From NCBI RefSeq assembly GCF_036227265.1, contig NZ_CP109446.1:4780001-4844000 (forward strand): 64,000 bases of DNA. The letters run 5' to 3'. Shown here one piece after another: positions 1 through 64,000 of this stretch (position 1 is its first letter; the number at the start of each line of letters is the position of its first letter). The position numbers were made by a program, and so were the translations under genes. Below the pieces are notes generated by a model, which saw only the letters and a list, made by a program, of their open reading frames with translations, made no database searches and was not told where the DNA came from. This DNA comes from Streptomyces sp. NBC_01476 (GTDB taxonomy: Bacteria; Actinomycetota; Actinomycetes; Streptomycetales; Streptomycetaceae).

Positions 1-2747
<2,747 letters not shown>

Positions 2748-2840
2748 ATGTGTGCTCGCGTCCACTGTGTGGTTCTGAAACAACCAGCCACCAACCCCTA
2801 TCTCTGGGTTTTTGGGGTGGGTTGGTGTGTGTTTCATGGT

Positions 2841-2959
2841 GTTTCGGTGGTCATAGCGTTAGGGAAACGCCCGGTTACATTCCGAACCCGGAAGCTAAGC
2901 CTTTCAGCGCCGATGGTACTGCAGGGGGGACCCTGTGGGAGAGTAGGACACCGCCGAAC
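2841..2959 (+). rRNA. rrf: 5S ribosomal RNA
   Basis: The segment begins GTTTCGGTGGTCATAGCG and ends GACACCGCCGAAC. These ends pair as helix I, and the internal CCGAACCCGGAAG loop is typical of 5S. The length of about 119 bases fits. It lies downstream of the 23S gene in the same direction and is the last gene of the rRNA operon; no tRNA follows. Confidence 0.97.
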
Positions 2960-2970
2960 AATTTTTGATA

Positions 2971-3010
2971 ATGCCTCAACCCCCGTGCCTTCGCGCGGGG
3001 GTTGAGGCAT
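2971..3010 (+). terminator. rRNA operon terminator
   Basis: Arms of 15 bases (ATGCCTCAACCCCCG and its exact complement) extend inward through a G–T and two more pairs around a small CTTC loop. The hairpin sits 11 bases after the 5S gene and before the next gene start at 3043. It has no long T run, as is usual in streptomycetes. Confidence 0.9.
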
Positions 3011-3042
3011 TTCTGCGTTCGGGCACCGGCTAGGGTGCGGCT

Positions 3043-3693
3043 GTGCAGTACGAACTGGTCATCTTCGACAACGACGGCGTCCTCGTGGACAGCGAGCCGA
3101 TCTCCAACCAGATCCTCGCGGACTACCTGACGGAGCTGGGCCACCCGACGACGTATGACGACTCGGTCCGCGACTTCATGGGTGCGGCGATTCACCGTAT
3201 CCACGACGTGGTCCGGGAGCGGTCCGGGCAGAGCCTGCCCGAGGGGTTCAACGAGGCTTATCACGCACGGGTGTTCGCGGCCTTCGAGCGGGAGCTGGCG
3301 GCGGTCGACGGCGTGGGGGTGGTCCTGGAGAAGCTGGCCGCCGCGGGGGTGCCGTACTGCCTGGCCTCGTCCGGTACGCATGAGCGGATCCGGGTGGCCC
3401 TGCGGACGACCGGGCTCGCCGCCTACTTCCCCGAGGAGCGGATCTTCTCCGCCCAGGACGTCGGCCGCGGCAAGCCGGCACCCGATCTCTTCCTCCATGC
3501 CGCCCGCACCCTGGGCGTCGCCCCGCAGCGGTGTGCCGTGGTCGAGGACAGCCCGCTCGGCGTCCAGGCGGCCCGCGCGGCCGGCATGGACGTCTTCGGC
3601 TACACCGCGATGACCCCGGCGGCGAAACTCCTCGACGCCACAGCCCTCTTCAGCACCATGCGGGACCTGCCCGGCCTCCTCCTCCACCCGTAG
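3043..3693 (+). CDS. HAD-family phosphatase, beta-phosphoglucomutase-like
   Basis: This 216-aa cytoplasmic protein has all four HAD motifs. Motif I is FDNDGVLVD with Asp9 and Asp11, motif II is ASSG near residue 109, the motif III lysine is in GKPAPD at 144, and motif IV is VVEDS at 168–170. A helical cap lies between motifs I and II, as in subclass IA enzymes. These remove phosphate from small sugar phosphates or move it within them; the substrate cannot be read from the sequence. The start is GTG 33 bases past the rRNA terminator, with no strong ribosome-binding site. It stands alone and converges on the flavin monooxygenase gene. Confidence 0.85.
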   Translation: MQYELVIFDNDGVLVDSEPISNQILADYLTELGHPTTYDDSVRDFMGAAIHRIHDVVRERSGQSLPEGFNEAYHARVFAAFERELAAVDGVGVVLEKLAAAGVPYCLASSGTHERIRVALRTTGLAAYFPEERIFSAQDVGRGKPAPDLFLHAARTLGVAPQRCAVVEDSPLGVQAARAAGMDVFGYTAMTPAAKLLDATALFSTMRDLPGLLLHP

Positions 3694-3745
3694 CGCTCCA
3701 CCCGTAGCGCTCCACTCGAAGCCCTCGGACAAGGCGGCAGGCAGG

Positions 3746-4894
3746 TCAGGGGCGGTAGCGGGACATCTGGTCAAGCAGCGGCTTGGGGGCGTCCGGGCTG
3801 AAGATGACCGGCTGGTTGGCGGCGGACGCGGCGGCGGAGGCGCGGCTGCGGGGGAAGAGGGCTTCCTCGTACGCGGTGAGGGCCTTTTCGGTGGCGTGGG
3901 GGTGGGTGAGGAGGGCGGTGGCGAGTTCGGCGCCGTCGAGCATGGCGAGGTTGGCGCCCTCGCCGGCGAAGGGGGACATCAGGTGGGCGGCGTCGCCGAG
4001 GAGGGTGACGCCGGGGGTGCGGGGCCAGTGGTGGTCGGCGGGGAGCGCGTGGATGGGGCGGGGGACGAAAGGGCCCTCGGCGTCGGTGATGAGGCCGCGG
4101 AGGTTGCCGGCCCAGCCGGCGAAGTGGTCGAGCAGATGGGCTTTGGTGGCTTCGGTGTCGGTGTAGTCGATGCCGTTGGTGGTGATCCAGTCGGCGGGGA
4201 CCGTGAGGGCGTAGTAGAGGTGCAGCCGGCCGTCGGCGTCGCGGTGGGCGAGGATGCCCTTCTCGTCGCCGAGTGCGAAGAGCATGCCGCCGCCGACGGT
4301 CGCGGCGCTCACCGGGTGCCGGGTGTCGGCGTCGCGGATATGGGCCTCGACGAAGGAGATGCCGGTGTAGGCGGGGACGGCGTCGGAGAGCAGCGGCCGT
4401 ATCTTCGACCAGGCTCCGTCGGCGCCGATCAGCAGGTCGGTGGTGAAGGTGGTGCCGTCGGCGAGGCTGACCTCGTGGCGGCCGGCGCCGAGCGGGCGGG
4501 CGCCGGTGGCTTTCGCGTTCCAGCGGACGGTGCCGGCCGGCAGCGAGTCGAGCAGGATACGGCGGAGGTCCTCGCGGTTGATCTCGGGGCGGTGGTTGCC
4601 GCTGTCGTCGTCGCTCTGCTCCATCCCCACGGCGCCGTGCCGGTCGAGGATGCGCAGGGCTTCGCCGCCGGTGTGGACGGCGGCGCGGAACGCGTCGTGG
4701 AGGCCGGCCAGCCGGAGCGCGGCCTGGCCGGAATCCTCGTGCATGTCGAGCATGCCGCCCTGGGCGCGGGCGGTGGGTGAGGCGTCGAGGTCGTAGACGG
4801 CCGCGGTGACGCCGTTGACGTGCAGGACGCGGGCCAGGACGAGGCCGCCGAGGCCGCCGCCTATGACGGCGATGGGGTGGTGGGTGCCGGTCAT
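3746..4894 (-). CDS. TetX-like FAD-dependent monooxygenase
   Basis: A 382-aa class A flavoprotein monooxygenase. The FAD-binding GGGLGG is at 12–17, the second FAD motif GADGAW near 157–162, and GDAAHLMSPFAGEGAN at 300–314. The blocks ARAQGGMLDMHEDSGQ and PEINREDLRRILLDSL resemble the tetracycline-inactivating enzyme TetX more than generic aromatic hydroxylases. Such enzymes hydroxylate aromatic or polyketide substrates using NAD(P)H and oxygen. The start is the ATG preceded by GAGGAG; it overlaps the stop of the upstream TetR gene (ATGA), so the two are probably translationally coupled. With the divergent exporter the setting suggests drug or metabolite detoxification. Activity on tetracycline is inference only. 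Confidence 0.8.
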   Translation of the reverse strand: MTGTHHPIAVIGGGLGGLVLARVLHVNGVTAAVYDLDASPTARAQGGMLDMHEDSGQAALRLAGLHDAFRAAVHTGGEALRILDRHGAVGMEQSDDDSGNHRPEINREDLRRILLDSLPAGTVRWNAKATGARPLGAGRHEVSLADGTTFTTDLLIGADGAWSKIRPLLSDAVPAYTGISFVEAHIRDADTRHPVSAATVGGGMLFALGDEKGILAHRDADGRLHLYYALTVPADWITTNGIDYTDTEATKAHLLDHFAGWAGNLRGLITDAEGPFVPRPIHALPADHHWPRTPGVTLLGDAAHLMSPFAGEGANLAMLDGAELATALLTHPHATEKALTAYEEALFPRSRASAAASAANQPVIFSPDAPKPLLDQMSRYRP

Positions 4895-5595
4895 GGTGTT
4901 TCTCCTCGGGATTCTGTGGGCCGGGGGGTGTGCTGGATGCCGTTGATGAGCAGCTGGAAGCCCCAGGACAGGCGGGCCTCGGGCGGGCCCGACAGGAGGT
5001 CGTCGCCGAGGGCGGCGAGGTGCGGGTGGGTGCGGGGCGGGGCGTCCTGCAGGGCTTTGCCGAGGGCGTCCCACTCCTCCTGTGCGCCGGCCGTACGGTC
5101 CCGGGTGGCCTGTTCCGCGGCGGTGGCGGTGGCGTACTGGAGGAGCAGGTCGAGGCCCCAGGCGGCCCGGCCGGGTGGGACGCCGCCTTCGTCGAGGAGG
5201 GCGAGCAGGGTTTCGGCCAGGCGCAGGTAGTGCTCGCCGCTCGGGCGGGCGACGAGTGCGGACTGGGCGAGGGAGGGGTGCTGGAAGAGGACGCGGATGT
5301 AGGAGGTGAGGACGGCCTCCAGGCGGGTGCGCCAGTCCCCGCCGGCCGGGGTGAGGTCGACCGCGTCGAGGAGTTCGTCGAGGACCGCGGCGTGCAGCTC
5401 GGCGGTGTCGCGGACGTAGACGTAGAGCGAGGCGGGGCCGGTGTCGAGCTCCTGGGCGAGGCGGCGCATGGTGACGCGTCTGAGGCCCTCGGCGTGCATG
5501 AGCCGGACGGCGGTGGCGATGATGCCGGCCCGGGTGAGGGCGGGTTTGGCGGGCCGTTCGCGGCGGCTGCGCGGGCTGTCGGGGGCGGTGGGCAT
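4891..5595 (-). CDS. TetR-family repressor of the monooxygenase/exporter locus
   Basis: A 234-aa regulator. An N-terminal helix-turn-helix domain (about residues 18–65, VTMRRLAQELDTGPASLYVYV) is followed by an all-helical ligand-binding domain of the TetR_C type. It overlaps the monooxygenase by 4 bases and is transcribed first. Two tandem palindromes lie immediately upstream, between it and the divergent MFS gene, so autorepression and control of both sides is the simple reading. A drug-like ligand shared with the enzyme and pump is inferred. Confidence 0.88.
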   Translation of the reverse strand: MPTAPDSPRSRRERPAKPALTRAGIIATAVRLMHAEGLRRVTMRRLAQELDTGPASLYVYVRDTAELHAAVLDELLDAVDLTPAGGDWRTRLEAVLTSYIRVLFQHPSLAQSALVARPSGEHYLRLAETLLALLDEGGVPPGRAAWGLDLLLQYATATAAEQATRDRTAGAQEEWDALGKALQDAPPRTHPHLAALGDDLLSGPPEARLSWGFQLLINGIQHTPRPTESRGETP

Positions 5596-5607
5596 GTCTT
5601 CACCCTA

Positions 5608-5635
5608 ACGAACATGTTCGTAGCGAACAAGTTCG
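5608..5635. promoter_or_regulatory. Tandem TetR operator
   Basis: A perfect 14-bp palindrome ACGAACATGTTCGT (5608–5621) is followed by a second copy with core CGAACAAGTTCG (5624–5635); the centres are 15 bp apart. The pair lies 13–40 bases upstream of the tetR start and about 80 bases upstream of the divergent MFS gene. Tandem sites of this spacing usually load two repressor dimers. Confidence 0.82.
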
Positions 5636-5716
5636 TCGCGCCCCGGGCGTGGCGGCCCGGATTCGTCCTGCGCCGCACCTACTCATCCGTAGCCTGGCCG
5701 TTTACGCTGCTCGCTC

Positions 5717-7051
5717 ATGGACGACGCTCGCCTGATCACGGCGCCGGAGGAGCTGCGGCACGGCCGCGCCGCCCTCGCGGTGAGCTTCTTCGCGCAGGGC
5801 GCCCTCTTCGCGCTGCTGGTGACGAGGATTCCGGCGATCCAGGACCGTTACGGGATCAGCGACGGCCTGCTGCCGGTGTTCCTGGCCGCGGTGCCGATCC
5901 TCGCCGGGGTCGGCAGTGTGCTGACGGAATCGCTGGTCAAACGGGTGCGGCCGAGTGTCGTCCTGCGCTGGGTGCAGCCCGTGGTAGCCCTGGTGCTGGT
6001 CGCCCTCGGCGCCGGCCACGAGCTGTGGGTGGCGGCGGTGACGCTGGCGCTCTTCGGGGTGTGCGTCGGCGGCCTGGACGCGTCGATGAACATGCTCGGG
6101 GTCAGCCTGCAGCGGGCGTACGGGCAGAGCATCATGCTCGGCTTTCACGCGGTCTACAGCCTCGGCGGGATCCTCGGGGCGAGTCTGGCCTGGTCGGGCG
6201 CGCACTGGCACCTGTCGCTCTTCTCGATCTACGGGCCGGCCGTGCTGGTGCTGATTCCGCTGACGCTCACCGCGAGCCGCTGGTACCGCGACCAGCGGGC
6301 CGGCGACGGCGCCCTCGGCGCCCTCGGTGTCGGCAGCGCCGGCAGTGCCGTCGGCGCCGTCGTCACGGCCGGTGCCGGCCATGACGACCGGGTGGACCGG
6401 GTCCAACGGGTCGACCGGGTGGATCCCGCCAAGCCCGGCGCGCCGGTCCAGCAGGTGGTGATGAAGCTGCTGCTGCCGCTCTGCCTGGTGATGACCTTCG
6501 CGTACATCGGCGACTCGACCGTCTCCAACTGGAGCGCGAAGTATCTGGAGGACGTACTGCACAGCTCGGAGCAGCTGTCCACGGTCCCGTACGCGGTCTA
6601 CATGGTGACGACGCTGATCGGCCGGTCGGTGGGCGACTTCGGGGTCCGGCGGTTCGGGGCCGCGCCGGTGGTGCGGGTGGGCACGGTGGTGGCGGTGGCG
6701 GGGTTCGCGGTGGTGGCGGCGGCGCCCGGGCCGTGGGTGGGGATGCTCGGCTTCACGCTGCTCGGCTTCGGGCTCTGCGTGATCGTGCCGCAGACCTTCG
6801 CGGCGGCGGGGCGGATGTTCCCCGACGCCTCCGACTCGGCGATCGCCCGGCTGAACATCTTCAATTACGTCGGCTTCCTGATCGGTTCCCCGCTGGTGGG
6901 GGCGATCGGGGGCGCCTGGAGCTACCGCGGCGCGATGCTCGTACCGATGGTGCTGGTCGGGGCCACCTTGCTCTACGCGAAGACCTTTGACGCGGGTCCT
7001 GTTGGGTACGGTGTCGGCCATGAGCGGCCGCGCACAGCTGATGTGGGATGA
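5717..7051 (+). CDS. MFS transporter
   Basis: A 444-aa membrane protein with about 12 hydrophobic helices in two halves. The halves are separated by a cytoplasmic loop (about residues 195–245) carrying the charged repeat DDRVDRVQRVDRVD. The overall pattern (FFAQGALFALLVTRIPAIQ at the start, GGLDASMNMLGV in helix 4) resembles the YbjJ-type branch of the family. It is transcribed divergently from the TetR/monooxygenase pair across the shared operator, which suggests export of the compound sensed by that repressor. Its 3' end overlaps the next gene by 32 bases, so both are probably cotranscribed. Confidence 0.82.
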   Translation: MDDARLITAPEELRHGRAALAVSFFAQGALFALLVTRIPAIQDRYGISDGLLPVFLAAVPILAGVGSVLTESLVKRVRPSVVLRWVQPVVALVLVALGAGHELWVAAVTLALFGVCVGGLDASMNMLGVSLQRAYGQSIMLGFHAVYSLGGILGASLAWSGAHWHLSLFSIYGPAVLVLIPLTLTASRWYRDQRAGDGALGALGVGSAGSAVGAVVTAGAGHDDRVDRVQRVDRVDPAKPGAPVQQVVMKLLLPLCLVMTFAYIGDSTVSNWSAKYLEDVLHSSEQLSTVPYAVYMVTTLIGRSVGDFGVRRFGAAPVVRVGTVVAVAGFAVVAAAPGPWVGMLGFTLLGFGLCVIVPQTFAAAGRMFPDASDSAIARLNIFNYVGFLIGSPLVGAIGGAWSYRGAMLVPMVLVGATLLYAKTFDAGPVGYGVGHERPRTADVG

Positions 7052-8192
7052 GCAGGTAACCCAGTACGACTTCGGGCGCGGGCACCCCATGGACCCGGTG
7101 CGGCTGTCGCTCACCCGCAGCCTGATCAGGGCGTTCGGGCTCGACGGGGCGCTGAAGGTGGTGGCGGCGCCCGCCGCGGGGGACTCGACGCTGTCGCTGG
7201 TCCACCGGGCGGACTACGTAGCGGCGGTACGCCGGGCGTCCGCGGATCCGCGGGCGGCGGACACGGCGTACGGGATAGGGACCGAGGACAACCCGGCCTT
7301 CGCCGGGATGCACGAGGCGTCGGCGCTGATCGCGGGGCTCTCGGTGGGCGCCGCGGAGGCGGTGTGGCACGGCGGGAGCGAGCACGCGGTGAACTTCACC
7401 GGCGGGCTGCACCACGCGATGCCGGGAGCGGCGGCGGGCTTCTGCGTCTACAACGACGCGGCGCTGGCGGTGGCGCGGCTGCTGGAGCTGGGCGCGGAGC
7501 GGGTCGTCTACGTCGATGTGGACGTCCACCACGGCGACGGGGTGCAGACGGCGTTCTGGGACGACCCGCGGGTACTGACGATCTCGGTGCACGAGCATCC
7601 GCGGACGCTTTTCCCGCAGACCGGGTGGCCGGAGGAGACGGGCGGGCCGGCCGCGGAGGGCGGGGCGGTGAATGTCGCGCTGCCGGCCGGGACCGGTGAC
7701 GCCGGGTGGCTGCGGGCCTTCCACTCGGTGGTGCCGGAGCTGGTCGCCGCCTTCCGGCCGCAGGTGCTGGTGTCGCAGCACGGCGCGGACACGCACTTCG
7801 AGGACCCGCTGGCGCACCTGGCGGTGTCGCTGGACGCGCAGCGGGCGGTGGCGCAGGCGTGCCACGAACTGGCGCACGAGCACGCGCAGGGGCGGTGGGT
7901 GGCGCTCGGCGGCGGTGGGTACGCGGTGGTGGACGTCGTGCCGCGGACCTGGACGCATCTGGTGGCCGTCGCGGCGGGGGTGCCGATCGATCCGTCGACG
8001 GCGGTGCCGGAGGAGTGGCGGCACGAGGTGTACGCGCGGACCCGGGAGACCGCGCCGCTGCGGATGACGGACGGGCGGGCGGTGGAGTGGGCGGCGTTCG
8101 AGGACGGCGGTTACGACCCGGCGTCGCGGGTGGACCAGGCGATCCTGGCCACCCGGCGGGCGGCGTTCCCGCTGCACGGGCTGCTGCCGTAG
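7020..8192 (+). CDS. acuC: AcuC-like class II histone-deacetylase-family hydrolase
   Basis: A 390-aa zinc-dependent deacylase of the acetoin utilisation protein AcuC / histone deacetylase family. The catalytic His pair HH is at 131–132, and metal ligands lie in DVDVHHGDG (Asp166, Asp168, His170) and in the later QHGADTHFEDPLAH block. AcuC enzymes remove acetyl groups from lysines, classically of acetyl-CoA synthetase. The start is the ATG of MSGRAQLMWDEQ, inside the end of the MFS gene; an in-frame start 33 bases upstream is possible. It ends 180 bases before the next gene. Confidence 0.87.
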   Translation: MSGRAQLMWDEQVTQYDFGRGHPMDPVRLSLTRSLIRAFGLDGALKVVAAPAAGDSTLSLVHRADYVAAVRRASADPRAADTAYGIGTEDNPAFAGMHEASALIAGLSVGAAEAVWHGGSEHAVNFTGGLHHAMPGAAAGFCVYNDAALAVARLLELGAERVVYVDVDVHHGDGVQTAFWDDPRVLTISVHEHPRTLFPQTGWPEETGGPAAEGGAVNVALPAGTGDAGWLRAFHSVVPELVAAFRPQVLVSQHGADTHFEDPLAHLAVSLDAQRAVAQACHELAHEHAQGRWVALGGGGYAVVDVVPRTWTHLVAVAAGVPIDPSTAVPEEWRHEVYARTRETAPLRMTDGRAVEWAAFEDGGYDPASRVDQAILATRRAAFPLHGLLP

Positions 8193-8372
8193 CTTCCCCG
8201 CGGGCCCGGGGGTTCCGGCCCGGTGTTCCCGCCCGGTTCGGGCGCCGGTTCCCGTGCCGCTCACCGGTCCTGGCGCCCAGCGACCCTGCCCCTCGCGGAA
8301 CTTGTCACTCACATGAGGGGAATTTCGGCATTTGGGCACCCTCCTCCCGGGTGGACCGGGAGCATCTAGGGG

Positions 8373-9197
8373 GTGGTGAGTGCTGGGGAGTTGCGGGCGC
8401 ATCTGGTGGCGGCGAGGGTGGCCGGCCGGGTGGCCACCTCGCGCGAGGAGAGCCTGCGCAGGTACGGGCTGTTCGCGGCGCGGGACCCGAGGGTGACCCT
8501 GGGGCTGGAGCCCGAGGGGGAGTGGGGGGCGGCGGAGCTGCTGCGGCTGATGGCCGACCGGTGCGGGGTGTCGGCCGACCCGCGGGAGACGTCGGGGGAG
8601 GATGTGATCGACCCGGACTGTACGGTGGCGGCGCTGGACGCGTTCGCCGAGCGGCTGGGCCGGGCGGCGCATGACCGGATTCCGGTGCTCTTGGGCACAG
8701 GACATCCACACCGTCTTCTCGGGTTCTACGCATCTTTGGCGGCGGCCCTGTCGGCGGCCGGATGTGTGGTTCTCACCCCCTCCTACGTCCGAGGCGTGGA
8801 CATCCCGACCGAGTTCGGCGTACGCCGCCACATCCTTCGTTACGTCGCCGGAGTCGCTGTGGCCCGCCCGGCGGAGGGCGGCGGTCCGCTTACGCCGGAG
8901 TCCGCGCCGGGGGCGCACACCCACTCGCCGCTGCCGGTCAGAGCGGCTCTCGCGGGGGCCGCGGAACAGGGCGGAGTGCTTCCCGGCCTGGTGGTGGGGG
9001 ACCACGGATTCATTTGCGGAGCAGGGCAGTTGGGATTCGAGGCGATCGGCCTGGGGGACAGTGACGATCCGGCGGTGTTCGTGGCCGAAGCAGAGGGCAG
9101 GATTTCGGTGGCAGTGCCACTCGATGACACCGTCCGGTCCGATTACTACCGCCCGCTGACCCGATACGTACTCAATCGAGCGTGGCTCTCACAGTAG
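8373..9197 (+). CDS. Conserved actinobacterial protein, phosphatase-like
   Basis: A 274-aa cytoplasmic protein with no signal peptide or membrane segment. I recognise it only as the conserved gene that precedes bdtA in streptomycetes, where it is usually labelled phosphatase. The middle has LLGTGHPHRLLGFYASLAAAL. The C-terminal half has GLVVGDHGFICGAGQLGFEAIGLGDSDDPAVF, with histidine, aspartate and glycine clusters that could bind metal or phosphate, but I cannot assign catalytic residues. The GTG start is uncertain: several GTGs lie close together after CTAGGGGG. Confidence 0.6.
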   Translation: MVSAGELRAHLVAARVAGRVATSREESLRRYGLFAARDPRVTLGLEPEGEWGAAELLRLMADRCGVSADPRETSGEDVIDPDCTVAALDAFAERLGRAAHDRIPVLLGTGHPHRLLGFYASLAAALSAAGCVVLTPSYVRGVDIPTEFGVRRHILRYVAGVAVARPAEGGGPLTPESAPGAHTHSPLPVRAALAGAAEQGGVLPGLVVGDHGFICGAGQLGFEAIGLGDSDDPAVFVAEAEGRISVAVPLDDTVRSDYYRPLTRYVLNRAWLSQ

Positions 9198-9324
9198 TCA
9201 ACCATTCGCAACTCCTCTTCCCCACTTGCATCATCCGCCCCTAATCTGTGGGGGAGCGCACATGCCTGTTTGAGTCGCCGGAGGGGAAGCCGGTGGCGTC
9301 ATGTGCGGAAGGTTCAGGTGTGTC

Positions 9325-9540
9325 ATGTCTGTAGCAGCTGAAAGTCGGCCTCTGAACGAGGTCGTGTTCCTGACCGTCGCCGAAGTGGCGGCGGTCATGC
9401 GGGTCTCCAAGATGACGGTGTACCGGCTGGTGCACAGCGGTCATCTGCCGGCGATCCGGGTCGGTCGGTCCTTCCGGGTTCCGGAGCAGGCCGTGCACGA
9501 CTACCTCCGCGAGTCCTACGTGGGGGTGGAATCTGCCTGA
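9325..9540 (+). CDS. bdtA: BdtA-like excisionase-family DNA-binding protein
   Basis: A 71-aa protein made almost entirely of a MerR/excisionase-type winged helix. LTVAEVAAVMRVSKMTVYRLVHSG is followed by LPAIRVGRSFRVPEQAV, the wing that in this family contacts DNA. In S. coelicolor the gene at this position is bdtA, linked to development by its place near bldN. The start is the ATG of MSVAAES, chosen for the GGAAGG 12 bases upstream; an ATG 24 bases earlier is in frame. It sits just before the bS22 gene. Confidence 0.85.
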   Translation: MSVAAESRPLNEVVFLTVAEVAAVMRVSKMTVYRLVHSGHLPAIRVGRSFRVPEQAVHDYLRESYVGVESA

Positions 9541-9677
9541 GAAGGCCCGGTGACGGGCTGGTGACCGACAGCGCCGGCCGCGGTTACACCCGCCCCCTCG
9601 GGGCGGGTAGGCTTGGCCGACGTAGGTCGTGTGGGCTCGGACGCCCCGCACCGAGTGAAACCGAAGCGAGGGTAGTC

Positions 9678-9776
9678 GTGGGCTCTGTCATCAAGAAGCG
9701 GCGTAAGCGTATGGCCAAGAAGAAGCACCGCAAGCTTCTGAAGCGGACGCGTGTGCAGCGTCGCAACAAGAAGTAA
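9678..9776 (+). CDS. Small-subunit ribosomal protein bS22 (AURKAIP1/COX24 type)
   Basis: A 32-aa, extremely basic protein, MGSVIKKRRKRMAKKKHRK onwards, nearly identical to mycobacterial bS22, which binds the 30S subunit near the decoding site. Nearly two thirds of the residues are Lys or Arg. It begins with GTG, a start supported by its conserved MGSVIKKRRKRM N-terminus, and is followed directly by a strong terminator. It is easily missed because of its size. Confidence 0.93.
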   Translation: MGSVIKKRRKRMAKKKHRKLLKRTRVQRRNKK

Positions 9777-9798
9777 GCGAGCCGTTCGTCGTCGCTCC

Positions 9799-9843
9799 CA
9801 CTGCCCCCCTCGGCAGCCGTAAAGGCCGCCGAGGGGGGCAGTG
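9799..9843 (+). terminator. Terminator after bS22
   Basis: Perfect 16-bp inverted repeat, CACTGCCCCCCTCGGC paired with GCCGAGGGGGGCAGTG across a 13-base loop, 23 bases after the bS22 stop. Confidence 0.88.
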
Positions 9844-9936
9844 GCGTAGGTGGGGGGAAGGACGGGTGGCGGGGCGCCACCGCGGTGCGCCGCTGTGACG
9901 GTACGGTGGCGGCAACCCCCCTAGGAGGCGCTGATC

Positions 9937-10974
9937 GTGGGCAAGGTGGTCCTCGTCACCGGAGCCGCGCGGCAGCTCGCCGGCCGGTTCGTACGTCGTG
10001 TGCAGCGGGAGCCCGAGGTCGAGCGGGTCATCGCGGTCGACGCTGTGCCGCCCGAGCACGACATGGGAGACGCCGCGTTCGTGCGGGCCGACATCCGGCA
10101 GCCGATGATCGGCAAGGTGCTGGCCCAGCACTCGGTGGACACCGTGGTGCATCTCGACGTCAGCGGCACCCCGCTGGGCTCCGGCGGCCGTACCCAGGCC
10201 AAGGAGACCAACGTCATCGGCACCATGCAGCTCCTGGGCGCCTGCCAGAAGGCGCCGACCGTACGGCGGCTGGTGGTCAAGTCCACCACCAGCGTCTACG
10301 GTTCCGCGCCGCGCGACCCCGCGGTGTTCAGCGAGACCACCCCGGTCAAGTCGCTGCCCAGCGGCGGCTTCGCGAAGGACGCGGTGGAGGTCGAGGGGTA
10401 CGTACGGGGTTTCGCCCGGCGGCGGCCGGACGTGGCGGTCGCGGTGCTGCGCTTCGCCAACATCCTCGGGCCCAACGCGGACACCCCGCTGGCGGAGTAC
10501 TTCGGGCTGCCGGTGCTGCCGACGGTCTTCGGGTACGACCCCCGGCTGCAGTTCGTCCACGAGGACGACGTCAACGAGGTGCTGGTGGTGGCCTCGACGG
10601 AGGCCAGGCGCGGCACGTACAACAACGGCACGTTCAACATCGCCGGGGACGGGGTGCTGCTGCTGTCGCAGAGTGCGCGCCGGCTGGGCAGGCCGACCGT
10701 GCCGGTACCGATGCCGGCCGTCACCTGGGTGGGGCGGATGCTGCGGACCTCCGGGGTGACCGATTTCTCGGCGGAACAGATCAGGCTGCTCACCCACGGC
10801 CGGGTGGTCGACACCCGGCAGATGCGTGAGACGCTCGGCTTCGAGCCGGCGTACACCACCGCGGAGACCTTCCAGGACTTCGCCGCCGCCCGTGGTCCGG
10901 GGCTGCTGCCGCCGGACCGGGTCCGGCACGTGGTGGACGGCGTCGCCGCGATGATCCCGGCCGACCGCCGATGA
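9937..10974 (+). CDS. NAD-dependent epimerase/dehydratase family protein
   Basis: A 345-aa extended short-chain dehydrogenase. The N-terminal Rossmann motif is VTGAARQLAG (residues 7–16, a variant of TGxxGxxG), VVHLDVSG follows near 69, and the catalytic SVYG block lies near 120–125. It belongs to the SDR-e proteins found beside lysophospholipid acyltransferase genes in actinobacteria; no sugar or lipid substrate can be assigned. The GTG start follows a full AGGAGG 8 bases away. The end overlaps by 4 bases a possible ATG in the next gene, pointing to one operon. Confidence 0.83.
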   Translation: MGKVVLVTGAARQLAGRFVRRVQREPEVERVIAVDAVPPEHDMGDAAFVRADIRQPMIGKVLAQHSVDTVVHLDVSGTPLGSGGRTQAKETNVIGTMQLLGACQKAPTVRRLVVKSTTSVYGSAPRDPAVFSETTPVKSLPSGGFAKDAVEVEGYVRGFARRRPDVAVAVLRFANILGPNADTPLAEYFGLPVLPTVFGYDPRLQFVHEDDVNEVLVVASTEARRGTYNNGTFNIAGDGVLLLSQSARRLGRPTVPVPMPAVTWVGRMLRTSGVTDFSAEQIRLLTHGRVVDTRQMRETLGFEPAYTTAETFQDFAAARGPGLLPPDRVRHVVDGVAAMIPADRR

Positions 10975-11039
10975 CCGACGGCCGTACGGCGGACAGCCGT
11001 ATGACGGAGCAGCCCGCAGCGGCGGAAGGAGCAGGAACC

Positions 11040-12239
11040 ATGGCGGACGCCAAGGTCATCCCGTTCGGCGACGACTCGCGTGCGCGGCGCGGCGGCGCCG
11101 CGGGCGGTGGCAGGTCCCGGGCGCGCGGCCGTAAACCGGCTCCGCCCGAGGCGAAGCCGGCCACGGCGCCGACGCATGTCCAGCCGCCGCTGATGCCGGT
11201 GCCGGAGGCCGTACCGGAGGCCGTACCGGAGGCGGCACAGGAGGCGGCTCGGGATGCGGTGGAGGGCCCCGTGGCGGAGATCCCCGCGCAGGCGGCCGGC
11301 GAGCGTACGGCGCCGGCCGGACAGGAGCCGCCCGGGCCGTCGCAGGGCGGTCCCGGGGTCGCGGCGGCGCTGGGTGAGGTCGCGGACCGGCTGCTCGGCG
11401 GGCCGTGGGAGCGGAAGGTCGCCTCGGGGCTGTCGTTCCTGCGGCGGCGGGTCACCGGCGAGTACGAGGTGGACGAGTTCGGGTACGACGCCGAGCTCAC
11501 CGACCAGGTGCTGATGGCTCTGGTGCGGCCGTTCTTCGAGCGGTACTTCCGGGTCGAGGTCAAGGGCATCGAGAACATCCCGGCGGAGGGCGGCGCGCTG
11601 GTGGTGTCCAACCACTCCGGGACGCTGCCGGTCGACGCGTTGATGACGCAGGTGGCGGTGCACGACCAGCACCCCGCCGGGCGGCATCTGCGGCTGCTGG
11701 CCGCGGACCTGGTCTTCATGATGCCGCTCATCAACGAACTGGCCCGCAAGGCCGGGCACACGCTGGCGTGCACGGAGGACGCGGAGTCGCTGCTGGAGCG
11801 GGGAGAGGTCGTCGGGGTCATGCCCGAGGGCTTCAAGGGCCTCGGGAAGCCGTTCGCCGAGCGGTACAAGCTGCAGCGGTTCGGGCGGGGCGGGTTCGTG
11901 GCGACGGCGCTCAAGACGAAGGTGCCGATCGTTCCGTGCTCGGTGGTGGGCGCGGAGGAGATCTATCCGATGCTGGGCAACTCCCGCACCCTCGCGCGCA
12001 TCCTGGGCATCCCGTACTTCCCCCTCACCCCGACCTTCCCCTGGCTGGGGCCGCTGGGTGTCGTCCCCCTCCCCACCAAGTGGACGATCCAGTTCGGCGA
12101 GCCCATTCCCACCGACACCTATCCGCCGGAGGCGGCGGAGGACCCGATGCTCGTCTTCAACCTGACGGACCAGGTGCGGGAAACGATCCAGCACACGCTG
12201 TACGAACTGCTGGTGCAGCGGCGGTCGGTGTTCTTCTGA
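11040..12239 (+). CDS. Lysophospholipid acyltransferase (PlsC-like)
   Basis: A 399-aa protein. An unstructured, Ala/Pro/Glu-rich N-terminus (about 1–110, with VPEAVPEAVPEA repeats) precedes a PlsC-type acyltransferase domain. SNHSGTLPVD carries the catalytic His and Asp but with wider spacing than the usual HX4D. MPEGFKGLGKPF is the EG(S/T)-type phosphate-binding block and VPIVPCSVVG a later conserved block. Such enzymes add a fatty acyl chain to lysophosphatidate at the inner membrane face. I chose MADAKVIPFG because AGGAG lies 8 bases upstream; an ATGA-overlapping start at 10971 is also in frame. A terminator follows. Confidence 0.82.
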   Translation: MADAKVIPFGDDSRARRGGAAGGGRSRARGRKPAPPEAKPATAPTHVQPPLMPVPEAVPEAVPEAAQEAARDAVEGPVAEIPAQAAGERTAPAGQEPPGPSQGGPGVAAALGEVADRLLGGPWERKVASGLSFLRRRVTGEYEVDEFGYDAELTDQVLMALVRPFFERYFRVEVKGIENIPAEGGALVVSNHSGTLPVDALMTQVAVHDQHPAGRHLRLLAADLVFMMPLINELARKAGHTLACTEDAESLLERGEVVGVMPEGFKGLGKPFAERYKLQRFGRGGFVATALKTKVPIVPCSVVGAEEIYPMLGNSRTLARILGIPYFPLTPTFPWLGPLGVVPLPTKWTIQFGEPIPTDTYPPEAAEDPMLVFNLTDQVRETIQHTLYELLVQRRSVFF

Positions 12240-12300
12240 TCTCTTCTGCGGTCCGAGGTCTGCGGTCTGCGGTCCGAGGTCTTAGGCGCGCGCACGGCGG

Positions 12301-12336
12301 AAGGCGGTCACTCCCTCATCAGGGGGTGACCGCCTT
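12301..12336. terminator. Bidirectional terminator between convergent genes
   Basis: Inverted repeat AAGGCGGTCACTCCCT / AGGGGGTGACCGCCTT (one wobble pair) with a 4-base loop, between the stops of the acyltransferase and rsbN. The flanking A and T pairs allow function on both strands. A short direct repeat (GCGGTCCGAGGTC, twice) precedes it. Confidence 0.88.
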
Positions 12337-12351
12337 TGCTGTGGGGAGGGG

Positions 12352-13626
12352 TCAGTGGGAGTCGTCGTCGCTGAGGCCGAGGCCCGGGAGGAGACCGGGG
12401 AGCAGCGGGGGGAGGACGATCGAGTGGTGGGATGGGGTCGGGTCGCCGGTGGGGGGTGTGGTGGGGGAGGTCGGGGGGAGGCTGGGCGGGTCCAGGAGGT
12501 TCCCGGAGCCGCCGATGAGGCCGTTGGGGGCCGTTCCGGACGGCGTGGGGCTCGGGCTGCTGCCCGGGTCGCTCTGACCCGGCTGCGCACCGGTGGACGC
12601 CGATGCGGAAGGCGTCGCCGTGTCCTTGCCCGTGGGGTCGCTGCCCGCGTCCCCGGAGCCCGTGCCGTCGCTGTCGTCGTCGGAGCCCGACGTGCCGCGG
12701 TGCGCCTTGGGCTGCGGGAGCAGCGACTGCAGCGGTGCGACCTCTTCGTCTATGGCCGCGAAGACCGAAGTGACCTGTTCCGAGACGTCGGTGAGCTGAC
12801 TCGGCAGCTTCCCCCGCATGTCCGTCCAGCTCTGCCGGTGCGACTGCGAGAAGGAGTTGAGCAGTTCGATCGGCTGCAGCGAGCCGTCCTCCTGATACGC
12901 CTGGGTGAGCAGCCGGTGGCCCTCGCTGGCCTCCTGGTGCATCCCCGACAGCGCCTTGCGCACCTCGCTGACCGACTCGTCGTCGAGTTGGCCGCCCCGC
13001 CCGCGGTCCATCAGCCGGCGGGCCTCCTGCATGCGCGTGGAGGCCATGTCGAGGTAGACCTCGCCACGGGAGGCGTCGCCACCCGCCATGTTCAGCTTGA
13101 GGTCCTCCATGCCGCGCTTGAGGCCGTAGAGGTGGTCGCCGGGCAGCGCGTTGGTGCTGGCCGCGGCCACCCCGCCGAAGGCCCCCGCGGCCACGCCGAC
13201 GGTGAGACCGCCGACCGCGAGCCGCCGGGAGAGCCGGGAGCGCGGGCTGAGTTTGCGCAGCCGGTGGCTGCCCTGGCCGCTGCCTTCCGAGCGCTGTTCC
13301 GGGACGCGCGCGGTGGCCTCGAAGCTGCCGTCGGCGATGGCCTGCTCCATCGCGGCGATCAGCTGGGCCCGCTGGACCGTCTTGGTCTCATTGCTCAGCA
13401 CCGGCCGGGGCCGTGAGCTGAGGGCCGCGGCGAGCGCCACCATGCCGGCCTGTTCGGGGTCGCTGTGCCGGGCCGCCGCATGCGCGCCGTGCCCCGCACC
13501 GCTGTGCACACCGTGCGCCCCGGCGCCGTCGTCCTCGACGCCGCCGGCGCCCTCGGTGACGGCAGCGTCCTCAAGGGCCTGGGCGAAGGCGTTCGCCCGG
13601 CGGTGTGCCGTTGCCTGTCCGATCAC
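12352..13626 (-). CDS. rsbN: Anti-sigma factor RsbN for sigma BldN
   Basis: A 424-aa membrane protein. The cytoplasmic N-terminal part (about 1–133, beginning MIGQATAHRRANAFAQALE) would bind the sigma factor. One transmembrane helix spans about 137–157, followed by an extracellular DUF5667-type helical domain (about 163–300) and a long Ser/Thr/Pro tail. In Streptomyces RsbN holds sigma BldN inactive during early development. The GTG of MIGQ is chosen because GGAGG lies 9 bases upstream; a GTG three codons earlier abuts the same site. It lies directly downstream of bldN and behind its own sigma-BldN-like promoter. Confidence 0.92.
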   Translation of the reverse strand: MIGQATAHRRANAFAQALEDAAVTEGAGGVEDDGAGAHGVHSGAGHGAHAAARHSDPEQAGMVALAAALSSRPRPVLSNETKTVQRAQLIAAMEQAIADGSFEATARVPEQRSEGSGQGSHRLRKLSPRSRLSRRLAVGGLTVGVAAGAFGGVAAASTNALPGDHLYGLKRGMEDLKLNMAGGDASRGEVYLDMASTRMQEARRLMDRGRGGQLDDESVSEVRKALSGMHQEASEGHRLLTQAYQEDGSLQPIELLNSFSQSHRQSWTDMRGKLPSQLTDVSEQVTSVFAAIDEEVAPLQSLLPQPKAHRGTSGSDDDSDGTGSGDAGSDPTGKDTATPSASASTGAQPGQSDPGSSPSPTPSGTAPNGLIGGSGNLLDPPSLPPTSPTTPPTGDPTPSHHSIVLPPLLPGLLPGLGLSDDDSH

Positions 13627-13756
13627 GGGCGGCACCTCCTCTCGTCATCCACACTCGACTCCCCGCACCGTCCGGAAGTTGCGTCCGCCGGGCCCGTCCA
13701 CCCGAACGGGTGAAAAGCGGTGAGCGGCGCGCGGCACAGAAGTGTCTGCATGTGAT

Positions 13757-13785
13757 GCAACGAGTGCCGGTCCGGTTGGGTTACG
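13757..13785 (-). promoter_or_regulatory. Putative sigma-BldN-dependent rsbN promoter
   Basis: On the minus strand CGTAAC (13785–13780) and CGTTGC (13762–13757) are separated by 17 bases, about 130 bases upstream of the rsbN start. This closely resembles the CGTAAC…CGTTGA pattern that I recall for sigma BldN targets. A sigma factor that drives its own anti-sigma would give a feedback loop, as described in Streptomyces. Confidence 0.7.
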
Positions 13786-13830
13786 CAGGTCTGATGATCG
13801 GGCCGGGGCCATATGGGGGACAACAGCTCC

Positions 13831-14634
13831 TCACCGGGCGTCTTCCGGCAACAGCCGCGCGAGGGTGCGTACCGCCCGGTACTGGAGGGTCTTGATGGCA
13901 CCCTCGTTCTTGCCCATGACCCGGGCGGTCTCCGCCACCGAGAGCCCTTGCAGGAAGCGGAGTGTGACGCACTCCTGCTGCTGCGGGTTGAGCTTGCGGA
14001 CGGCGGTCAGCAGCGCCTCGTTGGAGAGCGATTCCAGCACCGAGTCCTCGGGGCTGCGCTCCACCTCGTTGGCGTCGAGCATTTCGCCGGTGGTCACTTC
14101 GAGGCGGAAACGGCTCGACTTGAAGTGGTCGGCGACCAGATTGCGGGCAATGGTGACCAGCCAGGCACCGAAGTCGCGGCCCTGCCAGGTGAAGGTGCCG
14201 ATCCGGCGCAGCGCGCGCAGGAACGTCTCGCTGGTCAGGTCCTCGGCGGTCGCCTTGGAGCCGACCCGGTAGTAGATGTACCGGTACACGGTGTCGCTGT
14301 AGTGGTCGTAGAGCCGGCCGAACGCCTCGGTCTCGCCGTCCTGGGCGCGTTCGACCAGATCCATCATCCGGCCGCTGTCGGTGTCGGAGGCGGGCCGGCG
14401 GGCGTGGGCGCCCGGGGTGCTCCCGTCGCGGTCGGCGGGGGCGGAACTGCTGCGGGTGCGTCTGCCTGCGGCTGTGCTGACTTCGGCGAGGGCGTAGGCC
14501 GGGCCGGGGACGGTGGGACCGGACGTGGCGAGGATGGGCATGGCGTACGCGGGGACTGTGCGCATCAGGCGGTCAACCACCAGTGCGCGCAACGCAGCCA
14601 GGCCGGAGGTGTCAACCCCGTCGTGTGGGTACAC
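13831..14634 (-). CDS. bldN: ECF sigma factor BldN (pro-sigma)
   Basis: A 267-aa extracytoplasmic-function sigma factor. An N-terminal extension of about 85–90 residues precedes region 2 (about 98–165, FGRLYDHYSDTVYRYIYYRVG and DLTSETFLRALRRI). A linker leads to region 4 (about 205–262, LNPQQQECVTLRFLQGLSVAETARVMGKNEGAIKTL). In S. coelicolor sigma BldN is made as a pro-protein whose extension is removed. It directs bldM and the chaplin and rodlin genes needed for aerial hyphae. The GTG start gives VYPHDGVDTSGLA, matching the conserved N-terminus. The long upstream region and the rsbN gene behind it fit the known locus. Confidence 0.95.
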   Translation of the reverse strand: MYPHDGVDTSGLAALRALVVDRLMRTVPAYAMPILATSGPTVPGPAYALAEVSTAAGRRTRSSSAPADRDGSTPGAHARRPASDTDSGRMMDLVERAQDGETEAFGRLYDHYSDTVYRYIYYRVGSKATAEDLTSETFLRALRRIGTFTWQGRDFGAWLVTIARNLVADHFKSSRFRLEVTTGEMLDANEVERSPEDSVLESLSNEALLTAVRKLNPQQQECVTLRFLQGLSVAETARVMGKNEGAIKTLQYRAVRTLARLLPEDAR

Positions 14635-15012
14635 GGGACTCCCAGAGGCAGAACTTCCATCACGTGCAGTACGGGACCGTTCACCCGTCGTGCTGACGTG
14701 TGGGTACCGGATTGCGTCTGAGGAGAATAACGCTTCGTACAGGCGACGCTACACCGAGTTGCTCAAATAGCCGTTTCCGTCACTTCCTGTTCGGAATGGC
14801 GATCGCTCAATTATCGAACAGGCAACGGTAGTTGACCACTTCTGCTCGTGAAGTGCTCGGGGAGAGTGCGTGTTGTGGCCGTGTGCCGAAAGTGGCAGAC
14901 GGGGCGTTTCGCCGCGATTGGCCGGGTGACGGGCCGGTGATCGGTCAGTGATCAGCCGGCGATCGGCCCCGGCCTGCCGGTGGCGCCCCGACTGCCCCTC
15001 GGCGGGGCGCGG
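14635..15012. promoter_or_regulatory. bldN upstream region with an inverted repeat
   Basis: These 378 bases have no gene. They must hold the bldN promoter, reading leftward, and the 3' flank of the HAD-IB gene. A perfect inverted repeat CCTGTTCG (14786–14793) / CGAACAGG (14815–14822) lies about 150 bases upstream of bldN in an AT-richer patch that includes ATTATC. No clear -10/-35 pair or BldD box could be assigned by eye. Near 14930–14970 the motif GGTGATCGGTCAGTGATC repeats irregularly. Confidence 0.4.
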
Positions 15013-16014
15013 TTACCGGCCGCGGCGGCGGATCGCGACACCCGCCAGTACGCCGCCGGCCACCGCGCCCATGCCCGCGGCGGCGGGCAGGCCGATCCGG
15101 ACCGCCTTGCGGCCGGTGCGGTAGTCACGCAGCCGCCAGCCCTCGGCGCGGGCGTGCTTGCGCAGCCTGCTGTCGGGGTTGATCGCGTACGGGTGGCCGA
15201 CCAGGGACAGTATCGGGATGTCGTTCGCCGAGTCGCTGTACGCGGCGCACCGCGCCAGGTCCAGGTTCTCCGTGGCGGCCAGCGCCCGTACCGCCTCGGC
15301 CTTCGCCGGGCCGTGCAGCGGCTCGCCGACCAGCCGGCCGGTGTAGACGCCGCCGACGGACTCCGCGACGGTGCCGAGCGCCCCGGTCAGCCCGAGCCGG
15401 CGGGCGATGATGCTGGCGGTCTCCACCGGGGCCGCGGTGACCAGCCAGACCCGCTGGCCGGCGTCCAGGTGGGCCTGGGCGAGGGCGCGGGTGCCGGGCC
15501 AGATCTTGCCGGCCATGTACTCGTCGTAGATCTCCTCGCCAATGGACATCAGTTCCTCGACGCGGTGGCCCTTGACGATGGACAGCGCGCTGTCGCGGGC
15601 GTCCTGCATGTGCTCGGGGTCCTCGGCGCCGGCCAGCCGGAAGTACGCCTGCTGCCAGGCGAAGCGGACCAGGTCGCGTTTGTCGAAGAACTTCCGCTTG
15701 TACAGGCCGCGGCCGAAGTGGAAGATCGCGGCGCCCTGCATCACGGTGTTGTCGAGGTCGAAGAAGGCGGCGGCGCGCGGGTCGCCTGCCACCGGGAACT
15801 GAGGCTCGGTCAGTTCCGGGGGCGTCTGCGGGCACAGCTCGGCCGGCTGTCCTGCGGGCAGATCCGCGGGCGTGCTCAGCGACTGCGCTGCCAGCTCGAT
15901 GTCCACGAGACGGGGCTTCGTCGCGAGCGCGGCCTCAGCGGCGGCCTCGCCTGCCAGCACGCTCCGCTCGGTTGCGGGCTGCTTACGGGAAGTGAGCCAT
16001 CTGGGTGCGGCCAT
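15013..16014 (-). CDS. HAD-IB (SerB-like) phosphatase
   Basis: A 333-aa protein. A disordered N-terminus (about 1–78) precedes a HAD domain with motif I FFDLDNTVMQG (Asp86 and Asp88), a helical cap (GRGLYKRKFFDKRDLVRFAWQQAY), motif II VTAAP and motif IV YSDSANDIPIL. This matches the HAD-IB group that includes phosphoserine and phospholipid-linked phosphatases. The C-terminus ends in a Gly/Ala hydrophobic stretch (AAAGMGAVAGGVLAGVAI) followed by RRRGR, possibly a membrane anchor. The ATG of MAAPRW has no ribosome-binding site, and TATGCT lies close upstream, so the mRNA may be leaderless. It diverges from the glutaredoxin gene. Confidence 0.85.
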   Translation of the reverse strand: MAAPRWLTSRKQPATERSVLAGEAAAEAALATKPRLVDIELAAQSLSTPADLPAGQPAELCPQTPPELTEPQFPVAGDPRAAAFFDLDNTVMQGAAIFHFGRGLYKRKFFDKRDLVRFAWQQAYFRLAGAEDPEHMQDARDSALSIVKGHRVEELMSIGEEIYDEYMAGKIWPGTRALAQAHLDAGQRVWLVTAAPVETASIIARRLGLTGALGTVAESVGGVYTGRLVGEPLHGPAKAEAVRALAATENLDLARCAAYSDSANDIPILSLVGHPYAINPDSRLRKHARAEGWRLRDYRTGRKAVRIGLPAAAGMGAVAGGVLAGVAIRRRGR

Positions 16015-16088
16015 AGCGCGAGCATAACCACCGGCGGGGGCAACCCTGGAGCGTCCACTTTGCGGGTGCCTGAACGGCACGCGTCACA

Positions 16089-16355
16089 ATGGCGTCCATG
16101 ACGACTTCCAGCCCCCGTACCAGGACCGTGACGCTGATCGGCAAGCCCGGGTGTCATCTGTGCGACGACGCGCGGGCGGTGGTGGCCAAGGTGGCCGCCG
16201 AGACCGGCGCGGCGGTCGAGGAGCGGGACATCAACCAGGACCAGGAGCTGTACGACCGCTACTGGGAGCAGATCCCGGTGGTGCTGGTCGACGGCGAGCA
16301 GCACACCTTCTGGCGGGTGGACGAACGGCGGCTCCGCTCGGCACTGGCCGGCTGA
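16089..16355 (+). CDS. Glutaredoxin-family thiol protein
   Basis: An 88-aa single thioredoxin-fold domain with active-site CHLC (Cys22 and Cys25) after VTLIGKPG, and the conserved cis-proline block QIPVVLVDG. It belongs to the glutaredoxin-like DUF836 group that reduces disulfides in the cytoplasm. It has two possible ATG starts three codons apart. In this neighbourhood, just upstream of the exonuclease and the redox regulator rex, a thiol-redox role is plausible; the partner is unknown. Confidence 0.85.
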   Translation: MASMTTSSPRTRTVTLIGKPGCHLCDDARAVVAKVAAETGAAVEERDINQDQELYDRYWEQIPVVLVDGEQHTFWRVDERRLRSALAG

Positions 16356-16493
16356 CGCGGACTCGATCCGACCGGATCCGGCTGACCCGTGACGCTTGCT
16401 GACGCCGAATCGATCCGGCTGACCCGGGCTGACCCGGGCTGACCCGAATCGATCCGGGCTGAGCCGGGCTGAGCCGGCCTGACCCGGCCTGAC
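16350..16493. repeat. Short tandem repeat of a GGCTGACCCG-like decamer
   Basis: About a dozen imperfect 10-base units (GGCTGACCCG, GGCTGAGCCG, GGCCTGACCC) are interrupted by three GATCCG-containing blocks, two of them AATCGATCCG. This fills much of the 357-base gap between the glutaredoxin stop and the exonuclease start. The rest of the gap (16494–16712) shows no gene, though the repeats could form stem-loops. Confidence 0.75.
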
Positions 16494-16712
16494 ACCTGCC
16501 GCATTCGGCTCACGCCCGCCGGTGCCCGCCCGGGCCGGGCGGTGCCGGGTCGGCCCGGGGTCCTGTCCGGCACCCCGCAGGGGTCCGTACGTGAAAGCGC
16601 GCACAAAGCCGCGGGGGGCCGTTTTGGACGCGTTACCCGTACTCGCACGCATTCGATTACCATCGGGGTCGATTTGTACACCCCGGGGGCGATGCGTGAG
16701 GAGTGTGACCAC

Positions 16713-17393
16713 GTGCTCTCGGGCCGCAGCCCGTCCGCGTACGGCTACGCCGTGGTGGACCTGGAGGCGACCGGGTCGTCCTCGCGCCGGCACCGGGTGA
16801 TCGAGCTCGCCGTCGTCCTGCTGGACCGGGAACGGGAGCCGCAGGGCGAATTCACCACCCTGGTCGACCCGCAGGGGCCGGTCGGCCCCACCCACATCCA
16901 CGGCATCGAGCCGGAGCACCTGGGCGGGGCGCCGCGCTTCGCCGGGATCGCGGTACGGCTGCTGGGGCTGCTGCGCGGCCGGGTGCTGGTCGGCCACAAC
17001 GTGGGCTGCGACCGGGCGTTCCTCACCGCGGAGTACGCACGGATCGGGCTGCGGCTGCCGGTGGTGCCGGAGCTGTGCACGATGCGGATGGCCGCTGCCC
17101 GCAACGGGGGCTCGCCCGGCCGGTACGGGCTGAGCCTGCGGGCGTGCGCCGCCGAGGCCGGCTTCACCGACTGGAGTCCGCACACCGCGCTCGGTGACGC
17201 CCGGGCCACCGCGGCCCTGTTCACGCGGTACGCCGCGGAGGGGCCGGACTTCGGTGCGCAGCTGGCCACCGCCGCCGCGCTGCGCTGGCCGGAGCCGGCC
17301 GGGCTGCTGGCCGCGGCCGACGCACTGTGGACCGGGCGAAGCAACGATTCCGCACGCCGATCGGTGCCCGGCGCCCGTCCGGAGCACGCGTGA
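16713..17393 (+). CDS. 3'-5' exonuclease, DnaQ/epsilon-like (DEDDh)
   Basis: A 226-aa protein. Exo I is VVDLEATG (Asp and Glu), Exo II lies in VGHNVGCDRAFL, and Exo III is HTALGDARATAAL with the catalytic His and last Asp. This is the DEDDh fold of the DNA polymerase III epsilon family, which removes 3' nucleotides from DNA or RNA with two metal ions. The GTG start is chosen because GAGGAG lies 9 bases upstream; an ATG 21 bases earlier is in frame. Rex follows on the same strand but behind its own operator. Confidence 0.82.
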   Translation: MLSGRSPSAYGYAVVDLEATGSSSRRHRVIELAVVLLDREREPQGEFTTLVDPQGPVGPTHIHGIEPEHLGGAPRFAGIAVRLLGLLRGRVLVGHNVGCDRAFLTAEYARIGLRLPVVPELCTMRMAAARNGGSPGRYGLSLRACAAEAGFTDWSPHTALGDARATAALFTRYAAEGPDFGAQLATAAALRWPEPAGLLAAADALWTGRSNDSARRSVPGARPEHA

Positions 17394-17430
17394 TGCCGGT
17401 CACTTCCGCCGGGCAAATCGGACACCATCT

Positions 17431-17448
17431 TTGTGCACGCGTTCACAA
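17431..17448. promoter_or_regulatory. Rex operator (ROP)
   Basis: TTGTGCACGCGTTCACAA matches the Rex consensus TTGTGAAnnnnTTCACAA at all but one position. A TAGCCT-like -10 follows within a few bases, and the rex start is 77 bases downstream. Rex binds such sites when NADH is low and leaves when NADH rises, so rex–hemACD should be autoregulated by the NADH/NAD ratio. Confidence 0.92.
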
Positions 17449-17524
17449 AGACATAGCCTGGCGTGCACGGGGCGGCCCCAAAGACCGTGGTCGTCCTCAG
17501 CCCAGCTCATCCTCCAGGAGCACC

Positions 17525-18235
17525 GTGGCAACAGGCCGATCTCACCGACCGGCGACCCGTAGCCGAGGGATTCCCGAGGCCACCGTCGCCCGACTCCCGC
17601 TGTACCTGCGGGCGCTCACCGCGCTCTCGGAGCGCTCGGTGCCCACCGTGTCCTCGGAGGAACTCGCCGCGGCGGCCGGAGTCAACTCGGCCAAGCTGCG
17701 CAAGGACTTCTCCTACCTCGGCTCCTACGGGACGAGGGGCGTCGGCTACGACGTCGAGTACCTCGTCTACCAGATCAGCCGGGAACTCGGACTCACCCAG
17801 GACTGGCCGGTCGTCATCGTCGGTATCGGCAACCTCGGCGCGGCCCTCGCCAATTACGGCGGCTTCGCCTCCCGCGGCTTCCGGGTCGCGGCCCTGCTCG
17901 ACGCGGACGCGGCGCTGGCCGGGCGGCTGGTGGCCGGCCTGCCGGTGCGGCACATCGACGAGCTGGAAGCGATCGTGCACGACAACCAGGTGTCCATCGG
18001 TGTGATCGCGACCCCCGCGGGCGCCGCCCAGGAGGTCACCGACCGGCTGGTCGCCGCCGGGGTCACCTCCATCCTCAACTTCGCTCCCACCGTGCTGTCG
18101 GTGCCCGACGGGGTGGACGTGCGCAAGGTCGACCTCTCGATCGAGCTGCAGATCCTCGCCTTCCACGAGCAGCGCAAGGCCGGTGAAGGACGCCAGGACC
18201 CGGACGGTGACGTACCCGCCGTGATGCCCGCATGA
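17525..18235 (+). CDS. rex: Redox-sensing transcriptional repressor Rex
   Basis: A 236-aa protein. An N-terminal winged helix (about 20–85, with SSEELAAAAGVNSAKLRKDFSYLG) is followed by a Rossmann NAD(H)-binding domain with GIGNLG at 100–105. A C-terminal helix (VDLSIELQILAFHEQR) would swap between subunits. Rex represses respiratory and haem genes when NAD dominates and is released by NADH. The GTG start has AGGAG 5 bases upstream. Its end overlaps hemA by 4 bases, and a near-consensus Rex site lies upstream, so the operon is autoregulated. Confidence 0.96.
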   Translation: MATGRSHRPATRSRGIPEATVARLPLYLRALTALSERSVPTVSSEELAAAAGVNSAKLRKDFSYLGSYGTRGVGYDVEYLVYQISRELGLTQDWPVVIVGIGNLGAALANYGGFASRGFRVAALLDADAALAGRLVAGLPVRHIDELEAIVHDNQVSIGVIATPAGAAQEVTDRLVAAGVTSILNFAPTVLSVPDGVDVRKVDLSIELQILAFHEQRKAGEGRQDPDGDVPAVMPA

Positions 18236-19587
18236 GTCTTCTCGTCGTCGGTCTGAGTCACCGCACCGCGCCGGTCACCGTGCTGGAGCGCGCCGCCCTG
18301 GAGGACGGCGCGCGGGCCAAGCTGCTCCTGGACGCGCTCGCCGCGGAGCCCGCCACCGAGGCGGCGGTGCTGGCCACCTGCAACCGGATAGAGCTGTACG
18401 CGGACGTCGACAAGTTCCACGCGGGCGTCGCCGAACTGTCCACCCTGCTCGCCCAGCACAGCGGGGTCGGCCTCGACGAGCTCACCCCGTACCTGTACGT
18501 GCACTACGAGGACCGGGCCGTCCACCATCTGCTCTCGGTGGCCTGCGGACTGGACTCCATGGTGGTCGGCGAGGGCCAGATCCTCGGCCAGATCAAGGAC
18601 GCGCTCGCCGTCGGCCAGGAGCTGCACACCGCGGGCCGGCTGCTCAACGACCTCTTCCAGCAGGCACTGCGGGTCGGCAAGCGGGCCCACTCCGAGACCG
18701 GCATCGACCGGGCCGGCCAGTCACTGGTCACCTTCGGCCTGGCCCAGCTCGTCCCCGCCACCGGCGACGTACGCGGCAAGCGGGCGCTGGTGGTCGGCGC
18801 CGGGTCCATGTCGTCGCTGGCGGCCACCACCCTGGCCCGCGCCGGGGTCGCGGAACTCACCGTCGCCAACCGCACGGTCGAACGCGCCGAGCGGCTGGCC
18901 CGCACGCTCACCGAGCAGGGCACACCGGCCCGCGCGGTCACCATGTCCGAGGTGCGGGCGGAACTCGCCCGCGCCGACATCGTCGTCTCCTGTACCGGCG
19001 CCACCGGTCTGGTGCTGACCGCCGACGACCTGCGCGCCGCGCTGGCCGCCCGGCCGGCGGCGGGACCGGTGGCGGTACTCGACCTGGCGATGCCACGGGA
19101 CATCGACGGCGCCGCCGGTGACCTGGACGGCGTCACCCTGGTGGACATCGAATCGCTCGCCGCGGCCTCCGCGGACGCGCCCATGGCCGCCGACGTGGAT
19201 CAGGTGCGGGCGATCGTCTCGCAGGAGGTGGAGGCGTTCGGCGCGGCCCAGCGGGCGGCCCGGATCACCCCCACCGTGGTGGCGCTGCGGGCGATGGCCG
19301 CCGATGTCGTGGCGGGTGAACTTTCCCGGCTCGACGGTAGGCTGCCCGGTCTGAACGACAAGCAGCGCGCGGAGATCACCCAGACCGTCCGCCGTGTCGT
19401 CGACAAGCTCCTGCACGCGCCCACCGTGCGGGTCAAGCAGCTCGCCGGCGAGCCCGGCGGTGCCGGGTACGCCGACGCGCTGCGGGAACTCTTCGACCTC
19501 GACCCGCTGGCGGTCGCCGCCGTCAGCCGGGCCGACACCCCGGGCTCAGCCCAGGGCACCGCAGAACCGAATCGAGGGCGGGCATGA
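18232..19587 (+). CDS. hemA: Glutamyl-tRNA reductase
   Basis: A 451-aa enzyme that reduces glutamyl-tRNA(Glu) to glutamate-1-semialdehyde with NADPH, the first step of C5 tetrapyrrole synthesis. The catalytic Cys50 lies in ATCNRIELY. The N-terminal recognition domain contains GLSHRTAPV and GEGQILGQIKDA, the NADPH domain has VVGAGSMSSLAATTL, and a C-terminal helical dimerisation domain ends the protein. It overlaps rex upstream and hemC downstream by ATGA, so the genes are translationally coupled. Its product feeds hemL, which is not in this window, then HemB and HemC here. Confidence 0.97.
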   Translation: MSLLVVGLSHRTAPVTVLERAALEDGARAKLLLDALAAEPATEAAVLATCNRIELYADVDKFHAGVAELSTLLAQHSGVGLDELTPYLYVHYEDRAVHHLLSVACGLDSMVVGEGQILGQIKDALAVGQELHTAGRLLNDLFQQALRVGKRAHSETGIDRAGQSLVTFGLAQLVPATGDVRGKRALVVGAGSMSSLAATTLARAGVAELTVANRTVERAERLARTLTEQGTPARAVTMSEVRAELARADIVVSCTGATGLVLTADDLRAALAARPAAGPVAVLDLAMPRDIDGAAGDLDGVTLVDIESLAAASADAPMAADVDQVRAIVSQEVEAFGAAQRAARITPTVVALRAMAADVVAGELSRLDGRLPGLNDKQRAEITQTVRRVVDKLLHAPTVRVKQLAGEPGGAGYADALRELFDLDPLAVAAVSRADTPGSAQGTAEPNRGRA

Positions 19588-20567
19588 ACACCCCCAGCGG
19601 CCGCGACGAACCACACCCGGCGCCACTACGGCTCGGCACCCGCCGCAGCAAACTCGCCATGGCGCAGTCCGGGATGGTCGCCGCCCAGGTGACGGAAGTC
19701 ACCGGGCGGCCCGTCGAACTGGTCGAGATCACCACCTACGGCGATGTGTCGCGGGAGAGTCTGGCGCAGATCGGCGGTACCGGAGTCTTCGTCTCCGCAC
19801 TGCGCGACGCGCTGCTCTCCGGCGAGATCGACTTCGCCGTGCACAGCCTGAAGGACCTGCCGACCGCCGACCCGCAGGGTCTGGTGCTGGCCGCGATCCC
19901 GGTCCGCGAGGACCCGCGGGACGCGCTGGTGGCCCAGGACGGCACGGGTTTCCTGGCGCTGCGGGACGGCGCGAAGGTCGGCACCGGCTCACCGCGCCGG
20001 ATGGCCCAGCTCAACGCGTGGGCACGGTCACACCACCGGACGATCGAGACCGTCCCGATCCGTGGCAACGTTGACACCCGCATCGGGTACGTTACTTCCG
20101 GCAAGCTCGACGCGGTCGTGCTGGCCGCCGCCGGGCTGAACCGTATCGGCAGGCTCGCCGAGGCGAGCGAGCTGATCGATGCCGACGCCGTACTGCCCGC
20201 CCCCGGTCAAGGGGCGCTGGCCGTGGAATGCGCCGCCTCCAACCCGGAGCTGGCCGCACAGCTCGCCGAGCTGGACGACCCGTTCACCCGGGCCGCCGTG
20301 ACCGCAGAGCGATCCCTGCTCGCCGCCCTCGAGGCCGGCTGCTCCGCCCCGGTGGGGGCGCTGGCCGACCTTGTGGACGACGGGCAGAATTCCGAGCTGC
20401 GCCTGCGCGGCGTCGTCGGCACCACCGACGGCACCACGCTGGTGCAGATGTCCATCACCGGTCCCGTACCGGCATCGGACGACGAAGCGCGAGCCCTTGG
20501 CCGCGAACTCGCCGTGCAGATGCTCGCCAAGGGTGCGGCCGGTCTTATGGGGGAGCGCACACCTTGA
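19584..20567 (+). CDS. hemC: Porphobilinogen deaminase (hydroxymethylbilane synthase)
   Basis: A 327-aa enzyme that joins four porphobilinogens into hydroxymethylbilane. It shows the standard family signatures: LGTRRSKLAMAQ, HSLKDLPT with catalytic Asp91, TGSPRRMAQ, RGNVDTR, LPAPGQGALAVE, and EAGCSAPVG with Cys253 to hold the dipyrromethane cofactor. It overlaps hemA by 4 bases, and its last codons overlap the TTG start of the hemD fusion. A second, divergent copy lies near 50 kb; this one is the canonical pathway enzyme. Confidence 0.97.
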   Translation: MNTPSGRDEPHPAPLRLGTRRSKLAMAQSGMVAAQVTEVTGRPVELVEITTYGDVSRESLAQIGGTGVFVSALRDALLSGEIDFAVHSLKDLPTADPQGLVLAAIPVREDPRDALVAQDGTGFLALRDGAKVGTGSPRRMAQLNAWARSHHRTIETVPIRGNVDTRIGYVTSGKLDAVVLAAAGLNRIGRLAEASELIDADAVLPAPGQGALAVECAASNPELAAQLAELDDPFTRAAVTAERSLLAALEAGCSAPVGALADLVDDGQNSELRLRGVVGTTDGTTLVQMSITGPVPASDDEARALGRELAVQMLAKGAAGLMGERTP

Positions 20568-22240
20568 ACCCCGCCGCCGTCGCGACAACCAACCCCGCCG
20601 GTGCCGCCGGCCCACCCAAGCCCGGTGCCACCGCTGTCACCGGTCACGTCACCTTCCTCGGTGCCGGGCCCGGCGACCCCGGGCTGCTGACCCTGCGCGC
20701 CGTCGAGGCGCTGGCCCGCGCCGATGTGCTGGTCGGCGAGGGCGCTGTGCTCGACGTCGTCCGCACGCACTGCCGCGCTGACGTGGGCACAGCCCAACCC
20801 ACCGCGGACGGTGAGCTGTTGGCCTCCGCCGCGGACCTTTCCACTGCTGCCGCACAGCTTGTCATGGCGTCCGCGCGGACCGGCAAGCGGGTGGTACGTG
20901 CGGTGGCCGGCGACCCCGGTTTCGACTCCGGGGCCGCCGCCGAGATGCTCGCCTGCGCCCATGCCGGCATCCCCTTCGAGGTGGTGCCCGGCGTCGCCGC
21001 CGCCCTCGGCGTCCCCGCCTACGCGGGCGTGCCGCTGAGCGGGAACGTCCGGTTCCTGGACGCGAACACCGCCACCACCGAGGGCTGCTGGGGCGAGGTC
21101 GGGGCGAGCGACGCGACCCTCGTCGTCGCCACCACCCTGCAGACGGTGGCCCTGGTGGCCGGCGAACTGGTCGCCGCCGGGCGCAAGCCCGACACCCAGC
21201 TGACGGTCACGGTGGCCGGCACCACCACCCGGCAGCGCACCTGGACCGCCTCGCTGGGCACGATCGCCGCCGAGCTGAAGGCCACCAAGGCACTGCCGAC
21301 CCCCGAGGGCCCGATCGCGGCGATAGCCGTGGTCGGCGAGCGGACGGCCCACCGGCAGCACCTCTCGTGGTTCGAGACGAAGCCGCTCTTCGGCTGGCGG
21401 GTGCTCGTACCGCGGACCAAGGAGCAGGCCGCGTCCCTCTCCGACCAGCTCCGGTCGTACGGCGCGGTGCCGCACGAGGTGCCGACCATCGCGGTCGAGC
21501 CGCCGCGCACCCCGCAGCAGATGGAGCGGGCCGTCAAGGGCCTGGTCACCGGCCGCTACGAGTGGATCGCCTTCACCTCGGTGAACGCGGTCAAGGCGGT
21601 CCGGGAGAAGTTCGAGGAGTACGGGCTGGACGCGCGGGCGTTCGCCGGCATCAAGGTCGCCTCGGTGGGCGAGCAGACCGCGGCGGCGCTCATCGAGTTC
21701 GGCGTCAAGCCCGATCTGGTACCCAGCGGTGAGCAGTCCGCGGCCGGGCTGCTGGAGGACTGGCCGCCGTACGACCCGGTCTTCGACCCGATCGACCGGG
21801 TGTTCCTGCCGCGGGCCGACATCGCCACGGAGACGCTGGTGGCCGGTCTGGTGGAACTCGGCTGGGAGGTGGACGACGTCACCGCCTACCGGACGGTGCG
21901 CGCCTCGCCGCCGCCGGCCGACACCCGGGAGGCGATCAAGGGCGGCGGCTTCGACGCGGTGCTCTTCACGTCGTCCTCGACGGTACGGAATCTGGTCGGT
22001 ATCGCGGGCAAGCCGCACAACGTGACGGTGATCGCCTGTATCGGGCCCGCCACCGCCAAGACGGCGGAGGAGCACGGGCTCCGGGTCGACGTGATGGCAC
22101 CCGAGCCGTCCGTCCACGCGCTGGCGCAGGCGCTGGCCGACTTCGGCACGGCACGGCGTGAGGCGGCCGAGGAGGCGGGGGATCCGGTGACCCGCCCGAG
22201 CGAGCGCCGCCCCGGCGCCCGCCGCCGCACCCGCGTCTAG
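20564..22240 (+). CDS. hemD: Fused uroporphyrinogen-III methyltransferase-like / uroporphyrinogen-III synthase
   Basis: A 558-aa fusion. Residues about 24–260 form a SUMT/CobA-like methyltransferase domain beginning VTFLGAGPGDPGLLTLRA; residues about 280–530 form uroporphyrinogen-III synthase, which closes and inverts hydroxymethylbilane. The TTG start overlaps the hemC stop (TTGA) and is followed directly by coding sequence, so coupling is likely. The methyltransferase part is degenerate: the usual KGGDPFVFGRGGEE block reads VAGDPGFDSGAAAEM, so its activity is doubtful. A perfect 18-bp terminator follows, ending the rex–hemACD operon. The C-terminus is a basic tail. Confidence 0.92.
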   Translation: MNPAAVATTNPAGAAGPPKPGATAVTGHVTFLGAGPGDPGLLTLRAVEALARADVLVGEGAVLDVVRTHCRADVGTAQPTADGELLASAADLSTAAAQLVMASARTGKRVVRAVAGDPGFDSGAAAEMLACAHAGIPFEVVPGVAAALGVPAYAGVPLSGNVRFLDANTATTEGCWGEVGASDATLVVATTLQTVALVAGELVAAGRKPDTQLTVTVAGTTTRQRTWTASLGTIAAELKATKALPTPEGPIAAIAVVGERTAHRQHLSWFETKPLFGWRVLVPRTKEQAASLSDQLRSYGAVPHEVPTIAVEPPRTPQQMERAVKGLVTGRYEWIAFTSVNAVKAVREKFEEYGLDARAFAGIKVASVGEQTAAALIEFGVKPDLVPSGEQSAAGLLEDWPPYDPVFDPIDRVFLPRADIATETLVAGLVELGWEVDDVTAYRTVRASPPPADTREAIKGGGFDAVLFTSSSTVRNLVGIAGKPHNVTVIACIGPATAKTAEEHGLRVDVMAPEPSVHALAQALADFGTARREAAEEAGDPVTRPSERRPGARRRTRV

Positions 22241-22257
22241 GGCACGCCGACGTCGTG

Positions 22258-22298
22258 CCCCGAGGGGGCGCTGGGGATATCCCAGCGCCCCCTCGGGG
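22258..22298 (+). terminator. Terminator of the rex–hemACD operon
   Basis: Perfect 18-bp arms (CCCCGAGGGGGCGCTGGG and its complement) enclose a 5-base loop, 18 bases after hemD. hemB downstream must have its own promoter or rely on read-through. Confidence 0.9.
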
Positions 22299-22405
22299 TC
22301 CCCGACCCGGGCCCAGTCGCCCCGACGCCACGTCGGGAAGAGCACCGCCGGCCCCGGCGTACCGTAGAAGGCGATGGCATCCCGACCCGGAAAGGCAGCG
22401 CGGCT

Positions 22406-23392
22406 ATGAGCAGCCGGTACGGCGAATTCCCCGGTGCGCGGCCCCGCCGGCTGCGGACCAGCCCGGCCATGCGCCGCCTCGTCGCGGAGACCCGCCTGCA
22501 CCCCGCGGAACTGATCCTGCCGATGTTCGTCCGCGAGGGCATCACCGCCCCGGTGGAGATCTCCACCATGCCCGGCGTCCTCCAGCACACCCGCGACAGC
22601 CTGCGGAAGGCGGTCACCGAGGCCGCCGCCGCCGGAGTCGGCGGAGTGATGCTCTTCGGCGTGCCCGAGGTGAAGGACGCGGTCGGCACCCAGGGCACCG
22701 AGCCCGACGGCATCCTGCAACTCGCCATCCGGGACGTGGTCTCCGAGGTCGGCGACGCGCTCGTGGTGATGTCCGACCTGTGCCTCGACGAGTACACCGA
22801 CCACGGTCACTGCGGTGTGCTCGGCGCCGACGGCACGGTCGACAACGACGCGACGCTGGAGCGGTACGCCGAGATGGCCCAGGTCCAGGCGGACGCCGGC
22901 GTCCACGTGGTGGGGCCCTCCGGGATGATGGACGGCCAGGTCGGCGTCATCCGGGACGCGCTCGACGAGATCGGGAAGCAGGACGTGGCGATCCTCGCGT
23001 ACACCGCGAAGTACGCCTCCTCCCTCTACGGCCCGTTCCGCGAGGCGGTGAACTCCTCGCTCAGGGGCGACCGCAAGACGTACCAGCAGGACCCCGCCAA
23101 CTTCCGCGAGTCGATGCGCGAGCTGGCCCTGGACCTGGCGGAGGGCGCCGACATGGTGATGGTCAAGCCGGCGCTGCCCTACCTCGACGTGCTGCGGAAG
23201 GTCGCCGACACGGTGGACGTGCCCGTGGCCGCGTACCAGATCTCCGGTGAGTACGCGATGGTCGAGGCGGCCGCGGCCAACGGCTGGATCGACCGGGACC
23301 GTACGATCATGGAGACGCTCACGTCGATCCGGCGGGCGGGCGCGAACATGATCCTCACGTACTGGGCGACAGAGGTCGCCGAGCGCCTGTAG
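22406..23392 (+). CDS. hemB: Delta-aminolevulinic acid dehydratase (porphobilinogen synthase)
   Basis: A 328-aa enzyme that condenses two 5-aminolevulinate molecules into porphobilinogen. The two Schiff-base lysines are Lys202 in AYTAKYAS and Lys254 in [12 protein letters not shown]. The metal-site region [16 protein letters not shown] near residues 124–139 keeps Asp, His and only some of the cysteines, suggesting the magnesium-dependent rather than the zinc-cysteine type. It lies 165 bases past the hemD terminator in the same direction and completes the local haem cluster. Confidence 0.96.
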
Positions 23393-23462
23393 CGTCGGGG
23401 ATTCCGGGAAACCCGGGGGGAGATTCCGGGAGAACCGGGAGAACCGGGAGAAGGGGACGAAC

Positions 23463-24005
23463 ATGAGCGGCATACCCTCGTGGGCCACGGTGACCGGGCT
23501 GACCGGCGCCGCGCTGGCCGTCGTCTCCGTGCTGGCGATCCAGGCGAGCGGCAGCCCGTCAGCCACCCCGGCCGCCGCGCCGACCCCGCACCCCACCACG
23601 TCGAAGCCGGCCACCCCGCCGCCTCCGCCGCCCGTGCCGCCGAACTCCGGCACCGGCAAGCGGGAGGTCTACTCGCTGTCGCAGCAGCGGGTGTGGGTGA
23701 TCCCGCCGACCGGGCCGGTCTCCACCTTCACGGTGGTGCCGGGCACGGTGTCGGCCAAGCCCGGTACGTACTTTGTGACCAAGCGGCCGGACAGCGTCGT
23801 CGGCGGCGACGGGGCGGCGGTCGAGCACGTCATCTACTTCGAGTACACCGCCGAGACCTGGGTCGCCTTCTCCGCGCGTATCGACGACAAGGTCACCAAG
23901 CCGGACCCGTCGCTGCACACCGGTGCGGTCCGTGGCCACCGCGCGGACATCGCCAAGATCTGGAACAACACGGTGAACGGGTCGACGGTCGTCGTCGTGA
24001 AGTGA
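23463..24005 (+). CDS. Secreted protein with a YkuD-like fold, probably inactive
   Basis: A 180-aa protein. An N-terminal hydrophobic helix (about 7–28) is followed by a Pro/Thr linker (about 33–63, PPPPPPVPP) and a C-terminal domain of about 115 residues. The domain layout resembles L,D-transpeptidase (YkuD): REVYSLSQQRVWVIPPTGPVSTFTVVPGT at the start and KIWNNTVNGSTVVVV at the end. The catalytic HGC motif is replaced by TGAVRGHRADI, so there is no nucleophilic cysteine. I infer a non-catalytic cell-wall protein, perhaps a binder. The upstream gap has four CCGGGAGAA-like repeats containing the ribosome-binding site. Confidence 0.6.
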   Translation: MSGIPSWATVTGLTGAALAVVSVLAIQASGSPSATPAAAPTPHPTTSKPATPPPPPPVPPNSGTGKREVYSLSQQRVWVIPPTGPVSTFTVVPGTVSAKPGTYFVTKRPDSVVGGDGAAVEHVIYFEYTAETWVAFSARIDDKVTKPDPSLHTGAVRGHRADIAKIWNNTVNGSTVVVVK

Positions 24006-24099
24006 GCGTCACGCTTCCTTGCGGGCCAGCAGGAACGCGCGGGGGGATTTCTCGGCGGGGTCGGGAGTTCGGGTGCCCTGGCGGGCGGCGGGTGTTTTT

Positions 24100-24255
24100 A
24101 GGGGCGCTGGGGGTACCCCCGGACGAAGTCTGGGGGAGGAACTGCGCGACCGGCCACGACGGGGCCGTACTCCGTCACCGGCCGGGTGGGGCTGTTGCTG
24201 TCGTGTCCGGACCACCGGCCGGTGGCCGGTTGCTCGCGCAGTTCCTCGCGCCCCT
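24100..24255. repeat. Dispersed streptomycete repeat arranged as an inverted pair
   Basis: The left end reads AGGGGCGC…GGAACTGCGCGACCGGC and the right end is its inverse (CTCGCGCAGTTCCTCGCGCCCCT). The two halves can fold into a long interrupted hairpin. A second small palindrome unit (GGGGGTACCCCC followed by GGACGAAGTCTGGGGGAG) sits inside the left half. The same core recurs at 51236. The element lies between the secreted protein and the aldehyde dehydrogenase stop, in a 281-base gap with no gene. Confidence 0.75.
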
Positions 24256-24286
24256 GGTAGGGCACCGCACGCCCGCGAGGGCGCCG

Positions 24287-25726
24287 TCAGCGTTGGATGG
24301 ACTTGAGTTCGAGGAACTCTTCGAGCCCGAAGCGTCCCATCTCGCGGCCGTTGCCGGACTGCTTGAAGCCGCCGAAGGGCGCATGGAGGTTCATCGCCGC
24401 ACCGTTGAGGTCGAGCTGGCCCGCGTGGATGCGCCGGGCCACCGACATCGCGTGGCCGGGGTCACCGAAAACCCCTCCGTTGAGCCCGTAGACCGTGTCG
24501 TTCGCGATCCGCACCGCGTCGTCGTCATCCGCGTACGGGATGATCACGAGCACCGGTCCGAAGATCTCCTCGCGGGCGATCGCCGACGCCGGGTCGACGT
24601 CCGCGAAGATCGTCGGGCGGACGTAGGCACCGCCGGGAAGCCCGGGGACGGGGGCGGGCCCGCCGGTCACGAGGGTCGCGCCGTCGGCGACACCGCTCTC
24701 GATGTACGCGACCACCCGGTCCCGCTGGGCCGGAGAGACCAGCGGCCCCAGCCGGGTGGCCGGGTCCGCTGGGTCACCGACGGAGTACTCCGCCGCGGCC
24801 TCCCGGGCGAGCGCGACCGCCTCGTCCTGCAGCTCGGCGGGGACCAGCATCCGCGTCCACGCCCCGCACACCTGCCCGCTGTTGGTCCACGCGCTCGCCA
24901 CCCCGCGGGTCACCGCGTCCTTCAGGTCGGCGTCGCGCAGGATCACGTTCGCGGACTTGCCGCCGAGTTCGAGGGCGACCCGCTTCACGGTCCGCGCGGC
25001 CAGTTCCGCCACCCGCTTGCCTGCCCGGGTGGACCCGGTGAAGGAGACCATCGCGATGTCCGGATGCGCCGCGATCGCCTCACCGACGACCGGCCCGGTG
25101 CCGTGCACGACGTTGAACGCGCCGGCCGGCACCCCCGCCTCCGCGGCAACCTCGGCGAAGATCCGCGCGGTCAGCGGGGCGATCTCGGACGGCTTGAGGA
25201 CGACCGTGTTGCCCGCGAGCAGTGCCGGCGCCACCTTCGTGACCAGTTGCTGGAGCGGGAAGTTCCACGGAGTGATCGCACCGACCACGCCGACCGGCTC
25301 ACGGACGACGAGGGAGGTGGCGACCTCCTCGGTCCACGGGAAGTCCGTGGCCGCCGCGATCGTGGCGGTCGCCGAGATGACCGGCAGGGCGGCCTGTGCC
25401 ATCCGGGAGAAGGTGATCGGCGCGCCCATCTCGGCGGTGATGGTCGCGGCGATCTCCTCGGTGCGGGCCTGCAGGCCCTCGCAGACGCGCCGGAGGACCG
25501 CGGCCCGGTCGGCGGGGGCGGTCGAGGCCCAGCCGGGGAGCGCCGCGGCTGCCGCGGCCACGGCCCGGTCGACGTCGGCGGCCGTACCGGCCGGGACCGC
25601 GGCGACCACCGCGCCGGTCGCCGGGTTGAGGACGTCGATCACCGGCCCGGAAGCCGGTACGGGCCCGCCGCCGATCCAGTGGGCGGCGGCGGGGAAGACG
25701 GGTTCGCTGTGCGGGGAGCTGTTCAT
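24287..25726 (-). CDS. NAD(P)-dependent aldehyde dehydrogenase
   Basis: A 479-aa member of the aldehyde dehydrogenase superfamily, of normal length. Catalytic residues are Cys287 in SGQVCGAW, Glu253 in LELGGKS and Asn155 in TPWNFP; the cofactor-binding Lys178 is in LKPSE and FTGSTRAG lies near 229. It oxidises aldehydes to acids in the cytoplasm; the substrate is unknown. It is divergent from an MmyB-type XRE regulator with a 151-base gap holding a GGACA-N3-TGTCC palindrome. That arrangement suggests the regulator controls it. Confidence 0.9.
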   Translation of the reverse strand: MNSSPHSEPVFPAAAHWIGGGPVPASGPVIDVLNPATGAVVAAVPAGTAADVDRAVAAAAAALPGWASTAPADRAAVLRRVCEGLQARTEEIAATITAEMGAPITFSRMAQAALPVISATATIAAATDFPWTEEVATSLVVREPVGVVGAITPWNFPLQQLVTKVAPALLAGNTVVLKPSEIAPLTARIFAEVAAEAGVPAGAFNVVHGTGPVVGEAIAAHPDIAMVSFTGSTRAGKRVAELAARTVKRVALELGGKSANVILRDADLKDAVTRGVASAWTNSGQVCGAWTRMLVPAELQDEAVALAREAAAEYSVGDPADPATRLGPLVSPAQRDRVVAYIESGVADGATLVTGGPAPVPGLPGGAYVRPTIFADVDPASAIAREEIFGPVLVIIPYADDDDAVRIANDTVYGLNGGVFGDPGHAMSVARRIHAGQLDLNGAAMNLHAPFGGFKQSGNGREMGRFGLEEFLELKSIQR

Positions 25727-25762
25727 GCCCCCACGGTCACAAGGCGGCCCGGGCCCATCCAG

Positions 25763-25775
25763 GGACAGAGTGTCC
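25763..25775. promoter_or_regulatory. Inverted repeat between the ALDH and XRE genes
   Basis: GGACAGAGTGTCC has 5-bp perfect arms around GAG, 37 bases upstream of the aldehyde dehydrogenase start and about 100 bases upstream of the divergent regulator. A GGACA(C)…(G)TGTCC pattern is plausible as an operator for the MmyB-type regulator; that link is inference. Confidence 0.5.
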
Positions 25776-25877
25776 TGTGATACCGGTCACGCCACGGGGA
25801 ATCGGCGGTGGCAGGAGACTGTTGGCGGGGACGGGACAGCCGTCAGGGCACCGCGGGCAACCGACAGGAGCGGCCGT

Positions 25878-26699
25878 ATGGACCGGGCAGCACTCGCCGA
25901 CTTCCTGCGCACCCGGCGCCAGGGCCTCCAGCCCGAGGACGTAGGGCTGCCGCGCGGGCGGCGGCGGCGCACCGGCGGGCTGCGCCGTGAAGAGGTCGCA
26001 GAACTCAGCAGCGTGTCCACCGACTACTACAGCCGTATCGAGCAGCGGCGCGGCCCGCGCCCCTCAGAGCGGGTGCTGGCCGCGCTGGCCGGCGGCTTGC
26101 GGCTCTCCCCGGACGAACGCGACCACCTCTTCCGGCTGGCCGGTTACGCACCCCCGCGGCGGACCGCCGACCGCCCGCGTCCCAACCCCGGCATGGTCCG
26201 CATCTTCGACCGGATGACGGACAGCCCGGCGCAGATCATGACCCATCTCGGCGAGACCCTCGCGCAGAACCGGCTCTCGCGCGCCCTGGTCGGCGACCAG
26301 ACCGCGTACACCGGCATGGACCGCTACCTCGCCCACCGCTGGTTCACCGACCCGGCGGTCCGGCTGCGGCATCCAGCGGCGGACCGGCCCGCGGTCGCCC
26401 GGACCATCGCGGGCCAGCTGCGGGCGGTGTCCACCCGGGAGGGCGCGCCCGAGCTGGTGGCGGCGCTGCTCGCGGCGAGCGAGGAGTTCGCCGCGCTGTG
26501 GCGCGAGCATCCGGTGGTGGGCCCCTACTGCCCCGCGAAGCGGATCGAGCATCCGCGGGTCGGCCGGCTGGAGCTGTACGGGCAGAGCCTGCTGGACCCC
26601 GACCAGTCGCAGGCGCTGCTGGTCTTCACCGCCCGGCCGGGCAGCGCCAGCGAGGAGAAGCTGCGCTTCCTGTCGGTGCTCGGGGAGCAACTGGTCTGA
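25878..26699 (+). CDS. XRE-family regulator with MmyB-type ligand domain
   Basis: A 273-aa regulator. An N-terminal Cro/C1 helix-turn-helix (about 30–85, LRREEVAELSSVSTDYYSRIEQRRGPRPSERVL) is followed by the MmyB-like PAS-type ligand-binding region (about 100–270) that binds fatty acids in related proteins. The start is the ATG with ACAGGAG 7 bases upstream. It is divergent from the aldehyde dehydrogenase and probably senses a lipid or aldehyde related to that enzyme. Confidence 0.87.
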   Translation: MDRAALADFLRTRRQGLQPEDVGLPRGRRRRTGGLRREEVAELSSVSTDYYSRIEQRRGPRPSERVLAALAGGLRLSPDERDHLFRLAGYAPPRRTADRPRPNPGMVRIFDRMTDSPAQIMTHLGETLAQNRLSRALVGDQTAYTGMDRYLAHRWFTDPAVRLRHPAADRPAVARTIAGQLRAVSTREGAPELVAALLAASEEFAALWREHPVVGPYCPAKRIEHPRVGRLELYGQSLLDPDQSQALLVFTARPGSASEEKLRFLSVLGEQLV

Positions 26700-26742
26700 G
26701 CGTGCGGCCCGTGCGTCCCGTGGGACAGCGTCCGCGGGCGGC

Positions 26743-27618
26743 TCAGTCCCACCAGAAGTGCCAGGTGCGCGCCTCCAGCAGCCCCTCGGCATAGGAGCGC
26801 AGCGAGTCGCTGTCCTGGTCGATGTTGTCCGGGCAGAAGCCGTAGTGCTCCATCGCGACGGCCTCGGCCTCGGCGAGGGTGCGCGGCGGGGCGGCGACCG
26901 TGACCGTAAGGGTGTCGAAGCCGAGCGCGACCACCCGTATGCCGAACCGGTCCTCCCACGACCGCAGGACGGCACAGAGCCGCGCCACGTCGTCCTCGTG
27001 GTTGACCGGGCCGGACCAGCCGATGGCGGCCGGTATGTCGGCGCTGCGGCGGGCGTACACCAGGGCGGGGTGCGGTTTGTCCAGCTCGCCGTCGCTGACC
27101 AGGCCGGCGATGACCTCGGCGGCGACGGTGTCCGGGTCGGCTGTGTCGGCTGTCTCGGCGGCGTCGGCCGCATCGGCCGCGACGGCCGCCGCGGGGGTCA
27201 GCCCGGGCCACGCGGCGCCCCCGGCTGCGGCGGTCGGCTCCCCGGCCGTCCCCGCCGCGGTGGCGGCCGCTTCCGCCTCGTCCTCGGCGAGATACTCCAG
27301 GTACTCCGCCAGCACTTCTTCGGCGTCGTGGTCCCCCGGATACGAGGTCCGGCCCGGCATCAGCTCCCAGTCGGCCGGTCCGCCCGGTGTCGCCCTGCCG
27401 GTCTCCACGAGCAGCGGCTGCAGCCCCACCGCCCGCGCGGCGAGCAGCTCCGACCAGGTGCCGGATTCGGCCGGCCCGTCGCCGTACCAGAGCAGCGGTT
27501 CGTGCCACGGTCCGTCGTCCGTGGCGTCCACCAGGCTGCCGGCGGGCAGCCGCAGGCCGAGACCGGCCCCGGTCGGGTCGTCCGCGAGTCGCGGCAGAGG
27601 GTTCGGAAGCATCGCCAT
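26743..27618 (-). CDS. DUF4253 domain protein
   Basis: A 291-aa cytoplasmic protein of unknown function. An N-terminal half of about 110 residues is joined by an acidic, Ala/Thr-rich linker (about 115–175) to the DUF4253 domain, recognisable by WEDRFGIRVVALGFDTLTVTVA, EHYGFCPDN and the end EARTWHFWWD. The start at MAMLPNPLP lacks a strong ribosome-binding site; an in-frame start 10 codons earlier is possible. It lies downstream of argS behind a terminator. Confidence 0.75.
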   Translation of the reverse strand: MAMLPNPLPRLADDPTGAGLGLRLPAGSLVDATDDGPWHEPLLWYGDGPAESGTWSELLAARAVGLQPLLVETGRATPGGPADWELMPGRTSYPGDHDAEEVLAEYLEYLAEDEAEAAATAAGTAGEPTAAAGGAAWPGLTPAAAVAADAADAAETADTADPDTVAAEVIAGLVSDGELDKPHPALVYARRSADIPAAIGWSGPVNHEDDVARLCAVLRSWEDRFGIRVVALGFDTLTVTVAAPPRTLAEAEAVAMEHYGFCPDNIDQDSDSLRSYAEGLLEARTWHFWWD

Positions 27619-27677
27619 GCCCGCGACTTTAGGGCCACCCACTGACAACCGGCCCTGCGGGAGGCCGGCCGGCCCCG

Positions 27678-27708
27678 GGCGCCGGACCCCGGACCGGGGC
27701 CCGGCGCC
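27678..27708 (-). terminator. Terminator after argS
   Basis: Stem GGCGCCGGACCCC / GGGGCCCGGCGCC (one mismatch) with a 5-base loop, 26 bases past the argS stop on the minus strand and before the DUF4253 gene. Confidence 0.75.
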
Positions 27709-27733
27709 AGGGCCGTGACGTGCCGTCAGGCGG

Positions 27734-29518
27734 TCAGAGCCGCTCGGGGGTGCGGATGCCCAGGAGCCCGAGGCCCTTGTGGAGGGTGCGGGCGGTGAGC
27801 TCGCAGAGGAAGAGGCGGTTCTCGACCTCGGCCGGGCCGCCCTCCGCGGTGAGCACCGGGCACTGCTCGTAGAAGGTGGTGAAGAGCGACGCGAGCTGGA
27901 AGAGGTACGAGGCCAGGCGGTGCGGCTCGTAGACGGTGGCGATCTCGGCGAGGGTGTCGCCGAAGGCGTCCAGGTGCAGTGCCAGCGCGCGTTCGGCCGG
28001 GGCCAGCGGCAGCTCCGGGTGCGCCTTGGCGGTCTGGCCGGCCGCGGCCTTCCGGAAGATGGAGCGGGTCCTGGCGTAGGCGTACTGGATGTAGACGCTG
28101 GTGTCGCCGTTGAGCGAGACCATCCGGTCCAGGTCGAAGACGTAGTCCCGGCCCAGCGAGGTGGACAGGTCCGCGTACTTGACCGCGCCGATGCCGACCT
28201 GCACGCCGTTGGCGGTGATCTCCTCCTCGGTGAGGCCGATCTTCTCGCCCTTCTCCCGCACCACCGCGGTGGCCCGCTCGACCGCCTCGTCCAGCAGGTC
28301 CTCCAGCCGTACTCTCTCGCCGGCCCGGGTCTTGAACGGCTTGCCGTCCTTGCCCAGCAGGGTGCCGAACGGCAGGTGCTTGACGGTGGTGTCGTCGGTG
28401 AGCCAGCCGGCCCGCCGGGCGGTCTCGAAGACCATCCGGAAGTGCAGCGACTGCCGCACGTCGACCACGTAGAGCAGCGTGGTCGCGTGCAGGTTGGCGG
28501 TACGGTCGCGGACCGCGGACAGGTCGGTGGCCGGGTAGCCGAAGCCGCCGTCCGCCTTCTGCACGATCAGCGGGACCGGCTCGCCGTCCTTGCCCTTGAT
28601 GTCGTCGAAGAAGACGCACAGCGCGCCGTTGGAGCGGACCGCGACGCCGGACTCCTCCAGCAGCCGGCAGGTCTCCACCAGCATGTCGTTGTAGGCCGAC
28701 TCACCGACGATGTCCTCGTCCACGATCTGGATGTCGAGCTTGTCGTAGACCGAGTAGAAGTAGATCTTCGACTCGTCCACGATCTGCTGCCAGAGCGCGA
28801 TCGTCTCCTTGTCGCCGGCCTGCAGGTCGACCACCCGGCGCCGGGCCCGGTCCTTGAACTCCTCGTCGGAGTCGAAGACCTTCCGGGACGCCTTGTAGAG
28901 CCGGTCGAGCCGCGACATGGACTCCTCGCCGTCCAGCTTCTCGCCGTCCGCCTCGTCGCCCCCGTGGTCCAGCTCGTGCGGGTGCTCGATCAGGTACTGC
29001 ACGAGCATGCCGAACTGGGTGCCCCAGTCGCCGATGTGGTGGCGCGGGATCACCCGCTCGCCGGCGAACCGCAGGATCTTGGTGATGGCGTCGCCGATCA
29101 CCGAGGAGCGCAGGTGGCCGACGTGCATCTCCTTGGCCACGTTCGGCTGGGCGTAGTCGATCACCGTGATGCCCGGATCGGGCTTCAGGGGCACGCCGAG
29201 CCGGTCGTCGTCGAGCCGCCGGGCGAGGTTGGCGGTGATGGCCGCGTCCGCGACGGTGATGTTGAGGAAACCGGGGCCCGAGACCTCGACCCCGGCGATC
29301 AGGTCGTCGGGGGGCAGCTGGGCGAGCACGGTGGCCGCGAGCGCCTGCGGGTTGGTCTTCGCCCGCTTGGCCAGGCCCAGCACCCCGTTGGCCTGGAAGT
29401 CGGCCCGGTCGCTACGTCGCAGCAGCGGGTCGGCACCCTCGGCCGACGGCACGGCGGCCGTCAGGGCGGTGGAGACGCGCTGCTGGAGCGAGGCGGAAAG
29501 GGAGGGGACCGAGGCCAT
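27734..29518 (-). CDS. argS: Arginyl-tRNA synthetase
   Basis: A 594-aa class I synthetase that charges tRNA(Arg). An N-terminal Add-1 tRNA D-loop domain (about 1–110) precedes the catalytic domain with the HIGH-type motif HVGH in [15 protein letters not shown], and a C-terminal DALR anticodon-binding domain (about 470–594) begins near [15 protein letters not shown]. As in many ArgRS there is no clear KMSKS. It is divergent from lysS with about 150 bases between starts. Confidence 0.96.
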
Positions 29519-29668
29519 GGGATGCCGTTTCTCGCTGGGAGGGGATGACTGTGGTCAATTGTTCCACGGGGGCGCCACCGCTTTTCCTTCTGGGACAATG
29601 GGCGGGCCGGGATCTTCCGGCCCCCGACCGGAGCAGCACCTCCAGGAACCCCCAGGAAGAAGAGGACC

Positions 29669-31399
29669 GTGGCGCAGAACACCGAGGCCGACTGGGTCTC
29701 CCGTTTCGCGGACGACGTGATCGCCGAGTCGGAGCGCCGCGCCCCGGGAAAACCTGTCGTCGTCGCCTCCGGGCTGAGCCCGTCCGGGCCGATCCACCTG
29801 GGCAATCTGCGGGAGGTGATGACCCCGCACCTGGTCGCGGACGAGATCCGGCGGCGCGGCCACGCGGTGCGGCACCTGATCTCGTGGGACGACTACGACC
29901 GCTACCGCAAGGTGCCGGCCGGCGTCCCCGGCGTGGACGACTCGTGGGCCGAGCACATCGGCAAGCCGCTGACCTCGGTGCCGGCGCCGGCCGGTTCGGC
30001 GTACCCGAGCTGGGCCGAGCACTTCAAGGCACAGATGACCGAGGCGCTGGCCGAGCTGGGCGTGGAGTACGACGGGATCAGCCAGACCGCGCAGTACACC
30101 GCGGGTGCGTACCGTGAGCAGATCCTGCACGCGATGCGGCACCGGGCGGACATCGACGCGATCCTGGCCCAGTACCGGACGAAGAAGGCGCCGGGCAAGC
30201 AGTCGCAGAAGCCGGTGGACGCGGCCGAGCTGGAGGCCGAGGAGGGCTCCGGCGCGGCGGCGGAGGACGACGGCAGCGGCGGGGGCGCGGGCTACTTCCC
30301 GTACAAGCCCTACTGCGCTGCGTGCGGCAAGGACCTGACCACCGTCACGGCGTACGACGACGAGACCACCGAGCTGACGTACACCTGCGCCTGCGGGCAC
30401 GGGGAGACGGTCCGGCTCAGCGAGTTCAACCGCGGCAAGCTGGTCTGGAAGGTCGACTGGCCGATGCGCTGGGCGTACGAAGGGGTGGTCTTCGAGCCGT
30501 CCGGCGTCGACCACTCCTCGCCGGGGTCCTCCTTCCAGGTCGGCGGGCAGATCGTGGGGCCGATCTTCGGCGGGAAGCAGCCGATCGGGCCGATGTACGC
30601 CTTCGTCGGCATCTCCGGGATGGCGAAGATGTCGTCCTCCAAGGGCGGCGTGCCGACCCCCGGGGACGCGCTGAAGATCATGGAGCCGCAGCTGCTGCGC
30701 TGGCTCTACGCCCGCCGCCGCCCGAACCAGTCCTTCAAGATCGCCTTCGACCAGGAGATCCAGCGGCTCTACGACGAGTGGGACGCGCTGGTCCGCAAGG
30801 TCGAGGACGGCTCGGCGCTGCCCGGCGACCTCGCCGCGTACACCAGGGCGGCCGGCACCGCGGCCGGTGAGCTGCCGCGTACCCCGCGCCCGCTGCCGTA
30901 CCGCACGCTCGCGTCGGTCGCCGACATCACGGCCGGCGCCGAGGCGCAGACGCTGCGGATCCTCTCCGAACTGGACCCGGAGCACCCGCTGGCGTCGCTG
31001 GACGAGGTACGGCCGCGGCTGGACCGGGCGGTCAACTGGATCACCACCCAGGTGCCGGCCGAACAGCGCACGGTGGTGCGGGCGCTGCCGGACGCGGAGC
31101 GGCTCGCGTCGCTGGAGGAGGACGACCGGGGCGCGCTGAAACTGCTGCTGGACGGGCTGGACGCGCACTGGTCGCTGGACGGTCTGACCACGCACGTCTA
31201 CGCGGTGCCCAAGGTGCAGGCCGGCCTGGCGCCTGACGCCAAGCCGACGCCCGAACTCAAGGTGGCGCAGCGGAAGTTCTTCGCGCTGCTCTACGAGCTG
31301 CTGGTGGGCCGGGACACCGGCCCGCGGCTGCCCACCCTGCTGCTCGCGGTGGGCCAGGACCGGGTCCGTGAACTGCTCGGCGGCGGCCCGGCGGCGTAA
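29669..31399 (+). CDS. lysS: Class I lysyl-tRNA synthetase
   Basis: A 576-aa synthetase of the archaeal-type class I LysRS rather than the usual class II enzyme. The HIGH motif is HLGN in GLSPSGPIHLGNLRE, and MSSSKG in MAKMSSSKGG is the KMSKS loop. A four-cysteine zinc site (CAAC…CACG, about 216–245) precedes the second half of the catalytic core, and the C-terminal region is an alpha-helical anticodon cage. The GTG start follows AGGAAGAAGAGGA. Several actinobacteria keep this form. An internal acidic, Gly-rich loop (about 190–208) is an insertion. Confidence 0.93.
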   Translation: MAQNTEADWVSRFADDVIAESERRAPGKPVVVASGLSPSGPIHLGNLREVMTPHLVADEIRRRGHAVRHLISWDDYDRYRKVPAGVPGVDDSWAEHIGKPLTSVPAPAGSAYPSWAEHFKAQMTEALAELGVEYDGISQTAQYTAGAYREQILHAMRHRADIDAILAQYRTKKAPGKQSQKPVDAAELEAEEGSGAAAEDDGSGGGAGYFPYKPYCAACGKDLTTVTAYDDETTELTYTCACGHGETVRLSEFNRGKLVWKVDWPMRWAYEGVVFEPSGVDHSSPGSSFQVGGQIVGPIFGGKQPIGPMYAFVGISGMAKMSSSKGGVPTPGDALKIMEPQLLRWLYARRRPNQSFKIAFDQEIQRLYDEWDALVRKVEDGSALPGDLAAYTRAAGTAAGELPRTPRPLPYRTLASVADITAGAEAQTLRILSELDPEHPLASLDEVRPRLDRAVNWITTQVPAEQRTVVRALPDAERLASLEEDDRGALKLLLDGLDAHWSLDGLTTHVYAVPKVQAGLAPDAKPTPELKVAQRKFFALLYELLVGRDTGPRLPTLLLAVGQDRVRELLGGGPAA

Positions 31400-31406
31400 C
31401 CCCTGT

Positions 31407-31442
31407 CGGGCGGCCCGCAGTTGTACGGCTCCGGGCCGCCCG
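31407..31442. terminator. Bidirectional terminator, lysS and hydrolase
   Basis: Perfect 11-bp arms CGGGCGGCCCG / CGGGCCGCCCG with a 14-base loop lie between the convergent stops of lysS and the alpha/beta hydrolase. Confidence 0.85.
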
Positions 31443-31458
31443 TTCGCCGCGCCGCCGC

Positions 31459-32451
31459 TTACGTGTCCGCGGCGTCGGTGTCGGCGTCGGTGTCGGCGTC
31501 GGTGCCGGTGTCGGTGCCGGTGTCGGTGGTTTCGGTGGTGGTCTCCGCGGGGCCCAGCAAGTGCCGCCGCAGGAAGTCGAGTTCGGCCGCGACCGCCGCC
31601 TCGTGCGCCTCCTTGAAGGGCGCGTAGTGGCCGCCGGGCAGCCGGACCAGCTCGCCGCGCGGTGCCCGCCGCTGTGCGGCGACCGACGGCGGTGCGAGCG
31701 CCGCGGTGTCCTGGTCGCAGACCACGACGAGCAGCGGGAACCGCACCCGGACCGCGTCGCGGCCCGGCCGGTAGAAGCCGAGCGGCAGCGCCGACCGGGC
31801 GGCCACCGCCTGCTGCCAGTCGGCGTACCGGCCGTCGGGGTCGAGCACCCGGCCGCCGCCGATGGCGTCCGGCGTGGTGAGCAGCGCGACCTCGCCCGGT
31901 TCCCCGTCGAGCGCCACCAGCCGCGGCGGGCGGCCGGCGAGGCCCCCGAGGGCGTCCAGGACGCCGCGGCCGGTCAGGCGCAGCGCGGCGAGCGGCTTCT
32001 GGTGGCGCATCATGTTGAGCGCGGCGGCCCGCCCGTCGGCGTTCGGGGTCTGCGCGATGGCCGCGGCCAGCTGCGGGTTGCGCGCCGCGACCCGGAAGAC
32101 GTGGCCGCCGGAGGCCGAGAAGCCCCAGATGGCGAGCTTGTCGGGGTCGACGCCCGGCAGTCGTGCGGCGAAGTCGATCGCGGCCTGCCAGTCGGCGAGC
32201 TGCTCCTTGATCCGGACGATCTGCCGTGGCCGGCCACCGCTCTCCCCGAGATGGCGGTAGTCGAAGGCGAGGACGGCGAACCCGGCCTCGTTGAACGGCC
32301 GGGCGAAGCGGTCGGTGCCCGGTTCCTTGGTGACCGCGAAGCCGCCGGCCATGATCACGCACCCGCCGTTGGTCCCCGGGTAGTACCAGGCGGCGCATGC
32401 GGTGCCGCCGCTCGTGAAGCGGACTTTCTCCCGTTCCGTGGATCCGTGCAC
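31459..32451 (-). CDS. Alpha/beta hydrolase with a Thr-Asp repeat tail
   Basis: A 330-aa alpha/beta hydrolase. The nucleophile elbow is GFSASGG (Ser in WGFSASGGHVF), an acid lies in VVVCDQDTAAL and His in GGHYAPFKEA; the N-terminal strand has CVIMAGGFAV. This resembles acetyl xylan esterase / dienelactone-type hydrolases. The last 25 residues are a low-complexity tail of alternating Thr and Asp encoded by a GGTGTC-type microsatellite. The GTG start has GGGAGG 5 bases upstream. It is divergent from a TetR gene across a 28-bp palindrome. Confidence 0.83.
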   Translation of the reverse strand: MHGSTEREKVRFTSGGTACAAWYYPGTNGGCVIMAGGFAVTKEPGTDRFARPFNEAGFAVLAFDYRHLGESGGRPRQIVRIKEQLADWQAAIDFAARLPGVDPDKLAIWGFSASGGHVFRVAARNPQLAAAIAQTPNADGRAAALNMMRHQKPLAALRLTGRGVLDALGGLAGRPPRLVALDGEPGEVALLTTPDAIGGGRVLDPDGRYADWQQAVAARSALPLGFYRPGRDAVRVRFPLLVVVCDQDTAALAPPSVAAQRRAPRGELVRLPGGHYAPFKEAHEAAVAAELDFLRRHLLGPAETTTETTDTGTDTGTDADTDADTDAADT

Positions 32452-32485
32452 ATCGACCTCCCCGTTGGGTCACACTTCATCCTGT

Positions 32486-32513
32486 GTGAAGTGAACCACG
32501 TGGATCACTTCAC
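32486..32513. promoter_or_regulatory. 28-bp TetR operator
   Basis: A near-perfect palindrome in which GTGAAGTGA and TCACTTCAC flank the core CCACGTGG, with one unpaired A–A position per half. A further CACACTTCA half-site lies at 32471. It is centred about 50 bases upstream of the hydrolase start and 75 bases upstream of the divergent TetR gene, so it probably controls both. Confidence 0.85.
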
Positions 32514-32573
32514 CGCCCTGGATCTCCGCGGAATACCTTCGGACGGGGCGGCGGCACGGAGAGGACACTGACG

Positions 32574-33344
32574 ATGGATGCCGGCGACGGTGACGGCGAC
32601 GGTGACGGGGCGGACCCCCGCGAGGAGCACGGCCCGCCCGGACGGGCGGCCTACCGGCGTTCGACCGGATCCACCCGCGGTGAGGCGCGGCGCCAGGAAC
32701 TGCTGGCGCGGGTCACCGACGACCTCGCGGCCAACGGTCTGGTGGACTTCTCGCTCCGGCGCGCCGCCCGGTCGGCAGGCACCACCCACAAGGTGCTGCT
32801 CTACCACTTCGACGGCGTGGACGACCTGCTCCGGCAGGCGATCCTGCGGCTGCGCGAGCGGCGCGTCGGCAATGTGCTGGCCGGCGCGGTCGAGGGGCCG
32901 GGACCGCGCACGCTGGCCGCCCGGGTACGGGCCATATGGCCGGTCCTCACCGGTGCCGAGTCCGGGCTGCGGGTGCTCGACCAGGCCATCGGGCTGACGA
33001 TGTACGACCCCGACCGCTACGCCGCACTCGGCCGGGAGGCGTCCCGGCAGTATCTGCCGCTGCTGCTCTCCATCTGCCCGCCCGACTGGCCCGAGCGGCG
33101 CAAGCTGGAGGTCGCCGAGCTGATCCTGGCGGCCATGCGCGGCTTCCTCATCGACTGGCTCACCACCGGGAGCACGGACGGCGCCGAGGCCGGCCTGGAG
33201 GCGCTGGTCCGCGCCCTGGAGCGGGAGGAGCGGGAGGGCTGGGACGAAGCCGAGGAGCGTGAGGAACGCGAGGGGGCAGCCGGCGCGCAGGCCCCCGGAC
33301 GGCGTGCGGGCGGGCCGGAGTCCGAGGACCCCGGCCCGCCCTGA
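32574..33344 (+). CDS. TetR-family regulator
   Basis: A 256-aa regulator with an N-terminal helix-turn-helix domain (about 35–85, DFSLRRAARSAGTTHKVLLYHFDGVDDLL) and a helical ligand domain. Its last 45 residues are a charged, disordered tail rich in Glu and Arg (EREEREGWDEAEEREERE). It lies opposite the alpha/beta hydrolase across the 28-bp palindrome and probably represses both. The ATG start has GGAGAGGA upstream. It converges on the GH3 gene with a 39-base gap. Confidence 0.87.
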   Translation: MDAGDGDGDGDGADPREEHGPPGRAAYRRSTGSTRGEARRQELLARVTDDLAANGLVDFSLRRAARSAGTTHKVLLYHFDGVDDLLRQAILRLRERRVGNVLAGAVEGPGPRTLAARVRAIWPVLTGAESGLRVLDQAIGLTMYDPDRYAALGREASRQYLPLLLSICPPDWPERRKLEVAELILAAMRGFLIDWLTTGSTDGAEAGLEALVRALEREEREGWDEAEEREEREGAAGAQAPGRRAGGPESEDPGPP

Positions 33345-33383
33345 CCGTTCGACGTGCCGTGCGTTACCGCCCGCTGTGGGGCG

Positions 33384-36300
33384 TCACCAGCTCGTCAGCC
33401 CCGATCCGTACTGGTACAGCGGATTGCCGTACGTCGGCGGTACGGTCTGGCCCGCGTCGATCTTGGCGCGGATGTCCGCCCGTTCCGCGGCCGTCGCGCC
33501 GAGGTCGTACGGCAGGTCCCACGCCTCGTTCGCGTCGGCCTGGACATCGCCGCCGCCCGGCTTGAGCACCTGGTCCAGGCTGCGGGGGAGCTGCCAGGGG
33601 AGCTTGCCGCGCGGGGTGTAGTCCCCGAAGAGCAGGCTCGCCGTGGCCGGGCCGACCTCCTCGCCACCGCGGTAGGTGACGACGACGGCGTCCGCGAGAT
33701 TCTGCCAGTCACTGATGACGATGGGTCGTGGCAGCGTGAGGACGACGACCACCGGAATGCCCTGGTTCTTGTAGTTCTGGATCAGGGCGACCTGGTCGGC
33801 CGGCAGATACGGCTGGGTGTCCGGCCAGGCGGTGGCGTGCGTGTACGAGGGCTCACCGACGTAGACCACCGCCAGTTTCGGCGTGGGTCCTGTGCCCTGG
33901 TAGACGTTCACCCCCGCCTGGGTTGCTCTCGCCTTCAGCGCGTCGAGCTGGTCGAGCGAGCCGTAGTCCGCGTGGAAGTAGCTCGACCAGATGCAGCAGG
34001 CCGCGCTGTCGGTGGCCCGGTCGCCGGCCACCACGATGTTGTCGCCGGCGTTGAGCTTGACCGGCAGCACCCCGTCGTTCTTCAGCAGCGTGTTGGACTC
34101 GCGGGACGCCTGGTTGGCGAGCTGCGTGTAGCTGGGCTGGTGGAAACGGTAGGGGCCGTTCACCGGGTCGCCGTAGGGGTGGTCGAAGATGCCCAGCTCG
34201 AACTTGAGCTTGAGGATCCGGGTCACCGCGTCGTTGATCCGGGCCAGCGGGACCGAGTTCTCGAAGCTCGCCATGGTGAAGTCGGGCGCGCCCGGGTCGG
34301 CGCCGCCCATCACGTCAGAGCCCGCGTTGGCCGCGTTGATCCAGGCCCCCGACGGCAGCCAGTCGGTGGTGATCAGACCGGTGTAACCGAGGTTCTGCCG
34401 CAGGTAGGTGAGGATCTTGGCGCTGTCACCGGCGCCGGGACCGCCCGGGTCGAGATACGAACTGCCCGCGTAGCCCGGCATGATGTTGACCGCGCCGGCC
34501 TCCATCGCCGCCTTGAACGGGATCATGTGGTACTTGATCGTGACCCCGTCGTAGACGATGCCCGCCTCGCCGCCGGCGCCCTCGCCCGGCCAGTGCTTGA
34601 CGGTGGCCAGCACCGAACCGGGGTTCAGCTCCGGTCCGCCCTGCAAGCCCGAGACCAGCGCCCGCAGTTGGGCCGCGGCCACATCCGCGTTCTCGCCGTT
34701 GCCCTCCTGGATGCGGGGGTAGAGCACCTTGGTGCCGACCTCGGCCAGCGGGGAGAGGGTGCCGCGGGCGCCGACTTCCAGCTCCTCCTTGCGCTGCATG
34801 TCGCCGAGCTTGTAGTCGAGCGGATAGTCCTTCCCCGCCGCCAGCGTGCTCTGCAGCGGGTACGTGGTCTGGTAGCCGGCCGTGGTGTCACCGGCGGAGA
34901 CCGGCGGGATGCCCAGCCGGGTGGCCGCGGTGGAGAGCAGCACGTTGTTCAGGTCGGCCGGCTGGGCGGGCCCGAAGTGCCAGCCGGACATCGGGTACTG
35001 CTGGACGTTGTAGAACATCTGGTACGCCTTCTCCTCCAGCGTCATCCGCCCGAGGAGATCGTTCACCCGCGTGTCGACCGACAGCCGCCAGTCCTCGTAC
35101 GGCTCGATCGTGCCGTCCTTGTTCAGGTCCCGGGCGCCGTTGATCACGTTGACGCCGTCGGCCACCTGCTCGATGTCGGGCAGATAGACGCTGAACGTGC
35201 GGATGTTGGAGGTGGTCTTGGTTCCCGAGCCGTTCACCGCGACCACGTACCACTTGTACGTCCACCGGTCGGTGATGTCCCAGCTCGGTGTGTAGCTGGT
35301 GCCGGTGACCTCGGCGACCTTGGTGTAGAGGTCGAGGAGGTTGCCCGACGCGGTGAAGTCGTAGTCGGTGCGGCTGAGGTTGAGCCACACCTCGTAGTGC
35401 GCGGTGCCGCCGACGGCCGCCCAGCTGAGCGCGGGACGGCGGGTGTTGGTGACCATCGCCTTGTCGGCCGGCGCGGAGAGCTGGAACTGGTTCAGCGTCG
35501 CCGGGGCCTTGGTCGGGCCCGAGAGCATCGGCGGCGTCGCGGTGGAGGTGTCCACCGTGCCGTACACCTGGAACTCCCACAGCGAATAGCCGTAGCCGGA
35601 GGAGCGGGCGGTGCCGGTCAGCCGGACGTAGCGGCCGGTGCCGGTGACGGGCAGCTTCTCGATGCCGCCCTTGCCGGTGGTGGTGGTGTAGATCGGCGTC
35701 CACGCGGTGCCGTTGTTGGAGACGTCGATGTGGTAGCCGGTGCCGTACGCCGACTCCCAGTTGAGCACGATGCCGCTGATCGATCCGACGTTGCCGAGGT
35801 CCACCTGGAGCCACTGGTCGTCGGTGTAGAGGCTGGACCAGCGGGTGTTGGTGCGGCCGTCGAGGGCTGCGGCCGGGGCGTTGGCGCCCTCGTAGGAGGA
35901 CGCGGTGACCTGCTTGTAGGCGGAGATCACGGTGCCGGAGAAGTCACCGCCGCCGCCGGTCGGGGGCGGGCTCGTGGTGCCACCGGTGGTGCCGCCGTTC
36001 CCGCCGCTGGAGCTGCCGGTGGTGAACACCTGGAACTCCCACAGGGAGTAGCCGTATCCGTTGGCGCGGACCGTCCCGTACAGCCGGATGTAGCGGCCGG
36101 TGCCGGTGACGTTGAGGGTCTGCACGCCGCCGGGGCCGGTGGTGGTGGTGTAGATGTCGGTCCAGGTCTGCGCGTTGTCCGAGACCTGGATCTTGAACGA
36201 AGTCCCGTAGGCAGCCTCCCAGTTGAGGCCCACCTGGCAGACGGACTGCGAGCTGCCGAGGTCGACCTGCAGCCACTGCGGGTCGGACGCGGCGCTTGAC

Positions 36301-36950
36301 CAGCGGGTGCCGGTGTCGCCGTCCACGGCGGCGGACGCGGGCGTGCCGGCGTTCTCGGTGGAGGAGGCGGTGGCGGTCTTGTTCAGCGCGGCGTTGGCCG
36401 TGCCGCAGGCGCCGGGGCCGGTGCCGCCGGTGGAGCCGTACACCTGGAACTCCCAGAGGGAGTAGCCGTATCCGGTGCCGCGGGCGGTTCCGTACAACCG
36501 GACATAGCGCCCGGAACCGTTTACGGAAAGCGTCTGTGTGCCGCCCGCCCCGGTGGTGGTGGAGTAGATGTCGGTCCAGGTCTGGGCGTTGTCCGAGACC
36601 TGGATCTTGAACGACTTGCCGTAGGCCGCCTCCCAGTTGAGGGTGACGGAGCTGACGGTGTCGGTGGCCCCGAGGTCGACCTGCAGCCACTGCGGGTCGG
36701 ACGCGGCGCTGGACCAGCGGGTACCGGCGTCACCGTCCACGGCCGCGGAGGCCGGCGTGCCGGCGTTCTCGGTGGAGGAGGCGGTGGCCGTCTTGCCCTG
36801 CGAGAGCAGGGTGTCGGCGGCGTGCGCGGTGCCGGCGGTGGAGCTGATGGCGCCGCCGAGGGCGAGGGCGGCCGCGACGCCGGCCGCGATGAGCGGTCTG
36901 CGCCTTCGGGTCTTGCGGGTACTTCGCAGCAGTGCGGACAGCAGGCTCAT
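33384..36950 (-). CDS. Secreted GH3 beta-glycosidase with three F5/8-type-C modules
   Basis: A 1188-aa secreted enzyme. A twin-Arg-rich signal peptide (about 1–45, ending GTAHA) is followed by three discoidin/F5/8-type-C (CBM32-like) modules of about 135 residues, each ending GYSLWEFQV(Y/F). An FN3-like segment precedes a GH3 catalytic domain (about 640–1140) whose nucleophile is the Asp of LGYTGLITTDWLPSG; KHWPGEG is another conserved block. GH3 enzymes remove terminal beta-linked sugars. The first two modules are near-identical, a sign of recent duplication. The ATG of MSLLSA is preferred for GGAG 6 bases upstream. A LacI-type operator lies upstream, so sugar induction is likely. Confidence 0.9.
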   Translation of the reverse strand: MSLLSALLRSTRKTRRRRPLIAAGVAAALALGGAISSTAGTAHAADTLLSQGKTATASSTENAGTPASAAVDGDAGTRWSSAASDPQWLQVDLGATDTVSSVTLNWEAAYGKSFKIQVSDNAQTWTDIYSTTTGAGGTQTLSVNGSGRYVRLYGTARGTGYGYSLWEFQVYGSTGGTGPGACGTANAALNKTATASSTENAGTPASAAVDGDTGTRWSSAASDPQWLQVDLGSSQSVCQVGLNWEAAYGTSFKIQVSDNAQTWTDIYTTTTGPGGVQTLNVTGTGRYIRLYGTVRANGYGYSLWEFQVFTTGSSSGGNGGTTGGTTSPPPTGGGGDFSGTVISAYKQVTASSYEGANAPAAALDGRTNTRWSSLYTDDQWLQVDLGNVGSISGIVLNWESAYGTGYHIDVSNNGTAWTPIYTTTTGKGGIEKLPVTGTGRYVRLTGTARSSGYGYSLWEFQVYGTVDTSTATPPMLSGPTKAPATLNQFQLSAPADKAMVTNTRRPALSWAAVGGTAHYEVWLNLSRTDYDFTASGNLLDLYTKVAEVTGTSYTPSWDITDRWTYKWYVVAVNGSGTKTTSNIRTFSVYLPDIEQVADGVNVINGARDLNKDGTIEPYEDWRLSVDTRVNDLLGRMTLEEKAYQMFYNVQQYPMSGWHFGPAQPADLNNVLLSTAATRLGIPPVSAGDTTAGYQTTYPLQSTLAAGKDYPLDYKLGDMQRKEELEVGARGTLSPLAEVGTKVLYPRIQEGNGENADVAAAQLRALVSGLQGGPELNPGSVLATVKHWPGEGAGGEAGIVYDGVTIKYHMIPFKAAMEAGAVNIMPGYAGSSYLDPGGPGAGDSAKILTYLRQNLGYTGLITTDWLPSGAWINAANAGSDVMGGADPGAPDFTMASFENSVPLARINDAVTRILKLKFELGIFDHPYGDPVNGPYRFHQPSYTQLANQASRESNTLLKNDGVLPVKLNAGDNIVVAGDRATDSAACCIWSSYFHADYGSLDQLDALKARATQAGVNVYQGTGPTPKLAVVYVGEPSYTHATAWPDTQPYLPADQVALIQNYKNQGIPVVVVLTLPRPIVISDWQNLADAVVVTYRGGEEVGPATASLLFGDYTPRGKLPWQLPRSLDQVLKPGGGDVQADANEAWDLPYDLGATAAERADIRAKIDAGQTVPPTYGNPLYQYGSGLTSW

Positions 36951-36979
36951 GGGCATCTCCACGGTGGGGGGTCGACTCT

Positions 36980-36995
36980 GGGAGAGCGCTCTCCC
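36980..36995. promoter_or_regulatory. LacI-type operator upstream of the GH3 gene
   Basis: Perfect 16-bp palindrome GGGAGAGCGCTCTCCC, 30 bases upstream of the GH3 start. Its centre, GAGCGCTC, is the core of CebR/CelR-type LacI-family operators that control polysaccharide-degradation genes in streptomycetes. Downstream, at 37064–37100, GATGAGGACCCCGGGGG occurs twice in tandem. Confidence 0.85.
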
Positions 36996-37101
36996 GGGAG
37001 TCTGTGGGATGCCGTTGGGGGTGTCAATGCCTGTGCGGCAGCTATGCGTTGGGGGGCCGGGATGAGGACCCCGGGGGTCAGGGGATGAGGACCCCGGGGG
37101 G

Positions 37102-38706
37102 CTACGGGATGTGCTCGGTCTCCTGCTCGGACTGGAAACGGGTGCGCAGTTCGCGGATGGCACCTATCAGCTCGCGCTGCTCCGGCGCGGTGCCGCCGAA
37201 CTCGTTCTCCAGGATGCGGGCGAGCTGCCGGGCGTTGTTCGGACGCTCCCCGGTGCTCAGCACATGGTTGCGGTAGGCGCCGAAGTAGGCCTCGGAGGCG
37301 GGGATGCCGTCGGGGAGGTTGAGGCCGGCCACCGGATACGTCTCGGCGTCGGAGTCACCGCCGGGGGCGGGGGGTTCGGGCTCGGGCTGGGCGGGCGCCG
37401 CGGACTGGGCGGCCTGCCGGTACTGCGGCTGCTGGTACTGGGCTTGCTGGTACTGGGGCTGCTGGTACTGCGGCTGGGCCGCGTACGGGGGCTCGCGGAA
37501 CTCCTGGGCGCTGTTGCCGTTGTAGCCGTTCGCGCCATTGACGCCGTTCGGGGCGCCGTTGGGCGTGCCGTTGATGTCCGGGTTGCCCAGTGGCCGCTGG
37601 CGGTACGGGCCGTTGGGGACCATCACCTGCGGTTGCTGCTGCGGCTCCGGCTCGAACTGCTGCGGTCCCTGCGGCTGTTGCGGGTCCTGCTGCTGGGGCG
37701 GCCGCTGGTTCGGGTACGCCTGTGCGTAGGGGGCGGCGAACCACGGGCTGTCGTGGGTGCCCTGCCACTCCTCGAACGACGGCTGCTGCTCGTACATCTG
37801 CTGCTCGTAGAGCCGCTGCTGGTCGTACACCTGCTGCTCCTCGAACCCGGGGTCGTACCCCTGCTCGTGCGAGGGCTCGGCCGCCGCCTCGGGCTGCCGG
37901 GCGCCGGGCGCGGCCGTACCGGTCGCCGCCGCGGGCGCCTGCTCCACCTGGTCGGCCGGTGCGGCCGGCGTCACCGGCTCGACCTTGACCGCCTCCAACT
38001 GCCGTACCGGCGAGCTGAGTTCGATGCCGGCCGCCTCAAGTCCCGCGTCGGCGGTCTCCGACAGCGGCACGCCGTACTTCGCCAGCCGCAGCGGCATGAG
38101 CGCCTCGATCGGGGCCCTGCGGCGCCACGCGACGCCGTACCGCGCCCGCAGCCTTGCCCGGTAGACCAGCCGGTCCTGCTCGCGGCGGATGACCTCTTCG
38201 TACGACCGCAGCTCCCACAGCTTCATCCGGCGCCACAGCTTGAAGGTCGGGACCGGGGCGAGCAGCCAGCGGGTGAGGCGGACGCCTTCCATGTGCTTGT
38301 CGGCGGTGATGTCGGCGATCCGGCCGATCGCGTGCCGGGCCGCTTCGACCGAGACCACGAAGAGCACCGGGATGATCGCGTGCATCCCGACGCCGAGCGG
38401 ATCCGGCCAGGCCGCGGCCCCGTTGAAGGCGATGGTGGCGGCGGTGAGCAGCCACGCGGTCTGCCGCAGCAGCGGGAACGGGATGCGCAGCCAGGTCAGC
38501 AGCAGGTCGAGTGCGAGCAGCACCACGATGCCCGCGTCCACGCCGACCGGGAAGACGTTCGCGAACCAGCCGAACCCCTTGTCCAGCGCGAGCGAGCGCA
38601 CGGCGGCGTAGGAACCGGCGAAGCCGATCCCGGCAATGACCACCGCACCCGTGACGACGATGCCGGCCAAGATCCGGTGCATCCGGGTCAACTGTATCGC
38701 GGCCAC
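37102..38706 (-). CDS. DUF2637 membrane protein, SpdB-like
   Basis: A 534-aa protein. Four hydrophobic helices (about residues 10–135) form the DUF2637 domain, also found in the plasmid spread protein SpdB. A cytoplasmic linker (SYEEVIRREQDRLVYRARLRARYG) is followed by a Gln/Pro/Tyr-rich disordered stretch of about 200 residues with QYQQPQYQQ repeats. A short folded C-terminal helical domain (about 460–534) could bind DNA. The GTG start has AGGAGG 8 bases upstream; a start 21 codons earlier is in frame. Function is unknown. Two DUF3558-type lipoprotein genes lie beside it. Confidence 0.8.
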   Translation of the reverse strand: MAAIQLTRMHRILAGIVVTGAVVIAGIGFAGSYAAVRSLALDKGFGWFANVFPVGVDAGIVVLLALDLLLTWLRIPFPLLRQTAWLLTAATIAFNGAAAWPDPLGVGMHAIIPVLFVVSVEAARHAIGRIADITADKHMEGVRLTRWLLAPVPTFKLWRRMKLWELRSYEEVIRREQDRLVYRARLRARYGVAWRRRAPIEALMPLRLAKYGVPLSETADAGLEAAGIELSSPVRQLEAVKVEPVTPAAPADQVEQAPAAATGTAAPGARQPEAAAEPSHEQGYDPGFEEQQVYDQQRLYEQQMYEQQPSFEEWQGTHDSPWFAAPYAQAYPNQRPPQQQDPQQPQGPQQFEPEPQQQPQVMVPNGPYRQRPLGNPDINGTPNGAPNGVNGANGYNGNSAQEFREPPYAAQPQYQQPQYQQAQYQQPQYRQAAQSAAPAQPEPEPPAPGGDSDAETYPVAGLNLPDGIPASEAYFGAYRNHVLSTGERPNNARQLARILENEFGGTAPEQRELIGAIRELRTRFQSEQETEHIP

Positions 38707-38874
38707 CCGCGACCCCTCCTGCCGCTGAAAAGCTCCTGCCCCCGTGAACTGGCGGCCCCAGACTGCCATACGGGCGCGCAGGCGTGGGCATCCGTCCGTC
38801 GGACAAATGTACGGATAGCCGGGCGGGAGGGCGGGAACTTCCGGCAGTTGTTACTTGCCGCGGCCCCGGAAGCG

Positions 38875-39702
38875 CTATCCGGACAGGCCGTCGGAGTCGC
38901 TGGAGGAGCTGGTGGCGGTGCCCTTCGGGGTCCCCGTGCTGCCGCTGGTGCCGCCCGAACCGCCGCTGCCGTCCGTCGAGTTCGACGGGTCCGACGGGTC
39001 CGACGGGTTCGCCGGATTCGCGGATGAGACCGACGCCACCGCGTCCTTCGCGGCCCGCTGCGCCCCGCTGTTCACCGTCGAGGCGCTCGGGTTCTTCTTG
39101 CCGACCAGGCCGGCGCCGTTGTACTCGACGATGACCACGACGTTGCCGGTACGGGCCACCACCGTGTCGTTCTGCGAGGTCACCTTGGCCACGGTGGCCT
39201 TGCCGCTCACCGAACTCGCCTGGTCGCCGATGCCGGCCACCGCGGTGGTGGTGAAGCCCTTGACCGCGCCCAGCTCGGCGACCTCGTCGGCGTACCGCTT
39301 CTTCGCCTGGTCCTCGGCGCCGCCCAGTTCGGTCGAGGAGGTGAAGCGCTGCAAGGTGACCGAGAGCCAGCGGTACTGGTAGCCGTCCGAGCCGTTGCCG
39401 GTCCAGGAGCAGCCGCCGCGCAGCGCTATGTCGGAGGTCTCGCTCTCCGTGCCGCCGCTCGACTTCGCCTTGGGCACCAGGGCGGAGACGGTCTTCTTCG
39501 TCACCGTCTTGCAGGAACCCGGCAGCGTGCTGAACCTCGCGGGGGCGAGGGTCGGCGCGGCCGTCGTCTTCGAGGCGGTGCCGCTCGCCTTGTCGTCCGA
39601 ACCGCCGCCGGAGTCGGGAGAGCATCCGGCGAGCAGCATCGCGGGCACGGTCGCGCAGGCGAGCAGGCCGGCCAGGCGCGGGGCGGTGCGACGTCGTTCC
39701 AT
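38875..39702 (-). CDS. DUF3558-like lipoprotein
   Basis: A 275-aa secreted lipoprotein. The signal peptide ends in the lipobox LLAGC at about residue 27. A Ser/Thr-rich linker leads to a domain with Cys64 and Cys98 that probably form a disulfide (PGSCKTV and RGGCSWTG), as in DUF3558 proteins. The tail is Ser/Asp/Gly-rich. The start is an ATG, and the gene follows another similar lipoprotein gene on the same strand. Function is unknown. Confidence 0.75.
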   Translation of the reverse strand: MERRRTAPRLAGLLACATVPAMLLAGCSPDSGGGSDDKASGTASKTTAAPTLAPARFSTLPGSCKTVTKKTVSALVPKAKSSGGTESETSDIALRGGCSWTGNGSDGYQYRWLSVTLQRFTSSTELGGAEDQAKKRYADEVAELGAVKGFTTTAVAGIGDQASSVSGKATVAKVTSQNDTVVARTGNVVVIVEYNGAGLVGKKNPSASTVNSGAQRAAKDAVASVSSANPANPSDPSDPSNSTDGSGGSGGTSGSTGTPKGTATSSSSDSDGLSG

Positions 39703-39894
39703 GGGTCCGGTGGTCCTTTGCTTCTGCGGCTCGTGCGGGGCGGCCTGTGGGGGCTTCCTGTGCGGGGCGGCCTGTACGGTGCGGCTCGTACGAGGCGGCT
39801 CGTGCGGCTTGTACCGTGCGGCTCGGGCGTACGCCGATGCGGCTCCGGCACCGGCTGGCCATCCACCCTACGGGTCCCGGAGGCGGCCGCCGCC

Positions 39895-40770
39895 CTAGCT
39901 CTCGATCCGGCTCTCCAGCTGGCCGGCCACCTGCTGGGCGTCTTTCTGCAGGTCAGCGCTGTCGGGGTCGGTGCCGCCGCGCGGCGCGGCAGTGGTGTAC
40001 GTGATGCTCACCACGACGTTCGCGGTGCGGAAGACCAAGGTCACGTCCCGGCTCGGGCCGCTCGGCGCGGTGGCCGCGTTCTTGGGGGTGTGCAGCACGT
40101 CGTTGATGAAGGCGGCGTTGCCGACGTCGGCGAGGCGGCGCGGTGCGAGGTCGGGAGCGTCCCCGGTGCCGTCCGAGCCGGTCCCGCTGGCGGAGGGGCT
40201 GCCGTCGCCCGGGGTCGCGCTGCCGCTGCCGCTGGGGGTGGCCGGCGTGGTGGAGGCGGTCTGGCCGGTCGGCGGGGTGGTGGCCGGGGTCGTCACGCTG
40301 CCGCCGGGAGTGCCGGTCGGCATCAGCGGGATGTCGGCCGCCGCAGCCCTCCGGTCGAAGTCCAGCTCGGCCTGCGCCTCGTCACTGATGCCCGGGTCGT
40401 AGGAGACCACCCGCTCGAAGTCGACGCTCAGCTTGTGCGTGGAGCCGTCGGTGCCGGCGCTCTGCCAGGCGCAGCCGACCCGGCGGTCGGTGTCGTACGT
40501 CAGCGCCTCGGTGCCCGCGTAGTCCGCCGCGCCGGGCACCAGCTTCTTCAGCGCGTCCAGGCTCACCGACACGCAGGGCTGGGGGAGTGTCTGGTACTTC
40601 CCCGGCGGCAGCGGAGAAGCGGCGCCGCCCGCGACCACCGCGGACTTGCTGTCCGTCGCCGCGCTCGGATCAGAGCCTCCGGGCGTACACGCGCCGAGCG
40701 CGCCGAGGGCGAGTGCGACGAGACCCACCGCCGCCGCGGCCGGAACCGGCAGCCTTCGCGTAGACCGCAC
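39895..40770 (-). CDS. DUF3558-like lipoprotein
   Basis: A 291-aa lipoprotein from a GTG start. The lipobox is LGAC near residue 27. The domain has QPCVSVSLDALKKLVPG and DRRVGCAWQS, two cysteines in the same relative places as in its neighbour. A Thr/Pro/Ser/Gly linker splits the domain at about 150–200, and it resumes with TANVVVSITYTT. It shares layout and gene context with the lipoprotein at 38875, so the two probably arose by duplication and may act together at the cell surface. Confidence 0.75.
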   Translation of the reverse strand: MRSTRRLPVPAAAAVGLVALALGALGACTPGGSDPSAATDSKSAVVAGGAASPLPPGKYQTLPQPCVSVSLDALKKLVPGAADYAGTEALTYDTDRRVGCAWQSAGTDGSTHKLSVDFERVVSYDPGISDEAQAELDFDRRAAAADIPLMPTGTPGGSVTTPATTPPTGQTASTTPATPSGSGSATPGDGSPSASGTGSDGTGDAPDLAPRRLADVGNAAFINDVLHTPKNAATAPSGPSRDVTLVFRTANVVVSITYTTAAPRGGTDPDSADLQKDAQQVAGQLESRIES

Positions 40771-41070
40771 TGAGCGGGCCCCTTCCTGCGCTTTGCCTGT
40801 TCATGGGTCGGGTTCACCCGGCCGTGGGGGTGCCGGCGGTAAACCTTTGGCGCGCACGAGCGAGCCCTGGACACAATGTCTACCGCACGCCCCACGGATT
40901 GTGCCCGCCGGGGCGGTTCTACGGGTGATGCGCGCCGCTTTCCGGCCGCTTGTTTCCGGCTTGTCCGTCCGGCGTCCAGCTGGTCGTCTTTCGGGTCGTC
41001 CGTCCGGTCGTCCATCCGTCCGTCCGGTCGTCATTCCGGTCGTCATTCCGGCTTCTCCAGGGGGAACGTC
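40771..41070. repeat. rtcB upstream region with a GTCCGTCCG microsatellite
   Basis: This 300-base gap contains no gene. From about 40961 to 41051 it is a run of imperfect GTCCGTCCGGTCGTC-like units that ends just before the AGGGGGA ribosome-binding site of rtcB. It lies in the probable rtcB leader, where copy number could alter expression. The lipoprotein promoter must lie in the left part. Confidence 0.65.
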
Positions 41071-42327
41071 ATGTCGTACACCGAGGTGCCCGGGGTCCGG
41101 GTACCGATCCGCATGTGGGCCGACCCGGCCACCGTCGAGGGCGAGGCGATGCGGCAGCTGCGTAACGTCTCCTCGCTGCCGTGGATCAGGGGGCTGGCCG
41201 TCATGCCCGACGTCCATTACGGCAAGGGCGCCACGGTCGGCTCGGTGATCGCCATGCAGGGCGCGGTCTGCCCGGCCGCGGTCGGCGTCGACATCGGCTG
41301 CGGGATGAGCGCGGTGAAGACCTCGCTGCGGGCGGGCGACCTGCCGGCCGACCTCTCCCGGCTGCGGGGCAAGATCGAACAGGCCATTCCGGTCGGGCGC
41401 GGTCGGCACGAGGACCCGGTCGACCCGGGCCGGCTGCACGGTCATCCGACGGCCGGCTGGTCCGACTTCTGGTCCCGTTTCGACGGGCTGGCCCAGCCGG
41501 TGCGGTTCCGCGCGGAGCGCGCCGCCCAGCAGATGGGCACGCTCGGCTCCGGGAACCACTTCGTCGAAATCTGCCTGGACACGGAGGACGCGGTCTGGCT
41601 GATGCTGCACTCGGGGTCGCGGAACATCGGCAAGGAGCTGGCCGACCACCACATCGGCGAGGCGCAGAAGCTGCCGCACAACCAGGGCCTGGTCGACCGC
41701 GACCTCGCCGTCTTCATCTCCGACACCCCGCAGATGGCCGCCTACCGCAACGACCTCTTCTGGGCCCAGGAGTACGCCAAGCACAACCGCGCGGTCATGA
41801 TGTCCCTCCTCCAGGACGTCGTCCGCGGCGAGCTGCGCAAGGCCCGCCCCACCTTCGACCCGGTCATCTCCTGCCACCAGGAGGACGCCGAAGGTCAGAT
41901 GAGGACGGTGGAGTACCGCCCCGGTGTCATCAGTTGTCACCACAACTATGTCAGCGAGGAGCGGTACGACGGGATGGACCTGCTGGTGACCCGGAAGGGC
42001 GCCATCAGTGCGGGCTCGGGGGAGTGGGGGATCATCCCGGGTTCGATGGGGACGGAGTCGTACATCGTCCGGGGGCTGGGCAACGCCGCGTCGTTCAACT
42101 CGGCCTCGCATGGGGCCGGCCGCAAGATGTCGCGTTCCGCGGCCAAGCGGAAGTTCGGCGTCCGGGACCTGGAGGACCAGACGCGGGGCGTGGAGTGCCG
42201 CAAGGACTCCGGCGTCGTGGACGAGATCCCGGGCGCGTACAAGCCGATCGGCAAGGTGATCGAGCAGCAGCGGGACCTGGTCGAGGTCGTCGCCAAACTC
42301 AAGCAGGTCATCTGCGTCAAGGGCTGA
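41071..42327 (+). CDS. rtcB: RNA 3'-phosphate/5'-hydroxyl ligase RtcB
   Basis: A 418-aa RtcB ligase that uses GTP and manganese to join 2',3'-cyclic phosphate or 3'-phosphate ends to 5'-OH ends. It has MPDVHYGKGATVGSV, the metal-site VGVDIGCGMS (Asp74 and Cys77), GSGNHFVEI, LHSGSRNIG, SCHHNYVSEERYDG, and SHGAGRKMSR, whose His takes the guanylate. The start is ATG after AGGGGGAACGTC. It is complete; two partial copies of its 3' end lie downstream. A terminator follows. RtcB repairs RNA cut by endonucleolytic toxins, which is notable with a toxin gene next door. Confidence 0.95.
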   Translation: MSYTEVPGVRVPIRMWADPATVEGEAMRQLRNVSSLPWIRGLAVMPDVHYGKGATVGSVIAMQGAVCPAAVGVDIGCGMSAVKTSLRAGDLPADLSRLRGKIEQAIPVGRGRHEDPVDPGRLHGHPTAGWSDFWSRFDGLAQPVRFRAERAAQQMGTLGSGNHFVEICLDTEDAVWLMLHSGSRNIGKELADHHIGEAQKLPHNQGLVDRDLAVFISDTPQMAAYRNDLFWAQEYAKHNRAVMMSLLQDVVRGELRKARPTFDPVISCHQEDAEGQMRTVEYRPGVISCHHNYVSEERYDGMDLLVTRKGAISAGSGEWGIIPGSMGTESYIVRGLGNAASFNSASHGAGRKMSRSAAKRKFGVRDLEDQTRGVECRKDSGVVDEIPGAYKPIGKVIEQQRDLVEVVAKLKQVICVKG

Positions 42328-42346
42328 CCGTTGTCGAACCAGGGCG

Positions 42347-42379
42347 GGGGCCGCGTGCCACGTATCGGCACCCGGCCCC
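42347..42379 (+). terminator. rtcB terminator
   Basis: Stem GGGGCCGCGTGCC / GGCACCCGGCCCC with one mismatch and a 7-base loop, 19 bases after the rtcB stop. The same hairpin in cleaner form recurs after the second rtcB copy (43853), so it was duplicated with it. Bases 42380–42631 hold no gene that I can support. Confidence 0.82.
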
Positions 42380-42631
42380 TCGTCCTCCGACGGGGTCTGA
42401 GGGAGAAGGGGGCCGCCTGGCACCTGGCTCTGTATGAGCCCTCGCGGCCGGCTGCCGTTCTGGTGTCTGCGAGCGGGTGGGCGGGGTGCTTGACCCGTGG
42501 CATCGTGCGGAGGAGGCGGACCAGGGCCGCTGCTGGGTCGATGAAGCATCGATATGGCTCTGACCTGCATGTTTTGAAGTTTTGCGGATCTAGTCAGGAG
42601 GGAGACTGGCTGGCGTCCGCTAGGCTGGTAG

Positions 42632-42652
42632 TCTGGTACCAGATTTGGTACC
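42632..42652. promoter_or_regulatory. Toxin–antitoxin operator
   Basis: Perfect palindrome TCTGGTACCAGA followed by another GGTACC at 42647, with a further CTGGTA just upstream (42625). Three TGGTA units lie within 30 bases, 15–40 bases before the antitoxin start. This fits cooperative binding of a small ribbon-helix-helix antitoxin to its own promoter. Confidence 0.75.
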
Positions 42653-42666
42653 CGAGAGGAGTGACG

Positions 42667-42864
42667 ATGCCTGCGCTCAACGTGACATTCACCGACGAGG
42701 AAATGGCCACGCTCCGCCAGCAAGCAGCAAAGGAGGACACCAGCCTGAAGGCGCTCGCTCACGACGCCATCCTTGCCGAGGTCCACCGGCGCAAGGTGAC
42801 CGCAGCCGCCATGCGCACCGCGCGTATCTCTGCTGGACTGAACAGGCGCCTCGCGGACCTATAG
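42667..42864 (+). CDS. Antitoxin of a Doc-type toxin–antitoxin pair
   Basis: A 65-aa protein beginning MPALNVTFTDEEMATLRQQAAKE, which fits a ribbon-helix-helix (CopG/Arc-like) DNA-binding antitoxin: a short N-terminal strand, two helices, then a C-terminal segment (RKVTAAAMRTARISAGLN) that would wrap the toxin. The ATG start has GAGAGGAG 5 bases upstream. It is transcribed with the downstream Fic/Doc gene and behind a TGGTACCA operator. It neutralises the toxin and represses the promoter by analogy with other modules. The base composition is noticeably less GC-rich than the chromosome around it. Confidence 0.8.
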   Translation: MPALNVTFTDEEMATLRQQAAKEDTSLKALAHDAILAEVHRRKVTAAAMRTARISAGLNRRLADL

Positions 42865-42868
42865 GAGC

Positions 42869-43273
42869 CTGGCCATCATCGAGTATCTGGACGCCAGTGA
42901 CGTCCTGCAGATCGCAGAGATCACCCTGGGCGCACGCGTCGGTGTACGGGACTGGGGTCTCTTGCAAAGCGCAGTCGCGCGACCGCGGGCCAGCGTGTTT
43001 GGAGAAGACGCTTACCCGACATTGTTCGAAAAGGCCGCAGCGCTCCTTCACTCCATCTCCAGCAACCATAGCTTCGTTGATGGCAACAAGAGGACGGGCT
43101 GGGCATCTGCCATCGTCTTCCTCGATATCAACGGCTATGCCCTCAGGGACCCGCTGGACGAAGATGCCGCGGAGAAGTTCGTGCTGGCTGTGGCGCAGTC
43201 CCAACTGAACACGCCGGAGATTGCGGCTCGAATCCAGACCTTCGTCGCCTCCGAGTCAGGCGATCTGGACTGA
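42869..43273 (+). CDS. doc: Fic/Doc-family toxin, non-canonical start
   Basis: A Doc-like Fic toxin of up to 134 residues. The Fic motif HSFVDGNKRTGWA includes the catalytic His and GNKR; in Doc the His transfers a phosphate to EF-Tu, in other Fic proteins an AMP. The N-terminal part IEYLDASDVLQIAEITLGARVGVRDWGLLQSAVARPRAS matches the family's usual start, but no ATG or GTG precedes it in frame. Translation must begin at CTG 42869, at one of the ATC codons at 42875/42878, or late at TTG 42962 with loss of the conserved region. AGGAG lies at 42863–42867, overlapping the antitoxin stop. Confidence 0.82.
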   Translation: MAIIEYLDASDVLQIAEITLGARVGVRDWGLLQSAVARPRASVFGEDAYPTLFEKAAALLHSISSNHSFVDGNKRTGWASAIVFLDINGYALRDPLDEDAAEKFVLAVAQSQLNTPEIAARIQTFVASESGDLD

Positions 43274-43439
43274 GGCGCGGGCCGCGCACGGCCTCCAGCG
43301 CAGACACCCACCCTGCTTCTCCCACGGAGCCTGCCGTGCCGACTCCAGGGCTGAGCCGGTGAGCCACTACGGCCCCGGCGAGATGCCGGAGAGGAGCGAC
43401 CGGACGCCCTTCGTACTTGATGGAGGCCGTGATGTGCGG

Positions 43440-43830
43440 GCACCACAACTACGTCTCCGAGGAGCGGTACGACGGGATGGACCTGCTGGTGACCCGTAAG
43501 GGCGCGATCAGCGCGGGCTCGGGGGAGTTCGGGATCATCCCGGGTTCCATGGGCACGGAGTCGTACATCGTGCGCGGCCTCGGCAACGTGTCCTCCTTCA
43601 ACTCGGCCTCCCACGGCGCGGGCCGGAAGATGTCGCGCTCGGCGGCCAAGCGGAAGTTCGGCGTCCGCGATCTGGAGGAGCAGACGCGTGGCGTCGAGTG
43701 CCGCAAGGACTCCGGCGTGGTGGACGAGATCCCGGGCGCGTACAAGCCGATCGGCAAGGTGATCGAGCAGCAGCGGGACCTGGTGCAGGTGGTCGCCAAG
43801 CTGAAGCAGGTCGTCTGCGTCAAGGGGTGA
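43440..43830 (+). pseudogene. Second copy of the rtcB 3' end
   Basis: This stretch encodes residues about 290–418 of RtcB again (HHNYVSEERYDGMDLLVTRKG to the final VCVKG) with roughly 90% identity at DNA level. It keeps HGAGR but lacks the N-terminal two thirds that carry the metal site. Homology begins abruptly at CACCACAACTA and continues past the stop through the duplicated terminator. An ATG 23 bases upstream could start a 137-aa fragment, but activity is not expected. It marks the right end of the toxin–antitoxin cassette. Confidence 0.88.
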
Positions 43831-43852
43831 CCGTCAGTGGATCGGGGGCGGG

Positions 43853-43881
43853 GGCCGCGTGCCGGGCATCGGCACGCGGCC
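43853..43881 (+). terminator. Duplicated rtcB-type terminator
   Basis: Perfect 11-bp arms GGCCGCGTGCC / GGCACGCGGCC with a 7-base loop, 22 bases after the second rtcB end. It is homologous to the hairpin at 42347. Confidence 0.82.
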
Positions 43882-43906
43882 TCTCTCTTCGGAGGGGAGG
43901 CTCGGG

Positions 43907-44530
43907 GTGGGGACCGACATCAGCGGGTTCGTGGAGTGCCGCGCGTGGCGCTTCCACGAGGAGGACGGGGAGGCGTCCACGTGGGGGGCCGCGATCGACA
44001 TGTTCTTCCTCGACATCACCCGGAACTATGACGCGTTCAGATGTCTGTTCGGTGTGCGGAACTACGCCGGATTCCAGCCGCTCGCCGCGGAGCGGGGCTT
44101 GCCCGCCGACGCGTCGGAGACCGTCCGCGCGGAGTTCGGGCGGTGGCCCGGTGAGGTGTTCGGGGCCACCTGGATCACGTGCGCCGAGGTGAAGCGGGTC
44201 GACTGGGACGAGCCGGCCGAGACCACCGACCGCCGGGTGCACCGCTACCAGCGCACGGACGAGGGGCTGCGGTATGTGGGAAAAGCCGTCTGGGACGCCG
44301 CGCACGCGGAGGCGCTCGGGTCACCGGACGCGACCAGTGATCCGGTTGAGGGCCGGCCCGAGGGGACCGAGTGGACCGTCGGCGACACGGTCTTCCGTGT
44401 GCGGAAGATCCGCCGCAGGGACGCCGTGCGGCCGGGCGGAGAGTGGCAGCCGGTCTGGACGGTCATGGAGGCACTGGCCTCGCTGCACGGCGACGACAAT
44501 GTCCGACTTGTGGTCTGGTTCGACAACTGA
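43907..44530 (+). CDS. Conserved protein of unknown function
   Basis: A 207-aa soluble protein from a GTG start with GGAGGGGAGG 6 bases upstream. It begins MGTDISGFVECRAW and carries DMFFLDITRNYDAFRCLFGVRNYAGFQPLAAERGLP, then alternating strands ending LHGDDNVRLVVWFDN. I recognise no domain; there are no membrane segments or metal motifs. It follows the second rtcB fragment and its terminator and opens a cassette with the next two genes on the same strand. A defence or immunity role is possible but unsupported. Confidence 0.6.
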   Translation: MGTDISGFVECRAWRFHEEDGEASTWGAAIDMFFLDITRNYDAFRCLFGVRNYAGFQPLAAERGLPADASETVRAEFGRWPGEVFGATWITCAEVKRVDWDEPAETTDRRVHRYQRTDEGLRYVGKAVWDAAHAEALGSPDATSDPVEGRPEGTEWTVGDTVFRVRKIRRRDAVRPGGEWQPVWTVMEALASLHGDDNVRLVVWFDN

Positions 44531-44539
44531 GAGGGCGCG

Positions 44540-44635
44540 ATGACCGGGAGCGGCGATGTGTGCGGTCCGGACGAAGACCTCTGCGCGGCCGTCCGCGCGG
44601 CTGGTGCCGGCAACGGCCGGAGCCGGCTGAGGTGA
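44540..44635 (+). CDS. Possible 31-aa small protein
   Basis: The frame runs MTGSGDVCGPDEDLCAAVRA onwards for 31 residues and ends at TGA overlapping the GTG of the next gene (GTGA). A GAGAGGG lies 5 bases before the ATG. The coupled overlap suggests translation, perhaps as a leader, but the peptide is Gly/Ala/Arg-rich without a recognisable motif and could be chance. Confidence 0.3.
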   Translation: MTGSGDVCGPDEDLCAAVRAAGAGNGRSRLR

Positions 44636-45168
44636 ACACGTCGAGACGGTGCTTCTCATACGTGGGGCCCGCGGATCTCAGCGCTGCCGTCCGGGCGGAA
44701 GACGCGGCCGTCGGGATGCGGACGGGAAGCGATCTCGCCGCCTGGCTTGCGGCTCGGACCGCGGAGGAGCTGAGGGAGCCGTTCACCTTCGTGATCGGTG
44801 TCGACGGCAGGCTGCGGCTTGCTCCGCGCCGGAGCGAACACGTGGCGTGCGCGGGCGGGGAACCTGTCTTGAGCGCGGGCGAGATGACCTTCGTGCGCAG
44901 GGCCGGAGAGTGGGTGGTCGCCGAGGTCAGCAACCAGTCGACCGGCTACTGCCCCGATGTCGCCACGTGGCCGGCGATGGCGGACGCGCTGGACCAACTC
45001 GGCCTGCGGCACCCGGACGGCCTCACACAGGAGGCGGTCTTCCGGCGCTGTCCGAGGTGCCAGGAGCGCAACATCGTCCGGGAGGCGCAATTCGTCTGCG
45101 TCTTCTGCGACGCGGACCTGCCCGCCGAGTGGAATCTCCACCAGGCCGCCGACCCCGAACCACCGTAG
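44632..45168 (+). CDS. Unknown protein with a C-terminal zinc ribbon
   Basis: A 178-aa protein. The C-terminus has CPRCQERNIV…CVFCDADLP, a four-cysteine zinc ribbon (CxxC-N16-CxxC). The upstream part has a beta-rich block (FTFVIGVDGRLRLAPRRSEHVACAGGEPVLSAGEMTF) and VSNQSTGYCPDVATWPAMADALDQLG, a pattern I have seen in uncharacterised streptomycete proteins. No enzyme motif is visible. It begins with GTG overlapping a possible small upstream frame. It belongs to the cassette between the second and third rtcB fragments. Confidence 0.6.
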   Translation: MNTSRRCFSYVGPADLSAAVRAEDAAVGMRTGSDLAAWLAARTAEELREPFTFVIGVDGRLRLAPRRSEHVACAGGEPVLSAGEMTFVRRAGEWVVAEVSNQSTGYCPDVATWPAMADALDQLGLRHPDGLTQEAVFRRCPRCQERNIVREAQFVCVFCDADLPAEWNLHQAADPEPP

Positions 45169-45187
45169 CCGTTCGGACGGCCCGGCT

Positions 45188-45275
45188 GTCCGAGGAGCGG
45201 TACGAGGGGATGGACCTGCTGGTGACCCGCAAGGGCGCGATCAGCGCGGGCTCGGGGAGTTCGGGAATCCTGGGT
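45188..45275 (+). pseudogene. Third, short copy of rtcB
   Basis: About 88 bases encode LSEERYEGMDLLVTRKGAIS and AGSG, RtcB residues 295 to about 320, then diverge at GGGAATCCTGGG. Identity to the first two copies is about 90%, with one substitution (DG to EG). It has no start or stop of its own and ends just before the GNAT stop on the other strand. It closes the second cassette. Confidence 0.85.
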
Positions 45276-45292
45276 CGCGCGCTCGGCCCGAG

Positions 45293-45820
45293 TCAGGTCA
45301 GAGGGAGTTCAGCGAGCATCACCGCGAACAGGGGGGAATCGGGGAAGGGCTGGTCTTCTCCGACCTTGCGGTATCCCCACGACTCGTACATGGCCTGGAC
45401 TCTGGGATGGCCGGTGTCGACGGTGAGCACCGCCAGATCCTCGTCGCGGCTTGCGAGAAGGGCATGGTGGAGCTGTACGGAGGCACCGGTCTTGCGCCAC
45501 CTCGGACGGACCATCAGCTCGGAGAGGGCGAAGGTGCGGGATTTCTCGGGGGCAGGGTCGAGGTGCTCACGCCACCATTCCCGTCCTTCTGTCGCAGGGG
45601 CGCCGTAGGAGTAGCCGACCGGCTCGTCCCCTTCGTAGCCCATGACACAGGCGAAGCCGTCCTTACTGCCCCAGTGGTCCACGAACCAGGCGAAGCGCTG
45701 GTTGAACGGGTCGTCCATCGCGTCGGCGTAAGCGTCGGCGTGCACGTCGATCAGCGTCTGCCGGATCTGCGGCAGGTCCTCGTGTGTGTAGCGCCGCAGG
45801 TCCAAGGAGGCAGTGATCAT
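45293..45820 (-). CDS. GNAT-family N-acetyltransferase
   Basis: A 175-aa single GNAT domain. Motif A lies in LSELMVRPRWRKTGASVQLHHALLA (a variant of the acetyl-CoA loop R/QxxGxG/A), and the later YESWGYRKVGEDQPF is typical of small-molecule acetyltransferases. The substrate is unknown. The ATG overlaps the stop of the upstream regulator gene (ATGA), so it was the second gene of an operon now broken by an insertion sequence and may have lost its normal promoter. Confidence 0.82.
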   Translation of the reverse strand: MITASLDLRRYTHEDLPQIRQTLIDVHADAYADAMDDPFNQRFAWFVDHWGSKDGFACVMGYEGDEPVGYSYGAPATEGREWWREHLDPAPEKSRTFALSELMVRPRWRKTGASVQLHHALLASRDEDLAVLTVDTGHPRVQAMYESWGYRKVGEDQPFPDSPLFAVMLAELPLT

Positions 45821-46087
45821 GCCCTGATCCATTCGAGTCGGTAGCGGTCTCCCCACTCTCGCGCGAGGGTGACCGTCGGCGCCAGAGTAATCAAGTCCCG
45901 GTAGAAGTCCCCGAGTAGGGACCGGAGCCGTCCTGGAAGCGGATGGCCGGACATCAGGTCGAAGATCTGGGAGGCCGTGGCGCACGCCTGCTCGATGTCC
46001 CGCTGGTGGAGTTGGGCGAGCGCCAGGTCCACGAGGGTCATGGCACGGTTGCGGCGGAACTCCTCGGGGATCAGGGCCAGTGCCTTA
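45817..46087 (-). pseudogene. HTH/TPR regulator, 3' fragment beyond the IS
   Basis: This fragment encodes the C-terminal 89 residues of a regulator (KALALIPEEFRRNRAM, LALAQLHQRDIEQACATASQIFDLMSGHPLPG), a TPR-like tail usual in streptomycete XRE regulators with tetratricopeptides. It continues, in the same frame, the fragment that ends at 47725 on the other side of the insertion element. It includes one copy of the TTA target duplication at 46085–46087. Read from inside the IS it has only a long fortuitous frame. Confidence 0.93.
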
Positions 46088-46199
46088 GTCGCTGTTGTCG
46101 TTCCGAATTTGAGGGCGGCGTTTTCACTGGTCAGGCATGGGTTGGGTAGTTCGGTGGGAGGTGTGGCCTGTCGGGTTGTCGCTCGCTGGGGAGGCCGGG

Positions 46200-46703
46200 A
46201 TGCCGTCGGTTGTCGGACTGCTGGAACAGCACGAGGTTGCTGCTCGTCGTCGGGTCGACGGGCTGCGGGAGGAGGCTGATCGGATCCAGGCCGAGCTGGC
46301 CGAGGCCGAGCAGGAATGGCAGGAGTGGTCGGTCGCCCGCAGGCGAGTCGACGCGGTGCTGGCTTCCGGCGGCGATGACCAGGCGGAAGCCTCCCAAAGC
46401 TCGCGGGATGCGGTGCAATCGAGGTCACAGGTGCCTGTGTGGCGCGAAGGGCTTGCCTGTTCGGTCCTGTCGGTGGACTACCAGCGGATCGTGCAGGCAC
46501 TCGCCGACCGGTCCCGGCTTCATCAAGGGCCCTTGACTTGCCAGGAGATGGCCGCGGTGTTCGGGATGGACGTGGTGCCGGCGCGGGTGGAGGCCTTGCG
46601 GGCGAAGGCGAAACGCCTGGTCGCGCGGGGATGGCTGACCGAGCCCTCACCGGGCCAGTTCACGCTGGCGAAGGGTGTGGCCGGGCCAGTCGGCGGGTCA
46701 TGA
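46200..46703 (+). CDS. IS-borne accessory protein with coiled coil and winged helix
   Basis: A 167-aa protein inside the IS, opposite to the transposase and overlapping its 3' end by 44 bases. Residues about 5–50 form a charged coiled coil (LEQHEVAARRRVDGLREEADRIQAELAEAEQEWQEW); residues about 95–155 form a helix-turn-helix-like region (LTCQEMAAVFGMDVVPARVEALRAKAKRLVARGWL). The ATG has GGGGAGG 5 bases upstream. It is not a transposase. It may regulate transposition or be a passenger; I recognise similar genes in streptomycete IS elements but know of no function. Confidence 0.78.
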   Translation: MPSVVGLLEQHEVAARRRVDGLREEADRIQAELAEAEQEWQEWSVARRRVDAVLASGGDDQAEASQSSRDAVQSRSQVPVWREGLACSVLSVDYQRIVQALADRSRLHQGPLTCQEMAAVFGMDVVPARVEALRAKAKRLVARGWLTEPSPGQFTLAKGVAGPVGGS

Positions 46704-47577
46704 GCAGGGTCATCGACCAGTAGACGATCGCCTCCGCGCTGGTGGTGCGGCGTTCGTAGTCGCGTGCCAGCCGGCGGGTGCGCATCAGCCAGGCGTTGGT
46801 GCGCTCAACGATCCACCGCTTGGGCAGGACCACGAAACCCTTCTGGTCGTCGCTGCGTTTGACGACCTGCAGGACCAGCGCGAGGACGGCCAGGCAGTGC
46901 TCGACGAGGCTGCCGGTGTATCCGCCGTCTGCCCAGACCAGGACCAGACGGTGATGCGCCTCGGCCACCCGCTGGAGCAGGACCTTCGCGGCGGTGCGGT
47001 CTCCGACGTCCGCAGCGGTGACCATCACGCCCAGCAGCAGCCCGAGACTGTCGACCACCAGGTGCCTTTTGCGGCCGTTGATCAGCTTCCCGCCGTCGAA
47101 GCCGCGGCTGTCCGAGCCCACCACGGCGTCGGCCTTGACCGACTGGGAGTCGATCACGGCGGCCGTCGGCTCGATGTCCCGCCCGGCACGGGTGCGGACC
47201 CGGTCGCGCAGCCGGTCGTGGAACTCCCCGATCAGGCCGCGGTCGCGCCAGCGGCGGAAGAACGCGTAGACCCGGTCCCACGGCGGGAAATCGGCCGGCA
47301 TCGCGCGCCACTTGATTCCGTTGTCGACCAGATACCGGACCGCGTCCAGTATGGCCCGGTGGCAATACGCCTCCGGCTGCCCGCCGCGGCCCCGCATCCA
47401 GCCCGGCACCGGCAGCAACGGCCGGACCACCTTCCACTCCTCGTCCGTCATGTCCGACGGATAACGCGGCTGCCGGGCCCCGTTGTCGGCGGCGTTTCCG
47501 AACCGGTGTGCCAGGCAGTCACACCCCGGAGTGACCGAACTGGACGGCCCAGCCATCGACACGGAACACTCCAACAC
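46660..47577 (-). CDS. IS5-family transposase
   Basis: A 305-aa DDE transposase. After an N-terminal DNA-binding region (DMTDEEWKVVRPLLPVPGW, KWRAMPADFPPWDRVYAFFRRW) the catalytic Asp lies in AAVIDSQSVK, the second Asp in LVWADGGYTG and the Glu in WIVERTNAWLMRTRRLARDYE. The start is GTG with AGGAGG 5 bases upstream; a shorter start at MTDEEW is possible. It is a single uninterrupted frame, unlike the two-frame IS427 group. The gene is intact, so the element may still be active. Confidence 0.93.
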   Translation of the reverse strand: MLECSVSMAGPSSSVTPGCDCLAHRFGNAADNGARQPRYPSDMTDEEWKVVRPLLPVPGWMRGRGGQPEAYCHRAILDAVRYLVDNGIKWRAMPADFPPWDRVYAFFRRWRDRGLIGEFHDRLRDRVRTRAGRDIEPTAAVIDSQSVKADAVVGSDSRGFDGGKLINGRKRHLVVDSLGLLLGVMVTAADVGDRTAAKVLLQRVAEAHHRLVLVWADGGYTGSLVEHCLAVLALVLQVVKRSDDQKGFVVLPKRWIVERTNAWLMRTRRLARDYERRTTSAEAIVYWSMTLLMTRRLARPHPSPA

Positions 47578-47724
47578 CGGGGCCTCCTGACGTTGTTCGT
47601 TGATTCGACACCATCGAACTGTTCAGAAGGCCCCACCCTTATGCACCGACCATGCCGTCACCACCCAAACGGGAACCCCGGTTCGAAGCCCACTCCCCAA
47701 GGCCGGAACGACAACAGCAACTTA

Positions 47725-48719
47725 TGCCCGGCCGCCTCAGCCCTGGCGGGATTGCCCACCCGGTCCTGGACGATTGCCGTCAGCGCGTGCAACTCGGCCG
47801 GCCCGTAGAACGTCGCCCAACTCGGCCGCGGCACCGCCGAATCTGCCTTCCCCAGAGCCACTTCGGCGTGGCCGAGAGACCGCAACGCTGCCTGGCGGTC
47901 CATCAGCATGGAGTGCCCGATGGCAGTGCGGACGTGGGCAAGGGAAGCGAAGAAGGGGTCGCGACGGGCAATGGTGTTGCTCTGCGCCGCGAGGGCCGCG
48001 TCCACGGCTTGGGCGAAGTTTCCGCGTTCTCGGGCCAGCATGGCCACCGAGATCCAGACGCGCAGTTCTGCCGTGGGGTCGTTGGCCATGCCTGCGAGAT
48101 AGAGCGCACGTTCCAGGTGCTGCTGGGCCTGGTTCGGGTGGCGGGCGTCGATCGCCGACCAGGCCGCGGTGGCTGTGTAGTCGGCGGCCACGCTGAACAG
48201 CCGCTGCCGGATGCGTTGAGAGGCCGCCGACTTCTGGAAAGCCAGGGCCTGCGCCGCTCCCGCCAACGCGGTCTGTTCGAGAGTCTCGTGACCGCCCCGG
48301 TCCTGGTCGAGCAGGGCCAGACCATCCAGTCCGTTGCGGAGCCGGATCACTTCTGAGGTTCCTACAGCGGTCGGCCTGCCGCCGGGCATCGGAGCCACGA
48401 TGGCGGCTGTCGTGCCGGTGGTGGCGGTGAGGAATTCGCGGCGCCTCACAGGCTGCTCCGGTTCGTCGGCGGAACTATGTGTGCCCGCCCGGGCAAAGCC
48501 CAACTTCTCGGCGGTACACCCGAATACTGCCCGCAGCGCCTCGCGCTGACGGGGGTGAGGCCAGCGGGTTTTTCCGGTCAGCCAGTGCCGAACTGTCCGG
48601 TCGCTGACTGTCCCGTCGTGGCCGTGCTCGCGTAGGTAGCCGTTCACCGCCTCGGCCAGCTCGGCCTGAGTGAAGCCCGCCTCGCGTAAGGCGCTGATGA
48701 GGACTCGGTTCTCCTCCAC
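47725..48719 (-). pseudogene. HTH/TPR regulator, 5' fragment before the IS
   Basis: This fragment encodes the first 330 or so residues of a regulator. An N-terminal helix-turn-helix (EENRVLISALREAGFTQAELAEAVNGYLREHGHDGTVSDRTVRHWLTGKTRWPHPRQ) leads to a linker and tetratricopeptide-like repeats (AAWSAIDARHPNQAQQHLERALYLAGM, LARERGNFAQAVDAALAAQ). It stops where the IS inserts, after EAAGHK; reading on into the IS adds about 20 foreign residues. A GTG start at 48719 is assumed, with in-frame codons further upstream. It is divergent from the small-protein/NUDIX/hemC2 operon and may once have controlled it or GNAT. Confidence 0.9.
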
Positions 48720-48962
48720 TGACCAAACGTAGCCACAGGGTCCGCATCGCCAGAGGCGAACGACCGGAATTTCCGGCTGGGCCGACCGCATGCGGGAGGA
48801 ACTTTTCCTCCTGCGCAGGTACCAGCTGTCGTTCACTCAACTACGGACGCGGTAACGGAGACCTCGTCGTCTCCGAGTTGGACAGGCTGACCGAGCGCTG
48901 GGGAATCGACCGGTTGCCGTTCGGCAAGGGGGTCCGGGGTGTCCTGAAGGGAGAACCGACGA

Positions 48963-49154
48963 ATGACGCGCAACGGAGCGGCCTGGGTGGGCGACGAAGT
49001 AAGGGACGAGAACGCCGAGCGGGAGGGCATCGTGACAGATGTCCGGGGCGGCCGGTATCGGCTCCGCGCCCTCACAAGGCCCGGGGAGTGGGCGGCCGAT
49101 TCGTCGGAACGGCTCACCGTCACCGTGCCGCTGGAACGCGGAGTCGGCCGATGA
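48963..49154 (+). CDS. Small protein upstream of the NUDIX gene
   Basis: A 63-aa soluble protein, MTRNGAAWVGDEVRDENAER onwards, ending VPLERGVGR. It looks like a small beta-barrel (WVGDEVRDENAEREGIVTDVRGGRYRLRA) similar in feel to KOW- or SH3-like domains, but I cannot name a family. The ATG has GGGAGA upstream, and its stop overlaps the NUDIX start by ATGA. The coupling with NUDIX and hemC2 argues that it is real. Upstream bases 48840–48962 contain an open frame in another phase, with no supported gene. Confidence 0.72.
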   Translation: MTRNGAAWVGDEVRDENAEREGIVTDVRGGRYRLRALTRPGEWAADSSERLTVTVPLERGVGR

Positions 49155-49630
49155 GTCCTGAGGGGCCGGCCTCCGGTCATCCGATCACAGCTTCGGTCCT
49201 CTTCACGGACGAGAACGACCGAATTCTCGTCGTCCATCCGGCTCGGCGCCCTGAAGGTCAATGGGCCCTTCCTGGCGGCCTTGTGGAGGCCGGGGAGTCC
49301 CCGGTGGAGGCCGCGCGGCGCGAGATCCAGGAGGAGTTGGGTCTCGCGACGGACATACGGACCACCGACTTGATGGCAGTCGAGTGGCTGGAGGCCGTGA
49401 CCCCCGGCCGCCGGGCCCGGCTCGCGCTCGTCTTCGCGGGTCCCCGGTTGTCCACAGCGGACGCTGAGGGGATTGTGCTGCAACGTCGCGAGATCACTCG
49501 CTGGGCCTGGGTCCGTCCGGATACGGCTCTGGAGATCCTGCACCCGCGTGTAGCCCGGCGCGTCCGCGGGCCGCTCCAACTCCCCGGATCAACGCTCTAC
49601 CTTGAGACCAGGAACGAGAGGACCCCATGA
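49151..49630 (+). CDS. NUDIX hydrolase
   Basis: A 159-aa protein with a complete Nudix box, G-LVEAGE-SPVEAARREIQEELG (GX5EX7REUXEEXGU), within a single domain; FTDENDRILVVHPARRPEGQWALPGG precedes it. It hydrolyses a nucleoside diphosphate linked to some other group. The start is ATG overlapping the small gene upstream by 4 bases, and its stop overlaps hemC2 by 4 bases, so the three are cotranslated. The substrate is unknown; the partnership with a tetrapyrrole enzyme is unusual. Confidence 0.9.
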   Translation: MSPEGPASGHPITASVLFTDENDRILVVHPARRPEGQWALPGGLVEAGESPVEAARREIQEELGLATDIRTTDLMAVEWLEAVTPGRRARLALVFAGPRLSTADAEGIVLQRREITRWAWVRPDTALEILHPRVARRVRGPLQLPGSTLYLETRNERTP

Positions 49631-50598
49631 ACAACTTCCCGGCCGACCGCACTCTGCGGATCGGCACCCGCAGCTCCCCGATGGCCCTGGCCCAGGCCCA
49701 TATGGTCGCGGACCTCCTGCGCAAAGAGGAGGCGGAGATCCAGGTCGAACTGGTGCCGGTGACCACCGAAGCGGACCTGTGGCAGGGGGACTTGGCTCAG
49801 CTCGGCGGCAAGGGTCTGTACGTCAAACAGATCGACACCATGCTTCAGCGTGGAGAAGTGGATATGGCGGTCCACTGCGTCAAGGATGTGCCGGGCGACC
49901 AACCCATGCCCCAGGGCCTGGTCTTCGCCGCTTACCTGCCGCGCGACGACGTACGCGACGTGCTCCTGTTCCCGGAAGGCTCCGAGATGCAGAGGCTCGA
50001 CGACCTTCCGCCCGGTGCCGCCGTTGCCACCTCGGCTGTTCGCCGCAAAGCTCAGGTCAATCGTGTGCGACCGGACCTCAATGTCGTTCGGGTACGCGGA
50101 GCTGTCGGCACGCGCATCGAGAAACTCGACGGGAAGAAGAAGATCGACACCAGGCTGGACGCCATGATCCTGGCGACCTCCGGCCTGGAGCGGCTGGGGC
50201 TGTCCCACCGAGGTCGCCAGGTCTTCACCGTGCAGGAGATGCTCCCGGCTGTCGGTGCCGGAGTTCTCGGCTTGGAGTGCCGTCACGACGACGGCTCCGT
50301 GGCCGGTCTGCTGAGTCGTCTCAACCATGACAGGACGATGACCGAGGTCACCGCCGAGCGCGTGATGCTCCACGGCCTGAGGGGCCACTGCAACAGCCCC
50401 ATCGCCGGTCACTGCGTCACCGAGCCGGACGGTCAACTCTCCCTGCGGGGGATGGTCTTCTCCCGGGACGGCGCCAAATTCGTCCACGCCCACATCTGGG
50501 GCGAGAGCAGCAACGACCCCGGCACTCTCGGCGCTCGCGTCTCCGCGGAACTGCTGCGCCAGGGGGCGCGGGGGATCATTGCCGGCAATCCGTACTGA
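49627..50598 (+). CDS. Second porphobilinogen deaminase (HemC paralogue)
   Basis: A 323-aa HemC homologue, clearly different from hemC at 19584. It keeps the key residues: Arg in IGTRSSPMALAQA, Lys86–Asp87 in HCVKDVP, Arg139–Arg140 in TSAVRRKAQ, Arg in RGAVGTR, and a cofactor Cys255 in RGHCNSPIAG. Other invariants have changed: HS to HC before KD, RGN to RGA, GQG to GAG and EGGC to LRGHC. It could assemble a bilane as HemC does, or use a related substrate. It is cotranscribed with NUDIX (ATGA overlap). Whether it is haem-related or part of a special pathway is open. Confidence 0.87.
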   Translation: MNNFPADRTLRIGTRSSPMALAQAHMVADLLRKEEAEIQVELVPVTTEADLWQGDLAQLGGKGLYVKQIDTMLQRGEVDMAVHCVKDVPGDQPMPQGLVFAAYLPRDDVRDVLLFPEGSEMQRLDDLPPGAAVATSAVRRKAQVNRVRPDLNVVRVRGAVGTRIEKLDGKKKIDTRLDAMILATSGLERLGLSHRGRQVFTVQEMLPAVGAGVLGLECRHDDGSVAGLLSRLNHDRTMTEVTAERVMLHGLRGHCNSPIAGHCVTEPDGQLSLRGMVFSRDGAKFVHAHIWGESSNDPGTLGARVSAELLRQGARGIIAGNPY

Positions 50599-50763
50599 CG
50601 CCCAGGCCCGGAGCCCCAACTTGGCTTGGGAGGCTCTTCTGCGACGCGGGCCTGGCCGTGCGGGAGTTCAGAGGTTCTCTTGAGCTGGGAGTGCGGGTTG
50701 CGCGGGTACGTACCCGCGTACGCCGGGCCGTTGGGGCGGGCGGGGGAGCAACGGGGGAGCGGG

Positions 50764-51177
50764 ATGGGGCTGTTGCATGCGGTGCCCGCGCTGATCGCGG
50801 TCATGGCGGTGGGGACGGCGTACCGGGTGGTACGGCGGGCGATGGAGTTGCGCGCTGCGTGGCGCAGCGGGCTCACCGCGGAGGCGCGGTGCCTGCGGGC
50901 GTACCGCACGCACGGTGAGAACGGCAGTACGCGGCACCATGTGTACGGGTTCACCACCGCCGAGGGCCTTCAGGTCCGCTTCGAGGAGCGGAACGGTCCA
51001 GCAACCGTCGTGGAGGGCGACTACGTCACCGTGCACTACACCGCCGCCCGGCCGGGGAAGGCCACGGCGATCCCGCCACGGGGCGCCAGAACCGCGGCGA
51101 GCACCGTGGCCGCGCTAGCTTTCCTGGGCGCGGTGGTCGCCTTCTGCGCGGTGTTCGTCTCGTTGGTCCCGGCGTAG
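50764..51177 (+). CDS. DUF3592 membrane protein
   Basis: A 137-aa protein. One hydrophobic helix lies at the N-terminus (about 4–22, AVPALIAVMAVGTAYRVV) and one at the C-terminus (about 110–132). Between them is a beta-rich domain with RYRTHGENGSTRHHVYGFTTAEGLQVRFEERN and VEGDYVTVHYTAARPGKATAI, as in DUF3592 proteins. The ATG of MGLLHA is chosen because GGGGAGCGGG lies just before it. It lies 165 bases past hemC2 with no obvious functional link. Confidence 0.75.
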   Translation: MGLLHAVPALIAVMAVGTAYRVVRRAMELRAAWRSGLTAEARCLRAYRTHGENGSTRHHVYGFTTAEGLQVRFEERNGPATVVEGDYVTVHYTAARPGKATAIPPRGARTAASTVAALAFLGAVVAFCAVFVSLVPA

Positions 51178-51235
51178 TAGCTGTGACCGGGCCGGTCCGT
51201 GCCGGGTCGACCGTTCGCGTGGCCGGTGCCCCGTC

Positions 51236-51285
51236 AGGGGCGCGGGGAACTGCGCGCTCGGCCACGGCGGGGCCGCGGGGTGGCA
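51236..51285. repeat. Dispersed streptomycete repeat, single copy
   Basis: AGGGGCGCGGGGAACTGCGCG followed by CTCGGCCACGGCGGGGCC and a GGCAACTGCC tail matches the left arm of the element at 24100. It lies in the 450-base gap between the DUF3592 gene and the alginate lyase, with no other structure except Pro/Gly-rich filler. Confidence 0.75.
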
Positions 51286-51586
51286 ACTGCCTTGTGCGGG
51301 TGGGTGGATGGAGCGGGGCTCGGTGCGGCGCCGGCCCGCGGACGGCCCTGCGTTCCGACCGGTTCAGGTGGCGGCGTTGTTCGGGGGGGCGGGGACCCCC
51401 GGTTTGGCGGCCCCACCCGGCCGCCACACGCGGCCGTCCACCTGTTCGCCCGGCCGCCGAACGCGCCCGCCCCGCCCCGGCGGACCCCCCGCTCACCGCC
51501 CAGGCCCCCCGCTCACGCGAACCCACCGAACGACAGGGCCCGTTGACGCCGTGGCACCGGCATGTTATTCAACAGTGGCGCACCCT

Positions 51587-51598
51587 TGGACTAGACCA
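51587..51598. promoter_or_regulatory. DasR-like operator (dre) before the alginate lyase
   Basis: TGGACTAGACCA differs by one base from the TGGTCTAGACCA palindrome used by the N-acetylglucosamine regulator DasR, and similar boxes precede many streptomycete chitinase and glycanase genes. It lies 30 bases upstream of the PL7 start, in a position to overlap the promoter. Confidence 0.6.
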
Positions 51599-51627
51599 TT
51601 CCCCCACTACGTGTCTAAGGACCCCAC

Positions 51628-52815
51628 ATGAAACGTCGCACCAAGCTCCTCGCGGTGGCCACTGCCGCAGGCGTCGCCGGAACGCTCAGCGTGCTCGGCA
51701 ACAGCAGTGCCTCCGCGGCAACCGCGGGCCCCATCGTCGGGCTCGGCGGCAAGTGCGTCGACGTGGCCAGTGCGTCCACGGCCAACGGCACACACGTGCA
51801 GACGTACGACTGCAACGGCAGCAGCGCGCAGAACTGGACGGTCGGCAACTCCGACAACTCGATCCGGGCGCTGGGCAAGTGCATGGACGTGACCGGCGCG
51901 TCGACCGCCAGCGGCGCCAAGGTCCAGCTCTACGACTGCAACGGCACCGGTGCGCAGCAGTGGACCGTGAGCAACGGCGAACTGGTCAACACCGCGTCGG
52001 GCAAGTGCCTGGACGTCACCGACAAGTCCACGGCCAACGGCAACCAGCTCCAGATCTGGACCTGCACCGGGGCGTCCAACCAGCTGTGGACGCTGCCCGG
52101 CGGCAGCACACCTCCGTCCGGCGGGCTCAACACGTCGGTCGCGCCCGGCGGCAACTTCAACCTGTCGGTCTGGGAGCTGCAGGAGCCGGTGGGGTCGCCG
52201 GGCTCGCCGACCACGATCTCGTCGTCGCGGCTGCAGGGGGCGGGCGGCTTCCAGGACCAGTACTTCTACACCGACGGGTCCGACGGCGCGATGACGTTCT
52301 GGGCGCCGGAGAAGGGCGTCACCACGCCGAACTCCAACTACGCCCGGTCCGAGCTGCGGGAGATGAACACCAACGGCAGCGCCGCCGACTGGTCGCTGGC
52401 CGGTACGCACCGGCTCAACGCGTCGCTCCGCGTGGTGTCCGTGACGTCGAACGTCTGCGTCGGGCAGATCCACCTCGGCTCGGGCGGCACGTCCACCAAG
52501 CCGCTGATCGAGCTGTACTACCACTCCAACGGCGACATCGTGGCGGGCGTCGAGAACTCGCCCTCGGGCGGCCAGACGACGCACCCGGTGGGCCACGTCG
52601 CGGTCGGCACGAAGTGGAGCTACACGATCGGTGTCTCCGGCGGCAACACGATCGACCTGACGGTCAACGGCACCACCACGCACTACGCGATCCCGTCCTC
52701 CTTCAACCCCTACAAGCAGTACTTCAAGGCCGGTTCCTACAACCAGTCCTCCTCCGACAGCACCACCAACGGCGCCCGCGTCGCCTTCTACACCCTCACC
52801 GTCTCCCACAGCTGA
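51628..52815 (+). CDS. Secreted PL7 alginate lyase with a ricin-type module
   Basis: A 395-aa secreted enzyme. A signal peptide (about 1–30, ending SASA) is followed by a beta-trefoil ricin-type (CBM13) module (about 34–156) with three GKC(V/M/L)DV repeats and QNW/QQW/QLW ends. A short linker leads to a PL7 lyase domain (about 166–395) with all three hallmark motifs: RSELREM (240–246), QIH (280–282) and YFKAGSYNQ (365–373). It cleaves alginate or a related polyuronate by beta-elimination. The ATG start follows GGACC, and a DasR-like site lies 30 bases upstream. Confidence 0.93.
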   Translation: MKRRTKLLAVATAAGVAGTLSVLGNSSASAATAGPIVGLGGKCVDVASASTANGTHVQTYDCNGSSAQNWTVGNSDNSIRALGKCMDVTGASTASGAKVQLYDCNGTGAQQWTVSNGELVNTASGKCLDVTDKSTANGNQLQIWTCTGASNQLWTLPGGSTPPSGGLNTSVAPGGNFNLSVWELQEPVGSPGSPTTISSSRLQGAGGFQDQYFYTDGSDGAMTFWAPEKGVTTPNSNYARSELREMNTNGSAADWSLAGTHRLNASLRVVSVTSNVCVGQIHLGSGGTSTKPLIELYYHSNGDIVAGVENSPSGGQTTHPVGHVAVGTKWSYTIGVSGGNTIDLTVNGTTTHYAIPSSFNPYKQYFKAGSYNQSSSDSTTNGARVAFYTLTVSHS

Positions 52816-52873
52816 CCCCCCACCCGGCGGGTGTCCGCACCCCGGATCCCCCCACCCGCGGCCACCCGCCACC

Positions 52874-52920
52874 CGGCCCACCCGCCCCGAGCCGTTTCGG
52901 CCTACGGGACGGGTGGGCCG
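52874..52920. terminator. Terminator between PL7 and DUF3152 genes
   Basis: Perfect 11-bp arms CGGCCCACCCG / CGGGTGGGCCG with a 25-base loop between the convergent genes. The right arm extends into the last codons of the DUF3152 gene. Confidence 0.7.
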
Positions 52921-53807
52921 GAGAGGTAGCGGCCCTGGCGGTCGTAGGGCCAGGCGTTGGGGGTGCAGCCGTGGAGGCCGTCGATCTGCTGCATCATCGC
53001 GGGGGCCGGGCGGCCGGGGCCGGGGCAGCCCTCGTGGCCGTGGCCGATACGGTGGCCGACCTCGTGGTTGATGATCAGCGCGCGGTACTCGTGGAGCGGG
53101 CCGGGGAACTCGGGGGAGCCGGTGTTCCAGCGCTTGAGGTTGACCACGACCTGGTCACCGACATCGCAGTTGACCTCGCCGTGGGTGTGCAGGCCGGCCG
53201 CGCCGCAGATGGCGTCCACGGTGCCGGGGGTGGCGATCTTGATCTCGAAGTCGTAGCTGCCGCCGGAGACCAGCTGGAAGGCGTCGTGGCCGTCGGCGGT
53301 CCAGCCGCGGGGGTCGGCGAGGATGCCGGCGATCTCGTCGGCCGCGGCGGTGGCCGGGACACCGCTGCCGTCCTCGACCTGGACCTTGTAACGGCGGACC
53401 GTCCCCCGGCCGACGGAGGTGCCCGCCGCCCGGGCGGTACGGAACTTCCCGTTGCCGGCTGTGGGCCCGGCGCCCGGCGGAGTGGGCTTCCGCGACGGCG
53501 CCGGCGAGGAGGTGCCGGGCGCCGCACCGGTACCGGACGGTCGCGGGCTCACCGAATCCGGAGAAGCCGGAGAAGCCGGAGAGGCCGGAGAGAGCGGAGA
53601 GGCCGGAGAGGCCGGAGAAGTCGCCGGGCCCGTCGGCACCGCGCCGGCCGCGGACGTGCTCGCCGCGTCGGTCCGCCCGCCGTTGAAGAAGACGATCACC
53701 GTGCCGAGCAGGCCGAGCGCCAGCAGGGTGCCGATCAGGGCGGCTCGGCGGGGACGTCTGCGAGGGTGCGCGTGCGAGGCGGAGCGCGGTTTCGGTGCGG
53801 AGTGCAT
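52902..53807 (-). CDS. DUF3152 secreted protein with a metzincin-like zinc motif
   Basis: A 301-aa protein. A basic N-terminus leads to one helix (about 24–41), then a linker of Ser–Pro repeats (TSPASPASPLSPASPASP) and the DUF3152 domain (about 125–301). The domain has NHEVGHRIGHGHEGCPGPG near 247–265, with His248, Glu249, His252 and His258, which resembles the metzincin HExxHxxGHxxE. The rest is RRYKVQVEDG and LVSGGSYDFEIKIATPGTVDAICG. This argues for a metallopeptidase-like fold at the cell surface, though activity has not been shown for the family as far as I know. Confidence 0.83.
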   Translation of the reverse strand: MHSAPKPRSASHAHPRRRPRRAALIGTLLALGLLGTVIVFFNGGRTDAASTSAAGAVPTGPATSPASPASPLSPASPASPASPDSVSPRPSGTGAAPGTSSPAPSRKPTPPGAGPTAGNGKFRTARAAGTSVGRGTVRRYKVQVEDGSGVPATAAADEIAGILADPRGWTADGHDAFQLVSGGSYDFEIKIATPGTVDAICGAAGLHTHGEVNCDVGDQVVVNLKRWNTGSPEFPGPLHEYRALIINHEVGHRIGHGHEGCPGPGRPAPAMMQQIDGLHGCTPNAWPYDRQGRYLSGPPVP

Positions 53808-54043
53808 GACCGTTCACGGTGGAGGCCCGAGGTGATCGCCCGTGGCGCAAAGGGTCACGAGACGGTAACGCCGACCGGCCCCGGGCCGCCGCCCCGCCCC
53901 GACCCCGCCCTCACCCGGCTCCCGCCGCGCTGCCGCCCCGTCCGACGTACCCGCCCCCGCCCGAGTGTGATCCTTCTGTAACGGCTGCCCCCTGAGCTGC
54001 ATCTTCCGGTCACCCCTTCACCCCGCTCGCGCATACTGGCCGC

Positions 54044-54733
54044 ATGTCCCGAGTCCTCCTCGTCGAAGACGACCCTGCCGTCCGCAAGGGCGTACAGCTC
54101 GCGCTACGGCACCAGGGACACGACGTCTGCGCCGCCGGGACCGGCGAGGAGGGCCTGGAACGGCTCCGTTCCTTCCGCCCCGACGTGGTCGTGCTCGACC
54201 TGATGCTCCCCGGCATCGCGGGGCTCGACGTGTGCCGGCGGATCCGGGAGCGTGACCAGGTCCCGATCATCATGGTGACCGCCCGGGGCGACGACGTGGA
54301 CGTGGTCGTCGGCCTGGAGGCCGGCGCGGACGACTACGTGGTCAAGCCGGTCCAGGCCCGGGTGCTCGACGCCCGCATACGCGCGGTGCTGCGCCGGCTC
54401 AACCCGTCCCCGTCCGAGGCGGTCCGGCCGCGGCCGGAGACCCACGGCGACCTGACCATCGACCGGGCCGGGCTGGTCGTCTCCCACCACGGCGAACGCG
54501 TCCCGCTCGCCCCCTCGGAGCTGCGGCTGCTGCTGACGCTCTCCGCGGCGCCCGGACAGGTGCTCAGCCGGCAGCAGTTGCTGGAAGCGGTCTGGGAGCA
54601 CAGCTACCACGGGGACATCCGGCTGGTGGACGCCTGCGTGAAGCGGCTGCGCGGCAAGCTCGGGGAGCTGGGCGGGGACCCGCGCTACATCCAGACCGTA
54701 CGCGGCTTCGGCTACCGCTTCCGCTCCCAGTGA
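54044..54733 (+). CDS. OmpR-family response regulator, AfsQ1-like
   Basis: A 229-aa regulator. The receiver domain (about 1–120) has phospho-acceptor Asp52 in VVLDLMLPG, the acidic pair ED at 8–9 and Lys in DDYVVKPVQ. The C-terminal winged helix (about 135–229) has the family pattern LAPSELRLLLTLSAAPGQVLSRQQLLEAVW and VRGFGYRF. Blocks such as DVDVVVGLEAGADDYVVKPVQARVLDARIRAVLRR are very close to S. coelicolor AfsQ1, but the position in the genome differs, so it may be a paralogue. The kinase follows 10 bases downstream. Confidence 0.9.
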   Translation: MSRVLLVEDDPAVRKGVQLALRHQGHDVCAAGTGEEGLERLRSFRPDVVVLDLMLPGIAGLDVCRRIRERDQVPIIMVTARGDDVDVVVGLEAGADDYVVKPVQARVLDARIRAVLRRLNPSPSEAVRPRPETHGDLTIDRAGLVVSHHGERVPLAPSELRLLLTLSAAPGQVLSRQQLLEAVWEHSYHGDIRLVDACVKRLRGKLGELGGDPRYIQTVRGFGYRFRSQ

Positions 54734-54743
54734 GCCCCGCACG

Positions 54744-56357
54744 ATGACCCCCCGCACCGTGACCCCCGGCCGGCCGGCCCCCGCCCCCACCGGCCGGGCA
54801 CCCGCCGCGCACGCGTCAACCGCCCCCGCCGGCCCGGCCCCCGCCAACGGCACCCCCATTAACGGCGCTCCCATCAACGCCACCCCCGCCGAACCCAGCC
54901 TCGCCGCCAGAACCCTGCTCGCCCTGCGCGGCCTCCGCTTCCGCCTCGTCGTCGGCTTCGCCATCGTCGCCGTGGTCAGCGCCCTGAGCACCGGCCTGCT
55001 CGCCTTCCGCGAGGCCAGGACCGGCGTGCTGCAGCAGAGCCAGGACGCCGTCATCAAGCAGTTCCGGGACAGCATCGACAGCCTGGCCCCCGGCATCCCG
55101 CCCGCCCCGACCCAGAACGACCTGCAGAATCTGGTGTCCGCGGTGGCCCGGGCCCACCAGTCGCAGGGCTGGCAGGTGCTCGCCACCTACGGCGGCACCC
55201 GCGCGCTCGCCGCCCCGGCGGACGCCTTCGCCGAACTGACCCCGGAACTGCGCGAGTCCGTCGCCACCCGGCGCGCTGCCGTCTTCCAGCGGGTGGACGC
55301 GGACGGGCAGCCGGTCCTCGTGGTCGGCCTGCCGGTCGCCTACGGCGGGAACGACACCAGCGTCTCGGCGCTCTCCGGGGTCGTGTTCTACCTGATCGTG
55401 CCGCAGAGCACGGAACAGGCGTACGTACGGGCGATGATCACCGCCATCGAGCACGCCACCTTGTCCGCGCTGCTGGTCGCCGTCCTGCTGGCGCTGCTCG
55501 CCGCCAGCGGGGTGCTGCGGCCGGTACGCGCCCTGCGCCGCGCGACCCGGCGGATGGCCGAAGGGCACCTGGACGTACGGCTGGCGGTCAACGGCTCCGA
55601 CGAGCTCGCCGACCTGTCGCGGTCGTTCAACGACACCGCGGCCGCGCTGGAGCAGTCCGTCACCGAGCTGCGCCGGCTGGAGGCGCAGGCCCGCAGATTC
55701 GTCGCGGACGTCTCCCACGAACTGCGCACCCCGCTGGCCGCGATGTCGGCGGTCACCGACGTACTCGACGAGGAGGCGCCGCACTTGAACCGGGAGACCG
55801 CCGACGCGGTGCGGCTGATCAGCCAGGAGACCGGGCGGCTCGCCCGGCTGGTGAACGACCTGATGGAGATCTCCCGCTTCGACGCAGGCGCCGCCCGGCT
55901 CAACCTGGACGAGATCGACCTGGCCGAGTCCGTACGGCGCACGCTGGCGTCGCGCGGCTGGCTGGGCGAGGTGGAGACGCAGCTGCCCGCGGCGCTGCGG
56001 ACAAGGGTCGATCCGCGCCGGCTCGACGTGGTCGTGGCCAATCTCGTCGGCAACGCGCTGCGGCACGGGGCGCCGCCGGTACGGCTCTCGCTCGGCGTCA
56101 GGGACGAAGGACCGGAAGGGGCGTGGGTCGTCATCGAGGTCACCGACAACGGCCCCGGCATCGCGCCGGGCGCGCTGCCGCAGATCTTCGAGCGCTTCTA
56201 CAAGGCGGACACCACCAGGACCCGCAGCGAGAGCAGCGGGCTCGGGCTGGCGATCACCGCCGAGAACGTCCAGTTGCACGGCGGCAGCGTCCGGGCCGCG
56301 AACCGTCCGGGCGGCGGCGCGGTCTTCACCGTCGAATTCCCGCTGGACCTGTCATGA
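54744..56357 (+). CDS. Sensor histidine kinase, AfsQ2-like
   Basis: A 537-aa kinase. An N-terminal Pro/Ala-rich cytoplasmic tail (1–55) precedes helix 1 (about 68–88), an extracellular sensor of about 140 residues, and helix 2 (about 235–258). HAMP (about 259–312) is followed by HisKA with phospho-acceptor His325 in FVADVSHELRTPL, and by HATPase with VVANLVGNALRHG, TDNGPGIAPG and SGLGLAI. It pairs with the regulator just upstream; the stimulus is unknown. Its stop overlaps the ATG of the downstream lipoprotein gene. Confidence 0.92.
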   Translation: MTPRTVTPGRPAPAPTGRAPAAHASTAPAGPAPANGTPINGAPINATPAEPSLAARTLLALRGLRFRLVVGFAIVAVVSALSTGLLAFREARTGVLQQSQDAVIKQFRDSIDSLAPGIPPAPTQNDLQNLVSAVARAHQSQGWQVLATYGGTRALAAPADAFAELTPELRESVATRRAAVFQRVDADGQPVLVVGLPVAYGGNDTSVSALSGVVFYLIVPQSTEQAYVRAMITAIEHATLSALLVAVLLALLAASGVLRPVRALRRATRRMAEGHLDVRLAVNGSDELADLSRSFNDTAAALEQSVTELRRLEAQARRFVADVSHELRTPLAAMSAVTDVLDEEAPHLNRETADAVRLISQETGRLARLVNDLMEISRFDAGAARLNLDEIDLAESVRRTLASRGWLGEVETQLPAALRTRVDPRRLDVVVANLVGNALRHGAPPVRLSLGVRDEGPEGAWVVIEVTDNGPGIAPGALPQIFERFYKADTTRTRSESSGLGLAITAENVQLHGGSVRAANRPGGGAVFTVEFPLDLS

Positions 56358-56986
56358 CCGGCCCGCTGCTGAAGTGGCTCGGGCTCGCCGTCCTGCTGGG
56401 CCTGACCGCCTGCGGTGTCCCGCCCTCCGGCGTCATCCAGGCCGGGGCGCCCGCCACCGGGATGTCTCCGGCCACCACCCTCTACTTCGTCGCCCGCGGC
56501 GAGGACGCCACCCTCGTCGCCGTCCCCCGCCGTACGGCCGCTCCCGTCGACCCGGCCACCGCCGTTGCCCTGCTGCTGGGCGGCCCCGAGGAGTACGAGC
56601 AGCCGAAGCTCGGCACCGAGCTGCCCCGTTTCTCCGCCCCGCCGAGCGTCTTCACGACCTCCGGCGGCGTCCTTGTCACCCTGCCCAAGGACGCCCCCCG
56701 GCTCGGCGCGATCGCGGTGCTGCAACTCGTCTGCACGGCCGGCGCGGCCTTCACCGCAGGCCCGGATACCGCGTCCGGGAAGGCGGCGGACTCCGCACCG
56801 ACCCGCCTCGGCGCGGTCCCGAGGAGGACCTTCCCGAGTGAAACCGTCCCGGGGAAGGCCGTTCCCACCGCGGTGCCGACCGCTCCGGGCGCCCCGCGGA
56901 TCGCCGACCCGGGCGCCGTGACCGTCAGCGTGGTCGGCGAGGGATGGCGGGTGACCCGCTCGGCGGACAGCTGCCCGGCCGCCTGA
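56354..56986 (+). CDS. Lipoprotein coupled to the two-component system
   Basis: A 210-aa lipoprotein. The short signal peptide ends at LTAC (Cys21). Residues about 38–110 resemble the GerMN-like or LpqB-type beta domains (TLYFVARGEDATLVAVPRR, DPATAVALLLGGP) that often accompany sensor kinases. The rest (about 130–190) is Pro/Thr/Ala-rich. The ATGA overlap with the kinase suggests it acts with it, perhaps as an extracellular sensing partner. No clear partner domain is visible. Confidence 0.75.
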   Translation: MTGPLLKWLGLAVLLGLTACGVPPSGVIQAGAPATGMSPATTLYFVARGEDATLVAVPRRTAAPVDPATAVALLLGGPEEYEQPKLGTELPRFSAPPSVFTTSGGVLVTLPKDAPRLGAIAVLQLVCTAGAAFTAGPDTASGKAADSAPTRLGAVPRRTFPSETVPGKAVPTAVPTAPGAPRIADPGAVTVSVVGEGWRVTRSADSCPAA

Positions 56987-57072
56987 GCCCCGGCCGGCGA
57001 AGACACACCGCCCGCCCGCCTGAGCCACGGCCGCCGAGGACGCACCGCCCGCCTGAGCCCCGGCCGCCGCGG

Positions 57073-57861
57073 TCAGCGCGACAGCACGCTCATCAGGTGC
57101 CGCATGGTCGCCGGGAGCGCCGCGTCGACACCGGCACCGTCGGCCGGCGGCGCAGCCGACCCGCCCGACGGGTCCGCGGTGCCGGCCAGGACGATGGAAG
57201 AGCTGATGTCGAGCGTGAAGACGGCGCCGCCGTGCAGGACTTCCAGCGTCCGGCGGTTGGCGCTGGTGGAGAGGAACGCGCGGTCCCCGAGCCCGCCCAG
57301 CGGACGCGTCACCGTATCGCGCTCGGCGGCGTCGTCCGACGGGTAGAGGCTGATGTAGTCGCCCCCCGGGTCGTGCGCCGGCACCCGGATGGGGGGCTTG
57401 AAGCGGCTGGTGTCCTCGAACTCGGTCCGCGGGTCGGTCTTCTCATGCAGGGTGACGCTCAGCGAGATCGTGTAGTCGGTCCGCGGGCCGTCGTCGCCGC
57501 TCTGCAGGGAGATCAGGGTGCAGGAGAGCTTCGTCAGGGCCGGACCCCTGGTGATCAGCGCGCCGTCCGAGTAGAGCCGGGTGCTCAGCACACCGGTGAG
57601 CGGCTGGAGGTTCCGCGTGGTGCACGGATCACTGGTCAGGTGATATCCGTGCAGGTCAGGCGCGGAAGCATGGTCGTCGGCCGGGCTGTGCAGGACGCCG
57701 GCCCAGACCGCGGAGGCGGCCACGGTCCCGCCGAGCGCCCACAGCCACGGCCGCCACCGCGCGCCCGCGCGGCCGGCCGGCGGTGGTTCGCCGGCGCCGC
57801 TGAGGACGTCGGCGGGCGGACCCGGCTGCGGGTCGCCCGCCATCTCCGGCTCGGTGATCAC
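57073..57861 (-). CDS. Membrane-anchored protein of unknown function
   Basis: A 262-aa protein with a cytoplasmic Pro-rich N-terminus, one membrane helix (about 39–58, PWLWALGGTVAASAVWAGVL) and an extracellular domain (about 70–235). The domain has strands such as HGYHLTSDPCTTRNLQPLTGVL and FTLDISSSIVLAG, and two cysteines (near 79 and 113) likely forming a disulfide. It resembles DUF3558-like sensors only loosely. The start at GTG 57861 is weak; the ATG six codons later is also possible. It faces the two-component lipoprotein. Confidence 0.65.
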   Translation of the reverse strand: MITEPEMAGDPQPGPPADVLSGAGEPPPAGRAGARWRPWLWALGGTVAASAVWAGVLHSPADDHASAPDLHGYHLTSDPCTTRNLQPLTGVLSTRLYSDGALITRGPALTKLSCTLISLQSGDDGPRTDYTISLSVTLHEKTDPRTEFEDTSRFKPPIRVPAHDPGGDYISLYPSDDAAERDTVTRPLGGLGDRAFLSTSANRRTLEVLHGGAVFTLDISSSIVLAGTADPSGGSAAPPADGAGVDAALPATMRHLMSVLSR

Positions 57862-57968
57862 GCCGCGGCCCCCCGTCGCTGAGTGCGCACACTCTACGAC
57901 GGTCCGGAGCGGTCCGGTACGCCGGTCTCAACTCCCGTGGGGGGCGGGGGAGTCGGGGTGGGATGGGG

Positions 57969-58730
57969 TCACTTGTCGCGGTGGACCTTGTAGTTGCTGG
58001 CCTGTGCGCGGGGGCGCAGCACCAGCAGGTCCACGTTCACATGCGGCGGGCGGGTGACCGCCCAGGCGACGGTGTCGGCGACGTCGTCCGCGGTGAGCGG
58101 TTCGGCCACGCCCTCGTAGACGGCGGCGGCGCGGTCCGCGTCCCCGCGGAAGCGGGTCAGCGCGAACTCGTCGGTCTTCACCATGCCGGGGGCGATCTCG
58201 ATCACCCGCACCGGGCGGCCGACGATTTCCAGGCGGAGCGTTTCCGCGATCACATGGGCGCCGTGCTTGGCGGCCACGTAACCGCCGCCGCCCTCGTACG
58301 TCCCCAGGCCCGCGGTGGAGGAGATGATCACGACCGTGCCGTCGCCGGACGCGGTCAGGGCGGGCAGCAGGGCCTGGGTGACATGGAGCACGCCGAGCAC
58401 GTTGACCTCGTACATGGTGCGCCAGTCGGCCGGGTCGGCGGTGGCGACCGGGTCGGTGCCCAGGGCGCCGCCGGCGTTGTTGACCAGCACGTCGCAGGCG
58501 TCGAGGGAGGCGGCGAAGGCGTCCACCGCGGCGCGGTCGGTGACGTCCAGGGTCTGTACGGCGACGCTGCGGCCCTCGGCGGTGAGCTCCTTGGCCAGCG
58601 CGTCGAGGCGGTCGGCGCGGCGGGCGGTGAGGACGACGTGGTAGCCGGCCTCGGCCAGCCGGCGTGCGGTCGCGGCGCCGATGCCGCTGCTCGCTCCGGT
58701 GACCACTGCGGTACGGGGGCGGGGGGTCAT
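57969..58730 (-). CDS. Short-chain dehydrogenase/reductase
   Basis: A 253-aa classical SDR. TGASSGIG (10–17) binds the cofactor, NNAG (about 86–89) follows, and the catalytic residues are Ser in IISSTAG and Tyr-Lys in YVAAKHG. The Arg pair in LTARRADR after strand 2 suggests NADP(H). It is close to the YdfG/serine 3-dehydrogenase group that oxidises small hydroxy acids, but the substrate is uncertain. The ATG of MTPRPRT has AAAGG upstream. A 361-base gap with a long hairpin separates it from the divergent acyltransferase. Confidence 0.88.
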   Translation of the reverse strand: MTPRPRTAVVTGASSGIGAATARRLAEAGYHVVLTARRADRLDALAKELTAEGRSVAVQTLDVTDRAAVDAFAASLDACDVLVNNAGGALGTDPVATADPADWRTMYEVNVLGVLHVTQALLPALTASGDGTVVIISSTAGLGTYEGGGGYVAAKHGAHVIAETLRLEIVGRPVRVIEIAPGMVKTDEFALTRFRGDADRAAAVYEGVAEPLTADDVADTVAWAVTRPPHVNVDLLVLRPRAQASNYKVHRDK

Positions 58731-59091
58731 GCGCGGCTGCCTTTCGTCGTACGTCCTGCGGTGCCGGCCGTTCGGGCCTGCCCGCTTCAGCATAGGCGGG
58801 CCCGTCCGGGCGCCGCCCGGCGCCCGGACGGGTACGAACCGGGCGGATCCCAGGCATCGGTGGTCGGCCGGTGCCGCCCGGATGGCCGGGAGGTGACGGG
58901 CAGGCAAGCGGGAGCCGCCGGGCGGTGTTTCGGGGGCGAAGCCTGGGTTAACTCTGCCGCGCCGCCACCCCCCTCCTGCGGATTGACAGGTCGCTGTCGT
59001 AGGTTGTCGGGGTCCTTCGGAACGGCGGATTCCGCTGAACCGGGCGGCAGGCAGGCGGACCATGTCCGCAATTGACTGACGAGGACGGTCC
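58731..59091. promoter_or_regulatory. Divergent promoter region with a strong hairpin
   Basis: These 361 bases lie between the divergent starts of the SDR and acyltransferase genes. A perfect 14-bp hairpin (CCCGTCCGGGCGCC, 58801–58814, and its complement 58819–58832) has a 4-base loop. TTGACA at 58983 is the best -35 candidate for the acyltransferase, but a matching -10 at the right spacing is not evident. No other structure is seen. Confidence 0.5.
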
Positions 59092-60369
59092 ATGAAACAC
59101 GCGGTAAAGAGCAGTACCGGAGAATGGCCGCGCGGCTCCGGGGCGGCGGCGGGCGCCGACAGCTCAGGCCCGGCGCCCCCGGACGTCCCGGAGTCCGGCG
59201 CCGAGCCGGCGTCTCCGTCCGCGACCCACCCCACGGCGGTGCCCGTTCCCGCCGGAGCGCCGCAACCCGCCGGGCCCGCGCCACCCGGCCGCCGCCCCCG
59301 TATCTACGTGGTGGACGGACTGCGCCTGCTGGCCGCCGTCGCGGTGGCCCTGCACCATTACGCCGGCACCGACCGGGCGAACAGCCCGCGCAGCAACATC
59401 TGGGACCGGCCGGTCTCGGCGATCATGCCGACGGTCTTCCGGATCGCCGCGTACGGCTGGGTGGGCGTCGAGATCTTCTTCGTCATCAGCGGCTTCGTGA
59501 TCTGCATGTCCTGCTGGGGCCGCCGGCCGCGGGACTTCTTCGTCTCCCGGGTGATCCGGCTCTACCCGGCGTACTGGTTCGGTGTCCTGTTCACCGCCGT
59601 GGTGGTCACCATGGTGCCGGGCGTATGGCCGAAGCCCAGACCGCAACTGGTCCTCTTCAACCTGTCGATGTTCCAGTCCGGTGCGCAGCTGCCCAGCGTG
59701 GACGGGGTGTACTGGACGCTCTGGTCGGAACTGCGCTTCTACCTGGTTTTCCTGATCGTGGTCGCCTTCGGGCTCACCTACCGCAGGGTGGTGCTCTTCT
59801 GCTGCGTCTGGGGCGCGCTGGCGCTGGTCGCGCCGGCGTCCGGGTTCCCGATGCTGGTGCTGTTCGCCGACCCCGACGGGGCCTGGTACTTCATCGCGGG
59901 CCTCGCGCTCTTCTTGATGTACCGCTTCGGCCAGGACATGCTGCTGTGGGGCATCCTCGCGCTCTCCTGGCTGATGGCGCAGAACGAACTGGGCAACCGG
60001 ATCAGCACGGTGGAGCATGTCTCCGGCTGGCGCGGGGCGCTGCTGATCTACACCCTCTTCCTGCTCTTCATGGTGGGAGTGGCGCTCGGCCTCACCGACC
60101 GCCTGCAGTGGAAGTGGCTGGTCACCGCGGGCGCGCTGACCTACCCCTTCTATCTGATCCACTACTCGGCAGGCACCATCCTGATCAACCGGCTGCAGGA
60201 CCGGGTGGACGCCCGGCTGCTGGTCGGCGGGCTGATCCTGGCGGGGCTGCTGTTCGCCTACGCCATCCACCGGCTGATCGAACAGCCACTGGCCCGGGTC
60301 CTCAAGCACAACCTCACCAAGGCGTTCGTGCGCCTGGGCCCGGTGCCGGAGCGCAGACCGGCGCCCTGA
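59092..60369 (+). CDS. Acyltransferase 3 family membrane protein
   Basis: A 425-aa membrane protein. A disordered N-terminus (about 1–68, Pro/Ala-rich) is followed by about ten helices. Motifs of the acyltransferase 3 family are present: RLLAAVAVALHHY with Arg and the likely catalytic His pair, EIFFVISGFVI, and RLYPAYWF. Such enzymes O-acetylate or O-acylate cell-wall or secreted polysaccharides and antibiotics. The ATG follows GAGGACGGTCC. A terminator follows the stop. Confidence 0.85.
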   Translation: MKHAVKSSTGEWPRGSGAAAGADSSGPAPPDVPESGAEPASPSATHPTAVPVPAGAPQPAGPAPPGRRPRIYVVDGLRLLAAVAVALHHYAGTDRANSPRSNIWDRPVSAIMPTVFRIAAYGWVGVEIFFVISGFVICMSCWGRRPRDFFVSRVIRLYPAYWFGVLFTAVVVTMVPGVWPKPRPQLVLFNLSMFQSGAQLPSVDGVYWTLWSELRFYLVFLIVVAFGLTYRRVVLFCCVWGALALVAPASGFPMLVLFADPDGAWYFIAGLALFLMYRFGQDMLLWGILALSWLMAQNELGNRISTVEHVSGWRGALLIYTLFLLFMVGVALGLTDRLQWKWLVTAGALTYPFYLIHYSAGTILINRLQDRVDARLLVGGLILAGLLFAYAIHRLIEQPLARVLKHNLTKAFVRLGPVPERRPAP

Positions 60370-60388
60370 CCGGGACCGGACAGCGGTC

Positions 60389-60435
60389 GGCCCGGAGTGC
60401 GGTGCGCGCTCTGTGAGCACGCGGCACTCCGGGCC
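60389..60435. terminator. Terminator between convergent genes
   Basis: Perfect 12-bp arms GGCCCGGAGTGC / GCACTCCGGGCC with a 23-base loop, between the acyltransferase stop and the small gene's stop. Confidence 0.8.
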
Positions 60436-60476
60436 CGCTTCGTCATCCGTCCTGCCGGGTCACCGGTCCCGCCGGA

Positions 60477-60719
60477 TCACTCGACGGACGTCCGGCAGGG
60501 GAACCCGAGTGCGGCCATCGCCCGCTGCACCTCACCGGAGCTGAAGTCCCGCCGGTCCTGCCGGGTGAGGACCGCACCCACCTGCATGACCGGGTAGCTG
60601 ACGCCGCCGATCTCGACCGATACCCCCGTGACGGGCTCGGGGGTGACGCCGTTCATCGCCTCCTCCACCTCGTTCCGGTGGAAGTAGAAGTGTCGGCGGG
60701 CGATCGTCACGCGCATCAT
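60477..60719 (-). CDS. Small conserved protein, SCO5029-like
   Basis: An 80-aa protein with MRVTIARRHFYFHRNEVEEAMNGVTPEPVTGVSVEIGGVSYPVMQVGAVLTRQDRRDFSSGEVQRAM. The N-terminal basic strand and later mixed alpha/beta pattern resemble a small family found across streptomycetes; no function is known. Two adjacent ATG codons begin it. It ends with an unusual PCRTSVE. Confidence 0.68.
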   Translation of the reverse strand: MMRVTIARRHFYFHRNEVEEAMNGVTPEPVTGVSVEIGGVSYPVMQVGAVLTRQDRRDFSSGEVQRAMAALGFPCRTSVE

Positions 60720-60834
60720 GCCTCAGCAAGGGGACGGAGGGGTGGAGCCGGACTGCCACACTCTCATGTTCGCGGCAGTGGTGACACCCGGGCAGAATCC
60801 GCGCGGGCCGGTCCGGCCCGCGGCCGGCCGCCCC

Positions 60835-61920
60835 CTACACCGAGGGGTTCGCGCGCAGCGCGCGCAGCGGTGCGCCGACCTCGTGCAGGTGCCGCAGGGC
60901 CTGGGCGTACGACGAGATCAGCCCGGTCTCGGTGTACTTGATGTCCAGTTCCTCGCAGTACCGCTGCACGATCGGGCGGGCGCGGCGCAGGTGCGGGGTG
61001 GGCATGCTCGGGAAGAGGTGGTGCTCGATCTGGTAGTTGAGACCGCCGAGCGCCAGGTCGATGAACCAGCCGCCGCGGACGTTGCGGGAGGTGAGCACCT
61101 GCCGGCGCAGGAAGTCTGGGCGGTCGTCGCCCTTCATCGTCGGCATGCCCTTGTGGTTCGGTGCGAAGGTGCAGCCCATGTAGACGCCGAAGACGGCCTG
61201 GTGGACGGCGAGGAAGGCGAGCGCCTGGAGGGGGGAGAGCACCAGCAGCAGGACGGCGAGGTAGCCGACGATGTGCACGCCGAGCATCACCGCTTCGAGG
61301 ACGCGCTGCTTGTACACCGGGCGGAAGAGGGCGCGGGCGCTGGCCACATGGAGGTTCATGCCCTCCAGCGTGAGCAGCGGGAAGAAGAGGAACGCCTGGC
61401 GGCGGCCGACGAACCGGGCCACTCCGCGGGCCGCCCGCGCCTGGTCGGTGGACCAGACCAGGACGTCCGGGTTGACGTCCGGGTCGAGTTCCTCGTGGTT
61501 GGGGTTGGCGTGGTGGCGGGTGTGCTTGTCCTGCCACCAGCCGTAGCTCATGCCCACGCAGAGGTTTCCGGCGATGCGGCCGGCCACCTCGCTGGGCCGG
61601 CGGAGCCGGAACACCTGGCGGTGCGCGATGTCGTGGGCGACGAGCGCGATCTGGGAGAACATCACGCCGAGGACGGCCGCGATGATCAGTTGCCACCAGG
61701 AGCTGCCGATTATGGCGAACGCGGTCCATGCGCCCGCGTACAGCACCGCGACGCCGCCGATGCGGGTCACGTAGTAGCCGGGGCGGCGCTTGAGCAGCCC
61801 CGAGGTGGCCATGCGCTTCGCGAGCCGGGCGAAGTCGCTGCCCGTGTCCTCGGGATCGCCGGCCGGCACACCGGAACCCGGCGGCGACGTTTCGTGCATG
61901 GTGGAGGAATCGATGGTCAT
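60835..61920 (-). CDS. Acyl-lipid/acyl-CoA fatty acid desaturase
   Basis: A 361-aa membrane di-iron desaturase with its three His boxes: HDIAH (96–100), HTRHH (133–137), and QIEHHLFP near 300–307, plus four to six membrane helices. The QIEHH third box is typical of front-end and delta-6/delta-5-type enzymes, and in actinobacteria of omega-type acyl-lipid desaturases. It would add double bonds to membrane fatty acids to adjust fluidity. The ATG of MTIDSS is chosen; an in-frame GTG 15 codons upstream lacks support. Confidence 0.88.
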   Translation of the reverse strand: MTIDSSTMHETSPPGSGVPAGDPEDTGSDFARLAKRMATSGLLKRRPGYYVTRIGGVAVLYAGAWTAFAIIGSSWWQLIIAAVLGVMFSQIALVAHDIAHRQVFRLRRPSEVAGRIAGNLCVGMSYGWWQDKHTRHHANPNHEELDPDVNPDVLVWSTDQARAARGVARFVGRRQAFLFFPLLTLEGMNLHVASARALFRPVYKQRVLEAVMLGVHIVGYLAVLLLVLSPLQALAFLAVHQAVFGVYMGCTFAPNHKGMPTMKGDDRPDFLRRQVLTSRNVRGGWFIDLALGGLNYQIEHHLFPSMPTPHLRRARPIVQRYCEELDIKYTETGLISSYAQALRHLHEVGAPLRALRANPSV

Positions 61921-62125
61921 GACAGGACCCGTCCCCGGGCGCGTGGACCCGGTGTATCCACTCACCGCAGGATGACACCGTCTATGAGTCCGGTATGCGA
62001 GATGTCCTCGGCCCGGCCAAGCGTACCCGGAACCGGCCGGTATCCGGCCGGCTCGCGGGTCAAGCCTGAACTCGCCACAGGGCCTTTATGCAGCCTTTAT
62101 GCGATCACGCGAGGGTTCCCCGCCG

Positions 62126-63784
62126 CTAGGCGGCGTGCCTGCGGGACTGGGACCGCTCGGGCCGCGCGGTCCTGCCGGTGCCGTTGCCGGTCCGGTTAGC
62201 CGCGGTGCCGCCACGCCCGCCACCGGCGCCGGCGGCGGTCCGCCCGCCGCCGGAACCGGACGGTGTACGCCCGCCGGCCGACCCCTGCCCTGAGCGCTGC
62301 TGGCCGCCGTTGCCGGCCGCGCCCGCGCCCGTACCCGTGCCCGTACCGCCGCTGCGGCGCCGGCCGCGCCTGCCGCGGCCGGACGGCGCGGTGGCGCTGC
62401 CACCGGGGTGCGCGGCGGGGACCGGCACCGCGATGGTGACCGGGATGCCGGACGGCACCCGGGCGCCGGTGATCCGGGCCAGTTCGGCGTCCCCGGAGCG
62501 CACCTGGGCGGTCTTCGGGGCGATCCCGGCGTCGCGCATCAGCCGGTCCATGTCCCGGCGCTGCTCGGGCAGCACCAGGGTGACCACGCTGCCGGACGCG
62601 CCGGCCCGCGCGGTACGCCCACCACGGTGCAGATAGTCCTTGTGGTCGGCGGGCGGGTCGACGTTCACCACCAGGTCGAGGTCGTCGACGTGGATGCCGC
62701 GGGCGGCGACGTTCGTGGCCACCAGCGCCGTCACATCGCCGCTCTTGAACTGCGCCAGGGTGCGGTTGCGCTGCGGCTGCGACTTGCCGCCGTGCAGCGC
62801 GGCGGCGCGGACACCGCCGGCGAGCAGGTCGCGGGTCAGCCGGTCCACCGCGCGCTTGCTGTCCATGAAGAGGATCACGCGCCCCTCGCGGGCCGCGATG
62901 CGGATGGTGGCGGCGCGTTTGTCGTCACCCGCCACGTGCAGCACGTGGTGCTCCATGGTGGTGATGGTGCCCGCCGACGGGTCGACGGAGTGCACCACCG
63001 GGTCGGTGAGGAACATCCGGACCAGCTTGTCGACGTTCCGGTCGAGCGTGGCCGAGAAGAGCATTCGCTGGCCGCCCGGCTGCACCTGCTGGAGCAGCGC
63101 GGTGACCTGCGGCATGAAGCCCATGTCGGCCATCTGGTCGGCCTCGTCGAGGACGGTGATGGCGACCTTGTCGAGCCGGCAGTCGCCGCGCTCGGTGAGG
63201 TCCCGCAGCCGGCCCGGGGTGGCGACGACGACCTCGACGCCTTCCCGCAGCGCGCCGGCCTGCCGGCCGATGGACATGCCGCCGACGACCGTGGTCATCT
63301 TCAGCCGCAGCGTGCGGGCGTACGGGGTGAGCGCGTCGGTGACCTGCTGGGCCAGTTCCCGGGTCGGGACCAGCACCAGGGCCAGCGGCTGCCGGGGTTC
63401 GGCGCGCTGTCCCGCGGTACGGGCCAGCATCGCCAGGCCGAAGGCGAGCGTCTTGCCGGAGCCGGTACGGCCACGGCCCAGCACGTCCCGGCCGGCCAGC
63501 GAGTTCGGCAGCGTGGCGCCCTGGATCGGGAACGGCACGGTGACGCCCTGCCGGGTCAGCTCGGCGAGCAGCGGCGCGGGCATGTCCAGCGCGGCGAAGG
63601 TCTCCACGGCGGGCAGCGGCGGCGTGGTGCTCACCGGCAGGGCGAACTCACCCTGGACGGCGGACGGCCGGCGGCTCGGAGCGGAGCGGCGGGGCGAGCC
63701 CGAAGAGCTCGCGGACGCCGGTGCGGCAGACGATGTGGTGCGAGGCGAATAGCGCGATGAGGTGCGTCGGCCTTTGCCATTCAT
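62126..63784 (-). CDS. DEAD-box RNA helicase
   Basis: A 552-aa helicase. A short basic N-terminus precedes the RecA-like domains (about 70–420). The motifs are GRGRTGSGKT (Walker A), PTRELAQQ, TPGRL, VLDEADQM (DEAD), FSATLD (SAT), ARGIHVDDLDLVVN, and HRGGRTARAG. The C-terminal tail (about 450–552) is basic and rich in Gly, Arg and Thr, as in cold-shock helicases that unwind rRNA or mRNA. The ATG of MNGKGRR is used, with GAGGA 10 bases upstream. It lies downstream of a cold-shock gene in the same direction, separated by a terminator. Confidence 0.93.
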   Translation of the reverse strand: MNGKGRRTSSRYSPRTTSSAAPASASSSGSPRRSAPSRRPSAVQGEFALPVSTTPPLPAVETFAALDMPAPLLAELTRQGVTVPFPIQGATLPNSLAGRDVLGRGRTGSGKTLAFGLAMLARTAGQRAEPRQPLALVLVPTRELAQQVTDALTPYARTLRLKMTTVVGGMSIGRQAGALREGVEVVVATPGRLRDLTERGDCRLDKVAITVLDEADQMADMGFMPQVTALLQQVQPGGQRMLFSATLDRNVDKLVRMFLTDPVVHSVDPSAGTITTMEHHVLHVAGDDKRAATIRIAAREGRVILFMDSKRAVDRLTRDLLAGGVRAAALHGGKSQPQRNRTLAQFKSGDVTALVATNVAARGIHVDDLDLVVNVDPPADHKDYLHRGGRTARAGASGSVVTLVLPEQRRDMDRLMRDAGIAPKTAQVRSGDAELARITGARVPSGIPVTIAVPVPAAHPGGSATAPSGRGRRGRRRSGGTGTGTGAGAAGNGGQQRSGQGSAGGRTPSGSGGGRTAAGAGGGRGGTAANRTGNGTGRTARPERSQSRRHAA

Positions 63785-63916
63785 ATGCGGAGTCTTCCTC
63801 GAAGGCGGCGCGTGCCAGGAATGACTCCGCAGCGTCCCGAAGGGGCGGAGACTCGCAGAACGAGCCGAACAGATGAATGAATGGAAAACCAATTCATGGA
63901 GAACAGCAGAAAAGCC

Positions 63917-63944
63917 GGGCCCCGCGCCCGAAAGTGCGGGACCC
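63917..63944 (-). terminator. Terminator after the cold-shock gene
   Basis: On the minus strand a 9-bp stem (GGGTCCCGC / GCGGGGCCC) with a 10-base loop is followed by GGCTTTT. It lies 22 bases past the cold-shock stop and 130 bases before the helicase start, so the helicase may be reached by read-through. Confidence 0.85.
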
Positions 63945-63965
63945 AGCCGTCGTGCTGATCCGGGA

Positions 63966-64000
63966 CTAGGCCGGGACGATGTTCTCCGCCTGCGGGCCCT
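63966..64000 (-). CDS. csp: Cold-shock protein, C-terminal end only
   Basis: The last 11 codons read GPQAENIVPA-stop, the typical C-terminus of streptomycete CspA-like proteins (single OB-fold, RNA chaperone). The gene starts beyond the right edge of the window. It is followed by its terminator and the DEAD-box helicase, a common pairing in cold adaptation. Confidence 0.85.
   Translation of the reverse strand, partial: GPQAENIVPA

Follow-up and report, generated by a model that had tools for sequence, protein, structure and literature searches.

A GHC-type hydroxymethylbilane synthase paralogue and its NUDIX neighbour in Streptomyces sp. NBC_01476

The closest described counterpart of the protein reported here is the Escherichia coli hydroxymethylbilane synthase (HMBS; HemC, structure 1PDA). 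In the human enzyme, Ser96 and Gln217 touch the propionate of ring C2/S2 and Ser147 the ring C1 acetate, and S96F and Q217H/L/R are among the patient variants (PMC7907807). Residues 257-263, which surround the cofactor cysteine, form a mobile cofactor-binding loop that shifts during elongation, and Ser262 was scored as essential and substitution of Asn169 as tolerated (PMC10577081). We equate human Ser96, Gln217, Ser147 and Asn169 with E. coli positions 81, 198, 129 and 151, respectively, from matching motif spacing. The HMBS cofactor also oxidises to inactive forms that mild reductants fail to restore (PMC3949521).

The DNA analysed here is a stretch of 64,000 nucleotides (G000:C1:4780001-4844000; hereafter the window) from the 8.4 Mb genome of a soil bacterium. 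Three plus-strand open reading frames (ORFs) at 48963-50598 encode a 63-aa protein (48963..49154), a NUDIX hydrolase of 159 aa (49151..49630) and a 323-aa HMBS paralogue, HemC2 (49627..50598). ATGA overlaps are seen at both junctions, as a preliminary description of this DNA had stated, and its claim of a second HemC besides a full housekeeping hemC (19584..20567, plus strand) also holds. The two proteins are distinct members of the same family with 38% identity. The housekeeping gene belongs to the run rex (17327)-hemA (18232)-hemC-hemD/cobA (20228)-hemB (22406) and encodes Ser81, Gln198 and Gly241 (E. coli numbering), whereas hemC2 lies outside this run; at position 59, the housekeeping HemC has Thr and HemC2 the usual Lys. 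A third HMBS-family gene, absent from the preliminary description, is found elsewhere in the genome (G000:C1:3532883-3533788). Immediately 5' of the 63-aa ORF, a HATPase_c_2 (anti-sigma-like) gene survives as a C-terminal remnant (48878..48958, plus strand), which matches a HATPase of locus L265 (PF13581; tblastn E = 1.3e-9). It is followed outwards by a divergent gene for an NsdA-family TPR regulator (47658..48836, minus strand; NF053720, 248.3 bits, cut-off 75) and, adjoining the 3' end of the latter, an IS4/5-type transposase gene with DUF4096 and DDE_Tnp_1 domain matches (46660..47577, minus strand).

Curated models and its retained catalytic residues assign HemC2 to HMBS. All profile scores are above cut-off (PF01379, 225.6 bits; PF03900, 46.4 bits; TIGR00212 hemC, 293.8 bits with a cut-off of 164), the TIGR00212 score exceeds that of the housekeeping HemC (278.5 bits), and phmmer aligns HemC2 with E. 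coli 1PDA at E = 9.7e-64. Like 1PDA and TIGR00212 members, HemC2 comprises full-length PF01379 and PF03900 domains, and the alignment bears out the previously noted catalytic Lys-Asp pair, arginines and cofactor cysteine, with Arg11, Lys59, Lys83, Asp84, Arg131, Arg132, Arg149, Arg155, Arg176 and Cys242 all kept (1PDA numbering). Unlike the E. coli enzyme, HemC2 is accessory, is encoded outside the hem operon and carries the changes Ser81Cys, Ser129Ala, Asn151Ala, Gln198Ala, Glu239Arg, Gly241His and Gln243Asn. The RGA, GAG and LRGHC motifs by which it had been set apart from the housekeeping enzyme are all found, but the housekeeping protein of this genome reads LEAGC rather than EGGC at the last of these; Ser81Cys, Ser129Ala and Gln243Asn had not been listed. 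Ser81, Gln198 and Asn151, for which HemC2 has Cys, Ala and Ala, do not vary in any of the 50 other HMBS sampled, although curated models do not require them. Selection on HemC2 is purifying (NG86 dN/dS 0.06-0.37 in all 11 pairs computed); the corresponding values for the NUDIX gene are 0.13-0.36 in seven of eight pairs, with dS saturated in the eighth. An AlphaFold2 model of HemC2 built from 7 sequences was set aside (mean pLDDT 47.4), and a metal or disulfide site formed by His80, Cys81, His241 and Cys242 was considered and dropped for want of a usable structure model.

Residue comparison and phylogeny place HemC2 in a distinct actinobacterial HMBS subfamily, here named GHC-type and defined by Cys or Ala at 81, Ala or Ser at 198 and His at 241 (E. 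coli numbering) together with membership of one clade in the tree. The three residue states occur jointly in 72 of 74 GHC-type rows, two of which (L064 and L088) were assigned to the group once their residues had been seen, and in none of the 50 other HMBS (13 housekeeping, 4 third-type, the best-scoring 30 phylum-wide and 3 from other bacteria). One of the two exceptions is a copy without its 5' part and the other is degenerate and has lost Cys242. All 73 GHC-type rows that could be scored keep Lys83 and Asp84, while Arg131 and Arg132 are retained in 74/74, Cys242, Arg149 and Arg155 in 73/74 each, and Arg176 in 72/74; the class member L140 has lost both the cofactor cysteine and Arg149. Loss of Asn151 is universal in HemC2 rows (30/30), and a single one of the 44 other GHC-type rows has a change at this position (to Asp). 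Eighteen duplicate 4-kb loci were removed ahead of alignment, and L007 and L008, duplicates of L092 and L093, were counted in the alignment and left out of the residue table. A quick IQ-TREE inference from 81 rows, with support by SH-aLRT only and long branches flagged for L064, L088, L140 and others, recovered the GHC-type group (58 rows; SH-aLRT 99) and, within it, the HemC2 branch (29 rows; 99), which is joined by nine GHC-type rows from other actinobacterial families (SH-aLRT 91). The subfamily is widespread in actinobacteria and apparently undescribed; judged by title and abstract, none of the open-access papers among the matches listed describes it, reports that Streptomyces has a second HMBS or pairs an HMBS with NUDIX.

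Of 394 Streptomycetaceae genomes, 280 contain a match to HemC2 at E <= 1e-60, a threshold well beyond what any housekeeping gene reaches in the genus sample (best 2.5e-51); among 394 genomes drawn from the class, 42 do so, 15 of them outside Streptomycetaceae. The closest named carriers belong to Streptomyces and allied species. About 70% of the Streptomycetaceae sampled therefore have a second HMBS whose active-site changes are fixed, and a major group of antibiotic producers thus carries a duplicated, rebuilt version of the entry enzyme of all tetrapyrroles. If HemC2 is an isozyme, the modelling and engineering of haem supply in this group would change, and if its product differs, a new metabolic branch would be opened. 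The fixed residue set also offers a simple, testable handle, including on the side-chain contacts that steer HMBS chain growth.

HemC2 and a GHC-type form of about 50% identity to it rarely co-occur. Among the 35 genomes of the genus sample, HemC2 (at least 70%) is found in 10, the ~50% form in 8 and both in none (chance 0.046), a count that leaves out short HMBS fragments in G010, G014, G022 and G032. The family sample shows the same avoidance, with another such match in 2 of 28 HemC2 genomes (G057 and G356) against 252 of 366 without HemC2 (Fisher 7.5e-11, kinship ignored); the 28 comprise 27 with at least 60% identity plus G121, whose two matches were read as halves of one gap-split gene, and weaker matches were counted without individual inspection. 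This pattern is as expected of interchangeable genes and suggests that both forms serve one function. The ~50% form is also found on large plasmids, where copies are annotated plainly as hemC in the records that list the feature.

The protein encoded directly upstream of HemC2 matches PF00293 (73.5 bits, cut-off 21.1) and shares with the NUDIX hydrolases of that family a complete Nudix box (GLVEAGESPVEAARREIQEELG, pattern GX5EX7REUXEEXGU). Unlike the named equivalogs, it falls below the cut-off of all 20 NCBIfam models listed, including MutT, NudI and NAD diphosphatase (best 37.8 against 245 bits). Of the 29 HemC2 loci whose 5' end is intact, 8 have a full NUDIX gene directly ahead of hemC2 (the window, L004-L006, L091, L095, L096 and L098; L100, whose hemC2 lacks its 5' part, is left out), and two of these eight copies (L091 and L095) are missing the Gly of the box. 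Remnants of the C-terminal part precede hemC2 at four loci (L090, L093, L094 and L097), a short, weak match to the NUDIX tail at another four (L040-L042 and L092; E 4e-6 to 0.06) and no trace at 13. In the tree, both main HemC2 lineages include remnants and only the larger has full copies (forks with SH-aLRT 93 and 84), from which we infer that the NUDIX-HemC2 pair is old in this branch and that NUDIX was lost repeatedly. The NUDIX neighbour emphasised in the preliminary description thus appears to be of long standing in the clade, but since 21 of the 29 loci lack a full copy, the link is historical and not obligatory.

In family-wide searches with the NUDIX protein, 8 of the 10 best matches, counting the window's own, are next to hemC2 or a broken copy of it, against none of the next 20 loci within 1.5-kb flanks. 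The best class match outside the own genome comes from another family (G400), where the NUDIX gene overlaps the end of a GHC-type HMBS gene by ATGA in reversed order. Across 17 class contexts, of which two are short, no other strict Nudix box was seen. This adjacency in G400 could be due to chance; its rank as best class match argues otherwise, by a small margin (E 5.3e-26 against 5.7e-25 for the next match, with nine candidates scored per genome). No strict Nudix box was detected within about 8 kb of 35 ~50% forms. NUDIX-like matches a few kb off, not adjoining, were seen at L040, L042, L052 and L053.

The putative hemC2 leader (49595..49626, plus strand) lies within the NUDIX 3' end and comprises CTCTACCTT (49595-49603), which aligns with the -10-like CTAYCGT of relatives, and an SD-like GAGAGGA (49616-49622). 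Of 35 ~50% forms, 27 have a CTA(C/T)C(G/A)T motif near the start, against 0.85% of random windows; in 26 of the 27 it lies 6-7 nt ahead of an ATG and looks like the -10 element of a leaderless gene. The strict promoter-like pattern was also found at 7/29 HemC2 loci (0.43% of random windows) and 2/17 class loci (0.22%). None of these counts, that for the ~50% forms included, is independent of the pattern, which was drawn by eye from the same loci; the window's own hemC2 leader does not match it. By eye, a related leader, TCTACCGTGAGAC...GGAACGAGAGGA, stands ahead of hemC2 in several of the relatives that have no full NUDIX. These features point to a possible promoter of hemC2's own in the window, and the gene may be expressed both by read-through from NUDIX and from a start of its own. 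The overlapping genes had been taken to be translated together; it is unlikely that hemC2 strictly depends on translation of the gene upstream, given that most HemC2 loci do without a full NUDIX and several of them keep similar leader DNA.

A scan of the window with what we take to be the Rex operator consensus gave sites at 17432 and 50940 only at up to two mismatches, where 0.34 sites per window are expected by chance. The former (TGTGCACGCGTTCACA, 17432..17447, plus strand, one mismatch) lies ahead of the Rex domain, and none was found upstream of hemC2 in the window. The preliminary suggestion of a bypass of redox-controlled haem synthesis agrees with the placement of housekeeping hemC in a rex-headed run with a Rex-like site, but a bypass by HMBS alone is a weak proposition, since HemA is the usual control point of haem synthesis and few HemC2 genomes have extra HemB or HemD. 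Three of the ten genus HemC2 genomes do: a second HemB stands beside the third-type HMBS of G025, and surplus HEM4 (HemD-like) matches occur in G027 (three) and G034 (four, two of them pieces). The other seven have neither, and HemB is single in 31 of 35 genus genomes, including 9 of the 10 with HemC2.

We propose, with a probability of about 0.5 and on the strength of sequence comparisons, that HemC2 is an accessory second HMBS isozyme of the GHC-type, outside Rex control, with an ancestral and dispensable NUDIX partner. HemC2 would most likely polymerise porphobilinogen (PBG) on a Cys-linked dipyrromethane and free hydroxymethylbilane from the shared PBG pool, and would be expressed from outside the Rex-headed hemACDB run. 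The rebuilt ring-C2 propionate pocket and cofactor loop could alter kinetics, stability or oxidation tolerance and not the reaction, while the specific NUDIX would have been an early, co-expressed and dispensable partner in the HemC2 branch, probably acting under the same condition as HemC2 and not on a tetrapyrrole. This proposal is consistent with the kept catalytic machinery, the low dN/dS, the single HemB in nine of ten HemC2 genomes and the rarity of genomes with both forms. The fixed replacement of Ser81, Gln198 and Asn151, all invariant in the other HMBS sampled, speaks against it; since the human equivalents of the first two are also sites of patient variants, the HemC2 changes may alter the reaction. 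Furthermore, HMBS is not known to us to be a bottleneck, and the mere presence of a spare copy would therefore account for little.

Different chemistry is also hinted at by genome G614, in which a GHC-type gene overlaps an ALAD-like gene without both Schiff-base lysines (at the positions we take to be theirs), and by the extra HEM4 matches in G027 and G034. A GHC-type HMBS that takes a modified pyrrole or builds another chain length, with NUDIX in the same small pathway, would yield a non-haem oligopyrrole. We consider this unlikely, even though the clade-specific changes fall on contacts to the ring C2/S2 propionate, the ring C1 acetate (Ser129Ala in 26/30 HemC2 rows) and the cofactor loop, more than two HEM4 matches occur in 2/10 HemC2 against 0/25 other genus genomes, and the NUDIX partner recurs in another family with swapped order. 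The carboxylate-binding arginines are retained, the extra HEM4 matches are far from and unlinked to hemC2, and the ALAD-like gene is seen in just 1 of 82 contexts. Moreover, the commonest neighbour family, regulator-like, reaches 7 of 30 HemC2 contexts, and its counterpart 9 of 35 other Streptomycetaceae contexts, and such families are mostly common to close species; with 17 class contexts added, the widest family after hemC itself covers 9 of 82 contexts (best 25 clusters). No conserved biosynthetic neighbours of the kind expected in a secondary-metabolite cluster were found in the 30 HemC2 and 35 other contexts, in which most neighbours lack annotation and ORFs were called by a simple codon-position filter that recovered hemC itself in 72 of 82 contexts and may miss small or odd genes. 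The secondary pyrrole product envisaged in the preliminary description therefore gains no backing from the neighbours. Broader still, and improbable to our minds, is the idea that GHC-type HMBS forms the core of an unrecognised actinobacterial tetrapyrrole or oligopyrrole branch, its rebuilt pocket and loop accepting another pyrrole or chain length that NUDIX or lysine-less ALAD-like partners would make or process. The altered residues surround ring C2, which, together with the cofactor oxidation described in PMC3949521, could instead point to a protein that takes over when the housekeeping HMBS is inactivated, by cofactor oxidation or by a PBG-like antimetabolite, while NUDIX cleans nucleotides under the same stress. 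GHC-type genes are indeed accessory and variably placed, including on plasmids in the ~50% form, but neighbour clustering gives no conserved stress-linked regulator adjoining hemC2, no inhibitor gene was recognised near it, and NUDIX scores below every curated MutT-type cut-off, all of which leaves such a role improbable as well. Finally, the alteration of several otherwise invariant residues and the losses in L140 might indicate a non-catalytic sensor or buffer that binds PBG or bilane. This is very improbable for HemC2, given the low dN/dS and the retention of Lys83, Asp84, the arginines and Cys242 by nearly every row.

A further alternative concerns NUDIX alone and is compatible with any of these readings, including the favoured isozyme. 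Streptomyces regulator cassettes combine XRE regulators, HATPases and small proteins, and the NUDIX link could be a by-product of their turnover in Streptomycetaceae, in which regulator, HATPase, DUF7848 and NUDIX genes shuffle and one NUDIX landed before hemC2. The surroundings of the operon resemble such cassettes in the 63-aa ORF family, the HATPase remnant and the divergent TPR regulator, and differ in that the window's version is truncated and does not accompany HemC2 in a conserved manner. At L004-L006, the upstream DNA likewise has a DUF7848 gene, along with regulators that by eye are of the XRE type. We regard this history as possible though not probable: NUDIX is missing or incomplete at most HemC2 loci while hemC2 often retains its leader, but the remnants in both main lineages, the concentration of the best family NUDIX matches beside hemC2 and the overlap of the best class match with a GHC-type HMBS gene all argue against a chance landing. 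The 63-aa gene itself, which has no Pfam or NCBIfam match, looks incidental to HemC2 and part of a regulator cassette with the HATPase gene truncated here. Conservation of the three-gene unit, raised in the preliminary description, was not borne out, since relatives of the 63-aa protein occur at five loci in 4 of 34 other genus genomes with no HMBS within 1.5 kb. A HATPase gene is the neighbour of two of these relatives, and in G011 the neighbour is an NsdA-like regulator that is 66% identical to the NsdA-type regulator of the window.

Besides the housekeeping hemC and hemC2, strain NBC_01476 encodes a third type of hydroxymethylbilane synthase (HMBS; G000:C1:3532883-3533788, locus L009). In two genus relatives (G025 and G001), a gene of this third type and a divergent HemB-related (ALAD-like) gene are placed tail to tail, at positions 8284-10196 of locus L262 and 8348-10247 of L263. 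At the positions that we take to be those of the Schiff-base lysines, both lysines are absent from these ALAD-like genes, and the Cys cluster is retained. This lysine-less type of ALAD-like gene also occurs in locus L186 (G614:C24:144000-163000), from an actinobacterial family other than Streptomycetaceae, where an ATGA overlap joins it to an HMBS of the GHC type, the subfamily that includes HemC2; the ALAD-like genes of L186 and L262 compare at 45%. Another GHC-type HMBS (L140, genome G583) has lost both the cofactor Cys and Arg149, carries the motif GHGGSPIA, and is possibly a non-catalytic offshoot.

The NUDIX-hemC2 pair decays in both directions, since two loci keep the NUDIX gene beside a broken hemC2, which is disrupted by internal loss in L236 (G140) and by several breaks in L241 (G103). 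The NUDIX gene of G103 likewise seems to be frame-broken. Within the genus, extra matches to HEM4 (uroporphyrinogen-III synthase-like) were limited to two HemC2 genomes, G027 (C1:7628924-7629649) and G034 (C5:467019-467744 and C3:1221254-1221978).

Elsewhere in the window, a full RtcB (RNA ligase) gene (40876-42327) is followed 1.1 kb beyond by a second, C-terminal RtcB piece (43420-43830), with a Fic/DOC-like ORF between them. Downstream of hemC2, alginate lyase and ricin-type lectin domains are combined in a single protein (51628-52815).
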